Below, in pieces: positions 1-64,000 of a stretch of 64,000 nucleotides of DNA. The stretch spans positions 124,001 to 188,000 of the forward strand of contig NZ_SPQS01000004.1 of NCBI RefSeq assembly GCF_004570865.1, read 5' to 3'. The notes beneath the pieces are model-generated. The model worked only from the letters and a program-made list of their open reading frames with translations. It did no database searches and was not told the origin of the DNA. A program made the translations under genes and the position numbers. Source of the stretch: Bradyrhizobium frederickii (lineage in GTDB: Bacteria; Pseudomonadota; Alphaproteobacteria; Rhizobiales; Xanthobacteraceae). The number at the start of each line of letters is the position of its first letter. Positions within the stretch are counted from its first letter, which is position 1.

Positions 1-112
1 TCGGCAATTGCCGGTTGGTGCCCACCAGGCTGTGGCGCGCCGTGATTCGGGCAGGGGCCGGCGTCGCGGAGGCGGCTGCATGCCCCAGGCGGGGCGCCGG
101 ACGATCTTCGCC

Positions 113-1192
113 TTACAGCTTGGCGGCGGGCTGCACGACCTGCTGCTCGACGAGGCCAAGGCGCCCCGGCAGCGAAGCGGCCCGCAGCATCATGGCGATG
201 CTGTTGGCTTCTTCCAGTGTCAGGTTTCCGGAGATCTGGCCGGAGCCGCCGGTGATCGGCTCGCGGATCTCGGGAGCCGAGACGACCTTGTCGTCGAGCA
301 CGATGGCGAAGGGTTTGCCAACGTTCTCGCTGGTGATGTGGGCAAAGCGCCGCGTGCCGCGGCCGTTGAAACGGAACAAGGCGACGGGCTCTTTCGTGCC
401 GCTTGCAAATCCCGGACCCGCATAGCTGATGTCGTCCCCGTCGAGCGCGCTGTGCTTGGCGACGAGGTAGGGTTTGTTGTCCTTGAAGCCGAGCAGAACT
501 TCCGTGCCGTCCGGTGGCGCGCCCCGCTGCGCCTGCTCGGCAGGCATCGAGACGTCGACCTGGCGGAAGCTGACCTTGACCTTCCTGGCGAAGATCGCGG
601 TGATGCGCTCGGGCTCCGTCATGCCGGGCAGGAAGATGCGAATGCGATCTGTGCCCTCGGGTTGGACGCTGGCGAGCGTTACGCCGGCGTCCTTGAGGCG
701 CTGCTCGATCATGGCGATGCAATCGTCGACCAGCTCGTGCAGGCGTGCGGCGGATGCAGCCTCGGTCGGCGCCAGCCTGATCAACCCGTCGCCACTGCCG
801 GTAATTGTGAGCGCGTGCGTGGGCAAGTCCTCCGCCGCCGAAGCGAGCTTGCGTGTGAGCTGTTCGCGGCCCTTCGCGTCGGGGATATTCACCTCGACGC
901 GGCCGTCGCGGATCGCGAGTCCGGAGAAGGCGATCCGGCCCTCGCGCAGGGTCTTGTAGACGTCGTCGCGCAGGTCCGCGACGACTGCCTCGCGCAAGCC
1001 GTCGGTGTCCACCCTGTAGACGATGCGCGATCCGCCCAGCTTCTCCATCTTGTCGGCGATGAAAGCCGCCACTTTGGCTCGCATCTTGTCGAGCTGGGCG
1101 TCGGCCGACGCCGCACCCGGCATGGCGATCGCCGCTGCCATGGCGAGCGCTACGCGCAGCCTGGTGATGAAGTTGCTCCGGTGCATGGGCAT
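113..1192 (-). CDS. Soluble SecD periplasmic-domain-like protein
   Basis: This 359-residue protein begins with a signal-like segment (about residues 1-31, ending near ASADA) and then resembles the periplasmic P1/head region of SecD. The last 90 residues carry the SecD-type run FAIVLDDKVVSAPEIREPI and then GQISGNLTLEEAN and LRAASLPG, which in SecD immediately precede the transmembrane export domain. Here the chain stops about 20 residues later and no membrane helices follow. The role is therefore inferred to be periplasmic, perhaps as an accessory to Sec export or a repurposed domain. The ATG at 1192 follows GAGGTG by three bases; a second ATG at 1186 has better spacing. It is divergent from the acyl-CoA synthetase. 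The family call is strong and the function unknown. Confidence 0.8.
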   Translation of the reverse strand: MPMHRSNFITRLRVALAMAAAIAMPGAASADAQLDKMRAKVAAFIADKMEKLGGSRIVYRVDTDGLREAVVADLRDDVYKTLREGRIAFSGLAIRDGRVEVNIPDAKGREQLTRKLASAAEDLPTHALTITGSGDGLIRLAPTEAASAARLHELVDDCIAMIEQRLKDAGVTLASVQPEGTDRIRIFLPGMTEPERITAIFARKVKVSFRQVDVSMPAEQAQRGAPPDGTEVLLGFKDNKPYLVAKHSALDGDDISYAGPGFASGTKEPVALFRFNGRGTRRFAHITSENVGKPFAIVLDDKVVSAPEIREPITGGSGQISGNLTLEEANSIAMMLRAASLPGRLGLVEQQVVQPAAKL

Positions 1193-1440
1193 GATCACCT
1201 CAAGTCTTGCGGCAGGACGCTGGCCGGCGCATCCGACGCCAGTTCTTGGTCCCGGAATTGGGTGTGGAGGTTCAATGCCGGTGTCGATCGAGGCGGTCGC
1301 CGCGGCGGGTAGGCCATGGACGAACGGCAAATCATCCATCATTCTGCGCTCGCTCGACCGGCCATCGGTCGAGGCCTCGCCGAACAAAATGTCAAAAGAC
1401 AGCGGGCGGGGGACATGCATCTGAGGGAGGACGGAATTCC

Positions 1441-3348
1441 ATGGCGGGCATCCATGCGCTCGATCGGCTTATCGGCAACGACTATCCGGAGCTTTTGACG
1501 GACGCGGACGTCCGCGCCTTCGAGCAGGTTCCTTACGCAGAGCGCGTTGCGGCCGAGAGCACCTATGACGCCATCAAGCTGGGTGCGGAGCGCAACCCCG
1601 ACGGCGCGGCGATCCAGTTCCTGCAGAACGCCGATCCCGCCGACACGCCGGTCGTGGTCACGTACCGCGACTTCATCGCGCGCGTCACGCAGGCCGCCAA
1701 CATGTTTCACGCGCTCGGCGCGGAGAAGGACGACGTCATCAGCTTCATGCTGCCGCTGGTGCCCGATGCCTTCGTGACGCTGTTCGGTGCGGAGGCCGCC
1801 GGCATCGCCAATCCCGTCAATCCGCTGCTCGAGCCGCACCAGATCGCGGAAATCCTGGAAGCTGCGAACACCAAGATCCTGGTGGCGCTCGGGCCGATGC
1901 CGGGCACCGACATCTGGCAGAAGGTCGAGCAGATCCGCCCCCAGCTCAAGCACCTCAAGGCGATCGTGCAGGTGTTCGGCGGCGGCGATCACGACAAGGG
2001 CATCTTCGCCTTTGGCGACCTCATCAAGCAGCAGCCGTCCGACCGGCTCGTCAGCGGGCGCAAGATTGCCGGCCGTGACATCGCCGCCTATTTCCACACC
2101 GGCGGCACCACCGGCACGCCGAAGCTGGTGCGGCACACCCATGCCAACCAGGTCTATCAGGCCTGGGCGCTCAATCTGCTGCTGAAGGGAAAGCCCGGCG
2201 CCAATCTGCTGTTCGGCATGCCGCTGTTTCACGTCGGGGGCTCCTTGACACAGGTGCTGACGACGCTGTCGAGCGGCGGCTCGCTGGTCGTGCTGTCGCC
2301 GAGCGGCTGGCGCAATCCGAATGCGGTGAAGAACATCTGGGGACTGGTCGAGCGCTTCAAGCCCGAGGCGCTGTCGAGCGTGCCGACGGTGCTGGCCGCG
2401 ACGCTCGCGGTGCCGCCTGGCAATGCGGATATTTCCAGCCTGAAATATGCCGCCGGCGGCGGCTCGGCGATCCCCGTCGCCGTCGGCTCGGCGATCCAGG
2501 ACAAGCTGAAGCTGCCGGTGGTCGAGGTCTACGGCATGACCGAGACCTCGAGCGTGCACACGCTGGCTTATCCGTCACGACCGATCCGGCTCGGCTCGGT
2601 CGGCCTGCCGATGCCTTATTCGCGCGTGCGCATCGTGCAGCTGGACGCCGATGGCCGCCTGATCCGCGACTGCAAGCCAGACGAGATCGGCGTCGTCATC
2701 ATGGCCGGGCCCGGCGTGTTCGGCGGCTATCTCAACGACGAGCACAACAAGGGTGCCTTCGTCGACGAGGTCTGGGTCAATTCCGGCGATCTCGGCCGCC
2801 TCGATGCCGACGGCTATCTCTGGATCACCGGCCGCGCCAAGGACCTCGTGATCCGCGGCGGCCACAACATCGACCCGGCGCCGATCGAGGAGATCATGTT
2901 CCGCCATCCCGCCGTCGGCTTCGCCGCCGTGGTCGGCCAGCCCGACGCCTATGCCGGCGAATTGCCCGTGGGATACGTGCAGCTGAAGCCGGGCACCAAG
3001 GTCGAGCCGGGCGAGTTGGAATCGTGGGTTCGCGAGCGCACGCCGGAGCGCGCCGCCGTTCCGGTGCAGGTCATTCCGATCGACCCGATGCCGGTGACGG
3101 GCGTCGGCAAAGTGTTCAAGCCGCAGCTGCGCTGGGACGCGGCGGAGCGCGTGTTCACCAAGGTGCTGGCGCCGCTGGTCGAGCGCGGCATCGATTGCAG
3201 GGTCAAGGTCGGCGCCCATGGCAGTCACGGCTCGATCGCGACTGTCACGCTTGCCGGTGTGCCGCCGGATCAGCGCGAGACGATTGCGGGCGAGGTGCAC
3301 GCTCTGCTCGCGCCGTTCGTGATGCGGCACGAGGTCGTGCAGGTGTAG
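1441..3348 (+). CDS. AMP-dependent acyl-CoA synthetase
   Basis: This 635-residue ANL-superfamily enzyme is expected to activate a carboxylic acid through an acyl-AMP intermediate and transfer it to CoA. Visible motifs are the P-loop TGGTTGTPK (about residues 220-228), VYGMTE before the adenylate site, the GDLGRLDADGYLWITGRAKD hinge region, and the C-terminal TGVGKVFKPQL with the likely catalytic lysine near residue 555. Length is normal for the family. The ATG at 1441 is preceded by GAGGGAGGACGGAATTCC, so the open frame further upstream is not used. It appears monocistronic. The substrate (fatty, aryl or terpenoid acid) cannot be read from the sequence. Confidence 0.92.
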   Translation: MAGIHALDRLIGNDYPELLTDADVRAFEQVPYAERVAAESTYDAIKLGAERNPDGAAIQFLQNADPADTPVVVTYRDFIARVTQAANMFHALGAEKDDVISFMLPLVPDAFVTLFGAEAAGIANPVNPLLEPHQIAEILEAANTKILVALGPMPGTDIWQKVEQIRPQLKHLKAIVQVFGGGDHDKGIFAFGDLIKQQPSDRLVSGRKIAGRDIAAYFHTGGTTGTPKLVRHTHANQVYQAWALNLLLKGKPGANLLFGMPLFHVGGSLTQVLTTLSSGGSLVVLSPSGWRNPNAVKNIWGLVERFKPEALSSVPTVLAATLAVPPGNADISSLKYAAGGGSAIPVAVGSAIQDKLKLPVVEVYGMTETSSVHTLAYPSRPIRLGSVGLPMPYSRVRIVQLDADGRLIRDCKPDEIGVVIMAGPGVFGGYLNDEHNKGAFVDEVWVNSGDLGRLDADGYLWITGRAKDLVIRGGHNIDPAPIEEIMFRHPAVGFAAVVGQPDAYAGELPVGYVQLKPGTKVEPGELESWVRERTPERAAVPVQVIPIDPMPVTGVGKVFKPQLRWDAAERVFTKVLAPLVERGIDCRVKVGAHGSHGSIATVTLAGVPPDQRETIAGEVHALLAPFVMRHEVVQV

Positions 3349-3422
3349 CACCCATTTTGGCTTACTGAATCGGACAGGAAGGGGACGCTTCGGCACGTTA
3401 TCCATATCGAAGTCGGAAGCCT

Positions 3423-3444
3423 TTATGTGATGGATGTCACATAA
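3423..3444. promoter_or_regulatory. Perfect CRP/FNR-superfamily box upstream of caspase-like gene
   Basis: A 22-bp perfect inverted repeat with 8-bp arms (TTATGTGA and TCACATAA around a 6-bp spacer) contains TGTGA-N6-TCACA exactly, the core of the classical CRP site. It is centred 74 bp before the GTG start at 3508. A weak promoter (TTGGAA at 3451-3456, TAGTCT at 3475-3480) lies between box and gene, which would put the box near -53, not a canonical activation position, so activation or repression cannot be decided. Confidence 0.7.
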
Positions 3445-3507
3445 GAAGGATTGGAAATCGGCGACGCTAGCGAATAGTCTCATGGAATTGCATCCGGGGG
3501 GACGCAA

Positions 3508-5349
3508 GTGATTCCGCTTCGGCTATTTGTTTTGTTGATGTTGGCGATGGGCTTTGCCTGCGGACCGGCGCATGCCGACCGGCGGGTGGCGCTCGTCATC
3601 GGAAATTCCGCCTACAAGAGCGCACCCAAGCTCAGCAACCCTGCGAACGATGCCACCCTGGTTGGAGGCATGTTCAAGAAGGCTGGCTTCGATTCCGTCG
3701 ATGTCAGGCTGGATCTCAATGCCAGCGAGATGCGGCGGATGTTGCGCGAGTTCGCGGGCAGGACGCGCGATGCCGACATGGCGGTAATTTATTACGCCGG
3801 GCACGGCATCGAGCTCGACGGAACCAACTATCTCATTCCGACCGACGCGACGCTGGAGACCGACGGCGACGTTCTCGACGAGACTATTCCGGTCGAGCGT
3901 GCGCTCTTTGCGGTCGAGCCCGCCAAGCAACTGCGTCTGATCATCCTGGACGCGTGCCGCGACAATCCATTCGCGAAGTCGATGAAGCGCACGCTGGCCT
4001 CGCGCGCGATCGGACGCGGCCTCGCCAAGGTCGAGCCGACCAGCCCTAACACCATGATTGCCTTCGCGGCTAAGGCGGGATCGACCGCCTCCGACGGCGA
4101 TTCCAGAAACAGCCCGTTCGCCGCCGCACTGGTCGAGCACCTGCCGAAGCCGGGACTTGATCTGCGCAAGGCCTTCGGTTTCGTGCGCGACGACGTGCTC
4201 AAGGTCACGGGCTACAAGCAGGAGCCTTATGTGTACGGCTCGCTCGGCGGCGACGACGTGCCCCTCGTCGCGAAGCAAGTCCCAACCGGTCCCCAGGCTA
4301 ACCCGCAGGAGGCCGTGCGCAGGGACTATGAGCTCGCGCTCCAACTGGCCACGCGCGATGCCTGGGAAGCCTTCCTGGCGGCGTATCCGGACGGCTTCTA
4401 CGCCAACCTCGCCAAGGGCCAGTTGAACAAGATCGGCGCCGAAGAGACGCGCGCTGCCGCTGAACAAAAAGCGAAGACAGCCGAGCAGGAAAAGGCGAGG
4501 CTCATCGCCGAGCGAGCCCAGAAGGCCGAGCAGGAGAAGGCGGCTGCTGCGGCCAAGGCCGCCGAAGAGGCGCGCATCGCGGCAGAGAAACAGAAGCAGA
4601 TCGAGCAGGCGAGGGCCGAAGCGGCCGAGCACCAGCGTAAGCTGGCTGAGGCGGCGGCGGCGAAAGCCTTGGCCGAAAAGCAGGCGGCGGAAAAAGCCAA
4701 GGCCGAGCTGGCTGCCCGGCAGGCCGCCGAGAAGTCCGAGCAAGCGGCAAAGCCGGCACCTGACAGGCAGATACCCGAGGTCGAGAACAAGAAAGTCGCC
4801 GCGCTCTCGGCTGGGGCAACCGCGACATTGTCCGCGACTGACCTCAGCAAGTCCGTACAGAGCGAGCTGCGCCGCGTCGGCTGCCTGACGTCCGCCGCAG
4901 AGGGCGAGTGGACGTCGGCCGCGCAGCGTTCGCTGACGCTCTTCAACAAATATGCCGGCACCCAGTTCGACGTGAAGCTCGCCAGTATCGACGCGCTCGA
5001 TGCGCTCAAGGCGAAGCCGGGACGGGTCTGTCCGCTGGTGTGCAATTTCGGCTTCAAGGCCGACGGTGACCAATGCGTGAAGATCGCTTGCCGCCCAGGC
5101 TATCGCGTCGGCGACGATAACGAATGCGAGAAGATCCAGGAGAAGAAGCCGGTCGCGACGCGCGAGGAACCGAGGAAGCGCGATCAGGACCGGAAAGAGG
5201 CGGAATCTGCGGCACCTAAGTCGCAAGCGTCCGGTCAGATGATCTGCAATCAAGCCGGCTGCAGACCGGTCGCAAAGGGTTGCCGCCTTGGTTCGGTGCC
5301 CGGCCCAGGGAGTGGGGTCGTGAAGATTACTGGCGAGATCTGCAACTGA
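3508..5349 (+). CDS. Secreted caspase-family (C14) protein with coiled coil
   Basis: This 613-residue protein has a signal peptide (residues 1-23, ending AHA) and a caspase-like domain over about residues 25-255. The catalytic dyad is visible as His99 in YYAGHG and Cys150 in LDACRDNPF. Residues about 315-420 form a long Ala/Glu/Lys-rich coiled coil. A C-terminal region (about 450-613) contains LSKSVQSELRRVGCL, reminiscent of peptidoglycan-binding-like modules, and several cysteines. It is probably periplasmic or envelope-linked; prokaryotic homologues are mostly of unknown role. The start is GTG at 3508 after GGGGGGACG. A CRP-type box lies upstream, and a paralogue sits at 59720-61075. Confidence 0.88.
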   Translation: MIPLRLFVLLMLAMGFACGPAHADRRVALVIGNSAYKSAPKLSNPANDATLVGGMFKKAGFDSVDVRLDLNASEMRRMLREFAGRTRDADMAVIYYAGHGIELDGTNYLIPTDATLETDGDVLDETIPVERALFAVEPAKQLRLIILDACRDNPFAKSMKRTLASRAIGRGLAKVEPTSPNTMIAFAAKAGSTASDGDSRNSPFAAALVEHLPKPGLDLRKAFGFVRDDVLKVTGYKQEPYVYGSLGGDDVPLVAKQVPTGPQANPQEAVRRDYELALQLATRDAWEAFLAAYPDGFYANLAKGQLNKIGAEETRAAAEQKAKTAEQEKARLIAERAQKAEQEKAAAAAKAAEEARIAAEKQKQIEQARAEAAEHQRKLAEAAAAKALAEKQAAEKAKAELAARQAAEKSEQAAKPAPDRQIPEVENKKVAALSAGATATLSATDLSKSVQSELRRVGCLTSAAEGEWTSAAQRSLTLFNKYAGTQFDVKLASIDALDALKAKPGRVCPLVCNFGFKADGDQCVKIACRPGYRVGDDNECEKIQEKKPVATREEPRKRDQDRKEAESAAPKSQASGQMICNQAGCRPVAKGCRLGSVPGPGSGVVKITGEICN

Positions 5350-5381
5350 CCAGCCGGGCTTGGCTCGCCCAAGGCTTCCCC

Positions 5382-5484
5382 TAAAGCGCGATGCAATTGG
5401 GATGAATCGTCATCGCGCTTTAGGTTGTTGCTTAAGCATGATCGTTTCGGAAAACCGCTGCGCACTTTTCCGGATCATGCTTTA
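5382..5484. repeat. Intergenic double-hairpin repeat element
   Basis: Two inverted repeats lie side by side. The first has perfect 12-bp arms (TAAAGCGCGATG at 5382-5393 and its complement at 5411-5422). The second has 10-bp arms (AAGCATGATC at 5434-5443 and its complement at 5473-5482). I recognise this as a common Rhizobiales/Bradyrhizobium intergenic element. Its right edge supplies the TAA stop codon of the amidohydrolase gene at 5482-5484. Confidence 0.75.
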
Positions 5485-6654
5485 GCTCGCCGGCATTCGC
5501 GTCTCGACCAGGCGGGCCCAGAACGAGGCGCCGTGGCCGAGAATGTTGTCGTTGAAGACGTAGGCAGGGTGATGGCACTCGTTGCCGTCGCCCATGCCGA
5601 CCAGCACCATCGCGCCGGGACGCGCCTCCAGCATGAAGGAGAAGTCCTCGGCGCCCATCATCGGGATGAACTTGTCGTTGACGCGATCGGTGCCGACGAT
5701 GTCGCGGGCGACGTCGGCGGCAAGGCCGGCCTCGCGGGCATGGTTCATGGTCACCGGATACATCCGCGTGTATTTGGTCTCGGCCGAGCCGCCATAGGCG
5801 CGGGCGACGCTCTCGGCGACTTCGCCGATGCGGCGTTCGACGAGATCGCGCACCTCGGGATCGAGCGTGCGCACGGTGCCGCCGAGCTCGGCGATCTCCG
5901 GGATGATGTTGAAGGCCGTGCCGGAGTGGAATTGCGTGATCGAGATGACCGCCGACTTCAACGGATCGACGTTGCGCGCCACGATCGATTGCAGCGCATT
6001 CACGATCTGCGAGCCGATCAGCACGCTGTCGACGGATTTGTGCGGGCCTGCGCCGGCGTGGCCGCCCTTGCCATGGACGGTGATCTGGATGTTGTCGGAG
6101 GAGGCCAGCATCGCGCCGGGCGTGGTTGCGAAATGCCCCTCCGGCAGGCCCGGCATGTTGTGCATGCCGTAGACCTCCTGGATGTTCCAGCGCGTCATCA
6201 GCCCGTCCTCGACCATGGCCTTGCCGCCGCCGCCGCCTTCCTCGGCGGGCTGGAAGATCACGACCGCGGTGCCGTCGAAATTGCGCGTCTCGGTGAGGTA
6301 CTTTGCGGCGCCGAGCAGCATCGCGGTGTGGCCGTCATGGCCGCAGGCATGCATCTTGCCGGGGACCTTCGAGGCGTAGGGCACGCCCGACGTCTCCATG
6401 ATCGGCAGCGCGTCCATGTCGGCGCGCAGGCCAATGGTCTTGCCGGAGGCGGACTTGCGGCCGCGGATCACGCCGACCACGCCGGTGCGGCCGATGCCGG
6501 TCACCACCTCGTCGCAGCCGAACTCGCGCAGCTTGTCGGCGACGATGCCGGCGGTGCGGTGGACTTCGTAGAGCAGCTCGGGGTTCTCGTGGAAGTCATG
6601 GCGCCAGGCGGCCATTTCGTCGGAGAGGGCGGCAACGCGGTTGACGATGGGCAT
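5482..6654 (-). CDS. M20 family amidohydrolase (hippurate hydrolase-like)
   Basis: This 390-residue zinc-dependent amidohydrolase belongs to the M20D group (HipO, IAA-amino acid hydrolases, N-acyl amino acid hydrolases). Metal and catalytic motifs are HACGHDGHTAMLLGAAKYL, the following EEGGGGG, and MGAEDFSFM near the C-terminus. VHGKGGHAGAGPHKSVD marks the lid/dimerisation domain. Full length for the family. The ATG at 6654 begins MPIVNRVAALSDEM, and the upstream in-frame extension lies in a repeat. The substrate is uncertain. It could be co-oriented with purB, but a repeat element separates them. Confidence 0.92.
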   Translation of the reverse strand: MPIVNRVAALSDEMAAWRHDFHENPELLYEVHRTAGIVADKLREFGCDEVVTGIGRTGVVGVIRGRKSASGKTIGLRADMDALPIMETSGVPYASKVPGKMHACGHDGHTAMLLGAAKYLTETRNFDGTAVVIFQPAEEGGGGGKAMVEDGLMTRWNIQEVYGMHNMPGLPEGHFATTPGAMLASSDNIQITVHGKGGHAGAGPHKSVDSVLIGSQIVNALQSIVARNVDPLKSAVISITQFHSGTAFNIIPEIAELGGTVRTLDPEVRDLVERRIGEVAESVARAYGGSAETKYTRMYPVTMNHAREAGLAADVARDIVGTDRVNDKFIPMMGAEDFSFMLEARPGAMVLVGMGDGNECHHPAYVFNDNILGHGASFWARLVETRMPAS

Positions 6655-6683
6655 GGGGGGATCCGTTTCTTGTGGGTTCTCTT

Positions 6684-6774
6684 GTCGTTCCGGGGCGATG
6701 CGACGCATCGAACCCGGTGTCTCGAGATTGTAGCGCAAGATTCCGGGTTCACGCGTCGCGTGCCCCGGAATGAC
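6684..6774. repeat. Intergenic inverted repeat, 'attccggggc' family
   Basis: Arms GTCGTTCCGGGGC (6684-6696) and GCCCCGGAATGAC (6762-6774) pair with one mismatch, with an inner hairpin around the AACCCGG/ATTCCGGGTT segments. The same family recurs at 35663-35772, 40843-40966 and 49992-50096, and in degraded form at 29215-29300. It fills the gap between purB and the amidohydrolase. Confidence 0.75.
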
Positions 6775-6781
6775 GAGGATA

Positions 6782-8089
<1,308 letters not shown>

Positions 8090-8451
8090 CGGGCGGCTCC
8101 AGGAAGGTGGGCGGGCGATCCTGAGGAGGCGGCGCCGGCCAAATGCTTTTTACGCCGTGATTTAACAGAGCGGACAAGGCGAAACAAACGATCTGGCCCG
8201 CGGTAGAGGGGGGATCGCCGAGCTATCCACCGGACTGGCCCGCAGGGATGGCAGCCCCGGCCGCAAAAATTAACTGTCAATCACGGATCATTGACTGACA
8301 GATATTGAAATCTGTCAGCGAGACGTGTATATCCGTTTCCGGACGCTCCGATTGGGCGTCCCGCGACAAGCCCCGGCGAGCCCGACATCCGAAGCGGATC
8401 GGAGGGCGAATTGAAGGACCGGGACCCGCGGACGAATGGAGACTTAAGACA
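8090..8451. other. Gene-free stretch between purB and the TetR transcription unit
   Basis: About 360 bp with no supported coding frame. The left part is the purB leader. The right part holds the palindrome and promoter described at 8295-8333, followed by roughly 115 bp of untranslated leader before the small ORF at 8452. Confidence 0.6.
8295..8333 (+). promoter_or_regulatory. Operator-promoter of the TetR unit
   Basis: A perfect 9-bp inverted repeat (CTGACAGAT, 6-bp spacer ATTGAA, ATCTGTCAG; 8295-8318) overlaps a sigma-70-like promoter. TTGAAA (8305-8310) starts in the palindrome spacer, and TATATC (8328-8333) lies 17 bp downstream. The layout suits steric repression, most simply autorepression by the TetR protein encoded at 8644. 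Confidence 0.6.
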
Positions 8452-8553
8452 ATGACGACCGAAATCCTCAATCTGACCGGCGTGATTGGGCATTGGCTCA
8501 ATTTGCTGGTGGCGCGCCAGATCGCGGCGCAGGCTGCAAAACTGCCTCATTAG
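8452..8553 (+). CDS. Small ORF upstream of TetR gene, unknown
   Basis: A 33-residue frame (MTTEILNLTGVIGHWLNLLV, then a short Ala/Lys-rich tail) starts at an ATG ten bases after GGAG. It lies between the TetR-type promoter and the TetR gene. The middle is amphipathic to hydrophobic, enough for a peripheral membrane helix. No family is recognised. It could be a real microprotein, a leader peptide, or fortuitous. Confidence 0.35.
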   Translation: MTTEILNLTGVIGHWLNLLVARQIAAQAAKLPH

Positions 8554-8560
8554 GGCATAG

Positions 8561-8596
8561 GCTTTCCGAAACGACCGGCCAGGGCGCTTCGGAAGC
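8561..8596. promoter_or_regulatory. Hairpin between small ORF and TetR gene
   Basis: TTCCGAA (8564-8570) pairs with TTCGGAA (8588-8594), and the stem can be extended outward with one bulge. No U-tract follows, so it is not a simple terminator. It sits eight bases after the small ORF's stop codon and 47 bases before the TetR start. An RNA processing or translation-modulating role is possible but unproven. Confidence 0.3.
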
Positions 8597-8643
8597 AGCC
8601 CTACTGCCGGGAAACTGAACCCGAACGGGAACATGGTGCTGGC

Positions 8644-9231
8644 ATGAATGAAGCTGTTGTCTTGACGCCGGAGCGGATCCTCGACGTTACCGAGGACGTG
8701 CTCAGGCGGTTTGGACTTGCCAAGGCCACCGTGGTCGACGTGGCCCGTGCGCTCGATGTGAGCCACGGCAGCGTCTACCGCCATTTCCCGAGCAAGGCCT
8801 CGCTGCGCGAGGCCGTCGCCAAGCGCTGGCTGGACCGCATCGACACGCCGTTGCGCGCCATCGTCGAGGAGCAGGGCCCGGCGCCGGACAGGCTCGCGCG
8901 CTGGCTGCGCACGCTGTTCGCTGCCAAGCGTTCGCGCGTGCTCGACGACCCCGAAATGTTCGAGACCTACCTGACGCTGGCGCGCGAGGCCTGTGCGGCC
9001 GTGAAGTGTCACAAGGACACCATGATCGACCAGATCGCGGCGATCCTGGGCGACGGCGTGAAGCAGGGCGTGTTTGACGTCGCCGACACGAAGATCACGG
9101 CGCGCGCGATCTTCGATGCGACCGTCCGTTTCCACCATCCGGCTCATGCCGAGGAGTGGAAGGATGCCGATCTTCCCGCGCGCGTCGACGCGACGCTGGC
9201 GCTGCTGCTGCGCGGTCTGAAGGCGGCCTGA
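8644..9231 (+). CDS. TetR/AcrR family transcriptional regulator
   Basis: This 195-residue one-component regulator has an N-terminal TetR helix-turn-helix. ATVVDVARALDVSHGSVYRHF (about residues 29-49) includes the recognition helix and the typical YRHFPSK turn. The C-terminal half is the ligand/dimerisation domain; its ligand cannot be inferred. The ATG at 8644 follows a GGGAACATGGTGCTGGC leader with only a weak ribosome binding site. A perfect inverted repeat overlaps a promoter 320 bp upstream, so autoregulation is likely. No efflux or enzyme gene lies directly downstream, so the regulon beyond itself and the small ORF is unknown. Confidence 0.88.
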   Translation: MNEAVVLTPERILDVTEDVLRRFGLAKATVVDVARALDVSHGSVYRHFPSKASLREAVAKRWLDRIDTPLRAIVEEQGPAPDRLARWLRTLFAAKRSRVLDDPEMFETYLTLAREACAAVKCHKDTMIDQIAAILGDGVKQGVFDVADTKITARAIFDATVRFHHPAHAEEWKDADLPARVDATLALLLRGLKAA

Positions 9232-9266
9232 AGCCGCAGGACTCATTCAATTCGCGGTGCGGAGGA

Positions 9267-9572
9267 TCAACCTCTCGCCTTGTGAAGAAGGGCGCCGTTT
9301 CGAAGCGAGGGCGATGAAACCGAATGTCTTCGCGCTTGGAAGGCAGGATCGGACGATGGCACGACCGGCGGACTTTCCGGATATGCATTGACCGCGATCT
9401 CGACGGCGTCTTTTGACCGCTTTCGAAGATGGTAGAATGTCAGCTCCTGATCGAGCATCGGGCAGCGGAAGTGGACGACGGCGGTGTCGGGCAGGCGGCA
9501 GAGTTCGTCGATCAGCTCGCCTACCGTGATAATGGGGGGATGGTCGACTGACTTGTGATGACCCTTGCTCAT
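9267..9572 (-). CDS. Small hypothetical protein
   Basis: This 101-residue protein of unknown function has a conserved-looking core, ITVGELIDELCRLPDTAVVH then FRCPMLDQELTFYHLRKRS, and a low-complexity C-terminus. No signal peptide or membrane segment is visible. The ATG at 9572 is chosen because AAGGAG sits nine bases upstream; an in-frame ATG at 9590 overlaps that site. It is transcribed toward the TetR gene, downstream of the response regulator on the same strand after a 110-bp gap, and could be part of that operon. Confidence 0.6.
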   Translation of the reverse strand: MSKGHHKSVDHPPIITVGELIDELCRLPDTAVVHFRCPMLDQELTFYHLRKRSKDAVEIAVNAYPESPPVVPSSDPAFQARRHSVSSPSLRNGALLHKARG

Positions 9573-9682
9573 GACCCTGTACTCCTTCATTGCCGGGTTA
9601 ACCGGAGCCGGATGGTCTCCGTTCCAATTTCGTTCGGCAGATTGAGAACCTTCGGGGCCAAACCGGTGCGGCAGCTCTGCTG

Positions 9683-10333
9683 CTAGATCCTCGTCAGACC
9701 GCACGTCGCGGCGAGCCGCACCAGCTGCGCATCCGTGCGTGCGCCGGTCTTGGTCTTGATCAGGTAGTGATAGTTCTGCACCGTCTTCACACTGAGATTG
9801 AGATACGCCGCGATCTGCTCGGTGGTGGCGCCGCCGGCGAACTGGCGCAGGATCTCGATCTCGCGTTCCCCCAACTGATCCAGCACTGAACCCGACGACA
9901 GGCTGTCCTCGGCGAGGACATGCGCGATGTCGTCGCTCATGGCACGCTCGCCGCGGGCGACGGCCCGGATGGCGCCGACCACGGCGGACGGCTCGCTGCT
10001 CTTGGTGACGAAGCCGCTGGCGCCGGCGCCGAAGGCGGCTTTCACCAGCACGGCCTCGTTGTGCATGGTGAAGACGAGGATCCGCGCCCGCGGGCTGCGG
10101 GCGCGGATATTGCGGATCGCCTCCAGCCCGCTCGCGCCCGGCATCGAGATGTCGAGCACCACGACATCGGGGTCATGCGCCTTGAAGGCGCCATAGGCGT
10201 CCGCGGCGTTGTCGGCTTCCGCCACGACATGCAGATCGCCCTGGCTTTCCAGCACGCGCCGGTAGCCTTGCCGGACGATCGGATGGTCGTCGACCAGCAG
10301 CACGGAGATGCCTGTTGCTGCGACCTCGCTCAT
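9683..10333 (-). CDS. NarL/FixJ-type response regulator
   Basis: This 216-residue protein has a receiver domain (VLLVDDHP at residues 11-18, phospho-acceptor Asp61 in VVVLDISMPG) and a C-terminal LuxR-type helix-turn-helix (LGEREIEILRQFAGG through LSVKTVQNYHYLI). It should bind DNA when phosphorylated by the kinase encoded immediately upstream, whose stop codon is seven bases before this start. GAGG lies six bases before the ATG at 10333. The kinase-regulator layout resembles MoxYX of methylotrophs, but no methanol genes are nearby. Confidence 0.92.
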   Translation of the reverse strand: MSEVAATGISVLLVDDHPIVRQGYRRVLESQGDLHVVAEADNAADAYGAFKAHDPDVVVLDISMPGASGLEAIRNIRARSPRARILVFTMHNEAVLVKAAFGAGASGFVTKSSEPSAVVGAIRAVARGERAMSDDIAHVLAEDSLSSGSVLDQLGEREIEILRQFAGGATTEQIAAYLNLSVKTVQNYHYLIKTKTGARTDAQLVRLAATCGLTRI

Positions 10334-10340
10334 GTCGACC

Positions 10341-11711
10341 TCACGCGGCGAGCGGGATGGTGGCGGCGACGCTGAGGCCGCCGCGGGCAGGCAGGATCGA
10401 GAGCGATCCGCCGGCCGCATTGACGCGCTCGCGGATGCCGGTGAGGCCGAAGCCGGCCGACTGTGCGACGCGCGCCGCATCGCCGCCGCCGTCGTCCTCG
10501 ACCCGGATCAGCAGCGCGTTGTCGTCGCCGGTCCGTCGTTCGATGCGCAAGGAAATCTCGCGGGCCGCGCTGTGACGCAGCGCGTTGGTCAGGCATTCCT
10601 GCGCCACGCGATAGGCTGTGGTGGCGGCCGCTCCCCGCACGTCCGTCAGGTCGCCTCTGAGGTCGAGCCGGATCGTCGGCCGCGCCGCGCTCTGCGAGCG
10701 CCAGCTGTCGACGAGATTGACGAGGCTCGCCTCGAGCCCGAGCTCCTCGGGCAGAGGATTGCGCAGGCGCTTCAGCGCATCGCGGAGCGAGGCCATCAGG
10801 TGATGGGTGGCCTGCGAGATCATCCGCGCATCCTGTGCGATGCCGATGTCGGCGTTTCCCTTCTTGCTCGCCGTCTCGATCGTGTTGGCGAAGGCGAGAA
10901 TGGCGGACAGATTCTGCCCGAACTCGTCGTGCAGCTCGCGGGCGAGGGCGCGGCGCTCGTCCTCGCGGATCTCGATCAGGCGCCGCGTCAGCGCGGCGCG
11001 CTGCTCGGTGGCTTCCTCCAGGCGGTCGCCGAGCTCCTCGACGGCGCCGCCGATCATCGCCAGCTCCATCGAGCGGAAGCGCGGCAGTCTGGTGCGATAT
11101 TGTCCGCGCGCCATGCGCTGCAGCGCCGTCACGATCGCGCGCGCCGGGGCCAGCGCATGCGCAATCGCGAGCGATGCCAGCACTGCGATCGCCGCCGCCA
11201 TCAACAGCGCCACATCGATCACGTTGAGGATGTATTCCCAGGCGAGCGAGATCGCGGCGGCGGCATCCGGCGTCGCGACCACGGTGCCGGCGGAAGCGGC
11301 GCGGGGACTGACGGGCCGCACCACCTCGGCGTGGCTGCCGAGGAAAATCGGCACGATCGCGGCGAACCAGCGCGGCGGAGTCTTGCCCAGCCCCTCGCTC
11401 TGGCCGCAGAGCGGCTTCTCGAATGCCGCGGCGGGCTGGAACTCGACGCAGACGCCGGGCGCGATCAGCTTCATGGTCTCCAGGGTGCGCCAGTCCGGAA
11501 CGGGCAGGATATGCTCGCGGGCCCTGCTGCTACGCAACAAAAGCTCGCGCCAATAAAGCGCCTGAAGCGCCTGCGCGACCCGCTGCGCCGAGGCTGCGGT
11601 CGACCGATCGACGCTGCGATAGGCATCGAACGTGGCCCAAATGGTTGCCGCGCCAAGGCACAGGGCCACGATGAGCAGCAGACGGGCGACAAGCTGAAGC
11701 ACGAGGCGCAT
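10341..11711 (-). CDS. DegS/UhpB-type sensor histidine kinase (MoxY-like)
   Basis: This 456-residue membrane kinase has TM1 at about residues 5-25, a periplasmic domain (about 30-155, including a YWRELLLRSSRAREH segment that recalls LapD/MoxY N-terminal domains), TM2 at about 165-188, and a HAMP-like linker. HisKA_3 carries His261 in ARELHDEFGQ, and a HATPase domain follows (AQECLTNALRHSAA N-box, VEDDGGG and GFGLTGIRERV G-boxes). It would phosphorylate the adjacent NarL-type regulator. The start at 11711 has GAGGG seven bases upstream. The stimulus is unknown. It is divergent from the proton-channel cluster across 200 bp. Confidence 0.92.
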   Translation of the reverse strand: MRLVLQLVARLLLIVALCLGAATIWATFDAYRSVDRSTAASAQRVAQALQALYWRELLLRSSRAREHILPVPDWRTLETMKLIAPGVCVEFQPAAAFEKPLCGQSEGLGKTPPRWFAAIVPIFLGSHAEVVRPVSPRAASAGTVVATPDAAAAISLAWEYILNVIDVALLMAAAIAVLASLAIAHALAPARAIVTALQRMARGQYRTRLPRFRSMELAMIGGAVEELGDRLEEATEQRAALTRRLIEIREDERRALARELHDEFGQNLSAILAFANTIETASKKGNADIGIAQDARMISQATHHLMASLRDALKRLRNPLPEELGLEASLVNLVDSWRSQSAARPTIRLDLRGDLTDVRGAAATTAYRVAQECLTNALRHSAAREISLRIERRTGDDNALLIRVEDDGGGDAARVAQSAGFGLTGIRERVNAAGGSLSILPARGGLSVAATIPLAA

Positions 11712-11830
11712 GCGATCACCCTCGACGTTTGATAAGGTCAGCCTAACAACGCCGCCGCGCCTTGCCAATTGCGGGGTTCGGCAGGATTGCAGCTCGGGCA
11801 AATTTCCCAAGCCGGATTGGGCATGGGTCT

Positions 11831-11860
11831 TTGGACCTGATACGGCCGCTTTGATCTAAT
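11831..11860 (+). promoter_or_regulatory. Candidate promoter of the channel-kinase cluster
   Basis: TTGGAC (11831-11836) and TCTAAT (11855-11860) are separated by 18 bp, about 50 bp before the ATG at 11912. This is the best sigma-70-like pair in the 200-bp divergent region. No clear operator is seen. Confidence 0.4.
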
Positions 11861-11911
11861 CGGGTGGAAATCTTGATGGGCCAATCGTTGCGGCCCGAGG
11901 AGCGTTGCAGC

Positions 11912-12694
11912 ATGAGTTCGATGACGATTGGACCGATCGCGCCGGCCGCGACCGACCCGTCCGAGCGCAGCGCGCTCCTGTTCTGGATGATCTTTACCGG
12001 ACTTTCGATCTTCGCCGTCGTGCTGCTGTGGCGGTTCGGCCTGATCCATCTGATGCTGACCTCTGACCGCACCTACATCTCCAGCGTCATCGCGCTGCTC
12101 TACGTCGTCACCTGCGGCCATTGCTTCCTGCGCACGCGGGCGATCGCGCGGGAGGGCGCGGCGGCGCGGCGCTGCCGGGCGGCGCTCGCGGCCCCCGATG
12201 GCGGCAAGGTGCTCGATGCGCGTGCGGCGGCGTTGCCGCGCGGGTTGGTGCGGGATCACATCGAAAGCCTGGTGACCAAGGCCGCGGCGCAGGATTTTCG
12301 CCCGGTGGATCAGACGCTGCTGCTGCGAAATCTCGCCGATCGGCTGCGCGGCTCCAACGGGTTCGGCGCCTTCGTCTCCGACACGCTGATGAAGCTCGGC
12401 CTGCTCGGCACCATCATCGGCTTCATCATCATGCTGGCACCGATCGCGGGGCTCGATGCCGCCGACAAGGTCGCGATGCGCTCCTCGATGGGGCTGATGA
12501 GCGACGGCATGGCGGTCGCGATGTACACGACGCTCGCCGGCCTCGTCGGCTCGATCCTGGTCCGCATCCAGTATTACATGCTGGATGCGGCGACCCAGCG
12601 CGTGTTCTCGGATGCGGTGGTGCTGACCGAGACCTATGTGACGCCGGTGCTCGAGCGCAAGGGCGCGGCAATCAAGGGCGCCACCCCGTCATGA
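11912..12694 (+). CDS. MotA/TolQ/ExbB-family channel protein
   Basis: This 260-residue inner-membrane protein has four predicted helices (about 22-45, 52-70, 157-176, 195-215) and a cytoplasmic loop between helices 2 and 3. The motif TLMKLGLLGTIIGFIIML matches the third helix of TolQ/ExbB/MotA proteins, and VAMYTTLAGLVGSIL matches the fourth. Such proteins form proton channels with an ExbD/TolR/MotB partner. The ATG at 11912 is preferred because GAGGAG lies nine bases upstream. It overlaps the next gene by four bases (ATGA). The usual ExbD/TolR partner is absent and the next gene takes its position. Confidence 0.85.
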   Translation: MSSMTIGPIAPAATDPSERSALLFWMIFTGLSIFAVVLLWRFGLIHLMLTSDRTYISSVIALLYVVTCGHCFLRTRAIAREGAAARRCRAALAAPDGGKVLDARAAALPRGLVRDHIESLVTKAAAQDFRPVDQTLLLRNLADRLRGSNGFGAFVSDTLMKLGLLGTIIGFIIMLAPIAGLDAADKVAMRSSMGLMSDGMAVAMYTTLAGLVGSILVRIQYYMLDAATQRVFSDAVVLTETYVTPVLERKGAAIKGATPS

Positions 12695-13377
12695 TGGATG
12701 ATTTCGGCCTCTATCCGCGCGAGGAGCCGTTCGACCCTCTGGGCGTGATGCTGTTCAAGGCGCTCCAGGTGATCGCGTTCCTGTTCTTCCTGGCGCTGCT
12801 CGCGGTCTCTCCGGATGCCAAGGAGGGCAAGATCGACTCCAAGGCCGAGTTCATGATCACGTTGGACTGGCCGGACAATCACCCCGATGATCTCGACCTG
12901 TTCGTGCAGGATCCCGCCGGCAACATCGCCTGGTACCGCCACCGCGAGGCCGGCTTCCTCACCCTCGACCGCGACGACCGCGGCGGGGCCAACGACTTCA
13001 TCATGGTCGCCGGCAAGAGGGTCGCCTCGCCGATCCGCGAGGAGATCGTCACGGTGCGCGGTGTCCTCGCCGGCGAATACACCGTCAACGTCTCGCATTT
13101 CGTGGCCACGACCGGTGAGCCCGTCACGGCCAACGTGAAGGTGCAGAAGCTCAATCCGACGGCGCAGGTGGTGTTCGACAACAAGTTCACGCTCGACCAC
13201 ACCGGCGACGAGAAGACCGCGGTGCGGTTCCGGATCGATGCCGAAGGCAAGGTCGTCAACGTGGACCAGCGTCCGAAATCGCTGCTGGAGACGTTCCGCA
13301 GCGGCTGGCGCAACGGCGCCGATCTCGATCCGAGGACCGGTGTGAGCAGGAATCCTGTGAGGATACGCCGTGACTGA
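12691..13377 (+). CDS. Membrane-anchored beta-rich protein in ExbD position
   Basis: This 228-residue protein has one N-terminal membrane helix (about residues 22-41) and then a periplasmic beta-rich domain. ITLDWPDNHPDDLDLFVQDP and the following aromatic/glycine run resemble DUF2135-like modules, in which an Asp-Leu-Asp-Leu segment is typical. It is not a recognisable ExbD/TolR, yet it has the same topology and the same genomic position directly after the channel gene, so it may be that channel's periplasmic partner (inference). Start ATG at 12691 overlaps the preceding stop; its stop overlaps the next gene by eight bases, implying translational coupling. Confidence 0.72.
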   Translation: MMDDFGLYPREEPFDPLGVMLFKALQVIAFLFFLALLAVSPDAKEGKIDSKAEFMITLDWPDNHPDDLDLFVQDPAGNIAWYRHREAGFLTLDRDDRGGANDFIMVAGKRVASPIREEIVTVRGVLAGEYTVNVSHFVATTGEPVTANVKVQKLNPTAQVVFDNKFTLDHTGDEKTAVRFRIDAEGKVVNVDQRPKSLLETFRSGWRNGADLDPRTGVSRNPVRIRRD

Positions 13378-13975
13378 TCTGCAGACCGTCATCCTGACGC
13401 TGTCGGTCGCTTACGCCGTGATCGGCGCGCTGCTGCTGGTCGTGCTGGTCTATGCGCGGCTGCACTGGTCGCTGAAGGCGGTCGCGGTGATCGTGACCAG
13501 CGCCTTCTATGTCGTCAGCTTCACCGAGATGCGCGGGCTGCTCGGCTGGGCCAGTTCCGACCGGCTGCCGGCGACCTTCAAGCTGCTGAAGGCCCGCATC
13601 GTCGAGCCGCATTCGCTTCAGGGCGATCGCGGCTCGATCTATCTCTGGGTCGAGCAGCTCGACGAGGACAATCGTCCGAGCGGTATCCCGCGGGCCTTCC
13701 GCGTGCCCTACAACGACAGGCTCGCCGACAAGACCCATGCCGCGGAGAACGAGATCGCACTCGGACATCCGCAAGGCGGCCGCGCCGCCGATTTCGGCGG
13801 CGGCGATGGCAGCCTGATCGACCTGGTCCGCGAATATGTGACGCCCAAGACGATCTTGGAGACGAGCGGCGGCGATTCCTCGACCGGCGAGTTCACCGCC
13901 CCGCCGGCCGGCGCGCAAGGCGCCGTGTTCACCCCGCTGCCGCCGCCCCGAATGCCCCCGAAGGACGAGCAATAG
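13370..13975 (+). CDS. Small membrane protein of the channel-kinase cluster
   Basis: This 201-residue protein of no recognised family has two N-terminal membrane helices (about residues 5-29 and 34-55). A soluble region follows, with a Gly/Asp-rich middle and a proline-rich C-terminus (FTPLPPPRMPPKDEQ). The start lies inside the end of the preceding gene, indicating coupled translation, so it likely works with the channel and the beta-rich protein. Whether the soluble part faces cytoplasm or periplasm cannot be decided with confidence. Confidence 0.7.
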   Translation: MTDLQTVILTLSVAYAVIGALLLVVLVYARLHWSLKAVAVIVTSAFYVVSFTEMRGLLGWASSDRLPATFKLLKARIVEPHSLQGDRGSIYLWVEQLDEDNRPSGIPRAFRVPYNDRLADKTHAAENEIALGHPQGGRAADFGGGDGSLIDLVREYVTPKTILETSGGDSSTGEFTAPPAGAQGAVFTPLPPPRMPPKDEQ

Positions 13976-14031
13976 GCTCGTCACCATCGCCCGCAGGGCG
14001 CTGGCAATCCGTGTGGCGCTGGCGCATCTTC

Positions 14032-14059
14032 TTGACCTCCCTCAATTTGGCCCTATCGG
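14032..14059 (+). promoter_or_regulatory. Candidate internal promoter before phosphatase-kinase pair
   Basis: TTGACC (14032-14037) and TATCGG (14054-14059) are 16 bp apart, in the 115-bp gap that precedes the GTG start at 14091. The last two genes could therefore be expressed separately from the first three. Confidence 0.4.
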
Positions 14060-14090
14060 CCTTCAATAAGAATTCGAGGGTGGAGGGTGT

Positions 14091-14831
14091 GTGCTCCTAG
14101 CTGTCTTTTCGGATATCCATGGCAACCGGCAGGCCTTCGAGGCCTGCCTGAAGGTCGCCCGTGCGAAGGGCGCGGAGCAATTCGTCCTGCTCGGCGATTT
14201 CGTCGGCTATGGCGCCGATCCCGAATGGGTTGTGGATACCGCGATGGAGCTCGTTGCCCAAGGTGCTGTCGCCGTGCGCGGCAATCACGACCAGGCGGTC
14301 AATTCCTCCGCAGAGACGATGAACGCCGAGGCGCAGGTCGCGATCGAATGGACCCGTGGCCGGCTTGACACCGCGCAGCGGCGGTTTCTGACCGAATTGC
14401 CGATGCTGGTCGAGGACGGCGATCGGCTCTTCGTGCATTCGGAAGCCTCACACCCCCAGCGCTGGCACTATGTCCGCTCGACGGTGGAGGCCGCCAAGAG
14501 CCTGATCGCGACACCGGCCCATGTCACGTTCTGCGGCCATGTCCATCGTCCCGCGCTCTATTCGATGTCGGTGACGGCAAAGATGACGAGCTTCGTGCCG
14601 AAGACCGACGTCCCGGTGCAGCTCTTGCGCGGACGGCAATGGCTCGCCGTGCTCGGCTCGGTCGGCCAGCCCCGCGACGGCGATCCGTCGGCAGCTTTCG
14701 TCTTGTTCGACACCGAATCGTGCCAGATCACCTATTGCCGCGCGCCCTATGACGTCGCGACCGCGGCGGGCAGAATTCGCGACAACGGTCTGCCGCATTG
14801 GCTCGCCGACCGGCTCTCGCAGGGGCGCTGA
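14091..14831 (+). CDS. Calcineurin-like metallophosphoesterase
   Basis: This 246-residue two-metal phosphoesterase carries the expected motif set in order: SDIHGN (residues 7-12), GDFVGYGADP (35-44), GNHD, and GHVHRP. The YfcE/ApaH-like layout does not identify its substrate, which could be a phosphoprotein, a nucleotide or a phosphodiester. It has no signal peptide, so it is cytoplasmic. The start is GTG at 14091 after GAGGGTGGAGGG. The kinase gene begins five bases after its stop, so an antagonistic kinase-phosphatase pair is a reasonable inference. Confidence 0.88.
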   Translation: MLLAVFSDIHGNRQAFEACLKVARAKGAEQFVLLGDFVGYGADPEWVVDTAMELVAQGAVAVRGNHDQAVNSSAETMNAEAQVAIEWTRGRLDTAQRRFLTELPMLVEDGDRLFVHSEASHPQRWHYVRSTVEAAKSLIATPAHVTFCGHVHRPALYSMSVTAKMTSFVPKTDVPVQLLRGRQWLAVLGSVGQPRDGDPSAAFVLFDTESCQITYCRAPYDVATAAGRIRDNGLPHWLADRLSQGR

Positions 14832-14836
14832 AGGCA

Positions 14837-16288
14837 ATGCCGAAGCCTCTGGTCAAATCCGGCGCGGTGATCGATGGCTACACCATCGGCGAACGCGTTC
14901 ATGCCGGCGGCATGGCGACGCTGTGGACCGTCACCCATCCCGGCATCGACGTGCCGCTGCTGATGAAGATCCCGCGGGTCTCGGAGGGCGAGGACCCCGC
15001 CGCGATCGTCTCCTTCGAGATGGAGATGATGATCCTGCCGCGGCTCGCGGGCCCGCACGTCCCCACCTGCTTCGGCACCGGCGATTTCGCGCACCAGGCC
15101 TATGTCGTGATCGAGCGCATCGGTGGCGCCACGCTCTATAAGCGGCTGCCCGAGCTGCCGTTGCCCTATGACGAAGCGCGGCAGCTCGTCGCCAGGATCG
15201 CGAGCGCGCTGGCCGATCTACACCGGCAGAACGTGATCCATCACGACATCAAGCCGAGCAGCATCATGTTCCGCGAGAGCGGCGAGGCCGTGCTGATTGA
15301 TTACGGCCTGTCGCATCACAATTACCTGCCGGATCTGTTGCAGGCGGAGTTCCGCCTGCCTTACGGCACTGCGCCCTACATGGCACCCGAGCGGCTGTCG
15401 GGCGTGCGCGACGATCCCCGCAGCGACCTGTTTTCGCTCGGCGTGCTGCTGTATTTCTTCACCACAGGCGAGCGGCCGTTCGGCGAGGGCGAGACGCTGC
15501 GCGCGATGCGGCGCCGGCTGTGGCGCGATCCGCATCCGCCGCGCAAGCTCTGCCCCGACTATCCGCCCTGGCTCCAGGAGGTGGTGCTGCGGTGTCTCGA
15601 GATCGAACCGGTGTGGCGCTATCCGACGGCGTCCCAGCTCGCCTTCGATCTTACCCATCCCGACCAGGTCAAGCTCACCACGCGCTCGGAGCGGGTCAAA
15701 CGCGACCCGCTCAGCGTCGCCTGGCGTCGCCGCTTCAATCTGGGCGTCATGGCGCCGCACGCGAAATCGGATGTCGCCGCCCAGATCGCATCGAGCCCGA
15801 TTCTTGCTGTCGCGCTCGACACGGTCGAAGGCGCACCGGAGCTCAACGAGGCGCTGCGCGTGACCACCGAGCGCATCCTCGCCACCCTGCCGTCGGCGCG
15901 GCTCGCCTGCGTCAACGTGCTCAAGCTGAGCCGGATCGCGGTCGACCGTACCTTGGACGAGCAGGGGTCCAACAAGCATATCGACCGCCTGGTCGCGCTC
16001 CGGCATTGGGCGATGCCGCTCAAATTGGATGAGAGCCGGCTGACGGCTCATGTGCTGGAGGCGGTTGATCCCGCCGCCGCGATCCTGGAATTCGCCGAGG
16101 TCAACCAGGTCGACCACGTCATCATCGGAGCGCGGCAAGACTCATTCAGGCGCACGCTGCTCGGCAGCGTATCGGCCAAGGTCGCTGCGGAAGCCAGGTG
16201 CACCGTCACGGTGGTGCGGCCGCCGCGGATGGCTGGCGACGCCGGCGAGTCCGATGCCGGCGAAGCACCGGGCGAAGCACCGGCATAG
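14837..16288 (+). CDS. Ser/Thr protein kinase fused to universal stress protein domain
   Basis: This 483-residue cytoplasmic fusion has a eukaryotic-type kinase domain (about residues 12-280). Lys44 in LLMKIP, catalytic Asp137 in IHHDIKPSS, Asp155 in IDYG (DFG equivalent) and APYMAPERLSG are visible. The Asn that normally follows the catalytic loop by five residues is Ser142, which is unusual. A UspA-like domain (about 315-470) ends in DHVIIGARQDSF and GSVSAKVAAEARCTVTVVRP, the nucleotide-binding pattern of Usp proteins. It likely couples a stress or nucleotide signal to phosphorylation within this cluster. It starts five bases after the phosphatase gene. Confidence 0.9.
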   Translation: MPKPLVKSGAVIDGYTIGERVHAGGMATLWTVTHPGIDVPLLMKIPRVSEGEDPAAIVSFEMEMMILPRLAGPHVPTCFGTGDFAHQAYVVIERIGGATLYKRLPELPLPYDEARQLVARIASALADLHRQNVIHHDIKPSSIMFRESGEAVLIDYGLSHHNYLPDLLQAEFRLPYGTAPYMAPERLSGVRDDPRSDLFSLGVLLYFFTTGERPFGEGETLRAMRRRLWRDPHPPRKLCPDYPPWLQEVVLRCLEIEPVWRYPTASQLAFDLTHPDQVKLTTRSERVKRDPLSVAWRRRFNLGVMAPHAKSDVAAQIASSPILAVALDTVEGAPELNEALRVTTERILATLPSARLACVNVLKLSRIAVDRTLDEQGSNKHIDRLVALRHWAMPLKLDESRLTAHVLEAVDPAAAILEFAEVNQVDHVIIGARQDSFRRTLLGSVSAKVAAEARCTVTVVRPPRMAGDAGESDAGEAPGEAPA

Positions 16289-16314
16289 GCTGCCTGCCGA
16301 CTTGAACGGGTGGA

Positions 16315-16503
16315 TCAGGCGTGGGCGGACTGAGCGAGCCGCTTGCGGCGGATCGGCCAGGAGAATTGCGGGCCGGGCTCGCCGTGATCCGCGCTGCCGC
16401 CGAAATACTGAATGATCTCGCGGCAGGGCTCGCAATTGAACAGGTTACGCGACGCGGATGCCTTGGTCATTTCCTTCAGGCAGTTCGGGCAGTGCGGTTT
16501 CAT
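16315..16503 (-). CDS. Small zinc-ribbon-like protein
   Basis: This 62-residue protein has MKPHCPNCLKEMTKA at the start and LFNCEPCREI later. The two CxxC pairs are consistent with a single zinc site. The rest is short and basic. The function is unknown; such ribbons occur in nucleic-acid or protein-binding small proteins. It lies convergent to the kinase gene with a 26-bp gap. Confidence 0.65.
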   Translation of the reverse strand: MKPHCPNCLKEMTKASASRNLFNCEPCREIIQYFGGSADHGEPGPQFSWPIRRKRLAQSAHA

Positions 16504-16526
16504 GGGTAAGTCCGAAAAAAGAAGTG

Positions 16527-16706
16527 TCAGTGTCGGTGCTGCGAGGCCAACGAATGATCGAGGTCCGTCGTGTCGAGCCTGACGTCGCCGTCCATCGCCC
16601 CATCGGTGCGCTCGAGGCGGCCGAAGAAATAATCAAGGCCCGGATGCGGACGGCGCGGGATCCGGCACCTGCGCTTCGGCTGGCGCTTCACGAGCGTGAT
16701 CTGCAT
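16527..16706 (-). CDS. Small basic protein, unknown
   Basis: A 59-residue frame starts at an ATG five bases after the stop of the tiny membrane protein gene, suggesting coupling. The N-terminus is very basic (MQITLVKRQPKRRCRIPRRP) and the C-terminus acidic then His-rich. No family is recognised and there is only a weak GGGG ribosome site, so this is a tentative gene. Confidence 0.4.
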   Translation of the reverse strand: MQITLVKRQPKRRCRIPRRPHPGLDYFFGRLERTDGAMDGDVRLDTTDLDHSLASQHRH

Positions 16707-16711
16707 GGCGC

Positions 16712-16855
16712 TCAACCCCGACGACGATGAAGCTGGATGACGCGGGCAGGGGTCTTGGCCTTCACCGGTCGCGCCACATACAGGCTGCGGGCCGCAATCG
16801 CCGCATTGAACGCCAACCACAACGCTACGCCAGTCCAGAGCAGGATCGCCGTCAT
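16712..16855 (-). CDS. Tiny single-span membrane protein
   Basis: A 47-residue frame begins MTAILLWTGVALWLAFNAAI, a clear membrane helix, followed by a basic tail. The ATG at 16855 has a strong GGGAGG site six bases upstream, which is the main reason for calling it. Function unknown. It may form a two-gene unit with the basic small protein just downstream. Confidence 0.6.
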   Translation of the reverse strand: MTAILLWTGVALWLAFNAAIAARSLYVARPVKAKTPARVIQLHRRRG

Positions 16856-17018
16856 GATGTCCTCCCGTCAAAAGCAGGCAGGAATCACTTGCGGTGATTT
16901 GCGCGAATCAGTGAAGCCCGGATGAGTACGGATCAAGACTGCAATTTTAGGCATTGCGCATTGCAACACCCGTAAGAGCCGCAGATTTTTCTGCGGTCCG
17001 CCTGGGTCCTGATGCAGC

Positions 17019-17720
17019 TCAAATCGCTTCGCCGCGGGCCCCTAGCGCCGCGTTGCGGATCGCGGCGATGTTGGCCTTGTAGGCATCCTGCGTGCCGCCC
17101 CGGAATACGGATGTGCCGGCGACGAAGGCGTTGGCGCCGGCCGCAGCCAGCGCGCCGGCGACATCGGGGCCGACCCCGCCGTCGACCTCGATGTCGATCG
17201 GGCGTCCCGCCGTCATCGCGCGGATGTCGCGGATCTTTCCGATCGCGGAGGGAATGAAGGCCTGGCCGCCGAAGCCGGGATTGACCGACATCACCAGCAC
17301 GAGGTCGACGAGATCGAGCACGTATTCGAGCGCGCTGACCGGCGTGCCTGGATTGAGCGAGACCCCGGCCTTCTTGCCGAGCGCGCGGATCGCCTGCAGC
17401 GAGCGGTGCAGATGGGGGCCGGCCTCCGCATGCACGGTGATGTGGTCGCAGCCGGCTTTCGCAAAGGCCTCGAGATAGGGGTCACACGGCGAGATCATCA
17501 GATGCGCATCGAACACCTTCTTCGTGTGCGGGCGCATCGCCTTGATGATGTCGGGACCGTAGGAAATGTTGGGAACGAAGTGACCGTCCATCACGTCGAG
17601 ATGGATCCAGTCGGCGCCGGCGGCGTCCACGGCGCGCACCTCCTCGCCGAGCCTGGAGAAATCCGAAGCCAGAATCGAGGGCGCGATGGCCAGGGGGCGT
17701 GGGGCGAAGGCTTGGGTCAT
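17019..17720 (-). CDS. rpe: Ribulose-phosphate 3-epimerase
   Basis: This 233-residue TIM-barrel enzyme interconverts ribulose 5-phosphate and xylulose 5-phosphate in the pentose phosphate and Calvin cycles. Characteristic segments are [53 protein letters not shown] and the phosphate-binding DIEVDGGV region; the metal-binding His and Asp residues are in these. The ATG at 17720 is chosen over an upstream frame extension. It lies alone on this strand. Confidence 0.96.
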
Positions 17721-17899
17721 GGCGGTTTCCCGTGGCGGCCGTGAAAGATGGGCCTCGCCTAACATGGGCCTCCATGGCGGGCAATGCAGGGTAGGCGCGC
17801 TTGCTGTGGGCGGAAAATTCTGCCGCGGCCGGCACGAATTGCCGGTGTTCCCCGGCCGTCCAAGGCGCGGCGGAGCCGGATTTCATTGAACTTTTTGCG

Positions 17900-17916
17900 C
17901 TGGCACGACGCTTGCT
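17900..17916 (+). promoter_or_regulatory. Sigma-54 (RpoN) promoter
   Basis: CTGGCACG (17900-17907), four bases, then TTGCT (17912-17916) matches the consensus YTGGCACG-N4-TTGCW at every position. The conserved GG and GC are exactly 12 bp apart. The expected transcript would start near 17927, leaving a leader of about 44 nt before the ATG at 17971. It lies in the intergenic region between rpe and the EF-hand gene. Confidence 0.8.
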
Positions 17917-17970
17917 GACATCGCCTGCAGAACATTGGCCGCGGCATGCCGCATCGGTTGGAGTTGTGCA

Positions 17971-18753
17971 ATGTTGTTTGCCCTTGGGGCCGTCGGGGCC
18001 GTATCGAGCGCGCTCGATGCGATTCAGTCGCTGACAAACTCGAAATCGTCCTCCTCGACGCATAAGACGGGATCGGCGCAGAGCGCGACCAATCCGTTCG
18101 CGATCGACAGCGGTAGCAGCAACACGACCAGCGGCGCGACCTCGTCGGTCAACTCGGGCAATTGCGCGCAGATTTCGCCGGAAACGATGAGCGCGCTGAT
18201 CGCCGCGCAGAGCCAATCGTCCGACGGCAGCAGCGTGGCGACCTCGTCGACCTCGACGTCGAAAGGCCGGGATGCTGCGCTCAAGGATCTGTTCTCGCAG
18301 ATCGATGCGGATGGCGACGGCAGCATCACCAGGTCCGAGTTCGAGGACGCGCTGGGCGCAGGCGGGACCAACCTCGCGCAGGCCGACGACGTGTTCTCCA
18401 AGCTGGATGCGAACTCCGACGGCGACGTCAGTCTCGACGAGATGTCGAAGGCCCTGAAGAGCGGTCACCACGGCCACCATCACGCGCAAGGTGCCGGCGG
18501 CTCGGGCGATGGATCGGATTCCTCGTCGAAGTCCGGCGGCGGATCGACCTCGACGACGACGACCGCTGCCGACGGCTCGACCACCACCACCGTCACCTAT
18601 GCCGACGGCTTCAAGATGTCGACAACGGTGCCGGGCGCCTCCAGCGCCCGCAATTCGGCCTCTGATCTGTTCGCGCAGTTGATGCAGCAGCAAGGCGGCC
18701 AGGGCCAGGGCTCTTCGGCGGCGGCCGGTTCGTCGATGTCGATGAGCGTCTGA
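17971..18753 (+). CDS. EF-hand calcium-binding protein
   Basis: This 260-residue Ser/Thr/Gly-rich protein has two canonical EF-hand loops: DADGDGSITRSE (residues 112-123) and DANSDGDVSLDE (146-157). All calcium ligand positions are filled in both. The N-terminus has a short hydrophobic stretch (MLFALGAVGAVSSAL) that may be a weak export or anchoring signal. The remainder is low complexity. The ATG at 17971 has GGAG eight bases upstream. A perfect RpoN promoter precedes it, so it is probably controlled by a sigma-54 activator (nitrogen, C4-dicarboxylate or motility regulators are known examples). Role unknown. Confidence 0.85.
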   Translation: MLFALGAVGAVSSALDAIQSLTNSKSSSSTHKTGSAQSATNPFAIDSGSSNTTSGATSSVNSGNCAQISPETMSALIAAQSQSSDGSSVATSSTSTSKGRDAALKDLFSQIDADGDGSITRSEFEDALGAGGTNLAQADDVFSKLDANSDGDVSLDEMSKALKSGHHGHHHAQGAGGSGDGSDSSSKSGGGSTSTTTTAADGSTTTTVTYADGFKMSTTVPGASSARNSASDLFAQLMQQQGGQGQGSSAAAGSSMSMSV

Positions 18754-18765
18754 CCGGCATCCGGA

Positions 18766-18978
18766 TCAGCCGGCATATTCGTTCGTGATGTCACGATAGA
18801 CATAGCGGTCACGGATTTCGTGGTTGAAGAACGCGCCCTTTGAGCGCGCGTCCCGGAACGCTGCAGCGACCTCGGGCGGAACGTCCTCGTAGACATAGAG
18901 GCGACCGCTGACGAAAGTCACCTTCAGCTCCCGCGTGTCGGGCGCATAGCGGAAGAACCGGATCACGTAAGACGGCAT
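18766..18978 (-). CDS. KTSC domain protein
   Basis: This 70-residue protein is almost entirely a KTSC-type domain. The family pattern is visible as IRFFRYAPDTRELKVTF, then LYVYEDVPPEV, then FFNHEIRDRY. The biochemical role of the family is unclear; the domain is also found attached to other proteins. The ATG at 18978 follows AGGTG. It lies 50 bp downstream of the P1 peptidase gene on the same strand and could be cotranscribed. Confidence 0.8.
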   Translation of the reverse strand: MPSYVIRFFRYAPDTRELKVTFVSGRLYVYEDVPPEVAAAFRDARSKGAFFNHEIRDRYVYRDITNEYAG

Positions 18979-19028
18979 GGCAGCACACCTGGGGCCGCCA
19001 GGGTAACGCCGTATCAGCCGTTTCGTTT

Positions 19029-20024
19029 CTAGCCGAATCTGTCCTGCCACGCCGGCTGCGCCCCCGGGAACGGCAGCGCGGTCGCGCTGTACACGGCGCG
19101 GCCGATCGCGCGCGCGACCACGTTGGCGGCGACGGTGCCGAGCTCGGTAAGGCCGACCAGCGGCTCGATCGGCTTCTCGCCGGTCGCCGCCGCAAACAGC
19201 ACGTCGCCATCGGTCGGTGCGTGCACCGGATAGATGGCGCGGGCGAAGCCGGTGTGCGCGATCATCGCCAGCCGCTTGGCCTGGGGTTTGGTCAGCACCG
19301 CGTCGGTCACGACCGCGCCGATCGTGGTGTTTTCCCGCGCGCTCGCCGCCGGACCGCCCTTGATGCGCATGCGGAGCATGTCGTCGGTGAACGTGTCGGG
19401 CAGGCCGCGGCCGCCGAATTCGCCGCCGATCTCGAACGGCGCCGCCCAGAACCAGGGCCCGTCGCCGACGGTAACGCTGCCCACCGCGTTGACGGCGATG
19501 ATCGCGGCGACCTTCACGCCATCAGGTGTCACCGCCGAGGCCGAGCCGAGCCCGCCCTTGAATGTCGCGGTGGTGGCCCCTAAGCCGGCGCCGACGCTGC
19601 CGAGCGCGAAGTCGGTGCCGGCGGCAGCGGCCGCGGCGTAGCCGAGGTCGCGATAGGGCGAGAAGCGTCCCCAGGCCTTGTCGCCGCCGTTGAGCAGATC
19701 GAACAGGATCGCGCCCGGCACGATCGGGATCAGGGCTTCGCGAACCCTGAAGCCGCGCCCCTGCTCGGCGAGCCAGGCCTGGACGCCGCCGCCGGCATCG
19801 AGACCGAAGGCGGAACCGCCGGACAGCGCGATCGCATCGACCCGCTCGACGGTGTTGGCGAGATCGAGCAGGGCGTCCTCGCGCGTGCCGGGACCGCCGC
19901 CGCGCACGTCGATCGCCGCGACCGCGGGGGAATCGAAGATGATCGCGGTCGTGCCGGTGGCGACTTTGGCATCCTCGGCATGGCCGACGCGGACCCCTGC
20001 AATGTCGGTGAGCAGATTCTTCAA
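19029..20024 (-). CDS. P1 (DmpA/NylC) family N-terminal nucleophile peptidase
   Basis: This 331-residue member of the self-cleaving S58/P1 family includes D-aminopeptidase DmpA, beta-aminopeptidases and nylon oligomer hydrolase NylC. The likely autocleavage and nucleophile site is Asn232-Thr233 in RENTTIGAVVTDAVL. A Thr nucleophile in NTTIG is the NylC-like variant; DmpA and BapA use Ser. LSGGSAFGLDAGGGV and GLGATTATFKGG are other family motifs. Full length, no signal peptide. It follows the hybrid kinase gene after 57 bp. Substrate unknown. Confidence 0.88.
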   Translation of the reverse strand: MKNLLTDIAGVRVGHAEDAKVATGTTAIIFDSPAVAAIDVRGGGPGTREDALLDLANTVERVDAIALSGGSAFGLDAGGGVQAWLAEQGRGFRVREALIPIVPGAILFDLLNGGDKAWGRFSPYRDLGYAAAAAAGTDFALGSVGAGLGATTATFKGGLGSASAVTPDGVKVAAIIAVNAVGSVTVGDGPWFWAAPFEIGGEFGGRGLPDTFTDDMLRMRIKGGPAASARENTTIGAVVTDAVLTKPQAKRLAMIAHTGFARAIYPVHAPTDGDVLFAAATGEKPIEPLVGLTELGTVAANVVARAIGRAVYSATALPFPGAQPAWQDRFG

Positions 20025-20081
20025 GGTGGCCTCGTGCGCTGAAAGGAGCTCGCCTTGCGATAGCGCAGGGATGCCGCAGGC

Positions 20082-22889
20082 TCAACTCGCCAGTGCCGTC
20101 CTGAGCATCTTGGCGAGTTCGGTCTTGCGGTAGGGCTTCGCCAGCAGCAGCACGCCGGAATCGAGCCGGCCGTGATGGACGATGGCATTCTCGGTATAGC
20201 CCGAGGTGAAAAGAGTCTTCAGATCGGGGCGGCGGCGGACCGCTTCGTCGGCCAGCTGACGGCCGTTCATGTTGCCCGGCATGATGATGTCGGTGAAGAG
20301 CAGGTCGATGGTCTTGTCGTTGTCGAGGATGGTCAGGGCCTCGGCGCCGTTGGCGGCCTCGAGTGCGGTATAGCCGAGGCTCTTGACCTGGGTCACCACA
20401 TATTGCCGCACCAGCGCATCGTCCTCGACGATCAGGATCTTCTCGTTGCCGCCGGTGACGGGCGCATTCTGCAGCGCCTCGAACTCGCTCTCCTGCACGC
20501 CGCTCGAGCGCGGCAGGTAGATCTTCACGCTCGTGCCATGGCCTTGCTCGCTGTAGATCTTGATGTGGCCGCCGGACTGCTTGACGAAGCCGAACACCAT
20601 GCTCAATCCCAGCCCGGTGCCCTTGCCGACCTCCTTGGTGGTGAAGAAGGGATCGAACACGCGGTCGATCAGCTCCGGCGGGATTCCGGAGCCGGTGTCG
20701 CTGACCGCGATCATCACGTAATTGCCGGCGGCGACGTCAGGGTTCATGCTGGCATAGCCGTCGTCGAGGAAGATGTTGCGGGTCTCCAGCACCAGCGTGC
20801 CGCCCTCGGGCATGGCGTCACGGGCGTTCAGCGCGAGATTGAGGATTGCGGTGGACAATTGGCCGGGATCGACCAGCGTCGGCCAGGCATCCTCGGTGAG
20901 CTGCGGCACGATGGTGATCTGCTCGCCCAGGGTGGGGTGCAGTAGCTTGGCGGCTTCGAGCGCCAGCGCGTTGACGTCGATCTCGCGGGGCTGGAGCGGC
21001 TGCTTGCGGGCGAAGGCCAGCAGATGCTTGGTCAGCTGCGCGCCGCGCTCGGCGGCATCGTCGATCAGCTTGGTGATCGCAGCCAGCTCGGGGCGGTCGG
21101 CGACCGCGTCGGCCAGGATGCCGATCGTGCCGGTGATGACGGTCAGCACGTTGTTGAAATCGTGGGCGACACCGCCGGTCAACTGGCCGATGGAGTCCAT
21201 CTTCTGGACGTGCCGGAACTGGGCTTCGGCGGCCTGCTTCTCCGTGAGATCCCGGCCGATGAAGAAATGGCGCTTCACGGGCTCGGACCAGGTGCCCATC
21301 CAGTTCAGCGTGACCTCGTGACCGTCGTAATGATAGTAGCGCGCCTCGAAGCTGCGCTTGACCGCGCCGCGCCGCGCCGCCCGCATCTCCTCCCGCGTCT
21401 TCTCGAGGTCGTCAGGATGGATGAACTCGGTCGCGCTGTGCCCGATCATGTCTTCCGGGTTGAAGCCGAGGATGTTCTTCACGCTCGGGCTGACCTGGAC
21501 GAAATTGCCGAAACCGTCGGTGACCAGGATCAGGTCCTGCGAGGTCTCGAAGATGCGCTGGCGCTCCTCGGTCTCGCGGCGCAGCTTCTCGCGCGCCTCC
21601 TTCTCCTCCGTGATGTCATGGGCGATCTTGGAGGCGCCGATGATCTCTCCGTGGTCCGATCTCAATGGCGAAACATTCAGGACGACGTCGAGCGCGCGGC
21701 CATCCTTCCGAATCCGCACCGTCTCATGCTGGGCGATCGACTCGTTGCTGGCGATCCGGTTGAGGATGCTTCTGACTTCGTGCTTGCGGTCCGGCGGCAC
21801 GATGATGTCGATCGACCGTCCGACGGCCTCCGCGGCGGAATAGCCGAACAGATGCTCGGCGGCCTTGTTCCAGCCGGTGATGATGCCGTCGAGCGTCTTG
21901 GTGATGATGGCGTCGTTGGAGGATTCGACGACGGCGCCGTACAGCGCGAGGCGCTTGCCGTAGTAGTCGCGTTCCGAGGCCGATTGCTGGCGCAGCCTGC
22001 CGACGAGGCCGACGGTGTGCACCTGAAGGCGGACGTTCTCGATCAGCAGCACCGCGAGCACGAAGCTCGACGCGCAGAGGCCGTAGAGACGGCCGGCGTA
22101 GAAACCGAGATCGAAGCGCGCGACGTTGACGATCGCGGACAGAGCGACGTCGAACAGCCATGCGCACATCACGACCATGAGCCAGACGTCGATCACCGAA
22201 TGCGGGCGGCGGAACCACAGCGAAACCAGCGCGGCGAAGCTCAGCGACCACACGAAGGACACGACCCCGATCATGGTCGCTGTGTAACGGCCGTCGCGGA
22301 GCAGAACCGGCAGCAGATCGTGCTGGGCGGTGACGATCCAGGTAAAGACACCCATGGCCGCGACGACGCCGAGCGCGACGGCGCAGATCGCGGTGCTGGT
22401 CGGACCCTGGATCCTTGGGCCGCCGTCCTTTTCCTTCTGCCAGGCATAGCCGAGCACGAACAGCGGGAAGACGCCGTGCCAGATCATGTAGAGCCAGACG
22501 GTGGTCTGGCTGCCCGCGCCAAACAGCCCGGTCGGGGTGAACAGGCCGGGGAAGGTGAGGGCGTGGACCAGCGCCGCGGCGGCGGTGAAGAGATAGCCGG
22601 TCGACAGCCACAGCAGCGCACGGGTCCGCAACACCGAAAACTGCGATAGCAGCAGCACTGCCGTGATGATGTCGCTCACGGCCAGGGCTGATTGATAACT
22701 CGCGACGAAGGCCGGGACCGGCGGCAGCGGGATACTTGCGAACGGAACGGCCAATGCGAACAGGATCGACGAGATGCTGACGATCCACAATGCCGCGGTC
22801 CGATCGGTTGACGTGGCCGGCAGAGTAGAAAGAAATGTGCTTCGGTCGATCGCAGGCGCGTTCATCTCGTGCAGACCCGTTTTGAGCAT
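20082..22889 (-). CDS. Hybrid sensor histidine kinase with MASE-like sensor, two PAS and receiver
   Basis: This 935-residue protein has an N-terminal membrane sensor (about 1-275, seven to eight helices, MASE4-like). PAS domains follow at about 312-430 (KTLDGIITGWNKAAEHLFGY) and 440-555 (VTDGFGNFVQVSPSVKNILG). HisKA carries the phospho-His in GGVAHDFNNVL, HATPase shows DTGSGIP and GKGTGLGLSMVFGFVKQSGG, and a C-terminal receiver has KILIVEDDALVRQ with its Asp in LLFTDIIMPG. No HPt domain is present, so phosphate probably passes to another protein or regulates the kinase itself. A lone receiver gene is divergent 235 bp away and is a possible partner. An alternative start is the ATG at 22865. 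Confidence 0.92.
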   Translation of the reverse strand: MLKTGLHEMNAPAIDRSTFLSTLPATSTDRTAALWIVSISSILFALAVPFASIPLPPVPAFVASYQSALAVSDIITAVLLLSQFSVLRTRALLWLSTGYLFTAAAALVHALTFPGLFTPTGLFGAGSQTTVWLYMIWHGVFPLFVLGYAWQKEKDGGPRIQGPTSTAICAVALGVVAAMGVFTWIVTAQHDLLPVLLRDGRYTATMIGVVSFVWSLSFAALVSLWFRRPHSVIDVWLMVVMCAWLFDVALSAIVNVARFDLGFYAGRLYGLCASSFVLAVLLIENVRLQVHTVGLVGRLRQQSASERDYYGKRLALYGAVVESSNDAIITKTLDGIITGWNKAAEHLFGYSAAEAVGRSIDIIVPPDRKHEVRSILNRIASNESIAQHETVRIRKDGRALDVVLNVSPLRSDHGEIIGASKIAHDITEEKEAREKLRRETEERQRIFETSQDLILVTDGFGNFVQVSPSVKNILGFNPEDMIGHSATEFIHPDDLEKTREEMRAARRGAVKRSFEARYYHYDGHEVTLNWMGTWSEPVKRHFFIGRDLTEKQAAEAQFRHVQKMDSIGQLTGGVAHDFNNVLTVITGTIGILADAVADRPELAAITKLIDDAAERGAQLTKHLLAFARKQPLQPREIDVNALALEAAKLLHPTLGEQITIVPQLTEDAWPTLVDPGQLSTAILNLALNARDAMPEGGTLVLETRNIFLDDGYASMNPDVAAGNYVMIAVSDTGSGIPPELIDRVFDPFFTTKEVGKGTGLGLSMVFGFVKQSGGHIKIYSEQGHGTSVKIYLPRSSGVQESEFEALQNAPVTGGNEKILIVEDDALVRQYVVTQVKSLGYTALEAANGAEALTILDNDKTIDLLFTDIIMPGNMNGRQLADEAVRRRPDLKTLFTSGYTENAIVHHGRLDSGVLLLAKPYRKTELAKMLRTALAS

Positions 22890-23124
22890 CTCCGCAGTTC
22901 CAAGATCGGGCAGTCTTGACCTCCACGGTAGCCCGTTCCGGGCACGGGTCGTGAACTTCTGCAGCGACGACTCAACCGAAGGTTACAGTTTACTTAATTT
23001 GGGTGGGAACGCGGAATAGGGATCGGGTAAGATGCGCTTTACTGCGCGGTGTCATAATGCCCTGCCATGGTGCCGGGTTCCAGGTTGAATCATACGATTT
23101 GATCGATCTGCGGGAGTTGTTCCC

Positions 23125-23511
23125 ATGCCTCGCGTTCTCATCATCGACGACCAGAAGGACGTGCGCGCGATGGTCGCGATCGTGCTACGGGTCAACCATT
23201 ACGAGGTTGCCGAGGCCGACAGCGGCGCGGCCGGGCTGAAAACCTTCGCGGAAAGCCGCTTTGACGCAGCGATCGTCGATATTTTCCTTGGCGATACCAG
23301 CGGTATCGACGTCATCTCGGCCCTGCGCGAGCGTGCGCCGGGGCTTCCCATCGTCGCGGTGTCTGGAATGACGGCGCTGGACTTCATGGAAGCGTCGCCC
23401 CACCTCGCCAACGTGATCTGCCTGCAAAAGCCGTTTCGGCCGAACGATCTCCTGCAAGCGCTTCGGAAGGCCCAGACCGCGGCCACCGGCGAGTTGCCCG
23501 CAGCCGTCTGA
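23125..23511 (+). CDS. Single-domain response regulator
   Basis: This 128-residue CheY-like receiver has no output domain. IIDDQKDVR (acidic pocket), Asp52 in AAIVDIFLGDTSG, VAVSGMTA (Thr switch region) and CLQKPFRP (conserved Lys) are all present. The ATG at 23125 has GGGAG eight bases upstream. It is divergent from the hybrid kinase and could be its phosphotransfer partner, though that is inference from position only. Confidence 0.9.
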   Translation: MPRVLIIDDQKDVRAMVAIVLRVNHYEVAEADSGAAGLKTFAESRFDAAIVDIFLGDTSGIDVISALRERAPGLPIVAVSGMTALDFMEASPHLANVICLQKPFRPNDLLQALRKAQTAATGELPAAV

Positions 23512-23529
23512 TCCTGCCGCAAAAACAAA

Positions 23530-23554
23530 AACGCCCCGGGCAAGCCGGGGCGTT
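23530..23554 (-). terminator. Rho-independent terminator of livK
   Basis: AACGCCCCGG (23530-23539) pairs perfectly with CCGGGGCGTT (23545-23554). On the minus strand the stem is followed by a T-rich run (TTTTTGTTTTTG), so it terminates the liv substrate-binding gene. It lies in the 83-bp convergent gap. Confidence 0.85.
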
Positions 23555-23594
23555 GATGACGATTGCATGCGAGGTTTGAGCCCCGGAGCCGCGT

Positions 23595-24713
23595 TCAGGT
23601 GCCGTTGCCGCTGATCTGGGCGTAGCCGCCCTTGGCGTCCCACTTGTAGACGACGTAATCGAGCAGCTTGATGTCGCCCTTGGCGTCATACTCGATCGGG
23701 CCGATCACGGTGTCCCACTTGCCGGCCTTCATCGCCTCCATGACCTTCTTGGCGTCGGTGGTGCCGGCCTTCTTGGCCGCCTGCGACCACACCTGCATCG
23801 CCGCGTAGGTGTAGAGGGTGTAGCCCTCCGGATCGATGTTCTTGGCCTTGAAAGCCTCGACGATCTTCTTCGCGGTCGGCTTGTTGCGCGGATCGGGACC
23901 GAAGGTGAACAGCGTGCCTTCGCCGGCCGGGCCGGTGATGGAGGCGTACTCCTTGTCGGCCAGCGCGTCGCCGGCCATCAGCACGGTCTTGAGGCCCTGG
24001 TCGCGCATCTGACGCAGGATCAGGCCGCTCTCCTGATGGTAACCGCCGACATAGACGAGATCGATGTTGTCGCGCTTCAAGCGCGAGACGATCGCGTTGA
24101 AGTCCTTGTCGCCCTTGTTGTAGGACTCATACATCTTCTCGGTGACGCCGGCCTTGTTGAGCGCCTTCTTGGTCTCGTCCGCAAGACCCTTGCCGTAGGT
24201 GGTCTTGTCGTTGAGGATCGCGATGTTCTTGCCCTTGTAGTTCTTGGCGATGTACTGCGCCGCGATCAGGCCCTGCTGATCGTCACGGCCGCAGACGCGC
24301 GCCACGTTCCAGAGCTTGCGCTCGGTGAAGAGCGGGTTGGTCGAGGCCGGCGTGATCTGGAGCACGTTGCCGTCGGCATAGGCTTCAGAAGCCGGAATCG
24401 ACGACGACGAGCAATAGTGCCCGGCCACGAACGGGATTTTCGCGCCGGCGATCTTTTCGGCGATCGAGCGCGCCTGCTTCGGGTCGCAAGCGTCGTCCTC
24501 GACGGAAAGCGCGAGCTTCTTGCCGTTGACGCCGCCGGCGGCGTTGATATCGGCCACGGCCATTTCGGCGCCGTTCTTCATCTGGCGGCCGAAGGCGGAC
24601 TCGCCGCCGGTCATCGGACCTGCGACTGCGATGGTGACATCCTGCGCGAACGCCGCGCTCGACAGCGCGATCGATACGCCGAATGCCAGACCGATGAGCT
24701 TCAGTGATTTCAT
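23595..24713 (-). CDS. livK: Branched-chain amino acid ABC transporter, substrate-binding protein
   Basis: This 372-residue periplasmic binding protein of the LivJ/LivK family has a signal peptide (residues 1-23, ending SAAFA before QDVTIAVAGPMTG). The ligand pocket region VAGHYCSSSSIPASEAYAD is typical of Leu/Ile/Val-binding proteins. It would deliver ligand to the LivHMGF permease encoded just upstream on the same strand. The ATG at 24713 has GAGG six bases upstream. It is separated from livF by 160 bp, so it may also have its own promoter, as binding proteins often do. A strong terminator follows. Confidence 0.93.
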   Translation of the reverse strand: MKSLKLIGLAFGVSIALSSAAFAQDVTIAVAGPMTGGESAFGRQMKNGAEMAVADINAAGGVNGKKLALSVEDDACDPKQARSIAEKIAGAKIPFVAGHYCSSSSIPASEAYADGNVLQITPASTNPLFTERKLWNVARVCGRDDQQGLIAAQYIAKNYKGKNIAILNDKTTYGKGLADETKKALNKAGVTEKMYESYNKGDKDFNAIVSRLKRDNIDLVYVGGYHQESGLILRQMRDQGLKTVLMAGDALADKEYASITGPAGEGTLFTFGPDPRNKPTAKKIVEAFKAKNIDPEGYTLYTYAAMQVWSQAAKKAGTTDAKKVMEAMKAGKWDTVIGPIEYDAKGDIKLLDYVVYKWDAKGGYAQISGNGT

Positions 24714-24873
24714 GAGATACCTCGCGGGTGGTCGCCTGTGGAAGTTGCCGGGCATGCCCGGTCCAAACCGGCGCCATTCTTGAATGAATTTCAGGAGAAG
24801 TCACCGGCAAAATACGGGCATTGGCGCAGATATCTCGCCCATTCGGCCGCAGGCGGGGCCACGCGTGGCTCGG

Positions 24874-25611
24874 TCAGCCGTGCCGGCCGCCTTCCAGATA
24901 GGCGGCGCGAATCTCAGGGCGCTGCAACAATTCGGCGCCGGTGCCGGCCAGCGTGATCAGGCCATTGACCATGACATAGCCGCGATGGGCGAGCTTGAGG
25001 GCATGGTTGGCGTTCTGCTCGACGATCAGGACGGTCAGGCCGTCCTGCCGGTTCAGGGTGCGGATCGCATCGAAGATCTGGCGCGCGATCAGCGGTGCGA
25101 GGCCCAGCGAGGGCTCGTCGAGCAGGAGCAGGCGCGGACGGCTCATCAGGGCGCGGCCGATCGCCAGCATCTGCTGCTCGCCGCCGGAGAGGGTTCCGCC
25201 GCGCTGGTCATAGCGTTCCTTCAGCCGTGGAAACAGCGTGAAGACGCGCTGCAGCGTCGCCTCGCGTTCGGCCTCGGTGCATTCGGTGGCGTCCGCCCCC
25301 ATCTGGAGGTTTTCCGCCACGCTCATGCGCGGGAAGATGCGGCGGCCCTCCGGCGATTGCGCGATGCGCAAATGCGCGATCTCGTGGGTGGGGACGTCGG
25401 TGATGTCGCGGCCTTCATACAGGATCTGGCCGGCCCGGGCGCGCGGCTTGCCGAAGATCGTCATCATCAGCGTCGACTTGCCGGCGCCGTTGGCGCCGAT
25501 CAGCGCCACGATCTCGCCGGCATTGATCGCGACGTCGACGCCCTTCAGCGCCTCGATCTTGCCGTAGGCGGCGCGCAAGCCCTGGATCGCGAGCAGAGGA
25601 GAGGTTGTCAC
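24874..25611 (-). CDS. livF: Branched-chain amino acid ABC transporter ATPase LivF
   Basis: This 245-residue ABC ATPase has Walker A GANGAGKST, signature LSGGEQQMLAIGRALM and Walker B LLLLDEPSLGLAPL, the last being characteristic of LivF. The start is GTG at 25611, overlapping the livG stop codon (GTGA), so translation is coupled. The upstream in-frame extension is inside livG and is not used. It pairs with LivG as the heteromeric ATPase of the HAAT importer. Confidence 0.94.
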   Translation of the reverse strand: MTTSPLLAIQGLRAAYGKIEALKGVDVAINAGEIVALIGANGAGKSTLMMTIFGKPRARAGQILYEGRDITDVPTHEIAHLRIAQSPEGRRIFPRMSVAENLQMGADATECTEAEREATLQRVFTLFPRLKERYDQRGGTLSGGEQQMLAIGRALMSRPRLLLLDEPSLGLAPLIARQIFDAIRTLNRQDGLTVLIVEQNANHALKLAHRGYVMVNGLITLAGTGAELLQRPEIRAAYLEGGRHG

Positions 25612-26441
25612 GCTCCGCCCTCCATCACGGCTGCCGCCTCTTCCTCGTCGGCGCCGAGATAGGCCGCGATCACCTTGGGATCGTCGCGGATCTCGCGCGG
25701 CGTGCCTTCCGCGATCTTGACGCCATGGTCCATCACCACGATGTGGTCGGAAATCTCCATCACCACCGACATATCGTGCTCGATCAGGAGGATCGAGGTG
25801 CCGAGCTCGTCGCGGATCGAGAGCAGAAGCTCGCTCAAGGCCGCGCTCTCGCGCGCGTTGAGGCCGGCGGCGGGCTCGTCCAGGCACAGAAGCGCGGGCT
25901 CGGTGCACATTGCGCGCGCGATCTCGAGCCGGCGCTGGTCGCCATAGGCGAAATTGCCGGCGGCATCGTCGGCGCGGTCGATCAGGTTGACCCGCTTGAG
26001 CCAGTCGGTGGCGAGGTCGATGGCGCGCTTTTCGGCATCACGATAGGTGGGAACGCCGAGCAGACCGAGGAGGGTGAATCCGGAGGCGCGCATCAGCGCG
26101 TTGTGCTGCGCCACCATCAGGTTCTCCAGCGCGGTCATGCCGGGAAACAGCCGGATGTTCTGGAAGGTGCGCGCGACCTTGGCCTGCTTGGCGATGCGGA
26201 AATCGCTCAGCCGCTCCAGCGCGACCGTCGTGCCGTCGTCGTGCGTGAGGCGGATGGCCCCGCCGCTCGGTTTGTAGAAGCCGGTGATGCAGTTGAACAC
26301 GGTGGTCTTGCCGGCGCCGTTCGGCCCGATCAGCGCGGTGATCTTCTTCCGCTCGGCGGCGAAAGACAGGTCCTGCACGGCAACGATGCCGCCGAATCGC
26401 ATGGCGAGCCGGTCGATGCTGAGAATCTTGTCGCCGCTCAT
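25608..26441 (-). CDS. livG: Branched-chain amino acid ABC transporter ATPase LivG
   Basis: This 277-residue ABC ATPase has Walker A GPNGAGKTT and the LivG-specific VARTFQNIRLFPGMTALENL. The signature is replaced by FAYGDQRRLEIARAM (LivG commonly has YGxQR), and Walker B is LLCLDEPAAGLN. Its start overlaps the livM stop by four bases and its stop overlaps the livF start. It is cytoplasmic and part of the importer complex. Confidence 0.94.
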   Translation of the reverse strand: MSGDKILSIDRLAMRFGGIVAVQDLSFAAERKKITALIGPNGAGKTTVFNCITGFYKPSGGAIRLTHDDGTTVALERLSDFRIAKQAKVARTFQNIRLFPGMTALENLMVAQHNALMRASGFTLLGLLGVPTYRDAEKRAIDLATDWLKRVNLIDRADDAAGNFAYGDQRRLEIARAMCTEPALLCLDEPAAGLNARESAALSELLLSIRDELGTSILLIEHDMSVVMEISDHIVVMDHGVKIAEGTPREIRDDPKVIAAYLGADEEEAAAVMEGGA

Positions 26442-27739
26442 CCGTGCCCTTCCTTGACGAGGTCGGAGGAGATCGCTTTCGCCTTGGTCAGATAGACGGT
26501 GGGCGCGCGGTGGCCGACGAGGCCGCGCGGCCGCCAGATCATGATCAGCACCATGGACATGCCGAACACCAGCATGCGGTAGGTCTCGAGGCCGCGGAAC
26601 AGCTCGAAGCCGCCGATCATGGCGAGCGCGGCAAGCGCCACGCCGAGCTGCGAGCCCATGCCGCCGAGGACGACGATGGCCAGCACCAGCGCCGATTCCT
26701 GGAAGGTGAAGGATTCCGGGCTGATGAAGCCCTGGCGGGTGGCGAAGAACGCGCCGGCGAAGCCGCCGAACATGGCCCCCGTCGCGAACGCCGTCAGCTT
26801 GGTGGTCGTGGTGTTGATGCCGAGCGCGCGGCAGGCGACCTCGTCCTCGCGCAAGGCTTCCCAGGCCCGCCCGATCGGCAGGCGGCGCAGGCGGATGGTC
26901 GCCCAGTTGGTGAGCAGCGCAAGCGCCAGGATCAGGTAGAACAGGAAGATGATGCGGTGCGTCGGCGAATATTCGATGCCGAGCTTGGCGGCGAGGCCGT
27001 CGTCGCTGTTATCGAGCGGGATGCCGAAGAAGGAGGGGCGGGGAATACCCGAGACGCCGTTGGGGCCGCCGGTGAGCTCCTGCCAGTTGATGATGACGAG
27101 GCGGATGATCTCGCCGAAGGCGAGCGTCACGATGGCGAGATAGTCGCCGCGCAGCCGTAGCACGGGGAAGCCGAGAAGCACGCCCCAGAACGCCGCGAGG
27201 ATGCCGGCGAGTGGCAGGCAGATCCAGAACGACCAGCCGAAATTGGTCGCAAGCAGCCCGTAGGAATAGGCACCGACCGCATAGAAGGCGACGTAGCCGA
27301 GATCGAGCAGGCCGGCGAGCCCGACCACGACGTTCAAGCCCCAGCCCAGCATGACGTACGTGAGCACGAGGATCGCAAGGTCGAGGATGTAGCGCTGGTT
27401 ATAGAAGATCACCGGCACCAGCAGCGTGAAGATCAGGAGCGCCGGCGCGAGGTAGCGGCCGATGAAAGACATGCCGCTCTGCACCGCCGGCGGCACCAGT
27501 TTCTCGGCGCCGGTCGGGCCGATCCATTGCCGCAGCAGCTCGATCACGATCGAGCCGCCGAACACCGCGGCGACGAGGGACGCGAGCTCGCCGAACCGCG
27601 TCCAATAAGTGAGCTGGCCGGAGGCGCCCGCCTCGGTGCGGATGCCGACCATCAATGAAAACAGCACCAGCGCGATCAGGGCGTTGACGAAAGCCGTCTT
27701 CAGGATGGAGGTAGTGCCCGTTGCAGGTTTGGCAGTCAT
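26438..27739 (-). CDS. livM: Branched-chain amino acid ABC transporter permease LivM
   Basis: This 433-residue inner-membrane permease of the HAAT family has an N-terminal extension with one or two helices and then the LivM core. Family segments are GWGLNVVVGLAGLLDLGYVAFYA, AIVTLAFGEIIRL and the EAA-like coupling region GRAWEALREDEVACRALGIN. The ATG at 27739 is used; an in-frame GTG at 27757 is an alternative and neither has a clear ribosome site. Its stop overlaps livG by four bases. It forms the channel with LivH. Confidence 0.93.
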   Translation of the reverse strand: MTAKPATGTTSILKTAFVNALIALVLFSLMVGIRTEAGASGQLTYWTRFGELASLVAAVFGGSIVIELLRQWIGPTGAEKLVPPAVQSGMSFIGRYLAPALLIFTLLVPVIFYNQRYILDLAILVLTYVMLGWGLNVVVGLAGLLDLGYVAFYAVGAYSYGLLATNFGWSFWICLPLAGILAAFWGVLLGFPVLRLRGDYLAIVTLAFGEIIRLVIINWQELTGGPNGVSGIPRPSFFGIPLDNSDDGLAAKLGIEYSPTHRIIFLFYLILALALLTNWATIRLRRLPIGRAWEALREDEVACRALGINTTTTKLTAFATGAMFGGFAGAFFATRQGFISPESFTFQESALVLAIVVLGGMGSQLGVALAALAMIGGFELFRGLETYRMLVFGMSMVLIMIWRPRGLVGHRAPTVYLTKAKAISSDLVKEGHG

Positions 27740-27766
27740 GGGTGAGGAAGTTGCCACGCGCGACCG

Positions 27767-28684
27767 TCAGACTTTTTCGACTTCGGGGCGACCGAGCAAA
27801 CCGGTCGGCATGAAGATCAGCACCACGATGAGGATCGAGAACGCCGCGACGTCCTTGTATTCGACCGAGAAATAGGCCGACCAGAACGTCTCGATCAGGC
27901 CGATCGCAAGGCCTCCGAGCATGGCGCCGGGCAGCGAGCCGATGCCGCCGAGCACGGCGGCGGTGAATGCCTTGATGCCGGCGACGAAGCCCATGAAGAA
28001 GTCGACGAGGCCGTAATAAAGCAGATACATCAGGCCCGCGACCGCGGCGAGCGCGGCGCCGATCACGAAGGTCATGGAGATGGTGCGGTCGACGTCGACG
28101 CCCAGCAGCGCCGCCATGGTCTGGTCCTGCTCGCAGGCGCGCATATCGCGCCCCAGCCGGGTGCGCGACACCAGCCAGGTGAAGATCGCCAGCAGCACGA
28201 TCGTGGTGATGACGACCACGATCTGGATGTTGGAGAGCTGGATCACGAAGCCATCGGCGCTCTCGTGCAGCGTGTAGCCGCCGGTGATCACGGGCGGCAC
28301 TGGCTTCACCCGCGCGCCTTGCGCCACCTGCGAATAGTTGGTCAGCACGAAGGACATGCCGATCGCCGACAGCATCGGGGCGAGGCGGAAGGAGTGGCGC
28401 AGCGGACGGTAAGCGATGCGCTCGATGGTCCAGCCATACAGGGCCGTGATCGCCATCGAGACCAGGATGACGATAAGCAGGATCACCGGGACCGCCGTCA
28501 GGCCGGTCGAGACCAGAAGAAGGAAGGTGATCAGCGCGATGAAGCCGCCGATCATGAAGACGTCGCCATGGGCGAAGTTGATCATGCCGACGATGCCGTA
28601 GACCATCGTATAGCCGATGGCGATCAGGCCGTAGATCGAGCCTAGGACGAGACCGTTGATGAGCTGCTGGGCGAAATAATCCAT
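27767..28684 (-). CDS. livH: Branched-chain amino acid ABC transporter permease LivH
   Basis: This 305-residue permease is the first gene of the liv operon. Recognisable segments are INGLVLGSIYGLIAIGYTMV and GIVGMINFAHGDVFMIGGF, with the coupling region RTRLGRDMRACEQDQTMAALLGVD. The ATG at 28684 (MDYFAQQL) is preferred over an in-frame TTG at 28699. Transcription probably begins in the 278-bp region shared with the divergent Gln-rich protein gene. Confidence 0.94.
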   Translation of the reverse strand: MDYFAQQLINGLVLGSIYGLIAIGYTMVYGIVGMINFAHGDVFMIGGFIALITFLLLVSTGLTAVPVILLIVILVSMAITALYGWTIERIAYRPLRHSFRLAPMLSAIGMSFVLTNYSQVAQGARVKPVPPVITGGYTLHESADGFVIQLSNIQIVVVITTIVLLAIFTWLVSRTRLGRDMRACEQDQTMAALLGVDVDRTISMTFVIGAALAAVAGLMYLLYYGLVDFFMGFVAGIKAFTAAVLGGIGSLPGAMLGGLAIGLIETFWSAYFSVEYKDVAAFSILIVVLIFMPTGLLGRPEVEKV

Positions 28685-28865
28685 GGGCTGCCGTACCAAA
28701 CCTGACGCGGGCTCAAAGCGAGCACTTGGGAGAGTGGGTTGGAGGGTGGTTTTCTTGGGCCCCGGCAGCCGCTAAGCATTCTGCACGTTTTGTAACAGCA
28801 GGGAACTGATGGCTGCAACACCTCACGCGGAGGCAGGAGGTCTTGTACAGAACTCATTTGGCGTT

Positions 28866-28899
28866 CCGGGTTCCGCAGGCGCGAGAAACCGGGTTCCGC
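28866..28899. repeat. Direct repeat CCGGGTTCCGC, two copies
   Basis: Identical 11-mers at 28866-28876 and 28889-28899 are offset by 23 bp, just over two helical turns. They lie in the gene-free 278-bp region between divergent livH and the Gln/Gly-rich protein gene. They could be regulator sites, or remnants of the 'attccggg' repeat family seen elsewhere. The rest of this gap shows no convincing promoter pair. Confidence 0.35.
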
Positions 28900-28962
28900 C
28901 CGCAACCTAACTGGGGGGCGACCGTTGTCTCGTCTCTGACGTCCAACAAGGGAGTTCCCCGA

Positions 28963-29133
28963 ATGACGAAGCAGCAGAACCAGAATCCGGGCCAGCAGAG
29001 TCAGAACCCCGGCCAGCAGCGCCCCGGGCAGCAGCAGGGCGGTGGTCAGAAACCCGGACAGCAGCAGCAGAACGACCCGATGCGCCAGGGCGATCGCCCC
29101 GGCCAGCAGGGCGGCCAGCGCGACCAGGAATAG
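28963..29133 (+). CDS. Gln/Gly/Pro-rich low-complexity small protein
   Basis: This 56-residue protein is built of imperfect repeats of NPGQQ and PGQQQ units, with more than half the residues Gln, Gly or Pro. It is predicted to be disordered, with no signal peptide or membrane helix. The ATG at 28963 follows AAGGGAG by ten bases, and a textbook terminator stands 40 bp after the stop. A complete expression unit around such a low-complexity frame argues that it is real. Function unknown. Confidence 0.65.
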   Translation: MTKQQNQNPGQQSQNPGQQRPGQQQGGGQKPGQQQQNDPMRQGDRPGQQGGQRDQE

Positions 29134-29172
29134 AGCGCTTGATAGCCGAGGAATAATAAGAGGGCGACGAGG

Positions 29173-29200
29173 GGCCCCGCCGAAAGGCGGGGCCTTTTTT
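29173..29200 (+). terminator. Rho-independent terminator
   Basis: A perfect 9-bp stem GGCCCCGCC / GGCGGGGCC with a GAAA tetraloop (29173-29194) is followed by TTTTTT (29195-29200). It terminates the Gln/Gly-rich protein transcript. Confidence 0.92.
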
Positions 29201-29214
29201 CTTGGCCTTCTAGC

Positions 29215-29300
29215 GTCGTCGTTCCGGGGCGGCTCGCAGAGCCGAACCCGGAATCTCGAGATTTCGGGCTCGATGCTTCGCGCTGCCACGCAATGACGAC
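29215..29300. repeat. Degraded or mosaic intergenic repeat
   Basis: The left side (GTCGTTCCGGGGC) is like the 'attccggggc' family arm at 6684. The right side ends CGCAATGACGAC, like the end of the other family at 30322-30408. It looks like a decayed or recombined copy. Confidence 0.45.
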
Positions 29301-29416
29301 CTCTGCGAGGCCGGTTAAGGTAAACAAAGGGTTTAAATTGCCGCCACGGTCTGATGCGAGTTAGCTCCCCGCAAAGCCTTCGATCGAAGGCGAAGGCAGG
29401 CGAAGCGGGAAGCGGC

Positions 29417-29953
29417 ATGTTCAGGAATTGGCGGATCGGCTCGGTCAACGGCGCGCTGCTGGCGGCCTATTTCATCCCGGCCTGGGCCCTGGTCGCCTTC
29501 AATATCATTGTCGCACCGGTGCACGGCCTCTACGAGCGGCCGAGCGTCGCGGTTGCGCTGTATCTCAGCGACCATCTCCAGATGGCCGGCATGGACACGG
29601 TGCGCGCCGCCTGGCTGCTGGCGCTGGGCCGGCTGACGGTCGTGGCGTTCTTTGCGATCTATCTCGTGCTGCTCTGCATTCCTCGCATCCGCAGGAACGG
29701 CGGCAGCGACGAGGCGCTCGGCATTGCCCTGGCGATCGGCAGCCTGATCTCGTTAGCCAGCATGATCATGGCTTCGAAGGTCGGCGAGATGGCGGCGCTC
29801 CGGCTGCACGCCACCGAACTGCTGCTCCTGCTCGGCGCCGCCATCGTGGTGGTGATCGAACGGCCCGAGGCCGCGCCCAAGACTGTTCAGAAGACCGTCG
29901 AGACTGCAGCGCCCCTAGGGCTTGAGCAGGCCGAGCTCCTGCACAATCGCTGA
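29417..29953 (+). CDS. Four-helix integral membrane protein, unknown
   Basis: This 178-residue protein has four hydrophobic segments (about residues 10-32, 58-85, 100-122, 133-151) and a short polar C-terminus with a repeated KTVQKTVE. No family is recognised; it resembles small inner-membrane proteins without catalytic motifs. The ATG at 29417 is preceded by GGGAAGCGGC. Its 3' end overlaps the convergent pcaC gene by 39 bp, so the two transcripts are antisense at their ends. Confidence 0.65.
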   Translation: MFRNWRIGSVNGALLAAYFIPAWALVAFNIIVAPVHGLYERPSVAVALYLSDHLQMAGMDTVRAAWLLALGRLTVVAFFAIYLVLLCIPRIRRNGGSDEALGIALAIGSLISLASMIMASKVGEMAALRLHATELLLLLGAAIVVVIERPEAAPKTVQKTVETAAPLGLEQAELLHNR

Positions 29954-30307
29954 GGCTTCCTTGACGGCGTGGTTCACGGCCGGCACGCCGCAATAGATCG
30001 CCTGCTGCAGCAGGATTTCCTTGATGTCGTCGGGCGTGAAGCCGCCTTCGGCAAGCGCCGCCCGCACGTGCAGGCGGAATTCGTCCCATTGCCCGAGCGC
30101 GACCATGGTGCCGATCACCAGCACGCGCCGCGTTCGCTCGTCGAAATGCGGCCGCGTCCAGATCTCGCCCCAGGCATAGCGCGTGATCATGTCCTGGAAA
30201 TCGGTGTTGAAGGCGTTGCGGTTCGCGATCGACTTGTCGACCCAGGCATTGCCCAGCACCTTGCGGCGAACGTTCATGCCGGCATCGCGGCGCTTCTGGT
30301 CGTCCAT
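29915..30307 (-). CDS. pcaC: 4-carboxymuconolactone decarboxylase
   Basis: This 130-residue AhpD-like all-helical protein matches PcaC, which decarboxylates gamma-carboxymuconolactone to 3-oxoadipate enol-lactone in the protocatechuate branch. GNAWVDKSIANRNAFNTDFQ at the N-terminus and EFRLHVRAALAEGGFTPDDI with HAVKEA later are typical. The ATG at 30307 has GGAGGG six bases upstream. It is the last gene of pcaB-pcaD-pcaC, separated from pcaD by a repeat element. Confidence 0.93.
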   Translation of the reverse strand: MDDQKRRDAGMNVRRKVLGNAWVDKSIANRNAFNTDFQDMITRYAWGEIWTRPHFDERTRRVLVIGTMVALGQWDEFRLHVRAALAEGGFTPDDIKEILLQQAIYCGVPAVNHAVKEASAIVQELGLLKP

Positions 30308-30321
30308 GTGTTTCCCTCCTT

Positions 30322-30408
30322 CGTCATTGCGAGGAGCGTAGCGACGAAGCAATCCAGAATGTCTGCGCCGAGAAATCTCTGGATTGCTTCGCTACGCTCG
30401 CAATGACG
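30322..30408. repeat. Intergenic inverted repeat, 'cattgcgagg' family
   Basis: CGTCATTGCGAG (from 30322) and CTCGCAATGACG (to 30408) are the outer arms. Inner segments AGCGACGAAGCAATCCAGA and TCTGGATTGCTTCGCT pair as well. It lies between pcaD and pcaC and could form a strong RNA hairpin that changes relative expression. Confidence 0.75.
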
Positions 30409-30419
30409 GCGTTCTGCTG

Positions 30420-31202
30420 CTAGCGCTGCGTCAAAAATCCCACCACCGCGTCGGTAAACGCGTGCGGCTGCTCGACGTTGGAAATGTGCGCGGCGTCGAT
30501 GATGGTCATGCTGGCGCCGGGAATCTTCGAGCGGATCAATTCGCCCGCCGAGATCGGCGTCGCCATGTCGTGGCGGCCGGCGATCACCAGCGTCGGACTC
30601 TTGATCTTGGCAAGCAGCTCGCGCTGGTCCAGCGTCGACAGCGCCTCGCAGCAGGCGAGATAACCTTCGACAGGCGAGGCGAGCAGCATCGACTTCATCC
30701 GCGCGGTGATGTCAGGCTCGCGCTCGCGAAAATCCTGCGTCAGCCAGCCTGCGATCACGGCATCGGCGACCGCGGCGATGCCGCCCTTCTTCACGGCGTC
30801 GATGCGCTCCAGCCATCTGGTCGGCTCGGCATAATAGCAGGAGGTGTTGGCGAGGATGAGCTTGCCGAAGCGCTCCGGCGCGTTGGCGCCGAGCCATTGC
30901 CCGACCATGCCGCCCATCGACAGGCCGCACCAATGCACCTTCTCGATGTTGAGGTCGTCGAGGATCGCGAGCACGTCGCGGCCGAAGCGCTCCATCGTAT
31001 AGGGGCCGGGCGGCACGCTGGACTTGCCGTGGCCGCGGCGGTCGTAGCGGATGACGCGGAACAGCTGCGTCAGCGCCTTCATCTGCGGCTCCCACATCTG
31101 AAGCGTGCAGCCGAGCGAGTTGGACAGCATCAAGGTCGGCCCGCCGTCGCGGCCCTCGACGGAGACGTTGAGCAGGCATCCGTCGGCATCGATCATGGGC
31201 AT
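30420..31202 (-). CDS. pcaD: 3-oxoadipate enol-lactonase
   Basis: This 260-residue alpha/beta hydrolase converts 3-oxoadipate enol-lactone to 3-oxoadipate. The catalytic triad is visible as Ser in GLSMGGM, Asp in AGRHDMATP and His in DAAHISNVEQPHAF, all typical of PcaD. YDRRGHGKS is the oxyanion-side motif. It starts 28 bp after pcaB and is followed by pcaC. Length and context support the assignment. Confidence 0.94.
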   Translation of the reverse strand: MPMIDADGCLLNVSVEGRDGGPTLMLSNSLGCTLQMWEPQMKALTQLFRVIRYDRRGHGKSSVPPGPYTMERFGRDVLAILDDLNIEKVHWCGLSMGGMVGQWLGANAPERFGKLILANTSCYYAEPTRWLERIDAVKKGGIAAVADAVIAGWLTQDFREREPDITARMKSMLLASPVEGYLACCEALSTLDQRELLAKIKSPTLVIAGRHDMATPISAGELIRSKIPGASMTIIDAAHISNVEQPHAFTDAVVGFLTQR

Positions 31203-31230
31203 GCGGCGTCTCCGTCGTATCTTGCGGTTC

Positions 31231-32586
31231 TCATTCGCGGTCGAGGCTGTAGAGCAGCCGGTCGATCAGGGCCTGGGAAGCCCCTTGATAGGCCATCGGC
31301 TCGAACAATGCCGCAATTTTTTCCGGCGAAAGCTGCGCATTGACCTGCGAATCGGCCAACAGCACCTCGCGCAGATGCTTCTTCTCGGCGACCGCGCGCT
31401 TGCTGGCGGCCTCGACGAGGTGGTGCGCATCGCTCTTGCCGATCTTCTCCGCCAGCGCGAACGTGACCGCCTCCGCCATGATCAGCCCATGCGTCGCGTC
31501 GAGATTGCTGCGCATGCGCGCGACGTCGACGTCGAGGCCTTCCGCGATGTCGACGATGGCGGAAAGCGCGCCCGAAGTGACCAGCATCAATTGCGGCAGC
31601 GTCGGCCATTCCGCATGCCAGGGACCGGCGCTGCGCTCGTGGTCCTGCACTTGCGCCGCGAAGATCGTCGCGGCAAGCTGCGGGGCCATCGTGGCGGCGC
31701 CCAGCGCGCTTGCGGCCGCGACCGGGTTGCGCTTGTGCGGCATGGTCGAGGAGCCGCCGCGGCCTTCGCCGGCCGGTTCGAACGCTTCGGCGACGTCGGT
31801 CTGCATCATCAGCGAGACATCGCGCGCGATCTTGCCGCAGCTTCCCGCCAGAATGGCGAAACAGGAAGCGGCCTCCGCGATCCGGTCGCGATGGGTGTGC
31901 CAAGGCGCTTCCGGCAGCGCCAGGTCGAGCTCGCGCGCGAGGCGTTCCGCCACGGCCAGGCCGTTGTCGCCGAGGGCCGCGAGCGTGCCGGCGGCGCCGC
32001 CGAATTGTAGCGCGAGGCCCTCGCGGCGGAGCCGCCGCAGCCGGCAACGGGCGCGGGCGAGGCTTGAGGCATATCCGGCGGCCTTGAGGCCGAACGGCAT
32101 CGGCAGCGCGTGCTGGAGCCAGGTCCGTGCCACCATCGCAGTGTTGCGATGGCTGCGCGCCAGTGCGGCAAAGCCCTTGATGGCGCGGCCGAGGTCGGCC
32201 TCCAGCGCATCGATGCCGGCGCGAAGCGTGAGCATGGTCGCGGTGTCGATGACATCCTGGCTGGTGGCGCCCCAATGCACGTAGCGCGCGGCCTCCTTGT
32301 CGGCCTTGCCGACATTGGCGGTCAGGGTCCTGACCAGGGGAATCGCAAGATTGCCCGATCGTGTCGCGGCCTCCGCCAGCGCGGCCATGTCAAAGGAATC
32401 GGCCTTGCAAGCGGCCTCGATCGGTCCCAGGGCGGATGTCGGAATCACATTCGTGGCGGCCTCGGCGCGTGCCAGGGCTGCCTCGAAATCAAGCATGTTC
32501 TGCAAGGTCGACCGGTCGTCGCAGACCGCGCGCATGGGGGCGCTCGACAGCATCGGTGCGAGCAGGGGGGAGAGGGACGTACTCAT
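31231..32586 (-). CDS. pcaB: 3-carboxy-cis,cis-muconate cycloisomerase
   Basis: This 451-residue fumarase/aspartase-superfamily enzyme lactonises 3-carboxy-cis,cis-muconate in protocatechuate degradation. The signature STMPHKRNPVAA is present, as are WGATSQDVIDTATMLTLR and RTWLQHALPMPFGLK. It resembles PurB in this window but has the PcaB-type C-terminal region and lies in a pca operon. It is the first gene of pcaB-pcaD-pcaC. The protocatechuate dioxygenase genes pcaGH are not in the window. Confidence 0.94.
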   Translation of the reverse strand: MSTSLSPLLAPMLSSAPMRAVCDDRSTLQNMLDFEAALARAEAATNVIPTSALGPIEAACKADSFDMAALAEAATRSGNLAIPLVRTLTANVGKADKEAARYVHWGATSQDVIDTATMLTLRAGIDALEADLGRAIKGFAALARSHRNTAMVARTWLQHALPMPFGLKAAGYASSLARARCRLRRLRREGLALQFGGAAGTLAALGDNGLAVAERLARELDLALPEAPWHTHRDRIAEAASCFAILAGSCGKIARDVSLMMQTDVAEAFEPAGEGRGGSSTMPHKRNPVAAASALGAATMAPQLAATIFAAQVQDHERSAGPWHAEWPTLPQLMLVTSGALSAIVDIAEGLDVDVARMRSNLDATHGLIMAEAVTFALAEKIGKSDAHHLVEAASKRAVAEKKHLREVLLADSQVNAQLSPEKIAALFEPMAYQGASQALIDRLLYSLDRE

Positions 32587-32664
32587 GTTGCGCGCGACCT
32601 AATCATCATGGCCCGGCCATGCCAATCCCTAACCGCCCGCACACGCCATTTTGCAGTTGCGAAT

Positions 32665-32675
32665 GTGCATTGCAC
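32665..32675. promoter_or_regulatory. Short palindrome upstream of pcaB/coxG
   Basis: GTGCATTGCAC is a perfect odd palindrome in the 172-bp divergent region, 79 bp before the pcaB start and 84 bp before coxG. It might be a regulator site for either unit; no PcaQ-type site (ATAACC-N4-GGTTAA) is seen. Confidence 0.25.
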
Positions 32676-32758
32676 GTGACCGGTCGCCGCCCTTTCCTTT
32701 GTCGCGTCCCTGCGTTACTTGATCAGCACTATAGTTACGCGATCCGGGAGGCACCCTC

Positions 32759-33205
32759 ATGGCCATGACGATGAACGGCGAAGTCCAGCTTGCGGCGCCG
32801 CGCGAGGCCGTGTGGGCCAAGCTCAACGACCCCGAGGTGCTGAAGGCCTGCATCCCCGGCTGCGAAGAGCTCGAGAAGACCGACGACGGCGGCTTTCGCG
32901 CAACGGCGAAAATGAAGGTCGGCCCCGTGTCGGCGCGCTTCAAGGGCAAGGTCACGCTGTCCGATCTCGACCCGCCGAACGGCTACAAGATCTCCGGTGA
33001 GGGCGAGGGCGGGGTCGCCGGCTTCGCCAAGGGCGGCGCGGCGGTCAAGCTGGCGGAGAAGGACGGCGGCACGCTGCTTTCCTACGACGTCGAGGCGCAG
33101 ATCGGCGGCAAGTTGGCGCAGCTCGGCCAGCGCCTCATCAACGGTGCCGCCAAGAAGCTCGCCGACGAGTTTTTCGCGAACTTCGCCAAGGCCGTACAGA
33201 GCTGA
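32759..33205 (+). CDS. coxG: CoxG-type SRPBCC protein
   Basis: This 148-residue CoxG-family protein (SRPBCC fold) occurs with CO dehydrogenase and related molybdenum hydroxylases. CoxG has been linked to recruiting the enzyme to the cytoplasmic membrane. MNGEVQLAAPREAVWAKLND, CIPGCEELEK and GEGGVAGFAKGGA are typical. The ATG at 32759 has GGGAGG seven bases upstream. It opens the cox cluster; the coxS gene follows after 134 bp with its own likely promoter. Confidence 0.9.
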   Translation: MAMTMNGEVQLAAPREAVWAKLNDPEVLKACIPGCEELEKTDDGGFRATAKMKVGPVSARFKGKVTLSDLDPPNGYKISGEGEGGVAGFAKGGAAVKLAEKDGGTLLSYDVEAQIGGKLAQLGQRLINGAAKKLADEFFANFAKAVQS

Positions 33206-33247
33206 AGGTCATCGCCTTCGGCATGGCGCCTTGCGTCCGGGGCGATG

Positions 33248-33276
33248 TTGCCCCGGGGCATAATGGCCCATATGAT
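33248..33276 (+). promoter_or_regulatory. Candidate coxS-coxM promoter
   Basis: TTGCCC (33248-33253) and TATGAT (33271-33276) are 17 bp apart, in the gap between coxG and coxS, with a leader of about 57 nt. The -10 is good and the -35 moderate. Confidence 0.45.
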
Positions 33277-33339
33277 GGGTTGGAATAATTATAAGAACCG
33301 CTTCGATGGGACCCGTCGGGGCGCTGATAGAGAGTGCTT

Positions 33340-33825
33340 ATGGCAAAAATCTCCCTCATCGTGAACGGCAATCCTGTCACGGCCAACGTCGATCCCCGCA
33401 CCCTGCTGGTGCAGTTCCTGCGTGAGAATCTGCGCCTGACCGGCACCCATGTCGGCTGCGACACCTCGCAGTGCGGCGCCTGTGTCGTGCATCTCGACGG
33501 CAAGGCCGTGAAGTCCTGCACCACGCTTGCGGTGATGGCCGACGGCCACGAGGTCAAGACGATCGAGGGGCTGGCCGCCGACGGCGCGCCGCTGCATCCG
33601 ATGCAGGAAGCCTTCCGCGAGCACCATGGCCTGCAGTGCGGCTTCTGCACGCCGGGCATGATCATGACCGCGATCGACATCGTGCATCGCAAGGGCCACG
33701 AGCTCGACGACCATACGATCCGGGAAGAACTGGAAGGCAATCTCTGCCGCTGCACCGGCTACCAGAACATCGTCGCCTCGATCTCCGCCGGCGCCAAGGC
33801 GATGGCGAAATCCGACCTCGCGTAA
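33340..33825 (+). CDS. coxS: Molybdenum hydroxylase 2Fe-2S subunit (CoxS type)
   Basis: This 161-residue subunit carries two [2Fe-2S] clusters. The plant-type cluster is held by Cys40, Cys45, Cys48 and Cys60 ([12 protein letters not shown]), and the second by Cys100, Cys103, Cys136 and Cys138 (QCGFCTPGM and CRCTG). It would pass electrons between the molybdenum site and the FAD subunit. The start is the ATG at 33340; an in-frame GTG lies six bases upstream. coxM follows after 27 bp. The large molybdopterin subunit that normally accompanies S and M is absent here. Confidence 0.93.
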
Positions 33826-33852
33826 CGCGCATCCCGCGATCAGGACATTCAG

Positions 33853-34659
33853 ATGTACGAATTCAAATATCATCGCCCCGGGACCGTTCGGCAGGCCGCC
33901 AACCTCCTGGTGAAGAACGAGGACGCCAAGGTGATCGCCGGCGGCCACACGCTGATTCCCGTCATGAAGCAGCGCCTGGCGAGCCCCCCGCATCTGGTCG
34001 ACCTCTCCCATATCGAGGGGCTCAACACGATCGAGATGAAGGGCCGCTCGCTGGTGATCGGCGCCACCGCCAAGCACGCCGAGGTCGCGGCCTCCGCGAT
34101 CGTCGGTGAGGCGATCCCGGCGCTGGCCAATCTCGCCAGCCAGATCGGCGATCCCGCCGTGCGCCACAAGGGCACGATCGGCGGCTCGCTCGCCAACAAC
34201 GATCCGACCGCGGACTATCCGGCCGCGGTGCTCGCGCTGGGCGCGACCATCGTCACCAACAAGCGTCGCCTCAAGGCCGAAGAATATTTCCAAGGCCTGT
34301 TCACGACCGCGCTCGAAGCCGACGAGATCATCACCAAGGTGCTGTTTCCGCTGCCGAAGAAGGCGGCCTACATCAAGTTCCGCAACCAGGCCTCGCGTTA
34401 TGCGCTGGTCGGCGTGTTCGTGGCGCGGCGTCCGTCGGACGTGCGGGTCGCCGTGACCGGCGCCGGCTCCGAAGGCGTGTTCCGCGTCGAGGCGTTCGAG
34501 GAAGCCCTCAAGAAACGCTTCTCGTCCAAGGTGCTCGATGGCATCAACGTGCCGGCGGAAGGCCTCAACAGCGACATCCACGGCAGCGCCGAATACCGCG
34601 CGCATCTCATCGGCGTGCTGACACGGCGCGCCGTCGATGCGGCCAACGCCAAGGAATAA
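33853..34659 (+). CDS. coxM: Molybdenum hydroxylase FAD-binding subunit (CoxM type)
   Basis: This 268-residue FAD subunit has the two family motifs IAGGHTLIP (residues 28-36) and GTIGGSLANNDPTADYPA, which contact FAD. C-terminal CO-dehydrogenase flavoprotein domain is present (RVAVTGAGSEGVFR). It accepts electrons from the 2Fe-2S subunit. Full length. It lies directly between coxS and the coxD-type ATPase gene. Confidence 0.93.
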   Translation: MYEFKYHRPGTVRQAANLLVKNEDAKVIAGGHTLIPVMKQRLASPPHLVDLSHIEGLNTIEMKGRSLVIGATAKHAEVAASAIVGEAIPALANLASQIGDPAVRHKGTIGGSLANNDPTADYPAAVLALGATIVTNKRRLKAEEYFQGLFTTALEADEIITKVLFPLPKKAAYIKFRNQASRYALVGVFVARRPSDVRVAVTGAGSEGVFRVEAFEEALKKRFSSKVLDGINVPAEGLNSDIHGSAEYRAHLIGVLTRRAVDAANAKE

Positions 34660-34719
34660 GCGGGTCACCGACGGGCCCGATGCCTGCCCTTCCGAGGGCG
34701 CAACCGAGACTGGCGTTTC

Positions 34720-35643
34720 ATGACTTCAGTGGCCAATACTTCCGGTGCCATGCCGGCATCGGTCGATGCGATGCTCGAACTCCTGACCTCGCGCGGCTAT
34801 CTCGCCGAGCGATCGCTGGCGACGGTGACGTACCTTTCGCTGCGGATGGGTCGGCCGCTGTTCCTGGAAGGCGAAGCCGGCGTCGGCAAGACCGAAATCG
34901 CCAAGGTGCTCTCGGCGGCCCTGGGGCGGAAGCTGATCCGTCTGCAATGCTACGAAGGCCTCGACGTCTCCTCGGCGGTCTACGAGTGGAACAGCGCGGC
35001 GCAGATGATCGCGATCCGGATGGCGGAAGCCGCCGGCGACACCGATCGCGACCAGCTCTCGAGCGATATCTTCGCCGACCGCTACATGATCAAGCGGCCG
35101 CTGCTCCAGGCACTGGAGCCCGACGTCGCCGGCCCGCCGGTGCTGCTGATCGACGAGCTCGACCGGGCCGACGAGGCATTCGAGGCTTACCTGCTCGAAA
35201 TCCTCAGCGACTTCCAGGTGACGATCCCGGAATTCGGCACCGTGAAGGCGCCACACCCGCCGATCGTCATCATCACCTCCAACCGTACCCGCGAGATTCA
35301 CGACGCGCTGAAGCGGCGCTGCCTCTATCACTGGGTGGACTATCCCGCCGCCGAGCGGGAGCTCGCGATCGTCAAGTCGCGCGTGCCCGGCATCTCCGCA
35401 AAGCTGTCGCAGCAGGTCGTGCGCTTCGTGCAGGCGCTGCGCAACCAGGACTTCTACAAGTCGCCGGGCGTTGCCGAGACCATCGACTGGGCCACCGCTT
35501 TGTCCGAGCTCGACGCCCGCTCGCTGACCCCGCAAGTGGTCGGCGACACGCTGGGCGCGCTGCTCAAATATCAGGACGACATCACCCGGATGCAGGGCGA
35601 TACCTTGCAGAAGGTGCTGAAGGACGCGACGAGCGAGAATTAG
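34720..35643 (+). CDS. coxD: MoxR-type AAA+ ATPase (CoxD)
   Basis: This 307-residue MoxR-family ATPase has Walker A GEAGVGKTE, Walker B VLLIDELDRAD and sensor-1 region ITSNRTREIHDALKRRCLY. CoxD proteins act with CoxE (a VWA protein) in maturation of the Cu-S-Mo centre of CO dehydrogenase, and related pairs serve other hydroxylases. The ATG at 34720 is 60 bp after coxM. A repeat element separates it from coxE. Confidence 0.93.
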   Translation: MTSVANTSGAMPASVDAMLELLTSRGYLAERSLATVTYLSLRMGRPLFLEGEAGVGKTEIAKVLSAALGRKLIRLQCYEGLDVSSAVYEWNSAAQMIAIRMAEAAGDTDRDQLSSDIFADRYMIKRPLLQALEPDVAGPPVLLIDELDRADEAFEAYLLEILSDFQVTIPEFGTVKAPHPPIVIITSNRTREIHDALKRRCLYHWVDYPAAERELAIVKSRVPGISAKLSQQVVRFVQALRNQDFYKSPGVAETIDWATALSELDARSLTPQVVGDTLGALLKYQDDITRMQGDTLQKVLKDATSEN

Positions 35644-35662
35644 CCCCGCGTGAAATTGAGCT

Positions 35663-35772
35663 CGTCATTCCGGGGCGCGACGAAGTCGCGAGCCCGGAAT
35701 CCATCGGGCCGCAGGGATTGCGGGTAAATGGATTCCGGACTCGCGCCCAAGAGGGCGCGCCCCGGAATGACG
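35663..35772. repeat. Intergenic inverted repeat, 'attccggggc' family
   Basis: CGTCATTCCGGGGCGCG at the left and GCGCGCCCCGGAATGACG at the right form the outer arms, and the AGCCCGGAATCCAT / ATGGATTCCGGACT segments form the inner ones. It sits between coxD and coxE inside the operon. Confidence 0.8.
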
Positions 35773-35789
35773 GCTGAGAGTGTGGACCC

Positions 35790-36992
35790 ATGGCCATCAA
35801 CCACCTTGCCCCGGAGCAAACCGAGCAATTCGCCGACAACATCGTCGGCTTCGCCCGCGCGCTGCGCGCCGCGGGCATGCCGGTGGGGCCGGGTGCTATC
35901 ATCGATGCCATGAGCGCGCTGCAGGTGATCGAGATCGGCAACCGCGCCGACGTCTTCACCACGCTGGAGGCGATCTTCGTCAAGCGCCATGAGCATGCGC
36001 TGATCTTCAGCCAGGCCTTCAACCTGTTCTTCCGCGCCTCCGAGGAGTGGAAGCACATGCTGGATTCGGTGCCGCTGCCGGACGAGGCCAAGAAGAAGCC
36101 GAAAGCCGGCTCACGCCGCGTGCAGGAGGCGATGTCGCAGCCGCGCATGACGGAGACGCCGCAGCACCAGGAGCAGGATCTGCGCCTGTCGGTCTCCGAC
36201 AAGGAAATCCTTCAGAAGAAGGATTTTGCGCAAATGAGCGCGGCGGAGATTGCCGAGGCGCTGCGCGCCGTCGATCGCATGCACCTGCCGCAGGCCGAGC
36301 TCTTGATGCGCCGCTACCTGCCCAATCCGCGCGGGCTTCGCCTCGACCTCCGCCGCACGCTGCGTGCATCCTTGCGCACCGGCGGCGACATCATCGACAT
36401 CCGTCGCCTGGGACGGATCGAGAAGCCGGCGCCGATCGTGGCGCTGCTCGATATTTCCGGCTCGATGAGCGAGTACACCCGCCTGTTCCTGCATTTCCTG
36501 CACGCCATCACCGATGCCCGCAAGCGCGTCTCGGTGTTCCTGTTCGGCACCCGTCTCACCAATGTCAGCCGTGCGCTGCGCCAGCGCGATCCCGACGAGG
36601 CGCTGGCGAGCTGCTCGGCTTCGGTCGAGGACTGGGCCGGCGGCACCCGGATCTCGGCCTCGCTGCACAACTTCAACAAATTGTGGGCGCGCCGCGTGCT
36701 GAGCCAGGGCGCCATCGTGCTGTTGATCTCCGACGGGCTGGAGCGGGAGGCCGATTCCAAGCTTGCCTTCGAGATGGACCGGCTGCACCGTTCCTGTCGG
36801 CGGCTGATCTGGCTCAACCCGCTCTTGCGGTTCGGTGGCTTCGAGGCCAAGGCGCAGGGCATCAAAATGATGCTCCCGCACGTTGACGAATTCCGTCCGG
36901 TACATAATTTGAGTTCGATCCAGGAGCTGATCACGACGCTCTCCGGGCCGCTGCCGCCGCATCACCGCAGCCTGATCCGCTCCGCAGCTTGA
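35790..36992 (+). CDS. coxE: VWA domain protein CoxE
   Basis: This 400-residue protein has a C-terminal von Willebrand A domain with the metal-ion-dependent adhesion site DISGSMSEY. The N-terminal part is helical and charged (SVSDKEILQKKDFAQMSAAE). CoxE works with the MoxR-type ATPase CoxD in post-translational assembly of the molybdenum active site. It is separated from coxD by a repeat element and followed after 10 bp by the XdhC-like genes. Confidence 0.92.
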   Translation: MAINHLAPEQTEQFADNIVGFARALRAAGMPVGPGAIIDAMSALQVIEIGNRADVFTTLEAIFVKRHEHALIFSQAFNLFFRASEEWKHMLDSVPLPDEAKKKPKAGSRRVQEAMSQPRMTETPQHQEQDLRLSVSDKEILQKKDFAQMSAAEIAEALRAVDRMHLPQAELLMRRYLPNPRGLRLDLRRTLRASLRTGGDIIDIRRLGRIEKPAPIVALLDISGSMSEYTRLFLHFLHAITDARKRVSVFLFGTRLTNVSRALRQRDPDEALASCSASVEDWAGGTRISASLHNFNKLWARRVLSQGAIVLLISDGLEREADSKLAFEMDRLHRSCRRLIWLNPLLRFGGFEAKAQGIKMMLPHVDEFRPVHNLSSIQELITTLSGPLPPHHRSLIRSAA

Positions 36993-37002
36993 GAGGCCAC
37001 CC

Positions 37003-37326
37003 ATGCTCGATCGCGACGAGGATATCCTGAAGGCGGCAGAGGACTGGCAGAAGGCCGGCCGTGGCGTCGCGCTGGCGACGGTCGTCGAAACCTGGGGCTC
37101 GGCGCCGCGCCCGGCGGGCTCGAGCCTCGTCATCAACGACGAGGGCACGTTCTTGGGCTCGGTCTCCGGCGGCTGCGTCGAGGGCGCCGTGGTCACCGAG
37201 GCCATGGATGTGATCCAGAGCGGCAAACCGAGGATGCTGGAGTTTGGCGTCGCCGACGAGACCGCCTGGAATGTCGGGCTGTCCTGCGGCGGAACCATCC
37301 GCGTCTTCGTCGAGAAGGTCGGCTAG
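37003..37326 (+). CDS. XdhC/CoxI-family N-terminal domain protein
   Basis: This 107-residue protein is equivalent to the N-terminal half of XdhC/CoxF. Motifs are ETWGSAPRPAGSSLV, GSVSGGCVEGAV and VGLSCGGTIRVFVE, which contain the conserved Cys residues proposed to bind or sulfurate the molybdenum cofactor. It stops where full-length XdhC would continue. The next gene, two bases later, encodes the C-terminal half. Confidence 0.9.
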   Translation: MLDRDEDILKAAEDWQKAGRGVALATVVETWGSAPRPAGSSLVINDEGTFLGSVSGGCVEGAVVTEAMDVIQSGKPRMLEFGVADETAWNVGLSCGGTIRVFVEKVG

Positions 37327-37328
37327 CC

Positions 37329-38030
37329 GTGAAGCTCGAGATCCTGCACGAACTCAATGCCGAGCGGGCCGCGCGCCGGCCGGCGATCCTGGTGACGGAC
37401 ACCGAGAGCGGCGAGCAGCGCCTGGTGAAGGCGAAGGATTTTGCCAGGGATCCGCTGTGCACCGAGCTGGAGAAGCAGCTTCGCATGGGCAAGAGCGCCA
37501 GTGTCGAGGCCGGCGGCAAGAAGCTGTTCCTCAACGTCTACGCGCCGACCGCAAAGCTCGTCATCGTCGGCGCGGTGCATATCAGCCAGGCCCTGGCGCC
37601 GCTGGCGCGCTCGCTCGGCTACGACGTCACGGTGGTCGATCCGCGCACCGCCTTTGCGAGCCCCGAGCGCTTCCCCGATATTCCGCTGGTGGCCGAATGG
37701 CCGGACACCGCGCTGCCGCCGCTCAATGTCGATGCCTACACCGCCTTCGTCGCGGTGACGCACGATCCCAAGATCGACGATCCCGCATTGCTGCATGCCT
37801 TCGAGCGCGGCTGCTTCTATATCGGCGCCCTCGGCTCGCGAAAGACGCACGCCAAGCGTGCCGACCGGCTGCGGGCGCAGGGCGCGAAGGAAAACGACAT
37901 CGCGCGGATCCACGCGCCCATCGGGCTTGCAATCGGTGCGGTCTCTCCGTCCGAGATCGCGGTCGCGATCATGGCGGAGATCACGGCTGTGCTCCGCCTG
38001 CCGCCCAAGGAAAAAGAAGAAGCGGCATGA
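37329..38030 (+). CDS. XdhC C-terminal Rossmann-domain protein
   Basis: This 233-residue protein contains the XdhC C-terminal NAD-like Rossmann region: KLVIVGAVHISQALAPLARS, VVDPRTAFASPERFP, and the ending IGALGSRKTHAKRADRL with IHAPIGLAIGA. The start is GTG at 37329, two bases after the previous stop, so the two halves are encoded separately but translated together. It takes part in delivery of the molybdenum cofactor to the hydroxylase. Its stop overlaps the next gene by four bases. Confidence 0.9.
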   Translation: MKLEILHELNAERAARRPAILVTDTESGEQRLVKAKDFARDPLCTELEKQLRMGKSASVEAGGKKLFLNVYAPTAKLVIVGAVHISQALAPLARSLGYDVTVVDPRTAFASPERFPDIPLVAEWPDTALPPLNVDAYTAFVAVTHDPKIDDPALLHAFERGCFYIGALGSRKTHAKRADRLRAQGAKENDIARIHAPIGLAIGAVSPSEIAVAIMAEITAVLRLPPKEKEEAA

Positions 38031-39631
38031 AATTTGGCCCGGCCAGTCCCCAGGATGCGATCGGCGGGGTGACCGTTCACACCCTGCGCCAGGGGCCGCT
38101 GGTGCTGAAGAAGGGCACGACGATCGGGCCCGCCGAGGTCGAGGCGCTGGAGCGCGCCGGCATCAAGGACATCGTCGTGGTGCGCATGGAGGCGGGCGAC
38201 GTCTCCGAGGACGTCGCGGCCGCCAGCATCGCGCTCGCCGTCGGCGGCGAGGGCATCCATGTCGAGCGCGCCTTCACCGGCCGCGCCAACCTGTTCGCCG
38301 CGCGTCCGGGCGTGCTGGTGATCGACCGCGCCGCGGTCGATCGCATCAACAATGTCGACGAGGCCATCACCTTTGCGACGCTCTCCCCCTACAAGCCGGT
38401 GGTCGAGGGCGAGATGGTCGGCACCGTCAAGATCATCCCGTTCGGCGTCGCGGGAAGCTTGCGCGATGCCGCGGTGAAGGCGGCGGGCAAGGACGTGCTG
38501 AAGATCGCGCCTTACGTGATCCAGAGTGTCGGCGTGGTCTCGACCCTGCTGCCGGGCCTGTCCTCCAAGGTGATCGACAAGACGCTGCGCGTCACCGCCG
38601 AGCGGCTCGCGCCCGCTGGTGCCGGCATCATCGCCGAGCGGCGTGTCCAGCACGATGAACGCGAGCTGTCGGCCGCGATCAAGGAATTGCTGGGCCTCGG
38701 AGCCGAGCTGGTCATCGTGTTCGGGGCGTCCGCGATCGCCGATCGCCGCGATGTGATCCCCGCGGCCGTCACCGCGATCGGCGGCGAGATCGAGCATTTC
38801 GGCATGCCGGTCGACCCCGGCAATCTCTTGCTGATTGCGCGCGCCGGCGGCGTGCCGGTGCTGGGCGCGCCGGGCTGTGCGCGCTCGCCGGTCGAGAACG
38901 GGTTCGACTGGGTGTTGATGCGGCTCCTCGCCGGCATCAAGGTGACGCGCGCCGAGCTGATGGGCATGGGCGTCGGCGGCCTGTTGATGGAGATCGTCAC
39001 GCGCCCGCAGCCGCGCGCAAAACCCGAGACCGAGGGCAACAGCCAGGTCGCGGCCATTGTGCTCGCGGCGGGCCGTTCGACCCGTATGGGCGGCCCGAAC
39101 AAGCTGCTCGCCGAGCTCGACGGCAAGAAGCTGGTGCGCCTCGCGACCGAGCAGGCGCTGGCCTCGAAAGCATCCGAGGTGATCGTCGTCACGGGGCACC
39201 AGGCCGAGCTGGTCGAGCAGGCGCTGCAAGGCCTGACGGTGCGGTTCGTCCGCAATCCGGATTTCGCCGGCGGTATCGCCAGCTCGGTCAAGGCCGGCAT
39301 CGCCGCCGTGCCGGAGGCCTGCGGCGGCGCCGTGGTGTGCCTCGGCGACATGCCGCTGATCGATTCCGGCCTGATCGACCGTCTCATCGACAGCTTTGCG
39401 CCCGATCGCGGCAATCTCATCGTCGTGCCCGTCAGCGAAGGCCGCCGCGGCAATCCCGTGCTGTGGTCGCGCCGCTTCTTCAAGGAGCTGATGACGCTCG
39501 ACGGCGACGTCGGCGCGCGTCATCTGATCGCCAAGCACACCGAGGCGGTCGCCGAAGTACCCGTTGATGGCGAGAGCGCCTTCCTCGATATCGACACGCC
39601 GCAGGCGCTGGAAGCGGCAAGGGGCGGATGA
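38027..39631 (+). CDS. Molybdopterin-binding/MobA-like nucleotidyltransferase fusion
   Basis: This 534-residue fusion has an N-terminal MoeA-like/molybdopterin-binding region (about residues 1-325). It contains LVIVFGASAIADRRDVIP and FGMPVDPGNLLLIA. The C-terminal region (about 340-534) is a MobA-like NTP transferase with IVLAAGRSTRMGGPNKLLAE, and CLGDMPLI as the metal site. The latter domain is related to MocA, which makes molybdopterin cytosine dinucleotide, the cofactor used by CO dehydrogenase-type enzymes. The ATG at 38027 overlaps the preceding stop. It ends the cox cluster. Confidence 0.9.
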   Translation: MKFGPASPQDAIGGVTVHTLRQGPLVLKKGTTIGPAEVEALERAGIKDIVVVRMEAGDVSEDVAAASIALAVGGEGIHVERAFTGRANLFAARPGVLVIDRAAVDRINNVDEAITFATLSPYKPVVEGEMVGTVKIIPFGVAGSLRDAAVKAAGKDVLKIAPYVIQSVGVVSTLLPGLSSKVIDKTLRVTAERLAPAGAGIIAERRVQHDERELSAAIKELLGLGAELVIVFGASAIADRRDVIPAAVTAIGGEIEHFGMPVDPGNLLLIARAGGVPVLGAPGCARSPVENGFDWVLMRLLAGIKVTRAELMGMGVGGLLMEIVTRPQPRAKPETEGNSQVAAIVLAAGRSTRMGGPNKLLAELDGKKLVRLATEQALASKASEVIVVTGHQAELVEQALQGLTVRFVRNPDFAGGIASSVKAGIAAVPEACGGAVVCLGDMPLIDSGLIDRLIDSFAPDRGNLIVVPVSEGRRGNPVLWSRRFFKELMTLDGDVGARHLIAKHTEAVAEVPVDGESAFLDIDTPQALEAARGG

Positions 39632-39639
39632 CGCTGCCG

Positions 39640-39739
39640 TAGTGCCGTAGGGTGGGCAAAGGCGCTCGCGCGTGCCCACCATCTCTCGATTGCGACTAAA
39701 TTCGTGGGCACGCTTCGCTTTGCCCACCCTACGGCACTA
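39640..39739. repeat. Intergenic inverted repeat, 'gtagggtgggc' family
   Basis: Perfect 22-bp arms (39640-39661 and 39718-39739; TAGTGCCGTAGGGTGGGC at the left outer end) with GTGCCCAC / GTGGGCAC pairing inside. It lies at the end of the cox cluster, between convergent genes, and could also act as a bidirectional terminator-like hairpin. Confidence 0.85.
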
Positions 39740-39759
39740 TGCTCACGCTCGGGGCTCGC

Positions 39760-40254
39760 CTACTTCTTGGTGTTCGAGAGCTTCTCGACCCCGCCGGCCT
39801 TCAGCTCGACGCCGCCCTTGGTGAGCTGAGCCTTGTTGCCGCTGCTGAAGGTGAACGTATCGGCGCCCGCACTGATGCCGTTCCATGCGACGGCTTCGCC
39901 GAGAGACAGATACCACAGTCCCTGAAAGCCGGTTGCGGAGTTGAGCTGTCCGGTCCAGACCGTGGTCGAACCGCAGCCGAGAAAATTCACCGAGAAGCTG
40001 ATCGCAGTGCCTGTATTGCCGTAGGCCAGCCAACCCGTGACGGGCAGCGGTTTGCCCTCATCGCAACTATTCGCCGCGTTGTTGGTGTAGGTCCCCGTGA
40101 TCGCGCCCGAGCTCTGGTCGAAGTTGCTGATGGCCAGGGTTGAGCCATATTGGTTGGTCCAGGTCCAGTTCACTGCCTGCGCATGCGCGGATGGAAGTCC
40201 GATCAGACTGGCCGACGCGATCATTCCCAGCAGCATCGTCTTGATTGGACGCAT
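39760..40254 (-). CDS. Bradavidin-like biotin-binding protein
   Basis: This 164-residue secreted avidin-family protein has a signal peptide (residues 1-25, ending SAHA) before QAVNWTWTNQYGSTLAISNF. The mature beta-barrel region is very close to bradavidin of Bradyrhizobium as I remember it: ITGTYTNNAANSCDEGKP, GWLAYGNTGTAISFSVNFLG, and TVWTGQLNSATGFQGLWYLS with the biotin-pocket tryptophans. The C-terminus VEKLSNTKK corresponds to the bradavidin tail that folds into neighbouring biotin sites. It binds biotin tightly, and its biological role (for example starving competitors) is not established. The ATG at 40254 has AAGGAG six bases upstream. Confidence 0.93.
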   Translation of the reverse strand: MRPIKTMLLGMIASASLIGLPSAHAQAVNWTWTNQYGSTLAISNFDQSSGAITGTYTNNAANSCDEGKPLPVTGWLAYGNTGTAISFSVNFLGCGSTTVWTGQLNSATGFQGLWYLSLGEAVAWNGISAGADTFTFSSGNKAQLTKGGVELKAGGVEKLSNTKK

Positions 40255-40302
40255 TGTCGTCTCCTTGGCCCGTTTGCAGCTCCACGACCTTAAATAACGC
40301 GA

Positions 40303-40331
40303 TTGAAAAATACAACTATAAAGTGTATAAC
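40303..40331 (+). promoter_or_regulatory. Sigma-70 promoter of DUF4189 gene
   Basis: TTGAAA (40303-40308) and TATAAC (40326-40331) are exactly 17 bp apart in an AT-rich patch unlike the surrounding DNA. It would give a leader of about 97 nt before the ATG at 40435. The same patch must contain the divergent bradavidin promoter. Confidence 0.65.
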
Positions 40332-40434
40332 TGGCATCACTAGTCCGGCATCGCTTTTCAACCACCCGTTCACCAAGTGGAAACGACCCGGGCTTAGAGT
40401 CGCCTCTACCTGCCTTGGGGGGAGGGGATTTTCC

Positions 40435-40824
40435 ATGGCTTCGAACGTCGTCGCGCGCCGTTGCGCGATGTTTTGCTTTGTCTTGTCAGTTGCCGTCACC
40501 GGCGCCCGCTATATCAGTGAAGCCCGTGCCGCCGGTGCGTTTGCGGTCGGCAAATGCGGCGCTTATGGCCAGGCCTTCGATTATGGTCACGAGCATGAAG
40601 CGCGCGCCGCGGCGCAGAAGCAGTGCAAGGGCGATTGCACCACCGTGACGATGAAGCACGCCTGCGCGGCCATGTCGGTCGATCTCGCCAACCCCTGCGG
40701 CGCCTATGGCTATGCCGTCAAGCCGAAGATATCGGCTTCGCTCAACGCCGCCACGCGCGAATGCTACAAATACGGCGGCAAGGAATGCGTGATCCGCGCC
40801 TGGGCTTGCGACGCCAAGGGTTGA
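40435..40824 (+). CDS. Secreted DUF4189-like cysteine-rich protein
   Basis: This 129-residue protein has a signal peptide (residues 1-31, ending EARA) and two similar cysteine-containing segments: GKCGAYGQAFDYGHEHEARA with CKGDCTTVTMKHACAAM, and NPCGAYGYAVKPK with CYKYGGKECVIRAWACD. This GAYGYA plus paired-Cys pattern matches DUF4189 domains. It is probably disulfide-bonded in the periplasm or outside the cell. GGGGGGAGG precedes the ATG at 40435. It is divergent from bradavidin and may be co-regulated with it. Confidence 0.8.
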   Translation: MASNVVARRCAMFCFVLSVAVTGARYISEARAAGAFAVGKCGAYGQAFDYGHEHEARAAAQKQCKGDCTTVTMKHACAAMSVDLANPCGAYGYAVKPKISASLNAATRECYKYGGKECVIRAWACDAKG

Positions 40825-40842
40825 TTCCACCCGTCTCTCTTG

Positions 40843-40966
40843 CTGTCATTCCGGGGCGATGAATCACATCGAACCCAGAAGCCATAGCCAGCATCGTGAG
40901 TATGGATTCTCAGATGCGCAATTGCGCATCAGAGCTCGCGCCAAGTGGCGCGCCCCGGAATGACAG
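40843..40966. repeat. Intergenic inverted repeat, 'attccggggc' family
   Basis: Outer arms CTGTCATTCCGGGGCG (from 40843) and CGCCCCGGAATGACAG (to 40966) pair perfectly. The interior differs from other copies and contains its own ATGCGCAATTGCGCAT palindrome. Confidence 0.8.
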
Positions 40967-40978
40967 TCGAGGAATTGC

Positions 40979-41389
40979 ATGCAGTTCGACACCAAGATCG
41001 CAGTCGTGATCCGCACCGATCTTCAGGTCTGGCAGAAGCTCAACGTCGCCGCCTTCCTCACCAGCGGCATCGCCGCCGCTTTTCCCGAATGCATCGGCGA
41101 AGCCTACGAAGACGCCTCGGGCACGAAATATCATGCGCTGATCGGTCAGCCGATCCTGATCTATGGCGCCGACGGTCCGGCGTTGTCGCGCGCGCTGGAT
41201 CGTGCGCTCACGCGCAACGTCAAGGCGGCGGTCTATACCGAGGACATGTTCAGCACCACGCATGATGCCGCCAACCGCGAGGCGGTGAGGGCAGTGGCGC
41301 GCAACGATCTCAATCTCGTCGGCATCGCCATGCGCGCCGAGCGCAAGGTGATCGACAAGATCCTCGACGGCCTCAAGTTCCATAGTTGA
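40979..41389 (+). CDS. DUF2000-like protein
   Basis: This 136-residue protein matches DUF2000, a domain with a peptidyl-tRNA hydrolase II-like fold. KIAVVIRTDLQVWQKLNVAAFL at the N-terminus and IYGADGPALSRALDRALTR, LVGIAMRAERKVIDKILDGL later are typical. The biochemical function is unknown. The ATG at 40979 sits directly after a repeat element, GAGGAATTGC being the likely ribosome site. It appears to be a single-gene unit. Confidence 0.8.
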   Translation: MQFDTKIAVVIRTDLQVWQKLNVAAFLTSGIAAAFPECIGEAYEDASGTKYHALIGQPILIYGADGPALSRALDRALTRNVKAAVYTEDMFSTTHDAANREAVRAVARNDLNLVGIAMRAERKVIDKILDGLKFHS

Positions 41390-41459
41390 CACGTCGACAT
41401 TTCGCCCAGCGTCATCGTTGTGTCATGATGGGGCTGGTCTTGCGTAAACTTTGTGCTGT

Positions 41460-41473
41460 TTGACCCCCGTCAA
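41460..41473. promoter_or_regulatory. FixK/FNR-type box upstream of alcohol dehydrogenase
   Basis: TTGACCCCCGTCAA is a 14-bp match to TTG(A/C)-N6-(T/G)CAA, the box for FixK/FNR-family activators in Bradyrhizobium, with symmetric TTTGAC / GTCAAA half sites. Its centre at 41466.5 is 30 bp upstream of a -10-like TAGTCT (41495-41500). This puts it near -40.5 of a start at about 41507, the standard activating position. Confidence 0.65.
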
Positions 41474-41527
41474 AGGGAGCAGGTGTGGCATCGCTAGTCT
41501 GCTTCACAACGCGCAAAGGAGCAGCAG

Positions 41528-42553
41528 ATGCCGACCATGAAAGCCGCAATCGTCAAGCAATTCGGCAAGCCATTGGTGATCGAGGACGTGCCGGTGCCGC
41601 AGCCCGGTCCCGGCGAGGTTCTGGTCAAGGTGAAGGCCTGCGGCGTCTGCCATACCGATCTGCATGCGGCCTCCGGGGACTGGCCCGTGAAACCGGTTCC
41701 GCCCTTCATTCCCGGCCACGAGGCGGCCGGCATCGTCGCCGCGCTCGGGCCCGGTGTAAAGAATCTGAAGGTGGGAGATGCCGTCGGCGTCGCCTGGCTG
41801 CACGATGCCTGCATGGCCTGCGAATATTGCGAGACCGGCTGGGAGACCCTGTGCGAGCACCAGCACAACACCGGCTACAGCGTCAACGGCGGCTTCGCCG
41901 AATATGTCATCGCCTCGGCAGCCTTCGCCGCAAAGCTGCCGGCGACGGTCGATTTCGCTGCCATCGCGCCGATCCTGTGCGCCGGCGTCACCACTTACAA
42001 GGGCTTGAAGGAAACGGAGGCCAGGCCCGGCGAGTGGGTGGTGATCTCAGGCGTCGGCGGGCTTGGTCATGTCGCGATCCAGTACGCCAAGGCAATGGGG
42101 CTCAAGGTCGCTGCCGTCGACATCGCCGAGGACAAGCTCGCGTTGGCGCGCGAAACCGGCGCCGATCTCGCGGTCAATGCGCTCGCGGATGGCGCGGTGG
42201 AAAAGGTGCTGACGGCAACCGGCGGCGGGGCTCACGGCGTGCTGGTGACGGCGGTCTCGACCGCCGCGTTCGGCCAGGCGCTGAAGATGGTGCGCCGGAA
42301 GGGCACCGTCAGTCTCGTCGGCCTGCCGCCGGGCGAATTCCCGACGCCGATCTTCGACGTCGTGCTCAAGCGCATCACGGTGCGCGGCTCGATCGTCGGC
42401 ACGCGGCGCGACCTCGAGGAAGCCATCGCATTCGCAGCGGAAGGCAAGGTGAAGGCCGAGGTGACCAAGGTGCCGCTTGCGCAAATCAACGACGTCTTCG
42501 AGCGTATGAAGGCCGGCAAGATCGACGGCCGCATGGTGCTGGATTTCGGCTAG
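41528..42553 (+). CDS. adhP: Zinc-dependent alcohol dehydrogenase AdhP
   Basis: This 341-residue medium-chain dehydrogenase oxidises primary alcohols or reduces aldehydes with NAD. Catalytic zinc ligands are Cys41 (ACGVCHTD) and His64-Glu65 (PGHEAAG). The structural zinc site is Cys95, Cys98, Cys101 and Cys109. [12 protein letters not shown] is the dinucleotide-binding motif. AAAGGAG lies six bases before the ATG at 41528. A FixK/FNR-type box upstream suggests induction under low oxygen. Confidence 0.95.
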
Positions 42554-42557
42554 CGCC

Positions 42558-42971
42558 TCATCCGGGCGGCATGCCTGCGAACTTCAGCAGGCTGGGGTCG
42601 ATCTGATCCCAGTCATGGCCGCGCGCCGCGAAAGTGATCGCCTGCGGCTTGTAGCGGGCGGGCTCGTCGAGGCTTGCGGCGCGGATCGTGAAGACGTCGG
42701 GCTGCGCCGCGAAGGTCATATACACGGCCACGCCGCATTGCGTGCAGAATCCCCGCGTCTTCACGTTGCCGCTGTCGGCGACCATGTCCCAATGCCTGGC
42801 CTCGCCAGTGACCGTGACGCCGGCCCGCGCGAACGTCGCGTACGAGCCATGGCCGCTGCCGCTTTCCCGCTGACAGTCCCGGCACTGACAATGATTGCTG
42901 AACAGGGGCTCACCCAGAATCGAATAGCGGATCGCGCCGCAGGCGCAGCCGCCGGTATAGGGCTTGTCCAT
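42558..42971 (-). CDS. GFA family protein
   Basis: This 137-residue zinc-binding protein of the glutathione-dependent formaldehyde-activating (Gfa-like) family has the conserved cysteines in GGCACGAIRYSI, NHCQCRDCQRESGSGHG and RGFCTQCGVAVY. Most family members have not been shown to act on formaldehyde, so the activity is unassigned. It lies 12 bp downstream of the SRPBCC gene on the same strand, making a three-gene unit with arsR. It is convergent with adhP. Confidence 0.88.
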   Translation of the reverse strand: MDKPYTGGCACGAIRYSILGEPLFSNHCQCRDCQRESGSGHGSYATFARAGVTVTGEARHWDMVADSGNVKTRGFCTQCGVAVYMTFAAQPDVFTIRAASLDEPARYKPQAITFAARGHDWDQIDPSLLKFAGMPPG

Positions 42972-42983
42972 GGTGATGCGTCC

Positions 42984-43448
42984 TTACTTGTCTTCGCCGG
43001 AGATGGCATCGAGCCGCTGCAGCACCTTGACCCAGCCGTCGCTCATGTTGCGATAAGCGGTATCGTTCTTCGGCGTCACGAAGCCCGAATGCACCACGCG
43101 CACGCGCGTGCCTGCTTCAACCGGGGTGAGCGACCAGGTGACGACAGTGTCGAGCGCCGAGCCGTAACCGGTATTGCTCTCGTCGCCGCCCTCCCAGGCA
43201 TAGGCAAAGCGCTGGTTCGGCACGACCTCCAGAACGCGGCAATGGATCGTGCCGTCCCAGGCGCCGGCCGGATTGGTCTTGAAGGTGAAGGTGTTGCCCT
43301 CGACGGCCTCGAAACCGGTCGGCGGCATCAGCCAGCGCGCAATCAACTGGGCGCTGGTCAGCGCCTTCCAGATCGTCGCGACGGCGTGAGGGAAGACCTC
43401 GTCGATGACGATGTCTTGGGTTTGGACTTTGGAAGCAACGGCACTCAC
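42984..43448 (-). CDS. SRPBCC (AHSA1-like) protein
   Basis: This 154-residue START/Bet v1-fold protein of the AHSA1 type is commonly encoded beside an ArsR regulator, as here. IDEVFPHAVATIWKALTSAQ, LIARWLMPPTGFEAVEGN and the C-terminal DGWVKVLQRLDAI are typical. Its ligand is unknown. The start overlaps the arsR stop by four bases, so both are made from one transcript. Confidence 0.88.
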   Translation of the reverse strand: MSAVASKVQTQDIVIDEVFPHAVATIWKALTSAQLIARWLMPPTGFEAVEGNTFTFKTNPAGAWDGTIHCRVLEVVPNQRFAYAWEGGDESNTGYGSALDTVVTWSLTPVEAGTRVRVVHSGFVTPKNDTAYRNMSDGWVKVLQRLDAISGEDK

Positions 43449-43780
43449 GGATCGATCTCCTTCAACAGGTCACGCAGGTTCTGGAAGCGCTCGCGCCAGA
43501 ACACACCGTAATGGTCCATCCAGGTGACCAGGGGCTCGAGCCCCTGCGGTGCGGCGCGGTAATAGACGTTGCGGCCCTCGGCGCGCTCGGCGACGAGGCC
43601 CGCCTGCTTCAGCGACTTCAGGTGCTGCGAGACCGCGCCTTGGGTCACGCCGCTGCCGCGCGTCAGCTCGGCGACGCTGATCTCCTTGCTCTCGAACACG
43701 CGCTCGAACACGGCCCGCCGCGTCGGGTCGGCGAGGGCGCGCATCACGGTGGTGACGGGGTTTGGGGCAGCTTCGGTCAT
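43445..43780 (-). CDS. ArsR family regulator
   Basis: This 111-residue winged-helix regulator has ALADPTRRAVFERVF at the N-terminus and ISVAELTRGSGVTQGAVSQH as the helix-turn-helix. The metal-binding CxC motifs of true ArsR/SmtB proteins are absent, so it belongs to the SRPBCC-partnered subgroup. It should repress its own operon: two identical half-site pairs lie directly before its ATG at 43780, overlapping the promoter. Confidence 0.92.
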   Translation of the reverse strand: MTEAAPNPVTTVMRALADPTRRAVFERVFESKEISVAELTRGSGVTQGAVSQHLKSLKQAGLVAERAEGRNVYYRAAPQGLEPLVTWMDHYGVFWRERFQNLRDLLKEIDP

Positions 43781-43786
43781 GGCGTT

Positions 43787-43822
43787 AAATTAGTATACGC
43801 TAATTCATTAGTCAAGGCTAAT
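43787..43822 (-). promoter_or_regulatory. Tandem ArsR operator and promoter
   Basis: Two copies of ATTAG-N6-CTAAT (43789-43804 and 43807-43822) are centred 18 bp apart. On the minus strand TTGACT (complement of 43810-43815) and TAATTT (complement of 43787-43792) form a promoter with 17-bp spacing. The operator copies cover both elements. The predicted transcript begins within a few bases of the ATG at 43780, so the message may be almost leaderless. Confidence 0.72.
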
Positions 43823-43850
43823 TTGTGCATCTTGCTCAAGCTCCTTACGC

Positions 43851-43879
43851 TTGACGATGACTGACTAGTCAGTCATAAA
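43851..43879 (+). promoter_or_regulatory. TetR operator inside the promoter of the export operon
   Basis: A perfect 20-bp palindrome, ATGACTGACTAGTCAGTCAT (43857-43876), fills the spacer between TTGACG (43851-43856) and CATAAA (43874-43879), which are 17 bp apart. The transcript would start near the ATG at 43886. This is a typical TetR autorepression site. Confidence 0.78.
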
Positions 43880-43885
43880 TGGTCC

Positions 43886-44572
43886 ATGACGAAGAAATCG
43901 ACCAGGCTCGCCAAAACGTCTGCAGAGGGTGGAGACCATCCATCCGCGACCCGCGCGGAGATGCCCGCGTCGAACCGCGCGGCGCGCGCGCTGGAGCGGC
44001 GCGCGGCGATCGTCGAGGCGGCGATGGAGGAATTCATCGCCCGCGGCTTTGCCGCGACGCGGCTCGACGACATCGCCAAGCGCGCCGGTGTCGCCAAGGG
44101 CACGATCTATCTGCACTTCAAGGACAAGGAATCGATGTTCGAGGAGCTGGTGCGCATCGTGATCGTGCCGGTCGTGGCGCGGCTGACTGCGCTGCCACCG
44201 CCGACGGGCTCGGTGCGCGACCTCATCGAGGCCTTTGCCGGCAACTTCCTCAAAGAGGTCATCGGCACCAGGCGCGGCGATCTGGTGCGGCTGATCGTGG
44301 CGGAGGGGCCGCGCTTTCCGGCCGTCGCCGACTTCTACTACCGTGAGGTCGTCTCGCGCGGCATCGCCGCCATGCGGGGGCTGATCGAGCTCGGCATCGC
44401 CCGCGGCGAGATCCGCCAGAAGGACCTCGCGCGCTATCCGCAGATCCTGGTCGCGCCGGCGATGATCGCGGTGATCTGGCAGAGCCTGTTTGCGCGGCAT
44501 GCGCCGCTCGACGCGCAGGACATGCTGCGCGTCCATCTCGATCTGATTTTTGGCGAACGGAGGACGACATGA
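43886..44572 (+). CDS. TetR/AcrR family repressor of export operon
   Basis: This 228-residue regulator has a helix-turn-helix at about residues 62-85 (LDDIAKRAGVAKGTIYLHFK) and a C-terminal ligand domain. An N-terminal extension of about 30 polar residues is present. It overlaps the HlyD-type gene by four bases (ATGA) and is the first gene of the operon. The architecture matches CecR (YbiH) with ybhGFSR. The palindrome in the promoter is the expected operator. The start is the ATG at 43886 with little or no leader. Confidence 0.92.
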   Translation: MTKKSTRLAKTSAEGGDHPSATRAEMPASNRAARALERRAAIVEAAMEEFIARGFAATRLDDIAKRAGVAKGTIYLHFKDKESMFEELVRIVIVPVVARLTALPPPTGSVRDLIEAFAGNFLKEVIGTRRGDLVRLIVAEGPRFPAVADFYYREVVSRGIAAMRGLIELGIARGEIRQKDLARYPQILVAPAMIAVIWQSLFARHAPLDAQDMLRVHLDLIFGERRTT

Positions 44573-45486
44573 GGTCGTCGCGAACCATTTCTCACCTCAT
44601 CCTGGGGAGCGCGGAACGCGCGTCTCGAAGGATGCAGGCCCGGCTGCGGCTCCTCGCCCTTCGAGACGCCGCTGCGCGGCTCCTCAGGGGGAGAGATCGA
44701 CAGCAATATCTGCCGCGCCTTTGCTCGATCGTGGTTCTGGCGCTCGCGACCTCGCTTGCCGGGTGCAATGAGAAGCGCGATCCCGGCTTCCAGGGCTGGG
44801 TCGAGGCCGACATGATCTTCGTCAGTCCGGACGAAGCGGGACGGGTGACGAAGCTCAATGTCCGCGAGGGCGACGAGGTCAAGGTCGGCGACGCCCTCTA
44901 TTCCGTCGATGACGATCTCCAGCGCGCCGATCTCAACCAGAACAAGGCGACGCTGGCGAATGCGCAGCAGACCTATGATCGCGCGGCCTCGCTGAGCAAG
45001 TCCGGCTCGGGCACGCAGGCCAATCTCGACTCCGCCGTGTCAGCGTTGCGTGTCGCGGAAGCGCGGGTGGCGACGTCGGAAACGCGGATGGCGCGGCGCA
45101 AGGGCTTTGCGCCCGTTGCCGGCACCATCCAGCAGATTTATTTCCGCGAGGGGGAGATGGTGGCGGCGCAGCGGCCAGTGCTGTCGATCATGCCGCCCGG
45201 CAACATGAAGCTGCGCTTCTTCGTGCCGGAGACGGCGCTGCCGAAGCTTTCGATCGGCGATACGGTGCGCGTCTCCTGCGACAATTGCGCGGCCGATCTG
45301 ACCGCAAAGATCTATTTCATCGCGACCTCGGCCGAATACACCCCGCCGGTCATCTACAGCCTCGATGAGCGCAGCAAGCTGGTCTATCTGGTCCAGGCGC
45401 GGCCCTCGCGCCCCGACGCGCTACGGGTCGGCCAGCCGATCGACATCTATCTCAACCCCAAGACTCCGGTGGCGGACAAGCGATGA
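44569..45486 (+). CDS. HlyD/YbhG-type periplasmic adaptor, probable lipoprotein
   Basis: This 305-residue membrane fusion protein has lipobox LATSLAGC (Cys66), then GWVEADMIFVSPDEAGRVTKL (barrel-sandwich start), a short coiled-coil hairpin (about 110-160) and a beta-barrel. It links the inner-membrane ABC exporter to an outer-membrane channel. The start overlaps the TetR stop. Codons for about residues 9-41 are a repeat element (44595-44692), giving an unusually long, Arg/Leu-rich segment before the lipoprotein signal. A later start is possible, but none is obvious except non-ATG codons. Confidence 0.85.
   Translation: MRSSRTISHLILGSAERASRRMQARLRLLALRDAAARLLRGRDRQQYLPRLCSIVVLALATSLAGCNEKRDPGFQGWVEADMIFVSPDEAGRVTKLNVREGDEVKVGDALYSVDDDLQRADLNQNKATLANAQQTYDRAASLSKSGSGTQANLDSAVSALRVAEARVATSETRMARRKGFAPVAGTIQQIYFREGEMVAAQRPVLSIMPPGNMKLRFFVPETALPKLSIGDTVRVSCDNCAADLTAKIYFIATSAEYTPPVIYSLDERSKLVYLVQARPSRPDALRVGQPIDIYLNPKTPVADKR
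44595..44692. repeat. Inverted repeat element inside the HlyD-type gene
   Basis: Arms GTCTCGAAGG (44622-44631) and CCTTCGAGAC (44658-44667) plus outer CCTCATCCTGGGG / TCCTCAGGGGGA segments match the pattern of intergenic 'cctcat..gaggagc' repeats in Bradyrhizobium. Here it lies within the reading frame of the adaptor gene. Confidence 0.6.
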
Positions 45487-46415
45487 ACGGCGGCAATGGC
45501 ATCGCGATCGACGTCAAGGGCCTGAGCAAATCGTTCGGCGGCCGCGAGGTCGTGCACGATCTGTCGATGCAGGTGAGGCGCGGCTCGATCTACGGATTCC
45601 TCGGGCCGAACGGCTCCGGCAAGACCACCACCATCCGCATCCTCTGCGGGCTGCTCACGCCCGACAGCGGCGAGGGCACCTGCCTCGGCTACGATATCCG
45701 GCGCGATGCCGAGAAGATCAAGCGCCAGGTCGGCTACATGACCCAGCGCTTCAGCCTGTATCAGGATCTCTCCGTGCGCGAGAACCTCGAATTCGTCGCG
45801 CGGCTCTACGGCCTTGCTGACGCGCGCGGCGCCGCACGCGACATGGTCAAGCGGCTCGGGCTCTCAGGGCGCGAGGAGCAGCTTGCGGGCGAGCTTTCCG
45901 GCGGCTGGAAACAGCGGCTGGCTCTCGGAGCCTGCACGCTGCCCAATCCGCAATTATTGCTGCTCGACGAGCCCACCGCCGGCGTAGACCCCAAGGCGCG
46001 GCGCGATTTCTGGAACGAGATCCATGCGCTCGCCGCCGAGGGCCTCACCGTGCTGGTCTCGACCCATTACATGGACGAGGCCGAGCGCTGCCACGAGATC
46101 GCCTACATCGCCTATGGCCACCTCCTCGCCAACGGGACCGTGGACGAGGTGATCGCGAAATCCGCGCTGACGACCTACACGGTGACGGGCGAGGACCTCA
46201 ACGCGCTTGCGGCCGAGCTCATCGGCAAGGCGGGGATCGACATGGTGGCGCCGTTCGGCTCCTCGCTGCACGTTTCGGGGCGCGACGTCGCCGCGCTCGA
46301 AACCAGCATCGGGCCGTGGCGCGAAAGAAGCGGCCTGCACTGGCAGAAATCGCATCCATCGCTGGAAGATGTCTTCATCGAATTGATGAACCGCTCCAGG
46401 GACAATTTCCAATGA
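45483..46415 (+). CDS. ABC exporter ATPase (ABC-2 type)
   Basis: This 310-residue single-domain ABC ATPase has Walker A GPNGSGKTTT, signature ELSGGWKQRLALG and Walker B LLLLDEPTAGVDPKARRDFW, followed by the STHYMDEAERC switch region. YbhF, the analogue in Escherichia coli, is a double-length ATPase; here one domain is present, so a homodimer is likely. The start overlaps the adaptor stop and its stop overlaps the permease by four bases. Confidence 0.93.
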   Translation: MNGGNGIAIDVKGLSKSFGGREVVHDLSMQVRRGSIYGFLGPNGSGKTTTIRILCGLLTPDSGEGTCLGYDIRRDAEKIKRQVGYMTQRFSLYQDLSVRENLEFVARLYGLADARGAARDMVKRLGLSGREEQLAGELSGGWKQRLALGACTLPNPQLLLLDEPTAGVDPKARRDFWNEIHALAAEGLTVLVSTHYMDEAERCHEIAYIAYGHLLANGTVDEVIAKSALTTYTVTGEDLNALAAELIGKAGIDMVAPFGSSLHVSGRDVAALETSIGPWRERSGLHWQKSHPSLEDVFIELMNRSRDNFQ

Positions 46416-47575
46416 GCACCATCCAGGCAACCGGCCCCGAACGGGGGATCCGCGACCGCTTCGGCTTCTGGCGCCGCACCTATGCCATGATGGCGAAGGA
46501 GTTCATTCAGCTTCGGCGGGACCGCGTCTCGTTCGCGATGATGGTGGCGATCCCGGTGATGCAGCTTCTGTTGTTCGGCTATGCCATCAACACCACGCCG
46601 CACCATCTGCCGAGCGCGGTGCTAATTCAGGAGGAATCCGATCTCGCTCGCTCGGTCCTGAAAGCGTTGGAGAATACCGCCTATTTCCGCTTCGTCTACG
46701 AAGTGCACGACGTGGACGATTTCGACAACCTGCTGAAGTCCGGCAAGGTGCTGTTCGGCGTCGAGATCCCGCGCGGCTTCGAACGGGCGGTGCGGCGTGG
46801 CGACAAGCCGGCGCTGCTGGTCGCAGCCGACGCGACCGATCCGGTCGCCGCAAGCGCCGCACTCGGCTCGCTCGGGATGCTCGTGCAGACCGCTCTCCAG
46901 CACGACCTCTATATTGGCGATGCGCCGGCACTGCCGTTCGAGATCCGGGCGCATGCACGCTACAATCCGGCCGCGGAATCGCGGCTCAACATCGTGCCGG
47001 GACTGGTCGGCACCATCCTTACCATGACCATGCTGATCTTCACCGCGCTGTCGGTGACGCGCGAGATTGAACGCGGCACCATGGAAAGCCTCCTGTCGAT
47101 GCCGATCAAGCCGGTCGAGGTCATGCTCGGCAAGATCATTCCCTACATCCTGGTCGGCTTCATCCAAGCCTTCCTGATCGTCAATATCGGAGTGTTCCTG
47201 TTCGGTGTGCCGGTGCTCGGCAATCTGCTCCTGCTGGCGGCACTCTCGACCCTCTTCATCGCCGCAAATCTCGCGATTGGCTACACGTTCTCCACCATCG
47301 CGCAGAATCAGCTGCAGGCGATACAGATGTCGTTCATGTTCTTTCTGCCGAGCATTCTGCTGTCCGGCTTCATGTTTCCGTTCGCAGGCATGCCGGTCTG
47401 GGCGCAATATGTCGGCGAATGCCTGCCGCTGACCCATTATCTGCGCATCGTCCGCGCCATCATGTTGAAGGGCGCGACGATGCAGAATTTGCACTTCGAC
47501 ACGCTGGCGCTGGCGGCTTTGATGTTGCTCGCCATGACCATCGCCGTGACGCGCTTCCGCCGTACGCTGGATTGA
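46412..47575 (+). CDS. ABC-2 type transporter permease
   Basis: This 387-residue permease has an N-terminal helix (about residues 40-60), a periplasmic domain (about 65-190) and five C-terminal helices. It ends with a typical ABC-2 signature region (TREIERGTMESLLSMPIKPVEVMLGK, LTHYLRIVRAIMLKG). It matches YbhS/YbhR-type permeases, and only one such gene is present. The substrate is unknown; related pumps export drugs or cations. The start at 46412 overlaps the ATPase stop. Confidence 0.92.
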   Translation: MSTIQATGPERGIRDRFGFWRRTYAMMAKEFIQLRRDRVSFAMMVAIPVMQLLLFGYAINTTPHHLPSAVLIQEESDLARSVLKALENTAYFRFVYEVHDVDDFDNLLKSGKVLFGVEIPRGFERAVRRGDKPALLVAADATDPVAASAALGSLGMLVQTALQHDLYIGDAPALPFEIRAHARYNPAAESRLNIVPGLVGTILTMTMLIFTALSVTREIERGTMESLLSMPIKPVEVMLGKIIPYILVGFIQAFLIVNIGVFLFGVPVLGNLLLLAALSTLFIAANLAIGYTFSTIAQNQLQAIQMSFMFFLPSILLSGFMFPFAGMPVWAQYVGECLPLTHYLRIVRAIMLKGATMQNLHFDTLALAALMLLAMTIAVTRFRRTLD

Positions 47576-47604
47576 GGCACAATGCCCCGGAATCGAGGGG
47601 CGGA

Positions 47605-48912
47605 ATGGCCAAGTTTGCAAGCAGGAAGACGCGGCAGCATGCCGTGCTATCGGAGGATTTCGAGCGCGAGCTGACGCGGGAGGTGTTGCGTACCGAGCTG
47701 CTGCGGGTGCGGGCGCTGATCGCGACGGGCTGCGTCATGATGCTGTTGCTCACCGCGATCAATCTGATCGACCCCAGTGTGGTGAACCGGGTCTGGCGTG
47801 GAACGGAAGGCATCTTCGAGGTCTACGGCCTCCTGGTCGGCTTCATCCTGTTCGAGGTCTGGGTCCACACCCAGATCAGGAAGAACCTCCGGCTCGATCG
47901 CGACCTGCCGGTGGTCAGGCGCTATATCGGCACGCTGATCGAGACCTCGCTGCCCACGGTGATCCTGGTCCTGCAGACCCGGACCATGGGCGCAAGCCAG
48001 GCGATCGGCTTCGCCGTGCCGCTGATGTACTTCATCTTCGTCATCCTCTCGACCCTGCGGCTCGACTTCTGGCTCTCGGCGTTTACGGGTTTCGTCGCCG
48101 CGGCCGGGCTTCTCTCCGTCGCGCTGCTCTACAACGCGGCCGACGAGACCGGCGAACCGCTGATCTATTTCCACGCCGTGCGCAGCATCGTCATCCTGAT
48201 CTGCGGCGTGCTGGCGGGCGCGGTCGGCGCTCAGCTGCGCCGCCAGTTCGCCGCGAGCATTGCGGCGGCGACCGCGCGCGACCGGGTGACGAACCTGTTC
48301 GGCCAGCACGTCTCTCCGCAGGTGGTGGAGCGGTTGATGGCGGCGGGCACCAGCGGGGGCGGCGACGTCCGCCGCGTCGCGGTGATGTTCGTGGATTTTC
48401 GCGGCTTCACCGCCGGCGCGCGATCGCGCAGCCCGCGGGAGGTGGTCGACCGGCTCGACGGCGCCTTTGCGGTGCTGGTGGACATCCTCGACCGTCACGG
48501 CGGCATCGTGAACAAGTTCCTGGGCGATGGCTTCCTCGCTTTGTTCGGCGCGCCGCTGGAGGCCTCCGACGCCGCGCAGCGTGCGGTTGCCGCTGGCCGC
48601 GAGATGCTACAAGCGATGGACCGCATCAATGCGCAGACGAACTGGCCGCTGCGCATCGGCATCGGCATTCATGTCGGCGAGGTCGTCGCCGGCAATATCG
48701 GCTCACCCCGCCGCAAGGAGTACACCGTGATCGGCGACACCGTGAACTTCGCCTCGCGGCTGGAGGCGCTGAACAAGGAGTTCGGCTCGCAGCTCTTGAT
48801 TTCCGCGACCGTGCGCGAGGCGCTCGGCGAGGCCGGCAGCGATGCGGTCGCGCTCGGCGAGGTCGAGGTGCGCGGCTACGAGCAGAAGGTGCCGGTGTTT
48901 CAGCTGGGGTAG
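47605..48912 (+). CDS. Membrane class III adenylate cyclase
   Basis: This 435-residue protein has six membrane helices (about residues 36-215) and a C-terminal class III cyclase domain (about 255-425). It contains the metal-binding Asp264 in VMFVDFRGFTAG and Asp308 in VNKFLGDGFLALFG, and IGIGIHVGEVVAGNIGS. DTVNFASRLEALNKEFG is a cyclase signature. The expected product is cAMP. The ATG at 47605 is chosen because GAGGGGCGGA precedes it. It follows the exporter operon by 29 bp and could be cotranscribed. Confidence 0.92.
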   Translation: MAKFASRKTRQHAVLSEDFERELTREVLRTELLRVRALIATGCVMMLLLTAINLIDPSVVNRVWRGTEGIFEVYGLLVGFILFEVWVHTQIRKNLRLDRDLPVVRRYIGTLIETSLPTVILVLQTRTMGASQAIGFAVPLMYFIFVILSTLRLDFWLSAFTGFVAAAGLLSVALLYNAADETGEPLIYFHAVRSIVILICGVLAGAVGAQLRRQFAASIAAATARDRVTNLFGQHVSPQVVERLMAAGTSGGGDVRRVAVMFVDFRGFTAGARSRSPREVVDRLDGAFAVLVDILDRHGGIVNKFLGDGFLALFGAPLEASDAAQRAVAAGREMLQAMDRINAQTNWPLRIGIGIHVGEVVAGNIGSPRRKEYTVIGDTVNFASRLEALNKEFGSQLLISATVREALGEAGSDAVALGEVEVRGYEQKVPVFQLG

Positions 48913-49069
48913 CGCGCCTTCACAGGTCACTCCCGCTTCATCGAAGCAGAGTCGCGCTGGCGATTGCTCCGATTGCACCGAATTTTGGGGCATGACGAGC
49001 GATATCGCCGGCTTGTAGACTGCCGGCGATGCGGCCGGTTGCGGCCGCGACTTGCATGGGGAAGTGACG

Positions 49070-49984
49070 ATGCAGCGCCGCTACATCACCGTCGACGTAT
49101 TCACCGACCGCGCCTTCGGCGGCAACCAGCTCGCCGTGGTGCTCGACGCCGGCGGGCTCACGACGGCGCAGATGCAGGCGATCGCCACCGAGTTCAACTA
49201 TTCCGAGACCACCTTCGTGCTGCCGCCGCGCGACAAGGCCAACGATGCGCAGGTGCGCATCTTCACGCCGGTGCAGGAGCTTGCCTTTGCGGGCCATCCC
49301 AACGTTGGCACCGCCTTCGTGCTCGCCTCGATGGCGAAGGAGCCGAAGGCGCGTCTGCTGTTCGAGGAGAAGGCCGGGCTCGTGCCCGTCGACATCGTGA
49401 GAGAGCAGGGCCGGGTGACCAGGACCGAGCTGACCGCGCCGCAGCCGCTGGAGCGGCTCTCACGACTGTCGGCTGCCGAAGCCGCGAGCTGCATCTCGCT
49501 CGTCGCGGACGACATCAAGACAGACATTCACGAGCCTGAGATCGTTACCGTCGGGAATGCATTTCTGGTGTTGGAGCTGCATTCGCGCGAGGCGCTGAAG
49601 CGCGCTCGGCCAAATGCGGCAGCCTACGGCGAGGTCTTGCCGCGCGACGGGGCCCGCTCGGTGTGGTTCTATACGCGCGACGTGCCCGCGGCGGAGGTGC
49701 CTTGCGAACGCCAGGCGCGGATGTTCATGCGCGGCGCCAGCGGTCTCGTCGAGGATCCCGCCACCGGGAGCGCGACGGTCGCCGCGGCCGCGCTGTTCGC
49801 CGATCTCGATCCCGTGCGCGACGGCGAGCTCAAGCTCACCATCGGCCAGGGTTTTGACATGGGCCGGCCGAGCTTCCTGCTGACGCGCGTGCGCAAGCAG
49901 GACGGCAAGATCGTCTCGGCCCATGTCGGCGGCAGCTGCGTGCAGATGATGGAAGGGACGTTTAGGCTCGCGGGGGAGGGCTAG
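49070..49984 (+). CDS. PhzF family isomerase
   Basis: This 304-residue PhzF-family (diaminopimelate epimerase fold) protein has a catalytic Glu46 in FNYSETTFV. RIFTPVQELAFAGHPNVGTA and SGLVEDPATGSATVAAAALF are the two family signatures. No phenazine cluster is present, so it is probably a house-keeping or catabolic isomerase. The ATG at 49070 has GGGGAAG upstream. It is monocistronic, with a repeat element beyond its stop. Confidence 0.93.
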   Translation: MQRRYITVDVFTDRAFGGNQLAVVLDAGGLTTAQMQAIATEFNYSETTFVLPPRDKANDAQVRIFTPVQELAFAGHPNVGTAFVLASMAKEPKARLLFEEKAGLVPVDIVREQGRVTRTELTAPQPLERLSRLSAAEAASCISLVADDIKTDIHEPEIVTVGNAFLVLELHSREALKRARPNAAAYGEVLPRDGARSVWFYTRDVPAAEVPCERQARMFMRGASGLVEDPATGSATVAAAALFADLDPVRDGELKLTIGQGFDMGRPSFLLTRVRKQDGKIVSAHVGGSCVQMMEGTFRLAGEG

Positions 49985-49991
49985 GGGTAGC

Positions 49992-50096
49992 CGTCATTCC
50001 GGAGCAGCGCGAAGCGCTGAGCCCGGAATCCATTTGTCCGCCGACTCTGCCGCTTGATGGATTCCGGGTTCGCGCTACGCGCGCCCCGGAATGACG
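49992..50096. repeat. Intergenic inverted repeat, 'attccggggc' family
   Basis: CGTCATTCCGGAGCAGCGCG at the left and CGCGCGCCCCGGAATGACG at the right are the arms, with GGAATCCAT / ATGGATTCC inside. It lies between convergent phzF and the DUF488 gene. Confidence 0.75.
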
Positions 50097-50103
50097 CCCG
50101 CAA

Positions 50104-50565
50104 CTACACCTGCCGTCCCGCCAGATTCTTCACCGCGACCCCATCGCGTTCCTCGATGATCTCCGCGATCATCTGGCGGTGGCAATGAGTATGGTCGCGC
50201 TCATAGCAGAGCAGGCACACCGGGCCCGCCTTCTTCACCAGCGCCGAGAGCTCGTCCATCGCTTCCCTGGCCTCGGGCGCCTTCAGGTGCTTTGAAAAAA
50301 TTCTCTCGAGCACGTCGTATTGTCCGCTGCGTGCGGCGAGGCGGCCTTCCCTGGGCGTGCCGAGCGCGGCGAGGTGGACATAGGCGATGCCGCGTTCGTC
50401 GAGCCCCGCCGCAAGCTGCTTCTTGGAAAAGCCCGGCCGGCGCGACGACGTCACCGCGCGCACATCGACCACGAGCTTGACGCCGGCCCCTTCCAGCTCG
50501 TCCAGCACCGCCTTGGACGGCGTCTGTTCATAACCGATGGTGAACAGCTTTCTCGCCTTTGCCAT
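50104..50565 (-). CDS. DUF488 family protein
   Basis: This 153-residue protein has a typical DUF488 pattern: LFTIGYEQTPSKAVLDEL at the N-terminus, VVDVRAVTSSRRPGFSKKQL, and VCLLCYERDHTHCHRQMIAE with the clustered Cys and His. Function is unknown, although the fold suggests a nuclease- or phosphodiesterase-like activity. The ATG at 50565 follows GAGGTGGTCC. It stands beside the DUF72 gene, separated by a repeat element. Confidence 0.88.
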   Translation of the reverse strand: MAKARKLFTIGYEQTPSKAVLDELEGAGVKLVVDVRAVTSSRRPGFSKKQLAAGLDERGIAYVHLAALGTPREGRLAARSGQYDVLERIFSKHLKAPEAREAMDELSALVKKAGPVCLLCYERDHTHCHRQMIAEIIEERDGVAVKNLAGRQV

Positions 50566-50590
50566 GGACCACCTCAAGTTATGACAGGGC

Positions 50591-50676
50591 CGTCATGCCC
50601 GGGCTTGTCCCGGGCATCCACGTTCTTCGTGCCGCGCAGCAGATCGTGGATGGCCGGGACAAGCCCGGCCATGACG
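50591..50676. repeat. Intergenic inverted repeat, 'catgcccggg' family
   Basis: CGTCATGCCCGGGCTTGTCC from 50591 and GGACAAGCCCGGCCATGACG to 50676 form the arms. I know this as a widespread rhizobial intergenic element. It lies between the DUF488 and DUF72 genes. Confidence 0.8.
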
Positions 50677-50726
50677 TGTGGAGGCTTCGGTGCTCTCAAC
50701 TACAAGCGACAAAGGCCATAGCTCGC

Positions 50727-51584
50727 TCAGCTCACCCGCGCGATCAGTTCCATGGCGCCGGCCGGTGCGCGCACCTTGCCCTCGTGGATGACATAGGCGA
50801 ACACGTCGCGCGGCTCTTTCTTCGGCTTGGCTTTGTCAACTTTCGGCAGGTCGTCCGGTTCACCGCCCGAAGCCCAGGCTTGAAAGCGCTCGGCCCAGGC
50901 ATCGAGCTGCTTCGGCGGGTAGCAGGTCTTGATCTCGTCATTGCCCTTCTGAAGCCGGGCATAGACGAAATCGCCGGCAACATCGGCGATGGCGGGATAT
51001 TTGCCGTGCTCGGCGAACACGACAGGCGTCTCGAATTCGCGGATCAGCGCCACGAAATCCGGCGTGCAAAAACTGTCGTGGCGGACCTCGACGACGTGGC
51101 GCAGTGCGCGCCCGGCGAGCTTGCGCGGCAGCAGCTCCAGGAACTTGCCGAAATCGGCGCCGTCGAATTTCTTGGTCGGCGCGAACTGCCACAGCGCCGG
51201 CCCAAGATGATCGCCGAGTTCCAGCACGCCGGAATCATAGAAGCGCTTGATGGAATCGCCTGCTTCCGCCAGCACGCGGCGATTGGTGGCAAAGCGCGGT
51301 CCCTTCACCGAGAAAACGAAACCGTCGGGCACCTCGCTCGCCCATTTACGAAAGCTCTCCGGCTTCTGCGAGCCATAATAGGTGCCGTTGATCTCGATCG
51401 AGGTCAGCTTCGAGGCCGCATAAGATAGCTCCTTCGCCTGCGCCAGCTTCTCCGGATAGAACACGCCGCGCCAGGGCTCGAAGGTCCAGCCGCCGATTCC
51501 GATGAAGATGTTGCCGGATTTTTTGGACGCGGTTTTTGCTTTGGCCACGGAGGATCTCGCATCGACGGGGAGGGAAGACTTCAT
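50727..51584 (-). CDS. DUF72 family TIM-barrel protein
   Basis: This 285-residue DUF72 protein shows FIGIGGWTFEPWRGVFYPEK, LTSIEINGTYYGSQKPESF, GFVFSVKGPRFATN, FAPTKKF and VEVRHDSF in the right order. The fold is a TIM barrel. A catalytic function has not been demonstrated to my knowledge. The ATG at 51584 is used, with a weak ribosome site; the in-frame TTG at 51593 is less likely. The C-terminal region is slightly extended with a Lys/Pro stretch (KVDKAKPKKEPRD). Confidence 0.9.
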   Translation of the reverse strand: MKSSLPVDARSSVAKAKTASKKSGNIFIGIGGWTFEPWRGVFYPEKLAQAKELSYAASKLTSIEINGTYYGSQKPESFRKWASEVPDGFVFSVKGPRFATNRRVLAEAGDSIKRFYDSGVLELGDHLGPALWQFAPTKKFDGADFGKFLELLPRKLAGRALRHVVEVRHDSFCTPDFVALIREFETPVVFAEHGKYPAIADVAGDFVYARLQKGNDEIKTCYPPKQLDAWAERFQAWASGGEPDDLPKVDKAKPKKEPRDVFAYVIHEGKVRAPAGAMELIARVS

Positions 51585-51665
51585 CCTAGTCAAACGAGAT
51601 GTGATTGGCCAGTTCTCGCCTCCAGTCTAAGCTCGGCAGTGCGATCTACGAAAAAGGAGAACAAG

Positions 51666-52046
51666 ATGCGGATGCTGATGCTGGGAGCGGCGCTCGGCAT
51701 GATGACATCTGCCGCCATGATGTCCTCGGTCATGGCGGATGACGACGGCGCCAAGGGCGCGCAGAAGCTCGCCCAGCAGGGCCGTGACGATTACTGGCAT
51801 TGCCTGGCGCGGGAATATTCGCGCGACAGCAATCAGGGAATGACGGAACAGGATTTTAGCCGCTCGGTCGCGGGCGCCTGTCGGTCGGAGCGGCAATATT
51901 ACCGGGTGGCGCTGCTCGACTATCTCACCACGCAATATCCTGAGATCGATGCCGGCGCCCATCTCGCGACCGCAAACAGGGCGGTGGAATCCGCGCAGAA
52001 GGACATCGTGACGGCGTTCGTCAAGCACAGGCCACCGCCGAAGTAG
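51666..52046 (+). CDS. Secreted hypothetical protein
   Basis: This 126-residue protein has a signal peptide (residues 1-24, Met-rich and ending SVMA) and a mature helical region with two Cys (WHCLAREYSRD and GACRSERQYYR), possibly disulfide-bonded. No family is recognised. AAGGAG lies six bases before the ATG at 51666. It is probably a small periplasmic protein. Confidence 0.65.
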   Translation: MRMLMLGAALGMMTSAAMMSSVMADDDGAKGAQKLAQQGRDDYWHCLAREYSRDSNQGMTEQDFSRSVAGACRSERQYYRVALLDYLTTQYPEIDAGAHLATANRAVESAQKDIVTAFVKHRPPPK

Positions 52047-52117
52047 GGCCGTGGCCCTTCCGGCTCCGCGCGCATCCGTGGTATCACAGGGCGCATCTGG
52101 AACAGGGATGGGTTTCC

Positions 52118-52321
52118 ATGGCGTCTGAGTCGGTGGGGGGCATTTTGGGCGCGATCGTTGCCGCGGTCGTGCTTGCGGTCGCCGTCGTGTTCGGGCCGAT
52201 CGGCCAGTACGGCAAACCGCCCAAACCGGCGAAAGCCGAGCAGGCCCCGACTGCGGCACCCGCAGCCCCCGCCGCGCCCGCTCCGCGCGGCCCGATCATC
52301 CGGGAAGTGCCGAACCAATAG
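52118..52321 (+). CDS. Small single-span membrane protein, Pro/Ala-rich tail
   Basis: This 67-residue protein has one hydrophobic helix (about residues 8-28) and a Pro/Ala-rich C-terminal segment (PTAAPAAPAAPAPRGP). It resembles small anchored linkers. The ATG at 52118 follows GGGATGGGTTTCC. No family is recognised. It lies 70 bp after the secreted hypothetical protein on the same strand. Confidence 0.55.
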   Translation: MASESVGGILGAIVAAVVLAVAVVFGPIGQYGKPPKPAKAEQAPTAAPAAPAAPAPRGPIIREVPNQ

Positions 52322-52489
52322 GGCTTAAAGTTCCGGTTTCCGGCCCCTTGCGGAGCTGTCTTGTCGTTCCTATCTAGGTTCTAACGGCGACGTTGAGCGA
52401 AAACTCCGGCGCTGGGACGACCTTGGAATAGCTTAGGCTTGCGCCGGATGTACGCGCGGCCCGCCGTTCCGGGGTCGTTGGCATTTTAG

Positions 52490-52508
52490 GCCCCCTTTTG
52501 GGGCTTTT
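52490..52508 (+). terminator. Weak terminator-like hairpin upstream of glycosyltransferase
   Basis: GCCCC (52490-52494) and GGGGC (52500-52504) enclose CTTTT, and TTTT follows. The stem is only five base pairs, so this is a weak candidate. The rest of the 240-bp gap 52322-52562 shows no gene. Confidence 0.3.
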
Positions 52509-52562
52509 CCCACAGACCTCCCGGCTTGGCAGCGCAGGATGCGGCAGATATACGCTGCCGTC

Positions 52563-53696
52563 ATGAATGAAGCGATCAGACCGGGCTCCGACAACCCGCT
52601 ACAGGCCCAAGAGGGCCCGGAACTGTCGGTCATCGTCCCGACCTTCAACGAGCGCGACAACGTCACGGTGCTGTACCGGCGCCTGGAGGCGACGCTCGCC
52701 AACGTCGCCTGGGAGGTCGTGTTCGTCGACGACAATTCGCCCGACGGCACCTGGGACGTCGTGCGCGCGCTGGCGCAGCAGGACAGCCGCGTGCGCTGCA
52801 TCCGCCGCATCGGCCGCCGCGGTCTGTCGGGCGCCTGCATCGAGGGCATCCTGGCGTCCAGCGCGCCCTTTGTCGCCGTGATCGATGCCGACCTCCAGCA
52901 CGACGAGACGCAGTTGCCGAAGATGCTGTTGCTGCTCGCCAGCGACCAGGCCGATCTCGTGGTCGGCAGCCGCTACATCGAGGGCTACAAGAGCGAAGGC
53001 TTCAACAAGCAGCGCGCCGGCGCCAGCGCGCTGGCGACCGAGGTCGCGAGGAAGATGCTCCGGGTCGAGATCGCCGATCCCATGAGCGGATTCTTCATGA
53101 TCCGCCGCGACCGGTTCGAACAGCTCGCGCCGAAGCTGTCCGTGCACGGTTTCAAGATCCTGCTCGACGTCGTCGCGACCGCGCACGGTGGCTTGCGGGC
53201 TATCGAGATTCCCTACACTTTCGGCGCCCGCCAGCACGGCGAGAGCAAGCTCGATTCCATGGTCGCGCTCGACTTCCTCGGTCTCGTCTTCGCCAAGCTG
53301 ACCAACGACGTCGTCTCGCTGCGCTTCATCCTGTTCGCGATGGTCGGCGGCATCGGCCTCGTGGTGCATCTGACCACGCTGTTCATCGCGCTTCAGCTGT
53401 TCAAGGCGCCGTTCGCGGAGGCGCAGGCCGCCGGTGCCATCGTCGCCATGACCAGCAATTTCATCCTCAACAACTTCCTCACCTATCGCGACCAGCGGCT
53501 GAAGGGGTTTGCGCTGCTGCGCGGCCTGATCGCCTTCTACATCGTATGCAGCGTCGGCCTGCTCGCCAATGTCGGCGTCGCCTTCTCGGTCTACGACCAG
53601 GAGCCGATCTGGTGGCTGGCCGGCATGGCCGGCGCGCTGATGGGCGTGGTGTGGAACTACGCGATGTCCGGACTGTTCGTCTGGCGCAAGAAATAG
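52563..53696 (+). CDS. Polyprenol-type GT2 glycosyltransferase with GtrA domain
   Basis: This 377-residue protein has an N-terminal GT-A domain of the dolichol-phosphate mannosyltransferase type (LSVIVPTFNERDN, VFVDDNSPDGT, AVIDADLQHDE) at about residues 20-235. A C-terminal four-helix GtrA-like domain (about 245-375) is thought to flip or stabilise lipid-linked sugars. It would transfer a sugar to polyprenyl phosphate on the inner membrane. The ATG at 52563 is chosen; an in-frame ATG at 52539 is also possible. It is followed after four bases by an ArnT-like transferase. Confidence 0.92.
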   Translation: MNEAIRPGSDNPLQAQEGPELSVIVPTFNERDNVTVLYRRLEATLANVAWEVVFVDDNSPDGTWDVVRALAQQDSRVRCIRRIGRRGLSGACIEGILASSAPFVAVIDADLQHDETQLPKMLLLLASDQADLVVGSRYIEGYKSEGFNKQRAGASALATEVARKMLRVEIADPMSGFFMIRRDRFEQLAPKLSVHGFKILLDVVATAHGGLRAIEIPYTFGARQHGESKLDSMVALDFLGLVFAKLTNDVVSLRFILFAMVGGIGLVVHLTTLFIALQLFKAPFAEAQAAGAIVAMTSNFILNNFLTYRDQRLKGFALLRGLIAFYIVCSVGLLANVGVAFSVYDQEPIWWLAGMAGALMGVVWNYAMSGLFVWRKK

Positions 53697-53700
53697 CGCG

Positions 53701-55203
53701 ATGGGCGGGGCTGACGCGCGGATCGTCCGCAACACCGCGCTGCTGATTCTCGCGCTGGTGGCCCTGCGGCTCATCGCGGCCGCATTCACGCCGATCACCT
53801 TCGACGAAGCCTATTACTGGATGTGGTCGAAGAACCTGGCCGGGGGCTATTACGACCACCCGCCGATGGTCGCCTACGTGATCCGCGCCGGCACCATGAT
53901 CGCCGGCGATACCGAGCTCGGCGTCCGCCTGGTCTCGATCCTGCTGGCGCTGCCGATGAGCTATGCGGTCTACCGCTCCGCGGCGATCCTGTTCGGCGGG
54001 GCGCGCGTCGCGGCGACCAGTGCCATCCTGCTCAACGTTACGCTGCTGGCCTCCGTCGGCACGCTGATCGTGACGCCGGATGCGCCGCTGCTGGTCGCAT
54101 CCAGCTTCGTGCTGTTCTTCCTCGCCAAGGTGCTGGAGACCGGCCGCGGCGTCTGGTGGCTCGCGGTCGGCGCGGCCGTCGGCGCGGCGCTGCTGTCGAA
54201 ATACACCGCGATGTTCTTTGGCGCTGCGATCCTGATCTGGCTCGCTTTCGTGCCGAAGCTGCGGCGCTGGTTTCTCTCGCCCTGGCCCTATCTCGGCGGC
54301 CTCGTTGCGCTCGCGCTGTTCGCGCCGGTGATTCTCTGGAACGCGGACCATCAATGGGTCTCGTTCGCAAAGCAGCTCGGCCGCGCCAAGATCGAGGACT
54401 TCCGTCCGGTCTTCATCGCCGAGCTGATCCCGACCCAGATCGCGTTCGCGACCCCCTTGGTCTTCATCCTCGGCGCGATGGGGCTGCACGCGCTGACCTG
54501 GCAGCGCGCGGGCGCGCTGGCCTCGCGCGTGCTGATCGAGGCGATGTTCTGGACCATCGTCGCCTATTTCGTCTGGCATTCGCTGCATGCCCGTGTCGAA
54601 GCCAACTGGTTCGCGCCGGTCTATCCGCCCTTCGTCATTGCTGCCGCGGCCGCCGCCAACCTCGTACAGTGGAAGCCGCGTGCGCGGCGCCTGGCGGAGG
54701 TCTGCCTGCGCTGGGCGGCGCCCACCGGCATCGTGATGTTTGCCGCGCTGATCGTGCAGGCCAACACCGGCTGGCTGTCGGGCTATCGCCGCGATGCCAC
54801 CGTGCGCAGCGTCGGCGTCGGCTGGCGCGAACTCGCCGCGGGAATCGAAGAGGTGCGCGCGCGCCATGGCGCGAGCTGTGTGCTCGCGCAGGACTACGGC
54901 ACCACGGGATGGCTCGCTTTCTATTTGCCGCGCGGCACCTGCGTGCTGCAGCAGAACCAGCGCATCCGCTGGGTCAACATGGGCGAGCCCGATCCAAAAT
55001 TGCTTGCGGGCAAGCTGCTCTATGTCGACGAGCCGCGCACCGGCGGTCACCCCGTGCTCAACGATCTCTTCGCGAAGGTCACGCAGGTCGCGCAATTGCA
55101 GCGCAAGCGCGGGCCGCTCGTGATCGAGACCTACGGCATCGATCTGCTCGAAGGCGCCAAGGGCGACGTGCTGGATCGCTCGCCGCCGCCGGAGGCGAGA
55201 TAG
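53701..55203 (+). CDS. ArnT-like GT39/83 glycosyltransferase
   Basis: This 500-residue integral-membrane GT-C enzyme has 10-12 hydrophobic segments. The catalytic Asp35-Glu36 pair is in FDEAYYWMW, followed by GGYYDHPPMVAYVIR, both characteristic of the PMT/ArnT group. It would use the lipid-linked sugar made by the adjacent GT2 enzyme to glycosylate an envelope acceptor (inference from pairing). The periplasmic C-terminal domain includes YGTTGWLAFYLP. Start ATG at 53701. Confidence 0.92.
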   Translation: MGGADARIVRNTALLILALVALRLIAAAFTPITFDEAYYWMWSKNLAGGYYDHPPMVAYVIRAGTMIAGDTELGVRLVSILLALPMSYAVYRSAAILFGGARVAATSAILLNVTLLASVGTLIVTPDAPLLVASSFVLFFLAKVLETGRGVWWLAVGAAVGAALLSKYTAMFFGAAILIWLAFVPKLRRWFLSPWPYLGGLVALALFAPVILWNADHQWVSFAKQLGRAKIEDFRPVFIAELIPTQIAFATPLVFILGAMGLHALTWQRAGALASRVLIEAMFWTIVAYFVWHSLHARVEANWFAPVYPPFVIAAAAAANLVQWKPRARRLAEVCLRWAAPTGIVMFAALIVQANTGWLSGYRRDATVRSVGVGWRELAAGIEEVRARHGASCVLAQDYGTTGWLAFYLPRGTCVLQQNQRIRWVNMGEPDPKLLAGKLLYVDEPRTGGHPVLNDLFAKVTQVAQLQRKRGPLVIETYGIDLLEGAKGDVLDRSPPPEAR

Positions 55204-55206
55204 CTT

Positions 55207-55347
55207 GTCGTCCCTGCGAACGCAGGGACCCATACCGCGGGATCTATCGATAAGCGGCCGTTGCTTGTACCGCGCGAAAGGCCGCTCACGAGCAATCTTC
55301 GCCAAACTTCTCCCTGTGGGTATGGGTCCCTGCGTTCGCAGGGATGA
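55207..55347. repeat. Intergenic inverted repeat, 'cgtccctgcg' family
   Basis: GTCCCTGCGAACGCAGGGAC at the left and GTCCCTGCGTTCGCAGGGAT at the right are each self-complementary, and the outer flanks CCCATAC / GTATGGG also pair. It lies at a convergent junction between the GT39-like and cyclase genes. Confidence 0.75.
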
Positions 55348-55377
55348 CAGCGAGTGTGGAGTGTGCAGCAGTGGTCT

Positions 55378-57264
55378 TCAGCCAATCATCTCGGCCTTGT
55401 CCGTAGCCTGGCCCGGCCCGCTCTGATCGCGCCAGAACCACACCGTCACGACGCCTGAGCGGCCGCGGACCTGGGCGAGCAGGGGGCCTGACAGAACGCC
55501 GTCGGGATCCCCGTGGAAGTCGGCTGCATCCAGCAGCGTATCGCTGAGCGCGAGCCGGGCGCCGTTCTGGGTGGCCACCTCCATCAGCCGGCTCGCGACG
55601 TTGACGGTGTCGCCCGTCGCCGTGATGTGCTGGTGACTTTCGCCGAGCCGCGAGGCGACGATCTCGCCGAAATGCGCCCCGATCTTGAAGCCGAGTCGAT
55701 CGCCGATGGCCGTCGGCAGCGAGGCGATCCAGCGTTCGACGCTGCGATGCAGGTCGATCGCACATTTCAGCGCGCGCGCCGGATCATCGGGCATCGCACC
55801 CGGAAGTCCGAACAGGATCATGGCGCCGTCGCCGAGAAAGCCCGTGATCGTGCCTCCGCAATCGACCGCGCTCTTGTCGATCAGCGCGTGGAATGCCTTC
55901 AAAATCCCCTGGATCGCGTCCGGATCGGTCCGTTCGCTCAGGGCGGTGAAGCCGGAGAGATCGATGAAGACCACCGCTGCGTCCTGCCGGACGGGCTTTG
56001 ACAGGAAATTCGGATCGCGCGCCAGCCATCCTTGCACTGCGGGTGACTGGAACCGGGCAAGCGACCTGCTCTTGTCGGCAAGATATTGCGTGCGGCGGCC
56101 TCCGGCCCACAGCTGTACACCGGCAAAGATCGCAACCGGCGGCACCGCGGCAGCGAGCGTAGTTGCTGCATTCAGCCAGACGCCATGCGTGAACGCGAGC
56201 GTATTGAGCGCAGCCCAGGCGATCATCACAGCGGCCGCCGCCATAATGCCGAGCGCGCTGCGGCGCCAGGCGAGCAGGCCGACCAGCAGCATCGGCAGCA
56301 GGATCGCAGCAAGCGCGTCGGCGATACGAACCCTGTGGTCGCGCACGATGCCGTCGCCGGCCACAAGATGCGTGATCGCAGTCGAGACCACCTCGACGCC
56401 GGGCATCAGCGAATCGAACGGTGTGGGATAGAAGTCGCCTCCGCCGGCGACCGAGGCGCCGATCACGACGATCCGGTTTTCGATCGCCGTGCGGTCGAGC
56501 GTGCCGTCGAAGATGCTCTGCGCGCTGACGGTGCGGATGGTGCGCCGCGGACCGTAATAGGTGATCGGCAGCGCGAAATCGGTGTCGGTCGGCACCGCGC
56601 GGTCGCCGAGCATGAGACGATCCGGCGCGATCGTCAGCGGCTTGTCGAGCGCACGGCTGGCGACGCGCAGGGGGAGCGACAGCTCGACCTTGTCGTGAGT
56701 CCGGAACAGCATCGGCACCGAGAGCGGAGAGCCCGACTGTCCGGTCGCGACATTGACGACGCCGACCTCGGCGTGGTCGGCGAACGCCGGCAACGGCAGC
56801 AGGAAGCGTTCGGCTTGCGGCAGCGCGGCGAGGGGACCCTGGCTGCTCGGCTCCACGGTTGCGCTGGCGCTGGGGAAGATCGCAGCGGCGGCGAGCACCA
56901 TGGGACCCGTCGCCAGCGTGTTGGCCAGCGTGGCGTCGCCGATCGCAGCGCTGCGATCGACGAGCAGGAGATCGATCGCGACCACCTTCGGCTTGAACTG
57001 CACGATGGTGTCGACGACGCGGGCGAGGTCGGCGCGCGGCAGCGGATAGCTGCCGCCGCGCTTCACCACGGTATCGTCGATCGCAACGATGGTGACGAGA
57101 TCGGGTGGACGCTGCACGCCGCGGATTTGGGTCCGCCAATCGGTAAGCGTTGCTTCGAGGCGGTCGAGAAAGCGCAGATGCCCGTAGGCGTGCGCGGCAT
57201 AGATGCCCGCGCCCCACAGCGCGGTGAGGATGAGTGCTACCAGGATCTGAACGCGTCTAGTCAC
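55378..57264 (-). CDS. CHASE2-domain adenylate cyclase
   Basis: This 628-residue protein has TM1 (about residues 6-25), a periplasmic CHASE2 sensor (about 30-300; VTIVAIDDTVVKRGGSYPLP, VVAIDLLLVDRSA and IVVIGASVAGGGDFYPTPFD), three helices (about 305-380) and a C-terminal class III cyclase domain. The cyclase region has VVFIDLSGFTALSERTDPD, ITGFLGDGAMILFGLP and TATGDTVNVASRLMEVATQN. The GTG at 57264 is used; a TTG at 57276 is an alternative. It follows a FecR-like gene on the same strand, a common pairing. The product is presumably cAMP. Confidence 0.93.
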   Translation of the reverse strand: MTRRVQILVALILTALWGAGIYAAHAYGHLRFLDRLEATLTDWRTQIRGVQRPPDLVTIVAIDDTVVKRGGSYPLPRADLARVVDTIVQFKPKVVAIDLLLVDRSAAIGDATLANTLATGPMVLAAAAIFPSASATVEPSSQGPLAALPQAERFLLPLPAFADHAEVGVVNVATGQSGSPLSVPMLFRTHDKVELSLPLRVASRALDKPLTIAPDRLMLGDRAVPTDTDFALPITYYGPRRTIRTVSAQSIFDGTLDRTAIENRIVVIGASVAGGGDFYPTPFDSLMPGVEVVSTAITHLVAGDGIVRDHRVRIADALAAILLPMLLVGLLAWRRSALGIMAAAAVMIAWAALNTLAFTHGVWLNAATTLAAAVPPVAIFAGVQLWAGGRRTQYLADKSRSLARFQSPAVQGWLARDPNFLSKPVRQDAAVVFIDLSGFTALSERTDPDAIQGILKAFHALIDKSAVDCGGTITGFLGDGAMILFGLPGAMPDDPARALKCAIDLHRSVERWIASLPTAIGDRLGFKIGAHFGEIVASRLGESHQHITATGDTVNVASRLMEVATQNGARLALSDTLLDAADFHGDPDGVLSGPLLAQVRGRSGVVTVWFWRDQSGPGQATDKAEMIG

Positions 57265-57296
57265 TAAGTGCTGCAATCTTCTTTGTTCTAGGTCCT

Positions 57297-57396
57297 GTTG
57301 GCCAAGTCTTGCTGGCCAAGTCTCTTACTGGCCAAGTCTTACTGGCCAAGTCTTACTGGCCGAGCCTTATTGACCAAGCCTTACTGGCCGAGCCTT
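57297..57396. repeat. Tandem 14-bp minisatellite
   Basis: Seven tandem units of about 14 bp with consensus ACTGGCCAAGTCTT start at 57297, 57311, 57327, 57341, 57355, 57369 and 57383. The second unit has two extra bases. They fill the gap between the FecR-like and cyclase genes, and the sixth and seventh units cover the FecR stop codon and last codons. Confidence 0.85.
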
Positions 57397-57905
57397 GCCA
57401 TCAGCGCATCGACACGCGGCTGGCCCCATGTCTTGATCGTCAACGGGCCGGTCGCTTCCACGTCGACGCCTTCGCCGGGGCCGAGAACGACGCCGCGCCC
57501 GGGTGTCCTGCGGTTGACGCCGACCCGGCCGTCAGCAACGAAGACGGAGGTCTTGGCCTCGGCGGCATCGACGGCCCATCTGGTGCCGCGCACCGCGGCG
57601 ATCGCCTGCGGCGTCAGCACCTTGAAGGGATTGCCCCGGGGCTTCCTGGGCACCTCGACCAGCAGCGCTTTGCTGCTCAACTCGACGGAGTCTATATGTC
57701 CGTCGCGGTTGGCGTCCTTTAGTTCAAATCTGGCGCCGTTTTCTGCGACGATGGTGATGCCGTTGTCGCAGCGCCAAATGTGCGTGCCTGCGGTGGATGG
57801 CGCTGCCGTGCAGCCCGCATTGGCCGCAGGCTGTGCAATTGCAGAACCAATCAACAGAAACGACGACGCCAGGGCGAAAAACCCGGCGCGCGCGAGAACA
57901 TTCAT
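57381..57905 (-). CDS. FecR-domain secreted protein
   Basis: This 174-residue protein has a signal peptide (residues 1-25, ending GSAIA) and a FecR-like domain: VEVPRKPRGNPFKVLTPQAI, AAVRGTRWAVDAAEAKTSVF, VADGRVGV. Such proteins commonly stand next to CHASE2 cyclases and probably form part of the sensor. The ATG at 57905 has GGAGG five bases upstream. The last codons coincide with a tandem repeat unit. An 18-bp palindrome lies 43 bp before the start. Confidence 0.88.
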   Translation of the reverse strand: MNVLARAGFFALASSFLLIGSAIAQPAANAGCTAAPSTAGTHIWRCDNGITIVAENGARFELKDANRDGHIDSVELSSKALLVEVPRKPRGNPFKVLTPQAIAAVRGTRWAVDAAEAKTSVFVADGRVGVNRRTPGRGVVLGPGEGVDVEATGPLTIKTWGQPRVDALMARLGQ

Positions 57906-57947
57906 GCCAGCCTCCGTTTGCGTGCTTGGCACAGTTCAAGGCGATGT

Positions 57948-57965
57948 TGATACGGTACCGTATCA
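57948..57965. promoter_or_regulatory. 18-bp palindromic operator upstream of FecR-like gene
   Basis: TGATACGGTACCGTATCA is a perfect palindrome. The TGATACG / CGTATCA half sites resemble TetR-family operators such as that of PhlF. It is placed to control the FecR/CHASE2-cyclase unit, but no cognate regulator gene is adjacent. Confidence 0.6.
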
Positions 57966-58314
57966 CACGCAGAGGCTGCTGAAAAGTGCCGCTCTGTCAG
58001 CTATTTCCCCGCTGCGGCATTTTCCAGTCCGGCCCGATCAACTTTCGGTCAGGGAAGGCCGGTGCCACGTGAGTTGCGCTGCAGGAGGCGTGATGGCGTG
58101 AGCGGCCCAACGCGGGCGCCAAGGGGGCGCCAAGGGAGCCAAGAGAGAGGTGGAGGGACGCATCGCACGCCAGCCTCGCGCAATGCTTCCCCGTTATCAT
58201 CCGGGCATTGAGGATCACGAAAAGGACTTGGTTGGATGCGCTTAAAGGCGCGGCCGGCGAGGTCCGCTGACGGCACTGATCCGGCCGAGAATCATGGTTA
58301 ACAGACGCTTCTAA

Positions 58315-58338
58315 GTCCGTAGTTCTGCGGGCTTTTTT
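58315..58338 (+). terminator. Orphan terminator-like hairpin
   Basis: GTCCGTA (58315-58321) can pair with TGCGGGC (58326-58332), including two G-U pairs, around a GTTC loop, and TTTTTT (58333-58338) follows. No gene on this strand ends just upstream, so it might close a small RNA. Confidence 0.35.
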
Positions 58339-58509
58339 CTCAAAATGAGACAGCGTTGACGAGCTGCCCTACATCCGCCCGAACTTAATCCGCATTTAAC
58401 TAAAAGTCGCCTTAATGACGCTCCGACCCTCTGCGAGATGCTGTTCCCGGATCGTGACCAGCGGCACTTTGAAGGGGGACTGAGTGACACCGTCCTGGAC
58501 GCAAGGCGA

Positions 58510-59688
58510 ATGAGTACGAGTATCGCTGCGCCGAGTAACGCGGCACGGAAGTCGAAAAATTTCTCGAAAAGCCCTTCGCGGAAATCTTCCCGGCAAATGA
58601 CCACGACCAATTGGCTCGGCGCCGCGGCGATCGGCTGCGCCGTGATGGGCGCCGGCTGGACCATCTACAGCAACGTCTTCGGCGCGAGCGTCTATCCGAC
58701 CGTCGGCAGCATCGGCTACGACGAGCCGGTGATCAAGCGGGCGCCCAAGGTCGCGCTGCGCGAGGCTGGCGAGGCCATCAAGGACGCTTTTGCGCTCCTG
58801 CCTGACCGGTTGCAGGTCGCAACCCCGATCTCGCGCGAGATGTTCAACGAGCGCTTTGCCGCAGCTGCGACGCAGGGCGTGCCCTCGAATGCGTCGAGCG
58901 CCGCACCCGCGACCCAGGTTGCGGTGGCTAACGACCCGCCGAAGCAGAGCGTGATCGCCAAGGTCGCGGAAGCGCTGAAGCCGTCGGCCCCGGCCAAACT
59001 CGCCGACAAGACCACCGACAAGGCCGCAGACAAGACCAAGCGCGCCCCGGATGCCCAGATCCAGCTCGCCTCGGCCGATCCGGCCCAGATCGTGCCGGCA
59101 CCCGAAGAGAAGAAGTCGTTCGCCGATCGCGCCAAGGCCGCGGTGATGTCGATCACCTCGCCGCGTCAGTCGATGGTGGAAAAGCTCTGGGGCAAGCGTG
59201 ATCCGTCCGGCGGGCTGCTTGCTTATGCCTCGGCCGATGCCAGCATCACCGCGTCCATCGCGCCGAAGGAGCAGAACCCGATGCTCGGCGGCGCACCGCC
59301 CTATGAGCGCGACACCGCGGTCTACGACATCACCGCCAAGACGGTGTATCTGCCCGATGGCACCAAGCTCGAGGCGCATTCCGGCCTCGGCTCCAATCTC
59401 GACGACCCGCGCTCCCAGCGCCAGCGCATGCGCGGCGTGACACCGCCGCACATCTACACGCTGAAGCCGCGCGAGGCGCTATTCCACGGCGTGCCGGCGC
59501 TGCGCCTGACCCCGATCGGCGGCGAGAGCGCGATCTACGGCCGCGACGGCCTGCTCGCGCACACCTTCATGCTCGGACCGAACGGCGATTCCAACGGCTG
59601 CGTGTCGTTCAAGGACTATTACGCGTTCCTCGACGCCTACCGCAACAAGGGCATCCGCAAGCTCGCGGTGCTGGCGCGGGTGGAGTGA
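58510..59688 (+). CDS. Membrane-anchored DUF2778 (Tlde1-like) protein
   Basis: This 392-residue protein has an N-terminal membrane helix (about 34-56), a long Ala/Lys/Asp-rich linker (about 100-260) and a C-terminal DUF2778 domain. It contains His351 and Cys364 in NGDSNGCVSFKDYYAFL, the catalytic pattern of L,D-transpeptidase-like Tlde1 proteins. It is therefore likely to cut or modify peptidoglycan on the periplasmic side. The ATG at 58510 is chosen over one at 58438 because of AAGGCG upstream; a third ATG at 58597 directly precedes the membrane helix. Confidence 0.85.
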   Translation: MSTSIAAPSNAARKSKNFSKSPSRKSSRQMTTTNWLGAAAIGCAVMGAGWTIYSNVFGASVYPTVGSIGYDEPVIKRAPKVALREAGEAIKDAFALLPDRLQVATPISREMFNERFAAAATQGVPSNASSAAPATQVAVANDPPKQSVIAKVAEALKPSAPAKLADKTTDKAADKTKRAPDAQIQLASADPAQIVPAPEEKKSFADRAKAAVMSITSPRQSMVEKLWGKRDPSGGLLAYASADASITASIAPKEQNPMLGGAPPYERDTAVYDITAKTVYLPDGTKLEAHSGLGSNLDDPRSQRQRMRGVTPPHIYTLKPREALFHGVPALRLTPIGGESAIYGRDGLLAHTFMLGPNGDSNGCVSFKDYYAFLDAYRNKGIRKLAVLARVE

Positions 59689-59719
59689 GGCGCAGCGCGC
59701 CTCACCGCTTTCTGCACGA

Positions 59720-61075
59720 TCAGCGCTTGACGAAAACAAGATTGCAGGCGCGCGCCTCGTTGCGCTTGCCGCTGCCGCGGCTGCGATCGAACTGCGCATC
59801 GACCGTGAAGGCGTAAGGCGAGCCCGGTGCGAGGTTGTTGAGCGTGTACGCGCTTGCTCCGGTCGTTCCGCGCGCGCTCAACGTCGTCTTGCCGTCGGCC
59901 GGGATCTGGCCGTCGATCTCCAGGCGGTTGATGCCGTCCTTGCCCTGACCCTCGGCGTGAAACACGCCGTTGGTGACGGTGGCGACCAGGGGCCTGGTGA
60001 AACCCTGCGCTTTGCCGGTCGGCGGGCAGTTCAGGGTCACGTCCCAGTGGCCGTCGAAATCATTGCTGCCGGTGGTTCTGGCATTGCCGCTCGGTGCGAC
60101 CGCCACCTTCTGCTTCAGGCTCTCGATCCGCGCCTTGGCGAGGCCGGCGAAGCTGCAACTCGAAAATCGCGCCAGATGATCCTCGAAGACGCTGACGGTG
60201 CCGATGCCGTCCGCTGCCTTCCAATGGGCCTCCGCGGCCGCGCAAGGGTCGGGCCGCGGCGCGGCTTGCGGCGCCGCAGGGGCGAGCGTGACCGCGACCG
60301 GGCCGTTCAGATAGAACTTGCCGATGATCGACAGTGACAGCTCCGGCAGCTGGGTCTTGCCGCTGGCGTCATAGACGTCGCTGCTGATGTCGCGAAAGAC
60401 GTCGCCGATCTCCTGCGGCTCCTCGATGTGCTTCAGGAATGCCGTCGTGTAGGGGCTGTTGCGGCCGACGCCGTCGGCGGCGACCTGGCCTGATTGCGTC
60501 GAGAACGACACGATGGTGCCGCGCGGCGCCTCGACCTTCGACAGACCGCGCCCGATCGAGGCGGCCCGCGTCGTGCCGGCGGAGCGTTTGAGCGTTTCTG
60601 CCAGTGGATTGTCGCGGCAGGAATCGAGCACCAGGATGCGCAGGTTCTTGGCCTGCTGCAGGTCGTTCACGATGTCGTCGACCCGGACGAAACGCTTGAG
60701 GTCCGCTTCATCGGTCAGCGAGGCGTCGACGGGCATCAGATAGTTCACGCCGTTGTACTGCATCGCATGGCCGCTGTAGTAGAACAGGGCGACGTCGGCT
60801 CTGCTCGCCGCGCGCGCGAAGCGGATGGTCAGGTCCTGCATGTCGGCCTGGCGCAAATCGATGCCTTGAATCACCTCGAAGCCGCTGCGCCTCAGCGAAG
60901 CCGCCACGTCCTCGGCATCGTGCGACGGGTTGGGAAGCCGCGCCGTCGAGGCATAGGCGCCGTTGCCGATGACGAGCGCGACCCGCGTCTCGGCTGACGC
61001 GGGACCAAGGCCGAGCCAGCAGGCGAGGAGAGCCAGGGAGAATCCGGGCAGGTGAAGACCTGAAACAGCGCGCAT
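59720..61075 (-). CDS. Secreted caspase-family (C14) protein
   Basis: This 451-residue protein has a signal peptide (residues 1-28, ending ASA) followed by a caspase-like domain with His103 in FYYSGHAMQ and Cys153 in LDSCRDNPL. IGRGLSKVEAPRGTIVSFST is the substrate-loop region. The C-terminal 190 residues are beta-rich (GHWDVTLNCPPTGKAQGF) and lack the coiled coil of the paralogue at 3508-5349. It lies convergent with the DUF2778 gene, 31 bp apart. Confidence 0.9.
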   Translation of the reverse strand: MRAVSGLHLPGFSLALLACWLGLGPASAETRVALVIGNGAYASTARLPNPSHDAEDVAASLRRSGFEVIQGIDLRQADMQDLTIRFARAASRADVALFYYSGHAMQYNGVNYLMPVDASLTDEADLKRFVRVDDIVNDLQQAKNLRILVLDSCRDNPLAETLKRSAGTTRAASIGRGLSKVEAPRGTIVSFSTQSGQVAADGVGRNSPYTTAFLKHIEEPQEIGDVFRDISSDVYDASGKTQLPELSLSIIGKFYLNGPVAVTLAPAAPQAAPRPDPCAAAEAHWKAADGIGTVSVFEDHLARFSSCSFAGLAKARIESLKQKVAVAPSGNARTTGSNDFDGHWDVTLNCPPTGKAQGFTRPLVATVTNGVFHAEGQGKDGINRLEIDGQIPADGKTTLSARGTTGASAYTLNNLAPGSPYAFTVDAQFDRSRGSGKRNEARACNLVFVKR

Positions 61076-61184
61076 GAAAAACCGTCCGGGAAATATTGAA
61101 AAATATCTCCCAGATTAGCGCATGCCGCGCCGGCATCAATGCCCTCGCGACGGGGCGATCGGATCCGTCGGCCGTGACATCCTG

Positions 61185-61823
61185 TCACGCAGCGCTGGCC
61201 GCGACGGTCTTGCGCAGCGCCATCTCGGTCGCGATCGCCTCCCGCACGGCGGGGCGCGCCTGCATGCGCGCGAGATAGGCCGACAAGGACGGCCATTGCG
61301 CGATGTCGACTCCCGCGGGACGCAGCAGCAGCAGGGCCCAGGTGAGGTGCGCATCGGCCACCGTGAAGCTGTTGCCGACGAGGAATTCGCGCTGCGCCAG
61401 ATGCGCAGATGGCACCGACAAGGTCTGCATGATCCTTGCGCGCGGCTTGGCGAGCGAGCCGTCGTCCTTGTACCAGAAGGCTGGAAACAGGAACGCCTTG
61501 TGAATCTCGGCGCCGACGAAGCTCAGCCATTCCTGGAGGCGATAGCGATCGGGATCGCCGTTGTCAGGCGCAAGGCCTGCCTGCGGCTTCAGGTCCGCGA
61601 TGTATTGCAGCACGGCCGCGCTCTCGGTCAGCCGTTCGCCGTTCTCCAGCACCAGAACCGGCACCGCACCCTTCGGCGACAGGTCGCGGAAATCGCTGCC
61701 GTCGTCCACGATCCGCTTGGTCCAGATATGGGCGAGGTGATACTGCGCCTCGATGCCGGCCTCCATCAGCGCGATGCGGCTCGAGAGCGAGCAGGCCATC
61801 GGAAAGAAATAGAGTTGCAGCAT
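61185..61823 (-). CDS. Glutathione S-transferase
   Basis: This 212-residue beta-class-like GST has an N-terminal thioredoxin fold (MLQLYFFPMACSLSSRIALM, with the catalytic Cys/Ser region at 11-14) and the glutathione-binding LSPKGAVPVLVL and LTESAAVLQYIADL. A helical C-terminal domain follows (VGNSFTVADAHLTWALLLL). GGAG lies six bases before the ATG at 61823. It follows the isochorismatase gene after 11 bp and shares its operon. Confidence 0.93.
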   Translation of the reverse strand: MLQLYFFPMACSLSSRIALMEAGIEAQYHLAHIWTKRIVDDGSDFRDLSPKGAVPVLVLENGERLTESAAVLQYIADLKPQAGLAPDNGDPDRYRLQEWLSFVGAEIHKAFLFPAFWYKDDGSLAKPRARIMQTLSVPSAHLAQREFLVGNSFTVADAHLTWALLLLRPAGVDIAQWPSLSAYLARMQARPAVREAIATEMALRKTVAASAA

Positions 61824-61834
61824 GGCCAGCTCCG

Positions 61835-62428
61835 TCAGGTCAGCGCATCGCTCTGCGCGATGATCGCGAACCGGTCCGAGAGCTCGGCCAGCGCGACCTC
61901 GTGAATCGTCCGGGCGTCGAGCGTGCCGCCGCGTCCGTCCGGCAGGTCGCGGGTGGCGCAGGCATCGGCCGCGATCGTCGTGCGCAGGCCGAGATCGAGC
62001 GCGGCGCGGGCGGTCGAGGAGACGCACATGTGGGTCATGAAGCCGGCCAGCACGATGTTCTTGCGCCCGGTGGCGGCAAGGCGCGCTTGCAGATCGGTGC
62101 CGGCGAACGAGTTCGGCAGCGCTTTCTCGATCACGGGCTCGCTCGCGAGCGGCGTCAGGCGCTCGACGATCGCGCCGCGCGCGCCCTCGCGGTCGAACAG
62201 GCCGCCGGCGCGGCCCTTGTGCGCAACATGGAAGATCGCCGCGCCGCTCTGCCGCGCCCGCGCCAGCAGGCGCGCCGCCGCGGAGATCGCGGGTTGCGCA
62301 TCGGGCAGGGCCAGCGGACCGGAACAATATTCGTTCTGGATGTCGATCAGCACGAGGCAGGCCTCGTGGAGCTTCGGCGGATCGAGATCGGCGCCGGCGA
62401 GTTCGAGCAGGGTCTTCGGAGCGGTCAT
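61835..62428 (-). CDS. Isochorismatase-family cysteine hydrolase
   Basis: This 197-residue hydrolase has the triad Asp29 (LVLIDIQNEY), Lys102 (VIEKALPNSFAGT) and Cys135 (GFMTHMCVSSTAR). Substrates in the family include nicotinamide, N-carbamoyl compounds and isochorismate; this one is undetermined. It is divergent from the LysR gene, which probably controls it. The GST gene follows. Start ATG at 62428. Confidence 0.93.
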   Translation of the reverse strand: MTAPKTLLELAGADLDPPKLHEACLVLIDIQNEYCSGPLALPDAQPAISAAARLLARARQSGAAIFHVAHKGRAGGLFDREGARGAIVERLTPLASEPVIEKALPNSFAGTDLQARLAATGRKNIVLAGFMTHMCVSSTARAALDLGLRTTIAADACATRDLPDGRGGTLDARTIHEVALAELSDRFAIIAQSDALT

Positions 62429-62491
62429 GCGGGTCAGGCCTTAAAGGGATGTCGGATGGTGCGACATTAGCTCAGCACTGGCCTGCCATTG

Positions 62492-62528
62492 TGCAGGACT
62501 ATTGCAGCTTACGGCTGCAGATTTGCAG
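62492..62528. promoter_or_regulatory. LysR-type operator cluster
   Basis: Four TGCAG half sites occur at 62492-62496, 62503-62507, 62516-62520 and 62524-62528. The middle pair forms the palindrome TGCAGC-N5-GCTGCA (62503-62519). They lie between the divergent isochorismatase and lysR genes. Confidence 0.55.
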
Positions 62529-62558
62529 AGCGCGGCATCGCCTGCTAGGCTCGGCGGA

Positions 62559-63428
62559 ATGAACTGGGACGATCTGCGCATCATCGCCGCGGTGAGGGAC
62601 GAGGGCACCTATGCCGGCGCCAGCGCGCGGCTGCGCATCGACGAGACCACCGTCGGCCGCCGGCTCGCGCGCATCCAGCGCGATCTCGGTGTGCCGCTGT
62701 TCGATGCGGTGGACGGGCTGCGGCGGCCGACGCGCCATTGCGAGGCGGTGCTCGAGCATGTCGGCGCGATGGCCGCCCATGCCGCGGCGATCGACCGCAT
62801 CAAGGAGAGCCAGGTGGGGCCCGTCGGCCGCCTGCGCATCGCCTCGACCAACGCGGTTGCCGAAGAGCTGCTGGCGCCGCGGGCAAGCAGCTTCCTGCGC
62901 GATCATCCCGGCCTGACCCTGCAATTCCTCACCTCCAGCGGCAACGTCAAATTCTCGCGCTGGCAGGCCGACCTCGCCATCCGCCTACGCAAGCCGGAGA
63001 AGGGCGACTTCACCATCTCCAAGCTCGGCGACGTCAGGCTGTATTTCTTCGAGCCCGCCGACCGCTCGGGCGGCGAGCCGATCGCCTGCGTCTATCCGGA
63101 CGAGCTCGACACCATTCCGGAAGCGCAGTTCCTGCGCGCGAAGCGGCTGACGAACGTGCGCTGCGTCACCGACAATGTCCGCATCATCCGGACCATGATC
63201 CAGTCGCATCAGGCCGTCGGCGTGCTGCCCGAGCACAGCTGCACCGCGCTGCTCGCCGACCGCAGCCTGCGTGCCACGCTGCTGTCGAAACGGCGCGACG
63301 TCTGGCTCCTGGTGCAGAACCACCTCAAGCGCGACGCAGCGACCCGCGTGACGATCGACTGGGTCAGGCACTGCTTCAAGGATGGGTCGCACCGCCGAGC
63401 GCTGGCAAGGTTCGGGCCTTCGCATTGA
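62559..63428 (+). CDS. LysR family regulator
   Basis: This 289-residue regulator has an N-terminal winged helix-turn-helix (AVRDEGTYAGASARLRIDET, LARIQRDLGVPLFDAVDG) and a periplasmic-binding-like effector domain (about residues 90-280). It is divergent from the isochorismatase-GST operon across 130 bp, the standard arrangement for a LysR activator. The ATG at 62559 gives MNWDDLRIIAAV, a normal LysR start, whereas the longer frame from 62502 would run over the operator half sites. Confidence 0.92.
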   Translation: MNWDDLRIIAAVRDEGTYAGASARLRIDETTVGRRLARIQRDLGVPLFDAVDGLRRPTRHCEAVLEHVGAMAAHAAAIDRIKESQVGPVGRLRIASTNAVAEELLAPRASSFLRDHPGLTLQFLTSSGNVKFSRWQADLAIRLRKPEKGDFTISKLGDVRLYFFEPADRSGGEPIACVYPDELDTIPEAQFLRAKRLTNVRCVTDNVRIIRTMIQSHQAVGVLPEHSCTALLADRSLRATLLSKRRDVWLLVQNHLKRDAATRVTIDWVRHCFKDGSHRRALARFGPSH

Positions 63429-63526
63429 ACGCGGTGCGCGCGACGTGCGACCAAGATCACGGAGCAGGGATTGCGCGCGCGCCAAGGTTGCGTAATCTCG
63501 CGACGAGACCTGACCGGGGCAAGCGC

Positions 63527-64000
63527 ATGACCACTCTTTCGCAAACGATCCGGCGCTCGAGAGCCCAGTCGCGGGAATGGAAGGCGATTCTCATCCTGAT
63601 CCTGCTGGTCCCGGTGCTGTGGTCGCCGCTGGTCCTGTTTCGCTTCGTTCTGTACCAGCCGTTCAGCATCCCCTCGGGTTCGATGACGCCGACGCTGATG
63701 GTCGGCGACTACGTCTTCGCCGCCAAATACGCCTACGGCTACGGCCGCTATTCCTTCCCGTTCGCGGCGTCCTGGATCTCGGGCCGCGTCCTTGCCGCCG
63801 ATCCGGAATACGGCGACATCGTCGTGTTCCGGACGGCGAAGGACAATTCGGTCGACTACGTCAAACGCGTGGTCGGGCTGCCCGGCGACCGCATCCAGAT
63901 GCGGCAGGGCCGGCTCGTCCTCAACGACCGTCCGGTGACGCGCGTCGCCCTGGAGAGGAAGCTCGCCGGCACCACCTGCGGCGTCGACGAGGGCGCCACC
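63527..64000 (+). CDS. lepB: Signal peptidase I, 5' part
   Basis: The first 158 codons of a type I signal peptidase; the gene runs off the window. One membrane helix (about residues 19-43) precedes the catalytic Ser52 in IPSGSMTPTL. Lys113 in DYVKRVVGLPGD is the general base. It removes signal peptides from exported proteins at the inner membrane. The ATG at 63527 is weakly preceded by GGGGCAAGCGC. Since lepB is normally single copy and essential, this may be the main enzyme, but duplicates are common in Bradyrhizobium. Confidence 0.92.
   Translation, partial: MTTLSQTIRRSRAQSREWKAILILILLVPVLWSPLVLFRFVLYQPFSIPSGSMTPTLMVGDYVFAAKYAYGYGRYSFPFAASWISGRVLAADPEYGDIVVFRTAKDNSVDYVKRVVGLPGDRIQMRQGRLVLNDRPVTRVALERKLAGTTCGVDEGAT

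Follow-up and report, generated by a model that had tools for sequence, protein, structure and literature searches.

Do five closely spaced genes of Bradyrhizobium frederickii encode a single signalling system and, if not, what does their membrane-protein core represent? The genes lie in a stretch of 64,000 nucleotides of that genome (hereafter, the window), and a preliminary description had read them as one unit that could couple proton-motive force or envelope state to reversible phosphorylation.

A three-gene module and a separate kinase/phosphatase pair

The sequence and an open reading frame check confirmed five frames, A to E, at positions 11864-16288 of the forward strand, tightly packed as described:

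11864 to 12694, forward strand: gene A, MotA/TolQ/ExbB-type channel subunit (Pfam MotA_ExbB; alignment of relatives)
12691 to 13377, forward strand: gene B, 228 aa with one predicted membrane helix and a DUF2135/TerD-like beta-sandwich (open reading frame; AlphaFold model)
13370 to 13975, forward strand: gene C, small mixed domain and two helices taken to span the membrane (AlphaFold model)
14091 to 14831, forward strand: gene D, calcineurin-like phosphoesterase, not in the trio (Pfam Metallophos_2, E 4.7e-20)
14837 to 16288, forward strand: gene E, Ser/Thr kinase fused to a Usp domain, not in the trio (Pfam Pkinase, E 3.7e-28; Usp, E 1e-13)

A and B overlap by 4 bp, B and C by 8 bp, and a spacer of 5 bp separates D from E, all in agreement with the preliminary description, which left unmentioned the gap of 115 bp between C and D. 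The five frames fall into two modules, A-B-C (11864-13975) and D-E. Considering A to E as one signalling system in which phosphorylation is tied to proton-motive force or to the state of the envelope, the argument in its favour is that D-E follow A-B-C in 77 of the best 80 named loci, the remaining three stopping at contig ends. Against it stand the 115 bp between C and D in the window, a C-D gap of more than 1 kb in 8 of those 77 loci, the position of D-E 2.6 Mb from A-B-C in one genome of the same genus (G216) and the lack of any match to E at E 1e-60 in two others (G194 and G171), where D was looked for only in the stretches next to the trio. Among the loci examined, D-E accompany A-B-C in Bradyrhizobium-type loci only; outside the genus, A-B-C are kept and D-E were not seen beside them. 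Since D-E are scattered in relatives, a coupling of proton force to this kinase and phosphatase is unsupported, and the five-gene unit, rejected on linkage, is largely refuted and in our view very improbable. D-E are best regarded as an independent kinase-phosphatase pair. A strong PADLOC match of E to PD-T4-6 (E 3.8e-51) concerns the kinase domain and was not counted as a sign of a defence system.

On the other side of gene A lies a divergent pair of frames:

9683 to 11810, reverse strand: two-component system, possible regulator (Pfam)
9683 to 10480, reverse strand: NarL-type response regulator frame (Pfam)
10341 to 11810, reverse strand: HisKA_3 sensor kinase frame (Pfam)

The sensor kinase adjoins A in 8 of 10 loci of the window's clade; in 5 of these, a response regulator was called next to the kinase, on its far side. 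Across the 82 viral and 65 bacterial loci compared, a two-component system beside the trio recurs in some lineages only; this system is a possible regulator of the trio.

Gene A encodes a channel-type subunit with conserved threonines

Motors of the ion-driven 5:2 type drive flagella and gliding, energise the import of nutrients and the upkeep of the outer membrane, and underlie one defence against phages. The product of gene A exceeds the cut-off of the Pfam family MotA_ExbB (E 9.6e-9; 35.5 bits for a cut-off of 22.9), as expected from its earlier reading as a TolQ/ExbB-like channel, and displays four hydrophobic stretches by eye. Four of the five phage A proteins tried also exceed this cut-off, one of them barely, and a sequence comparison with solved structures reached TolQ chains only at E 0.012. 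The true start of A is likelier to be ATG 11912 than GTG 11864, because a relative (L081) has the same MSSM start. At most, window A is 276 aa long; phage A proteins are compact (134-244 aa, with 94 of 105 below 180 aa).

12410 to 12412, forward strand: A Thr183 (GLLGT), candidate polar-ring residue (alignment rows)
12527 to 12532, forward strand: A Thr222-Thr223 (AMYTTLAGL), candidate polar-ring residues (alignment rows)

In its final two helices, A has the conserved threonines expected of a Thr/Ser ring, Thr183 and Thr223 being kept in nearly all alignment rows: Thr183 is T in 84/85 phage, 61/64 other bacterial and 75/77 Bradyrhizobium-type rows, and Thr223 in 83/85, 64/64 and 75/77, respectively, with Thr222 being more variable. 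Work on a published motor terms ExbD Asp25 and ExbB Thr148/Thr181 essential (PMC12905483), and A Thr183/Thr223 may, judging from their position, be equivalent to these two threonines. By analogy with relatives, A would form a pentamer and B a dimer.

The membrane aspartate of gene B is replaced in the window's clade

12736 to 12804, forward strand: helix of B (residues 16-38), taken to span the membrane (AlphaFold model)
12745 to 12747, forward strand: B Val19, Asp in phage and most other bacterial homologues (alignment rows)
12757 to 12759, forward strand: B Lys23, accompanying Val19; most homologues with the Asp have Asn here (alignment rows)

The B subunits of 5:2 motors carry an Asp in their single membrane helix, a feature found in relatives of B and missing from window B, which has Val19. 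An ungapped alignment of the helix puts Val19 under the conserved Asp, which all 85 distinct phage rows and 53 of 65 bacterial ones possess; the Bradyrhizobium-type rows have Val in 75/75 cases and Asp in 0/75. Another alignment may instead match the conserved Asp with Asp15 of window B or the residue beside it; preference was given to the ungapped one. On a tree built without the helix, the loss of Asp needs three changes, and two of the rows lacking it (L181 and L187) belong to no supported group. Pfam MotB_plug matched 2 of 79 B proteins weakly (best E 9.5e-4).

Window B lacks the membrane Asp, and ion driving is therefore unsupported for the window's own copy. In the lineage of the window, Asp would have been exchanged for Val and, one turn later, Asn for Lys, leaving a complex that probably carries no ions at that residue and may act as a gated or structural sensor; alternatively, Asp15, one turn earlier, might be used instead. 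This natural Asp-to-Val exchange raises a direct question: can such a complex have a function without ion flow?

The outer part of gene B is a predicted beta-sandwich

12850 to 13266, forward strand: B soluble beta domain, residues 54-192, with conserved W..DD-L/I-D..DP-G and LDRDD-G motifs (AlphaFold model, alignments)

B and C were each modelled with AlphaFold as single chains. The B model (mean pLDDT 85) has one helix and a beta-sandwich, in keeping with the earlier description of an anchored beta-rich protein in the place of ExbD/TolR; the DUF2135-like domain also announced there was borne out in part. Window B has no Pfam family above cut-off, including ExbD (searched to E 10), OmpA, TerD and DUF2135. 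The last is the family that relatives of B match most often, weakly and in 8 of 79 members (best E 0.0039), window B not being one of the eight. A comparison of the B and DUF2135 profiles (hhalign), run without a shuffled control on five DUF2135 rows (of 10 loci) excised by a motif search that favours a match, gave a probability of 81% and a pairwise E of 1.2e-5 over 76 columns, including W..DIDLxV..P.G and PGxY motifs.

When the B model was compared with PDB chains, TerD-like titles took ranks 1 and 3 (Z 11.6 and 10.0; 128-138 residues over ranks 1-3), the best chain superposing 138 residues at an rmsd of 4.1. Rank 2 (Z 10.1) was SAV2460, titled as of unknown function, which we take to be a member of the TerD family. 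Differently titled chains came close below (Z 9.5 and 9.2), and Foldseek alone gave no PDB match at E 0.001. By sequence, B had no significant match among solved structures, and its profile comparison with TerD (hhalign) was non-significant (probability 1%, E 0.046; column-shuffled controls E 0.37-0.81), the aligned part being the W..D-x-D stretch. The domain thus appears to resemble DUF2135 in sequence, and TerD in predicted fold only.

Among predicted viral structures, the B model matched parts of larger uncharacterised phage proteins (E 1.4e-5 to 5e-4) from Cellulophaga phage phi4:1, Campylobacter phage CP21 and one more; a weak PHROG match (phrog_1735, E 0.002-0.006) agrees with these. Phages may commonly have such a sandwich in proteins other than those of the trio. 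At E 0.001, no PHROGs family was matched by the phage proteins tried (one A, two B, one C). The acidic residues of the B domain are invariant in the alignment of relatives, and the domain may bind Ca2+ or an envelope ligand. Judging from related systems and from the basic N-termini of B in some relatives (that of window B is acidic), it would be periplasmic.

Bacteria and phages share the trio

A, B and C occur together in 62 of 65 chosen bacterial loci, which come from scattered Alphaproteobacteria and from one family of another class. Within the genus, 101 of 117 genomes have the trio, and so do 105 of 108 viral loci, including RHph_N34 and RHph_N3_13. All five named phages inspected have the trio, two of them, temperate phage 16-3 included, with inserted genes. 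Profiles built from 18-20 Hyphomicrobiales proteins only, compared with the first 26 IMG/VR loci, recovered B with E values between 4e-45 and 1e-54, while A was found in 26/26 and C in 25/26. Quick trees required three changes between phage and bacterial labels, with only 47/145 and 40/144 inner branches starred.

Gene C was recognised near B in 62/65 bacterial and 106/108 viral loci, so that the two-helix membrane protein does go with the first two genes, as had been proposed. Its model (mean pLDDT 77) and profile match no recognised fold or family, and no Pfam family exceeds cut-off; a few are weakly matched by some members (best TrAA12, E 3.7e-7, 5/60). C would be a two-helix partner of the A-B core.

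Altogether, sequences and models suggest, with moderate probability, that A, B and C form one inner-membrane complex, a new branch of 5:2 ion motors with a TerD/DUF2135-type head that bacteria and phages share. Titles and abstract openings of open-licence papers on ExbB or proton channels combined with phage or DUF2135 topics revealed no such trio, in line with the earlier statement that no system of this composition had been described.

Gene neighbourhoods and possible roles

In such a complex, ion flow past the B Asp might move or release the B domain, or ligand binding might open the channel, and phages might use the trio to alter the energised envelope of the infected cell. More tentatively, this ion-motor-like class may be a mobile three-gene cassette of tailed phages, directed against competing phages or remodelling the energised envelope, that bacteria adopted, the Bradyrhizobium copy having become a non-conducting "pseudo-motor" sensor by the Asp-to-Val and Asn-to-Lys exchanges.

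The neighbourhood of the trio in phage 16-3, between the immX region and attP/int, bears on a related reading in which the trio is a Zorya-like device of phage-bacteria conflict: the outer domain of B would sense the envelope disturbance caused by an infecting phage and the channel would answer, giving superinfection exclusion in phages and immunity in bacteria. A gene for PycTM, a Pycsar effector, lies just upstream of the trio in one viral contig (L240), and ter genes have reportedly been linked to the inhibition of phages and to resistance against colicins (PMC8123226). We nevertheless find this reading rather unlikely, considering that no fourth gene recurs in most of the 82 distinct viral trios (the next cluster in size covers 12 loci) and that the frequency of the trio in the genus is closer to that of a core gene than of a variable immunity locus. 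No constant fourth partner was found in the 65 bacterial loci either.

The same core-like distribution would fit a TolQR/ExbBD-like energiser of some envelope process, acquired by phages as an auxiliary set that supports the host envelope during infection. Envelope-type neighbours are consistent with it: a Sel1-repeat protein immediately upstream of A in 10 bacterial loci of other lineages, a one-helix protein family behind C in 9 loci (of two members tried, one resembled DUF3108 below cut-off), both recurring in some lineages only, and, in 8 of 82 viral loci, a nearby transporter cluster (representative SbmA/BacA). In chronic phages of Lentisphaerae, a single ExbB has also been read as auxiliary (PMC11361711). 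The trio lacks a TonB/TolA-like force arm and the Asp is gone in the window's clade, and we hold this reading to be possible without favouring it.

A holin-like ion leak, by which the channel would dissipate the membrane potential late in infection and of which the bacterial copies would be tamed remnants, could be served by the compact phage A with its conserved channel residues. It appears improbable: the large conserved beta domain and C would be superfluous for a leak, some trios lie amid DNA-replication and late-sigma genes, and no lysis gene is annotated in five annotated phage stretches, where most genes are "hypothetical" or merely numbered. If a motor-like complex is indeed encoded, phage 16-3 in Sinorhizobium would offer a tractable model for the trio.

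Comparison with known systems

TerY-type kinase/phosphatase triads resemble the window in that a kinase and a phosphatase lie near a TerD-like protein, but D-E are unlinked to the trio in relatives and the phosphatase is calcineurin-like. TerD, a Ca2+-binding stress protein of ter operons that is not known to have a membrane helix, is the best fold match of the B domain (Z 10 to 11.6, on a predicted model), whereas B lacks a significant sequence-profile match to it; the family was found in 0/60 relatives, the window's genome included, and in 36/200 genomes drawn from the phylum. DUF2135, presumably of the E. coli YfaP type, shares the profile similarity described above, but B stays below its Pfam cut-off and the five DUF2135 proteins compared are 345-421 aa long.

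With Zorya ZorAB the trio has in common the superfamily, a two-protein core and a link to phages. A published study describes ZorAB as a 5:2 motor and terms critical the membrane Asp of ZorB, set against a ring of ZorA Ser/Thr (PMC11890865), which lends the conflict reading some weight. Against that reading, window A is too short to include the long cytoplasmic tail of ZorA, the OmpA-like peptidoglycan-binding domain of ZorB is unmatched in window B and among the families listed for its relatives, and PADLOC ZorA matches to A are weak and partial (E 1.5e-6 or weaker, below 90 residues), PADLOC having no family for B. With its tail and OmpA-like domain missing, a Zorya identity was rejected. 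An overview of the genes around the trio, short of a scan of each, brought up no ZorC, ZorD or ZorE.

In organisation the trio resembles ExbBD/TolQR: A belongs to the MotA/TolQ/ExbB family, and a one-helix partner, with a membrane Asp in most homologues, is encoded alongside. B is not an ordinary ExbD/TolR, an identity ruled out by the absence of any ExbD match in the window (to E 10) or among the 25 of 35 families listed for 79 relatives. Its outer part is instead a predicted DUF2135/TerD-like sandwich, the third gene is the two-helix C in place of TonB/TolA (C has no such match among the families listed), Asp has given way to Val in the window's clade, and the trio is also phage-borne. If our reading is right, a trio with a different outer head, present whole in about 100 viral contigs and in well-studied Rhizobium phages, would be a new viral means of acting on membrane energy.

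The trio and its neighbour pair are separate modules

The five packed open frames reported in the preliminary description were recovered as such, with overlaps of 4 bp between A and B and of 8 bp between B and C and a spacing of 5 bp between D and E, while the frame coordinates place 115 bp between C and D in the window:

11864-12694, plus strand: gene A, open frame, MotA_ExbB (Pfam)
12691-13377, plus strand: gene B, open frame, no Pfam family above cut-off
13370-13975, plus strand: gene C, open frame, no Pfam family above cut-off
14091-14831, plus strand: gene D, open frame, metallophosphatase (Pfam)
14837-16288, plus strand: gene E, open frame, kinase and Usp (Pfam)

A is a homologue of the MotA/TolQ/ExbB channel proteins and, since six MotA_ExbB proteins score above cut-off in the window's assembly, it is one of several paralogues, with the lowest score of the six. 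C is modelled (mean pLDDT 77) as a pair of helices with one small domain, and family and fold searches recognised no family or fold for it. Some 1.6 kb downstream of E, the frame at 17935-18753 carries two EF-hand-like motifs found by eye (DADGDGSITRSEF and DANSDGDVSLDEM).

Among the named loci (the best 80 of 175), A-B-C was found in all 80, A being clipped by a contig end in two, and D-E followed in 77, the remaining three being cut off by contig ends; the C-D gap exceeded 1 kb in eight of these 77. E was matched at E 1e-60 in 6 of 16 chosen B-bearing genomes, all six from the window's genus, and was absent at this threshold from G194 and G171, two B-bearing genomes of that same genus. In G216, E lies at 4.65 Mb versus 2.06 Mb for B, with D still adjoining E. 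D-E is thus independent of A-B-C, and the earlier proposal that the five genes form one unit gives way to two modules; nor was the five-gene order seen outside Bradyrhizobium, no D-E pair standing next to A-B-C in the non-genus loci examined. The titles of the named loci are all Bradyrhizobium except that of L055 (JAUEPE010000008.1), titled Frankia sp. RB7, which holds a Bradyrhizobium-type five-gene locus with a 92% identical B, so that this genome is probably mislabelled or contaminated.

Divergent from A and adjoining it in the window are a HisKA_3 kinase and a NarL-type regulator (Pfam). Within the window's clade the kinase adjoins A at 8 loci out of 10, three of these 8 outside the genus (L113, L114 and L115), and 5 of the 8 show a called NarL-type regulator behind the kinase. 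Because its link to A extends beyond that of D-E, we consider this two-component pair a candidate regulator of the trio.

The trio is conserved across bacteria and phages

Within the window's genus, B was found in 101 genomes out of 117; the corresponding figures are 31 of 297 for its order (14 of 122 genera), 48 of 337 for a draw from its class (36 of 253 genera) and 15 of 349 for a draw from its phylum, where three strong matches come from a single family in another class. In a set of 65 bacterial loci chosen from the B matches, including three named Bradyrhizobium loci, one Azospirillum plasmid and the window, A was recognised next to B at 64 loci and C at 62, with profiles partly built from these same loci; the A-B-C order was already seen with profiles from Hyphomicrobiales only. 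The failures were L185 and L189, near or at contig ends, and L209, with a C-like gene between A and B.

Several bacterial loci showed additional features. L193 and L194 (genomes G450 and G319, of about 1 Mb or less) have a compact A of phage length (173-176 aa) and gave the top scores of the 65 loci with iterated profiles; four genomes of their genus were matched by B in the class-wide draw. A gene for a Sel1-repeat protein (one representative tried) lies immediately 5' of A in ten loci, L119, L120 and L122-L129. Nine others (L176-L180, L182, L186, L195 and L196), two of them outside the class, have behind C a member of a family of one-helix proteins; of two such proteins tried, one resembles DUF3108, below cut-off. 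Azospirillum megaplasmids (L217 and six other records) gave two weak B matches each, with 29.1-29.6% identity at the best place, and the trio was present in L217, the one place read.

A tblastn search with B matched 27 phage records, each from a phage of Rhizobium or Sinorhizobium; B is annotated as a hypothetical protein in the 20 of 27 listed, and in phage 16-3 it is p040. In RHph_N34 and RHph_N3_13, B is preceded by a compact A (148 aa in the former, 141 aa in the latter) and followed by a two-helix protein (144 and 153 aa). With bacterial profiles, E values were 4e-13 and 4e-14 for A and 1e-53 and 4e-50 for B; C was unmatched by these profiles and recognised by iterated ones only. A, B and C are adjacent in RHph_I1_18, and each gap holds one extra gene in phage 16-3, whose trio is p038, p040 and p042, and in NV1.1.1, where we read one inserted gene as a GIY-YIG-type endonuclease.

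Two IMG/VR scans yielded 26 loci, from 192 candidate stretches, and 80 retained of 212, ten of the latter on contigs longer than 150 kb. The resulting 108 viral loci (106 from IMG/VR, L241 and L313 being the same contig, and two named phages) hold the full trio in 105, L243 and L274 being clipped by contig ends and L293 lacking a recognised C. With bacterial-only profiles, A was located at 107 of the 108 loci and C at 96, the figure for C rising to 106 after iteration. In the 82 viral trios with distinct B, A lies directly 5' of B in 80 and C directly 3' in 81, and no constant fourth gene was found, the biggest other cluster covering 12 loci. Among the neighbour clusters, one represented by a terminase occurs at 8 loci, and others have primase, late sigma factor, SbcC/D-like and helicase proteins as representatives; those genomes at least are therefore tailed phages.

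Further neighbours were noted in some viral loci. A PycTM (Pycsar effector) gene lies just upstream of the trio at L240:4663-5379 (Pfam E 3.6e-21), and a transporter gene (SbmA/BacA family, one representative tried) two to three, once six, genes past B in 8 of 82 loci (including L220:7098-8075). On some contigs C is directly followed by a membrane protein, by eye a candidate Na/phosphate-cotransporter fragment (L224 and L225:7085-7567, L235:7123-7605). In RHph_I1_18 the trio has a metallophosphoesterase gene (L326:4464-5081) upstream at a distance of about 1.3 kb, a loose counterpart of gene D, and phage 16-3 (L324) carries kinase-like and phosphatase-like genes elsewhere.

B is a predicted anchored beta-sandwich protein

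The model of B (79 rows, mean pLDDT 85) consists of a helix at 16-38 and a sandwich at 54-192. Foldseek alone gave no PDB match at E 0.001; a second fold comparison placed three chains at the top, 3ibz (Z 11.6, titled TerD-like), 2qng (Z 10.1, titled unknown function SAV2460) and 2qz7 (Z 10.0, a TerD homologue), covering 128-138 residues, followed by differently titled chains at Z 9.5 and 9.2 and then a fall to 6.4. In hhalign comparisons, B gave a probability of 81% with DUF2135 (E 1.2e-5, five motif-selected rows, without shuffled control) and of 1% with TerD (59 frames; E 0.046, against E 0.37-0.81 for three column-shuffled controls). By sequence, the domain is thus nearer to DUF2135, which 8 of 79 members match weakly, than to TerD. 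This lends some support to the DUF2135 likeness first noted for B, although the window's B has no Pfam family above cut-off.

In a paper citing Pan et al. 2011 (PMC8123226), TerD of K. pneumoniae is said to bind Ca2+, and the invariant acidic motifs of B would be compatible with a putative metal site. TerD genes occur in huge gut phages, as described in excerpts of a preprint that mention no motor anchor (PMC12363816). The B model also resembles segments of some larger, uncharacterised proteins of phages (BFVD S0A5K4, A0A292GJA3_1 and I7JBZ3; E 1.4e-5 to 5.1e-4), so that phages may employ its predicted sandwich outside the trio too.

Channel residues and comparison with known systems

Our literature search found no recognisable description of such a set of genes. 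The sections consulted of a survey of MotAB/ExbBD-type proteins describe a common Exb/Tol scaffold that bears assorted domains whose functions are unknown, and name no trio of the A-B-C type (PMC12505986). Passages of another study report a lone ExbB, classed as an auxiliary gene, from chronic Lentisphaerae phages (PMC11361711). For the trio, we would infer a 5:2 assembly, a membrane side, a ligand, ion driving and a role in infection.

The channel residues show both conservation and exchange. Thr183 and Thr223 of A, candidate polar-ring residues, are near-invariant in every group. The helix Asp of B is present in all 85 distinct phage rows, mostly within F-x-D-L-L-F-N, and in 53 of 65 bacterial rows; the 12 Asp-less rows are the ten of the window's clade, L181 and L187. 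The first eleven have Val at the Asp site and Lys four residues on, as do all 75 further Bradyrhizobium-type rows, and L187 has Ala with the Asn retained. The B-subunit Asp and A-subunit Thr/Ser are termed essential or critical in excerpts on ExbBD and TolQR (PMC12905483) and on ZorAB (PMC11890865). The window's copy would then not be ion-driven through the Asp site, unless Asp15, one turn earlier, serves instead, and trios of the Asp type would, by analogy with ExbBD, TolQR and ZorAB, be ion-driven.
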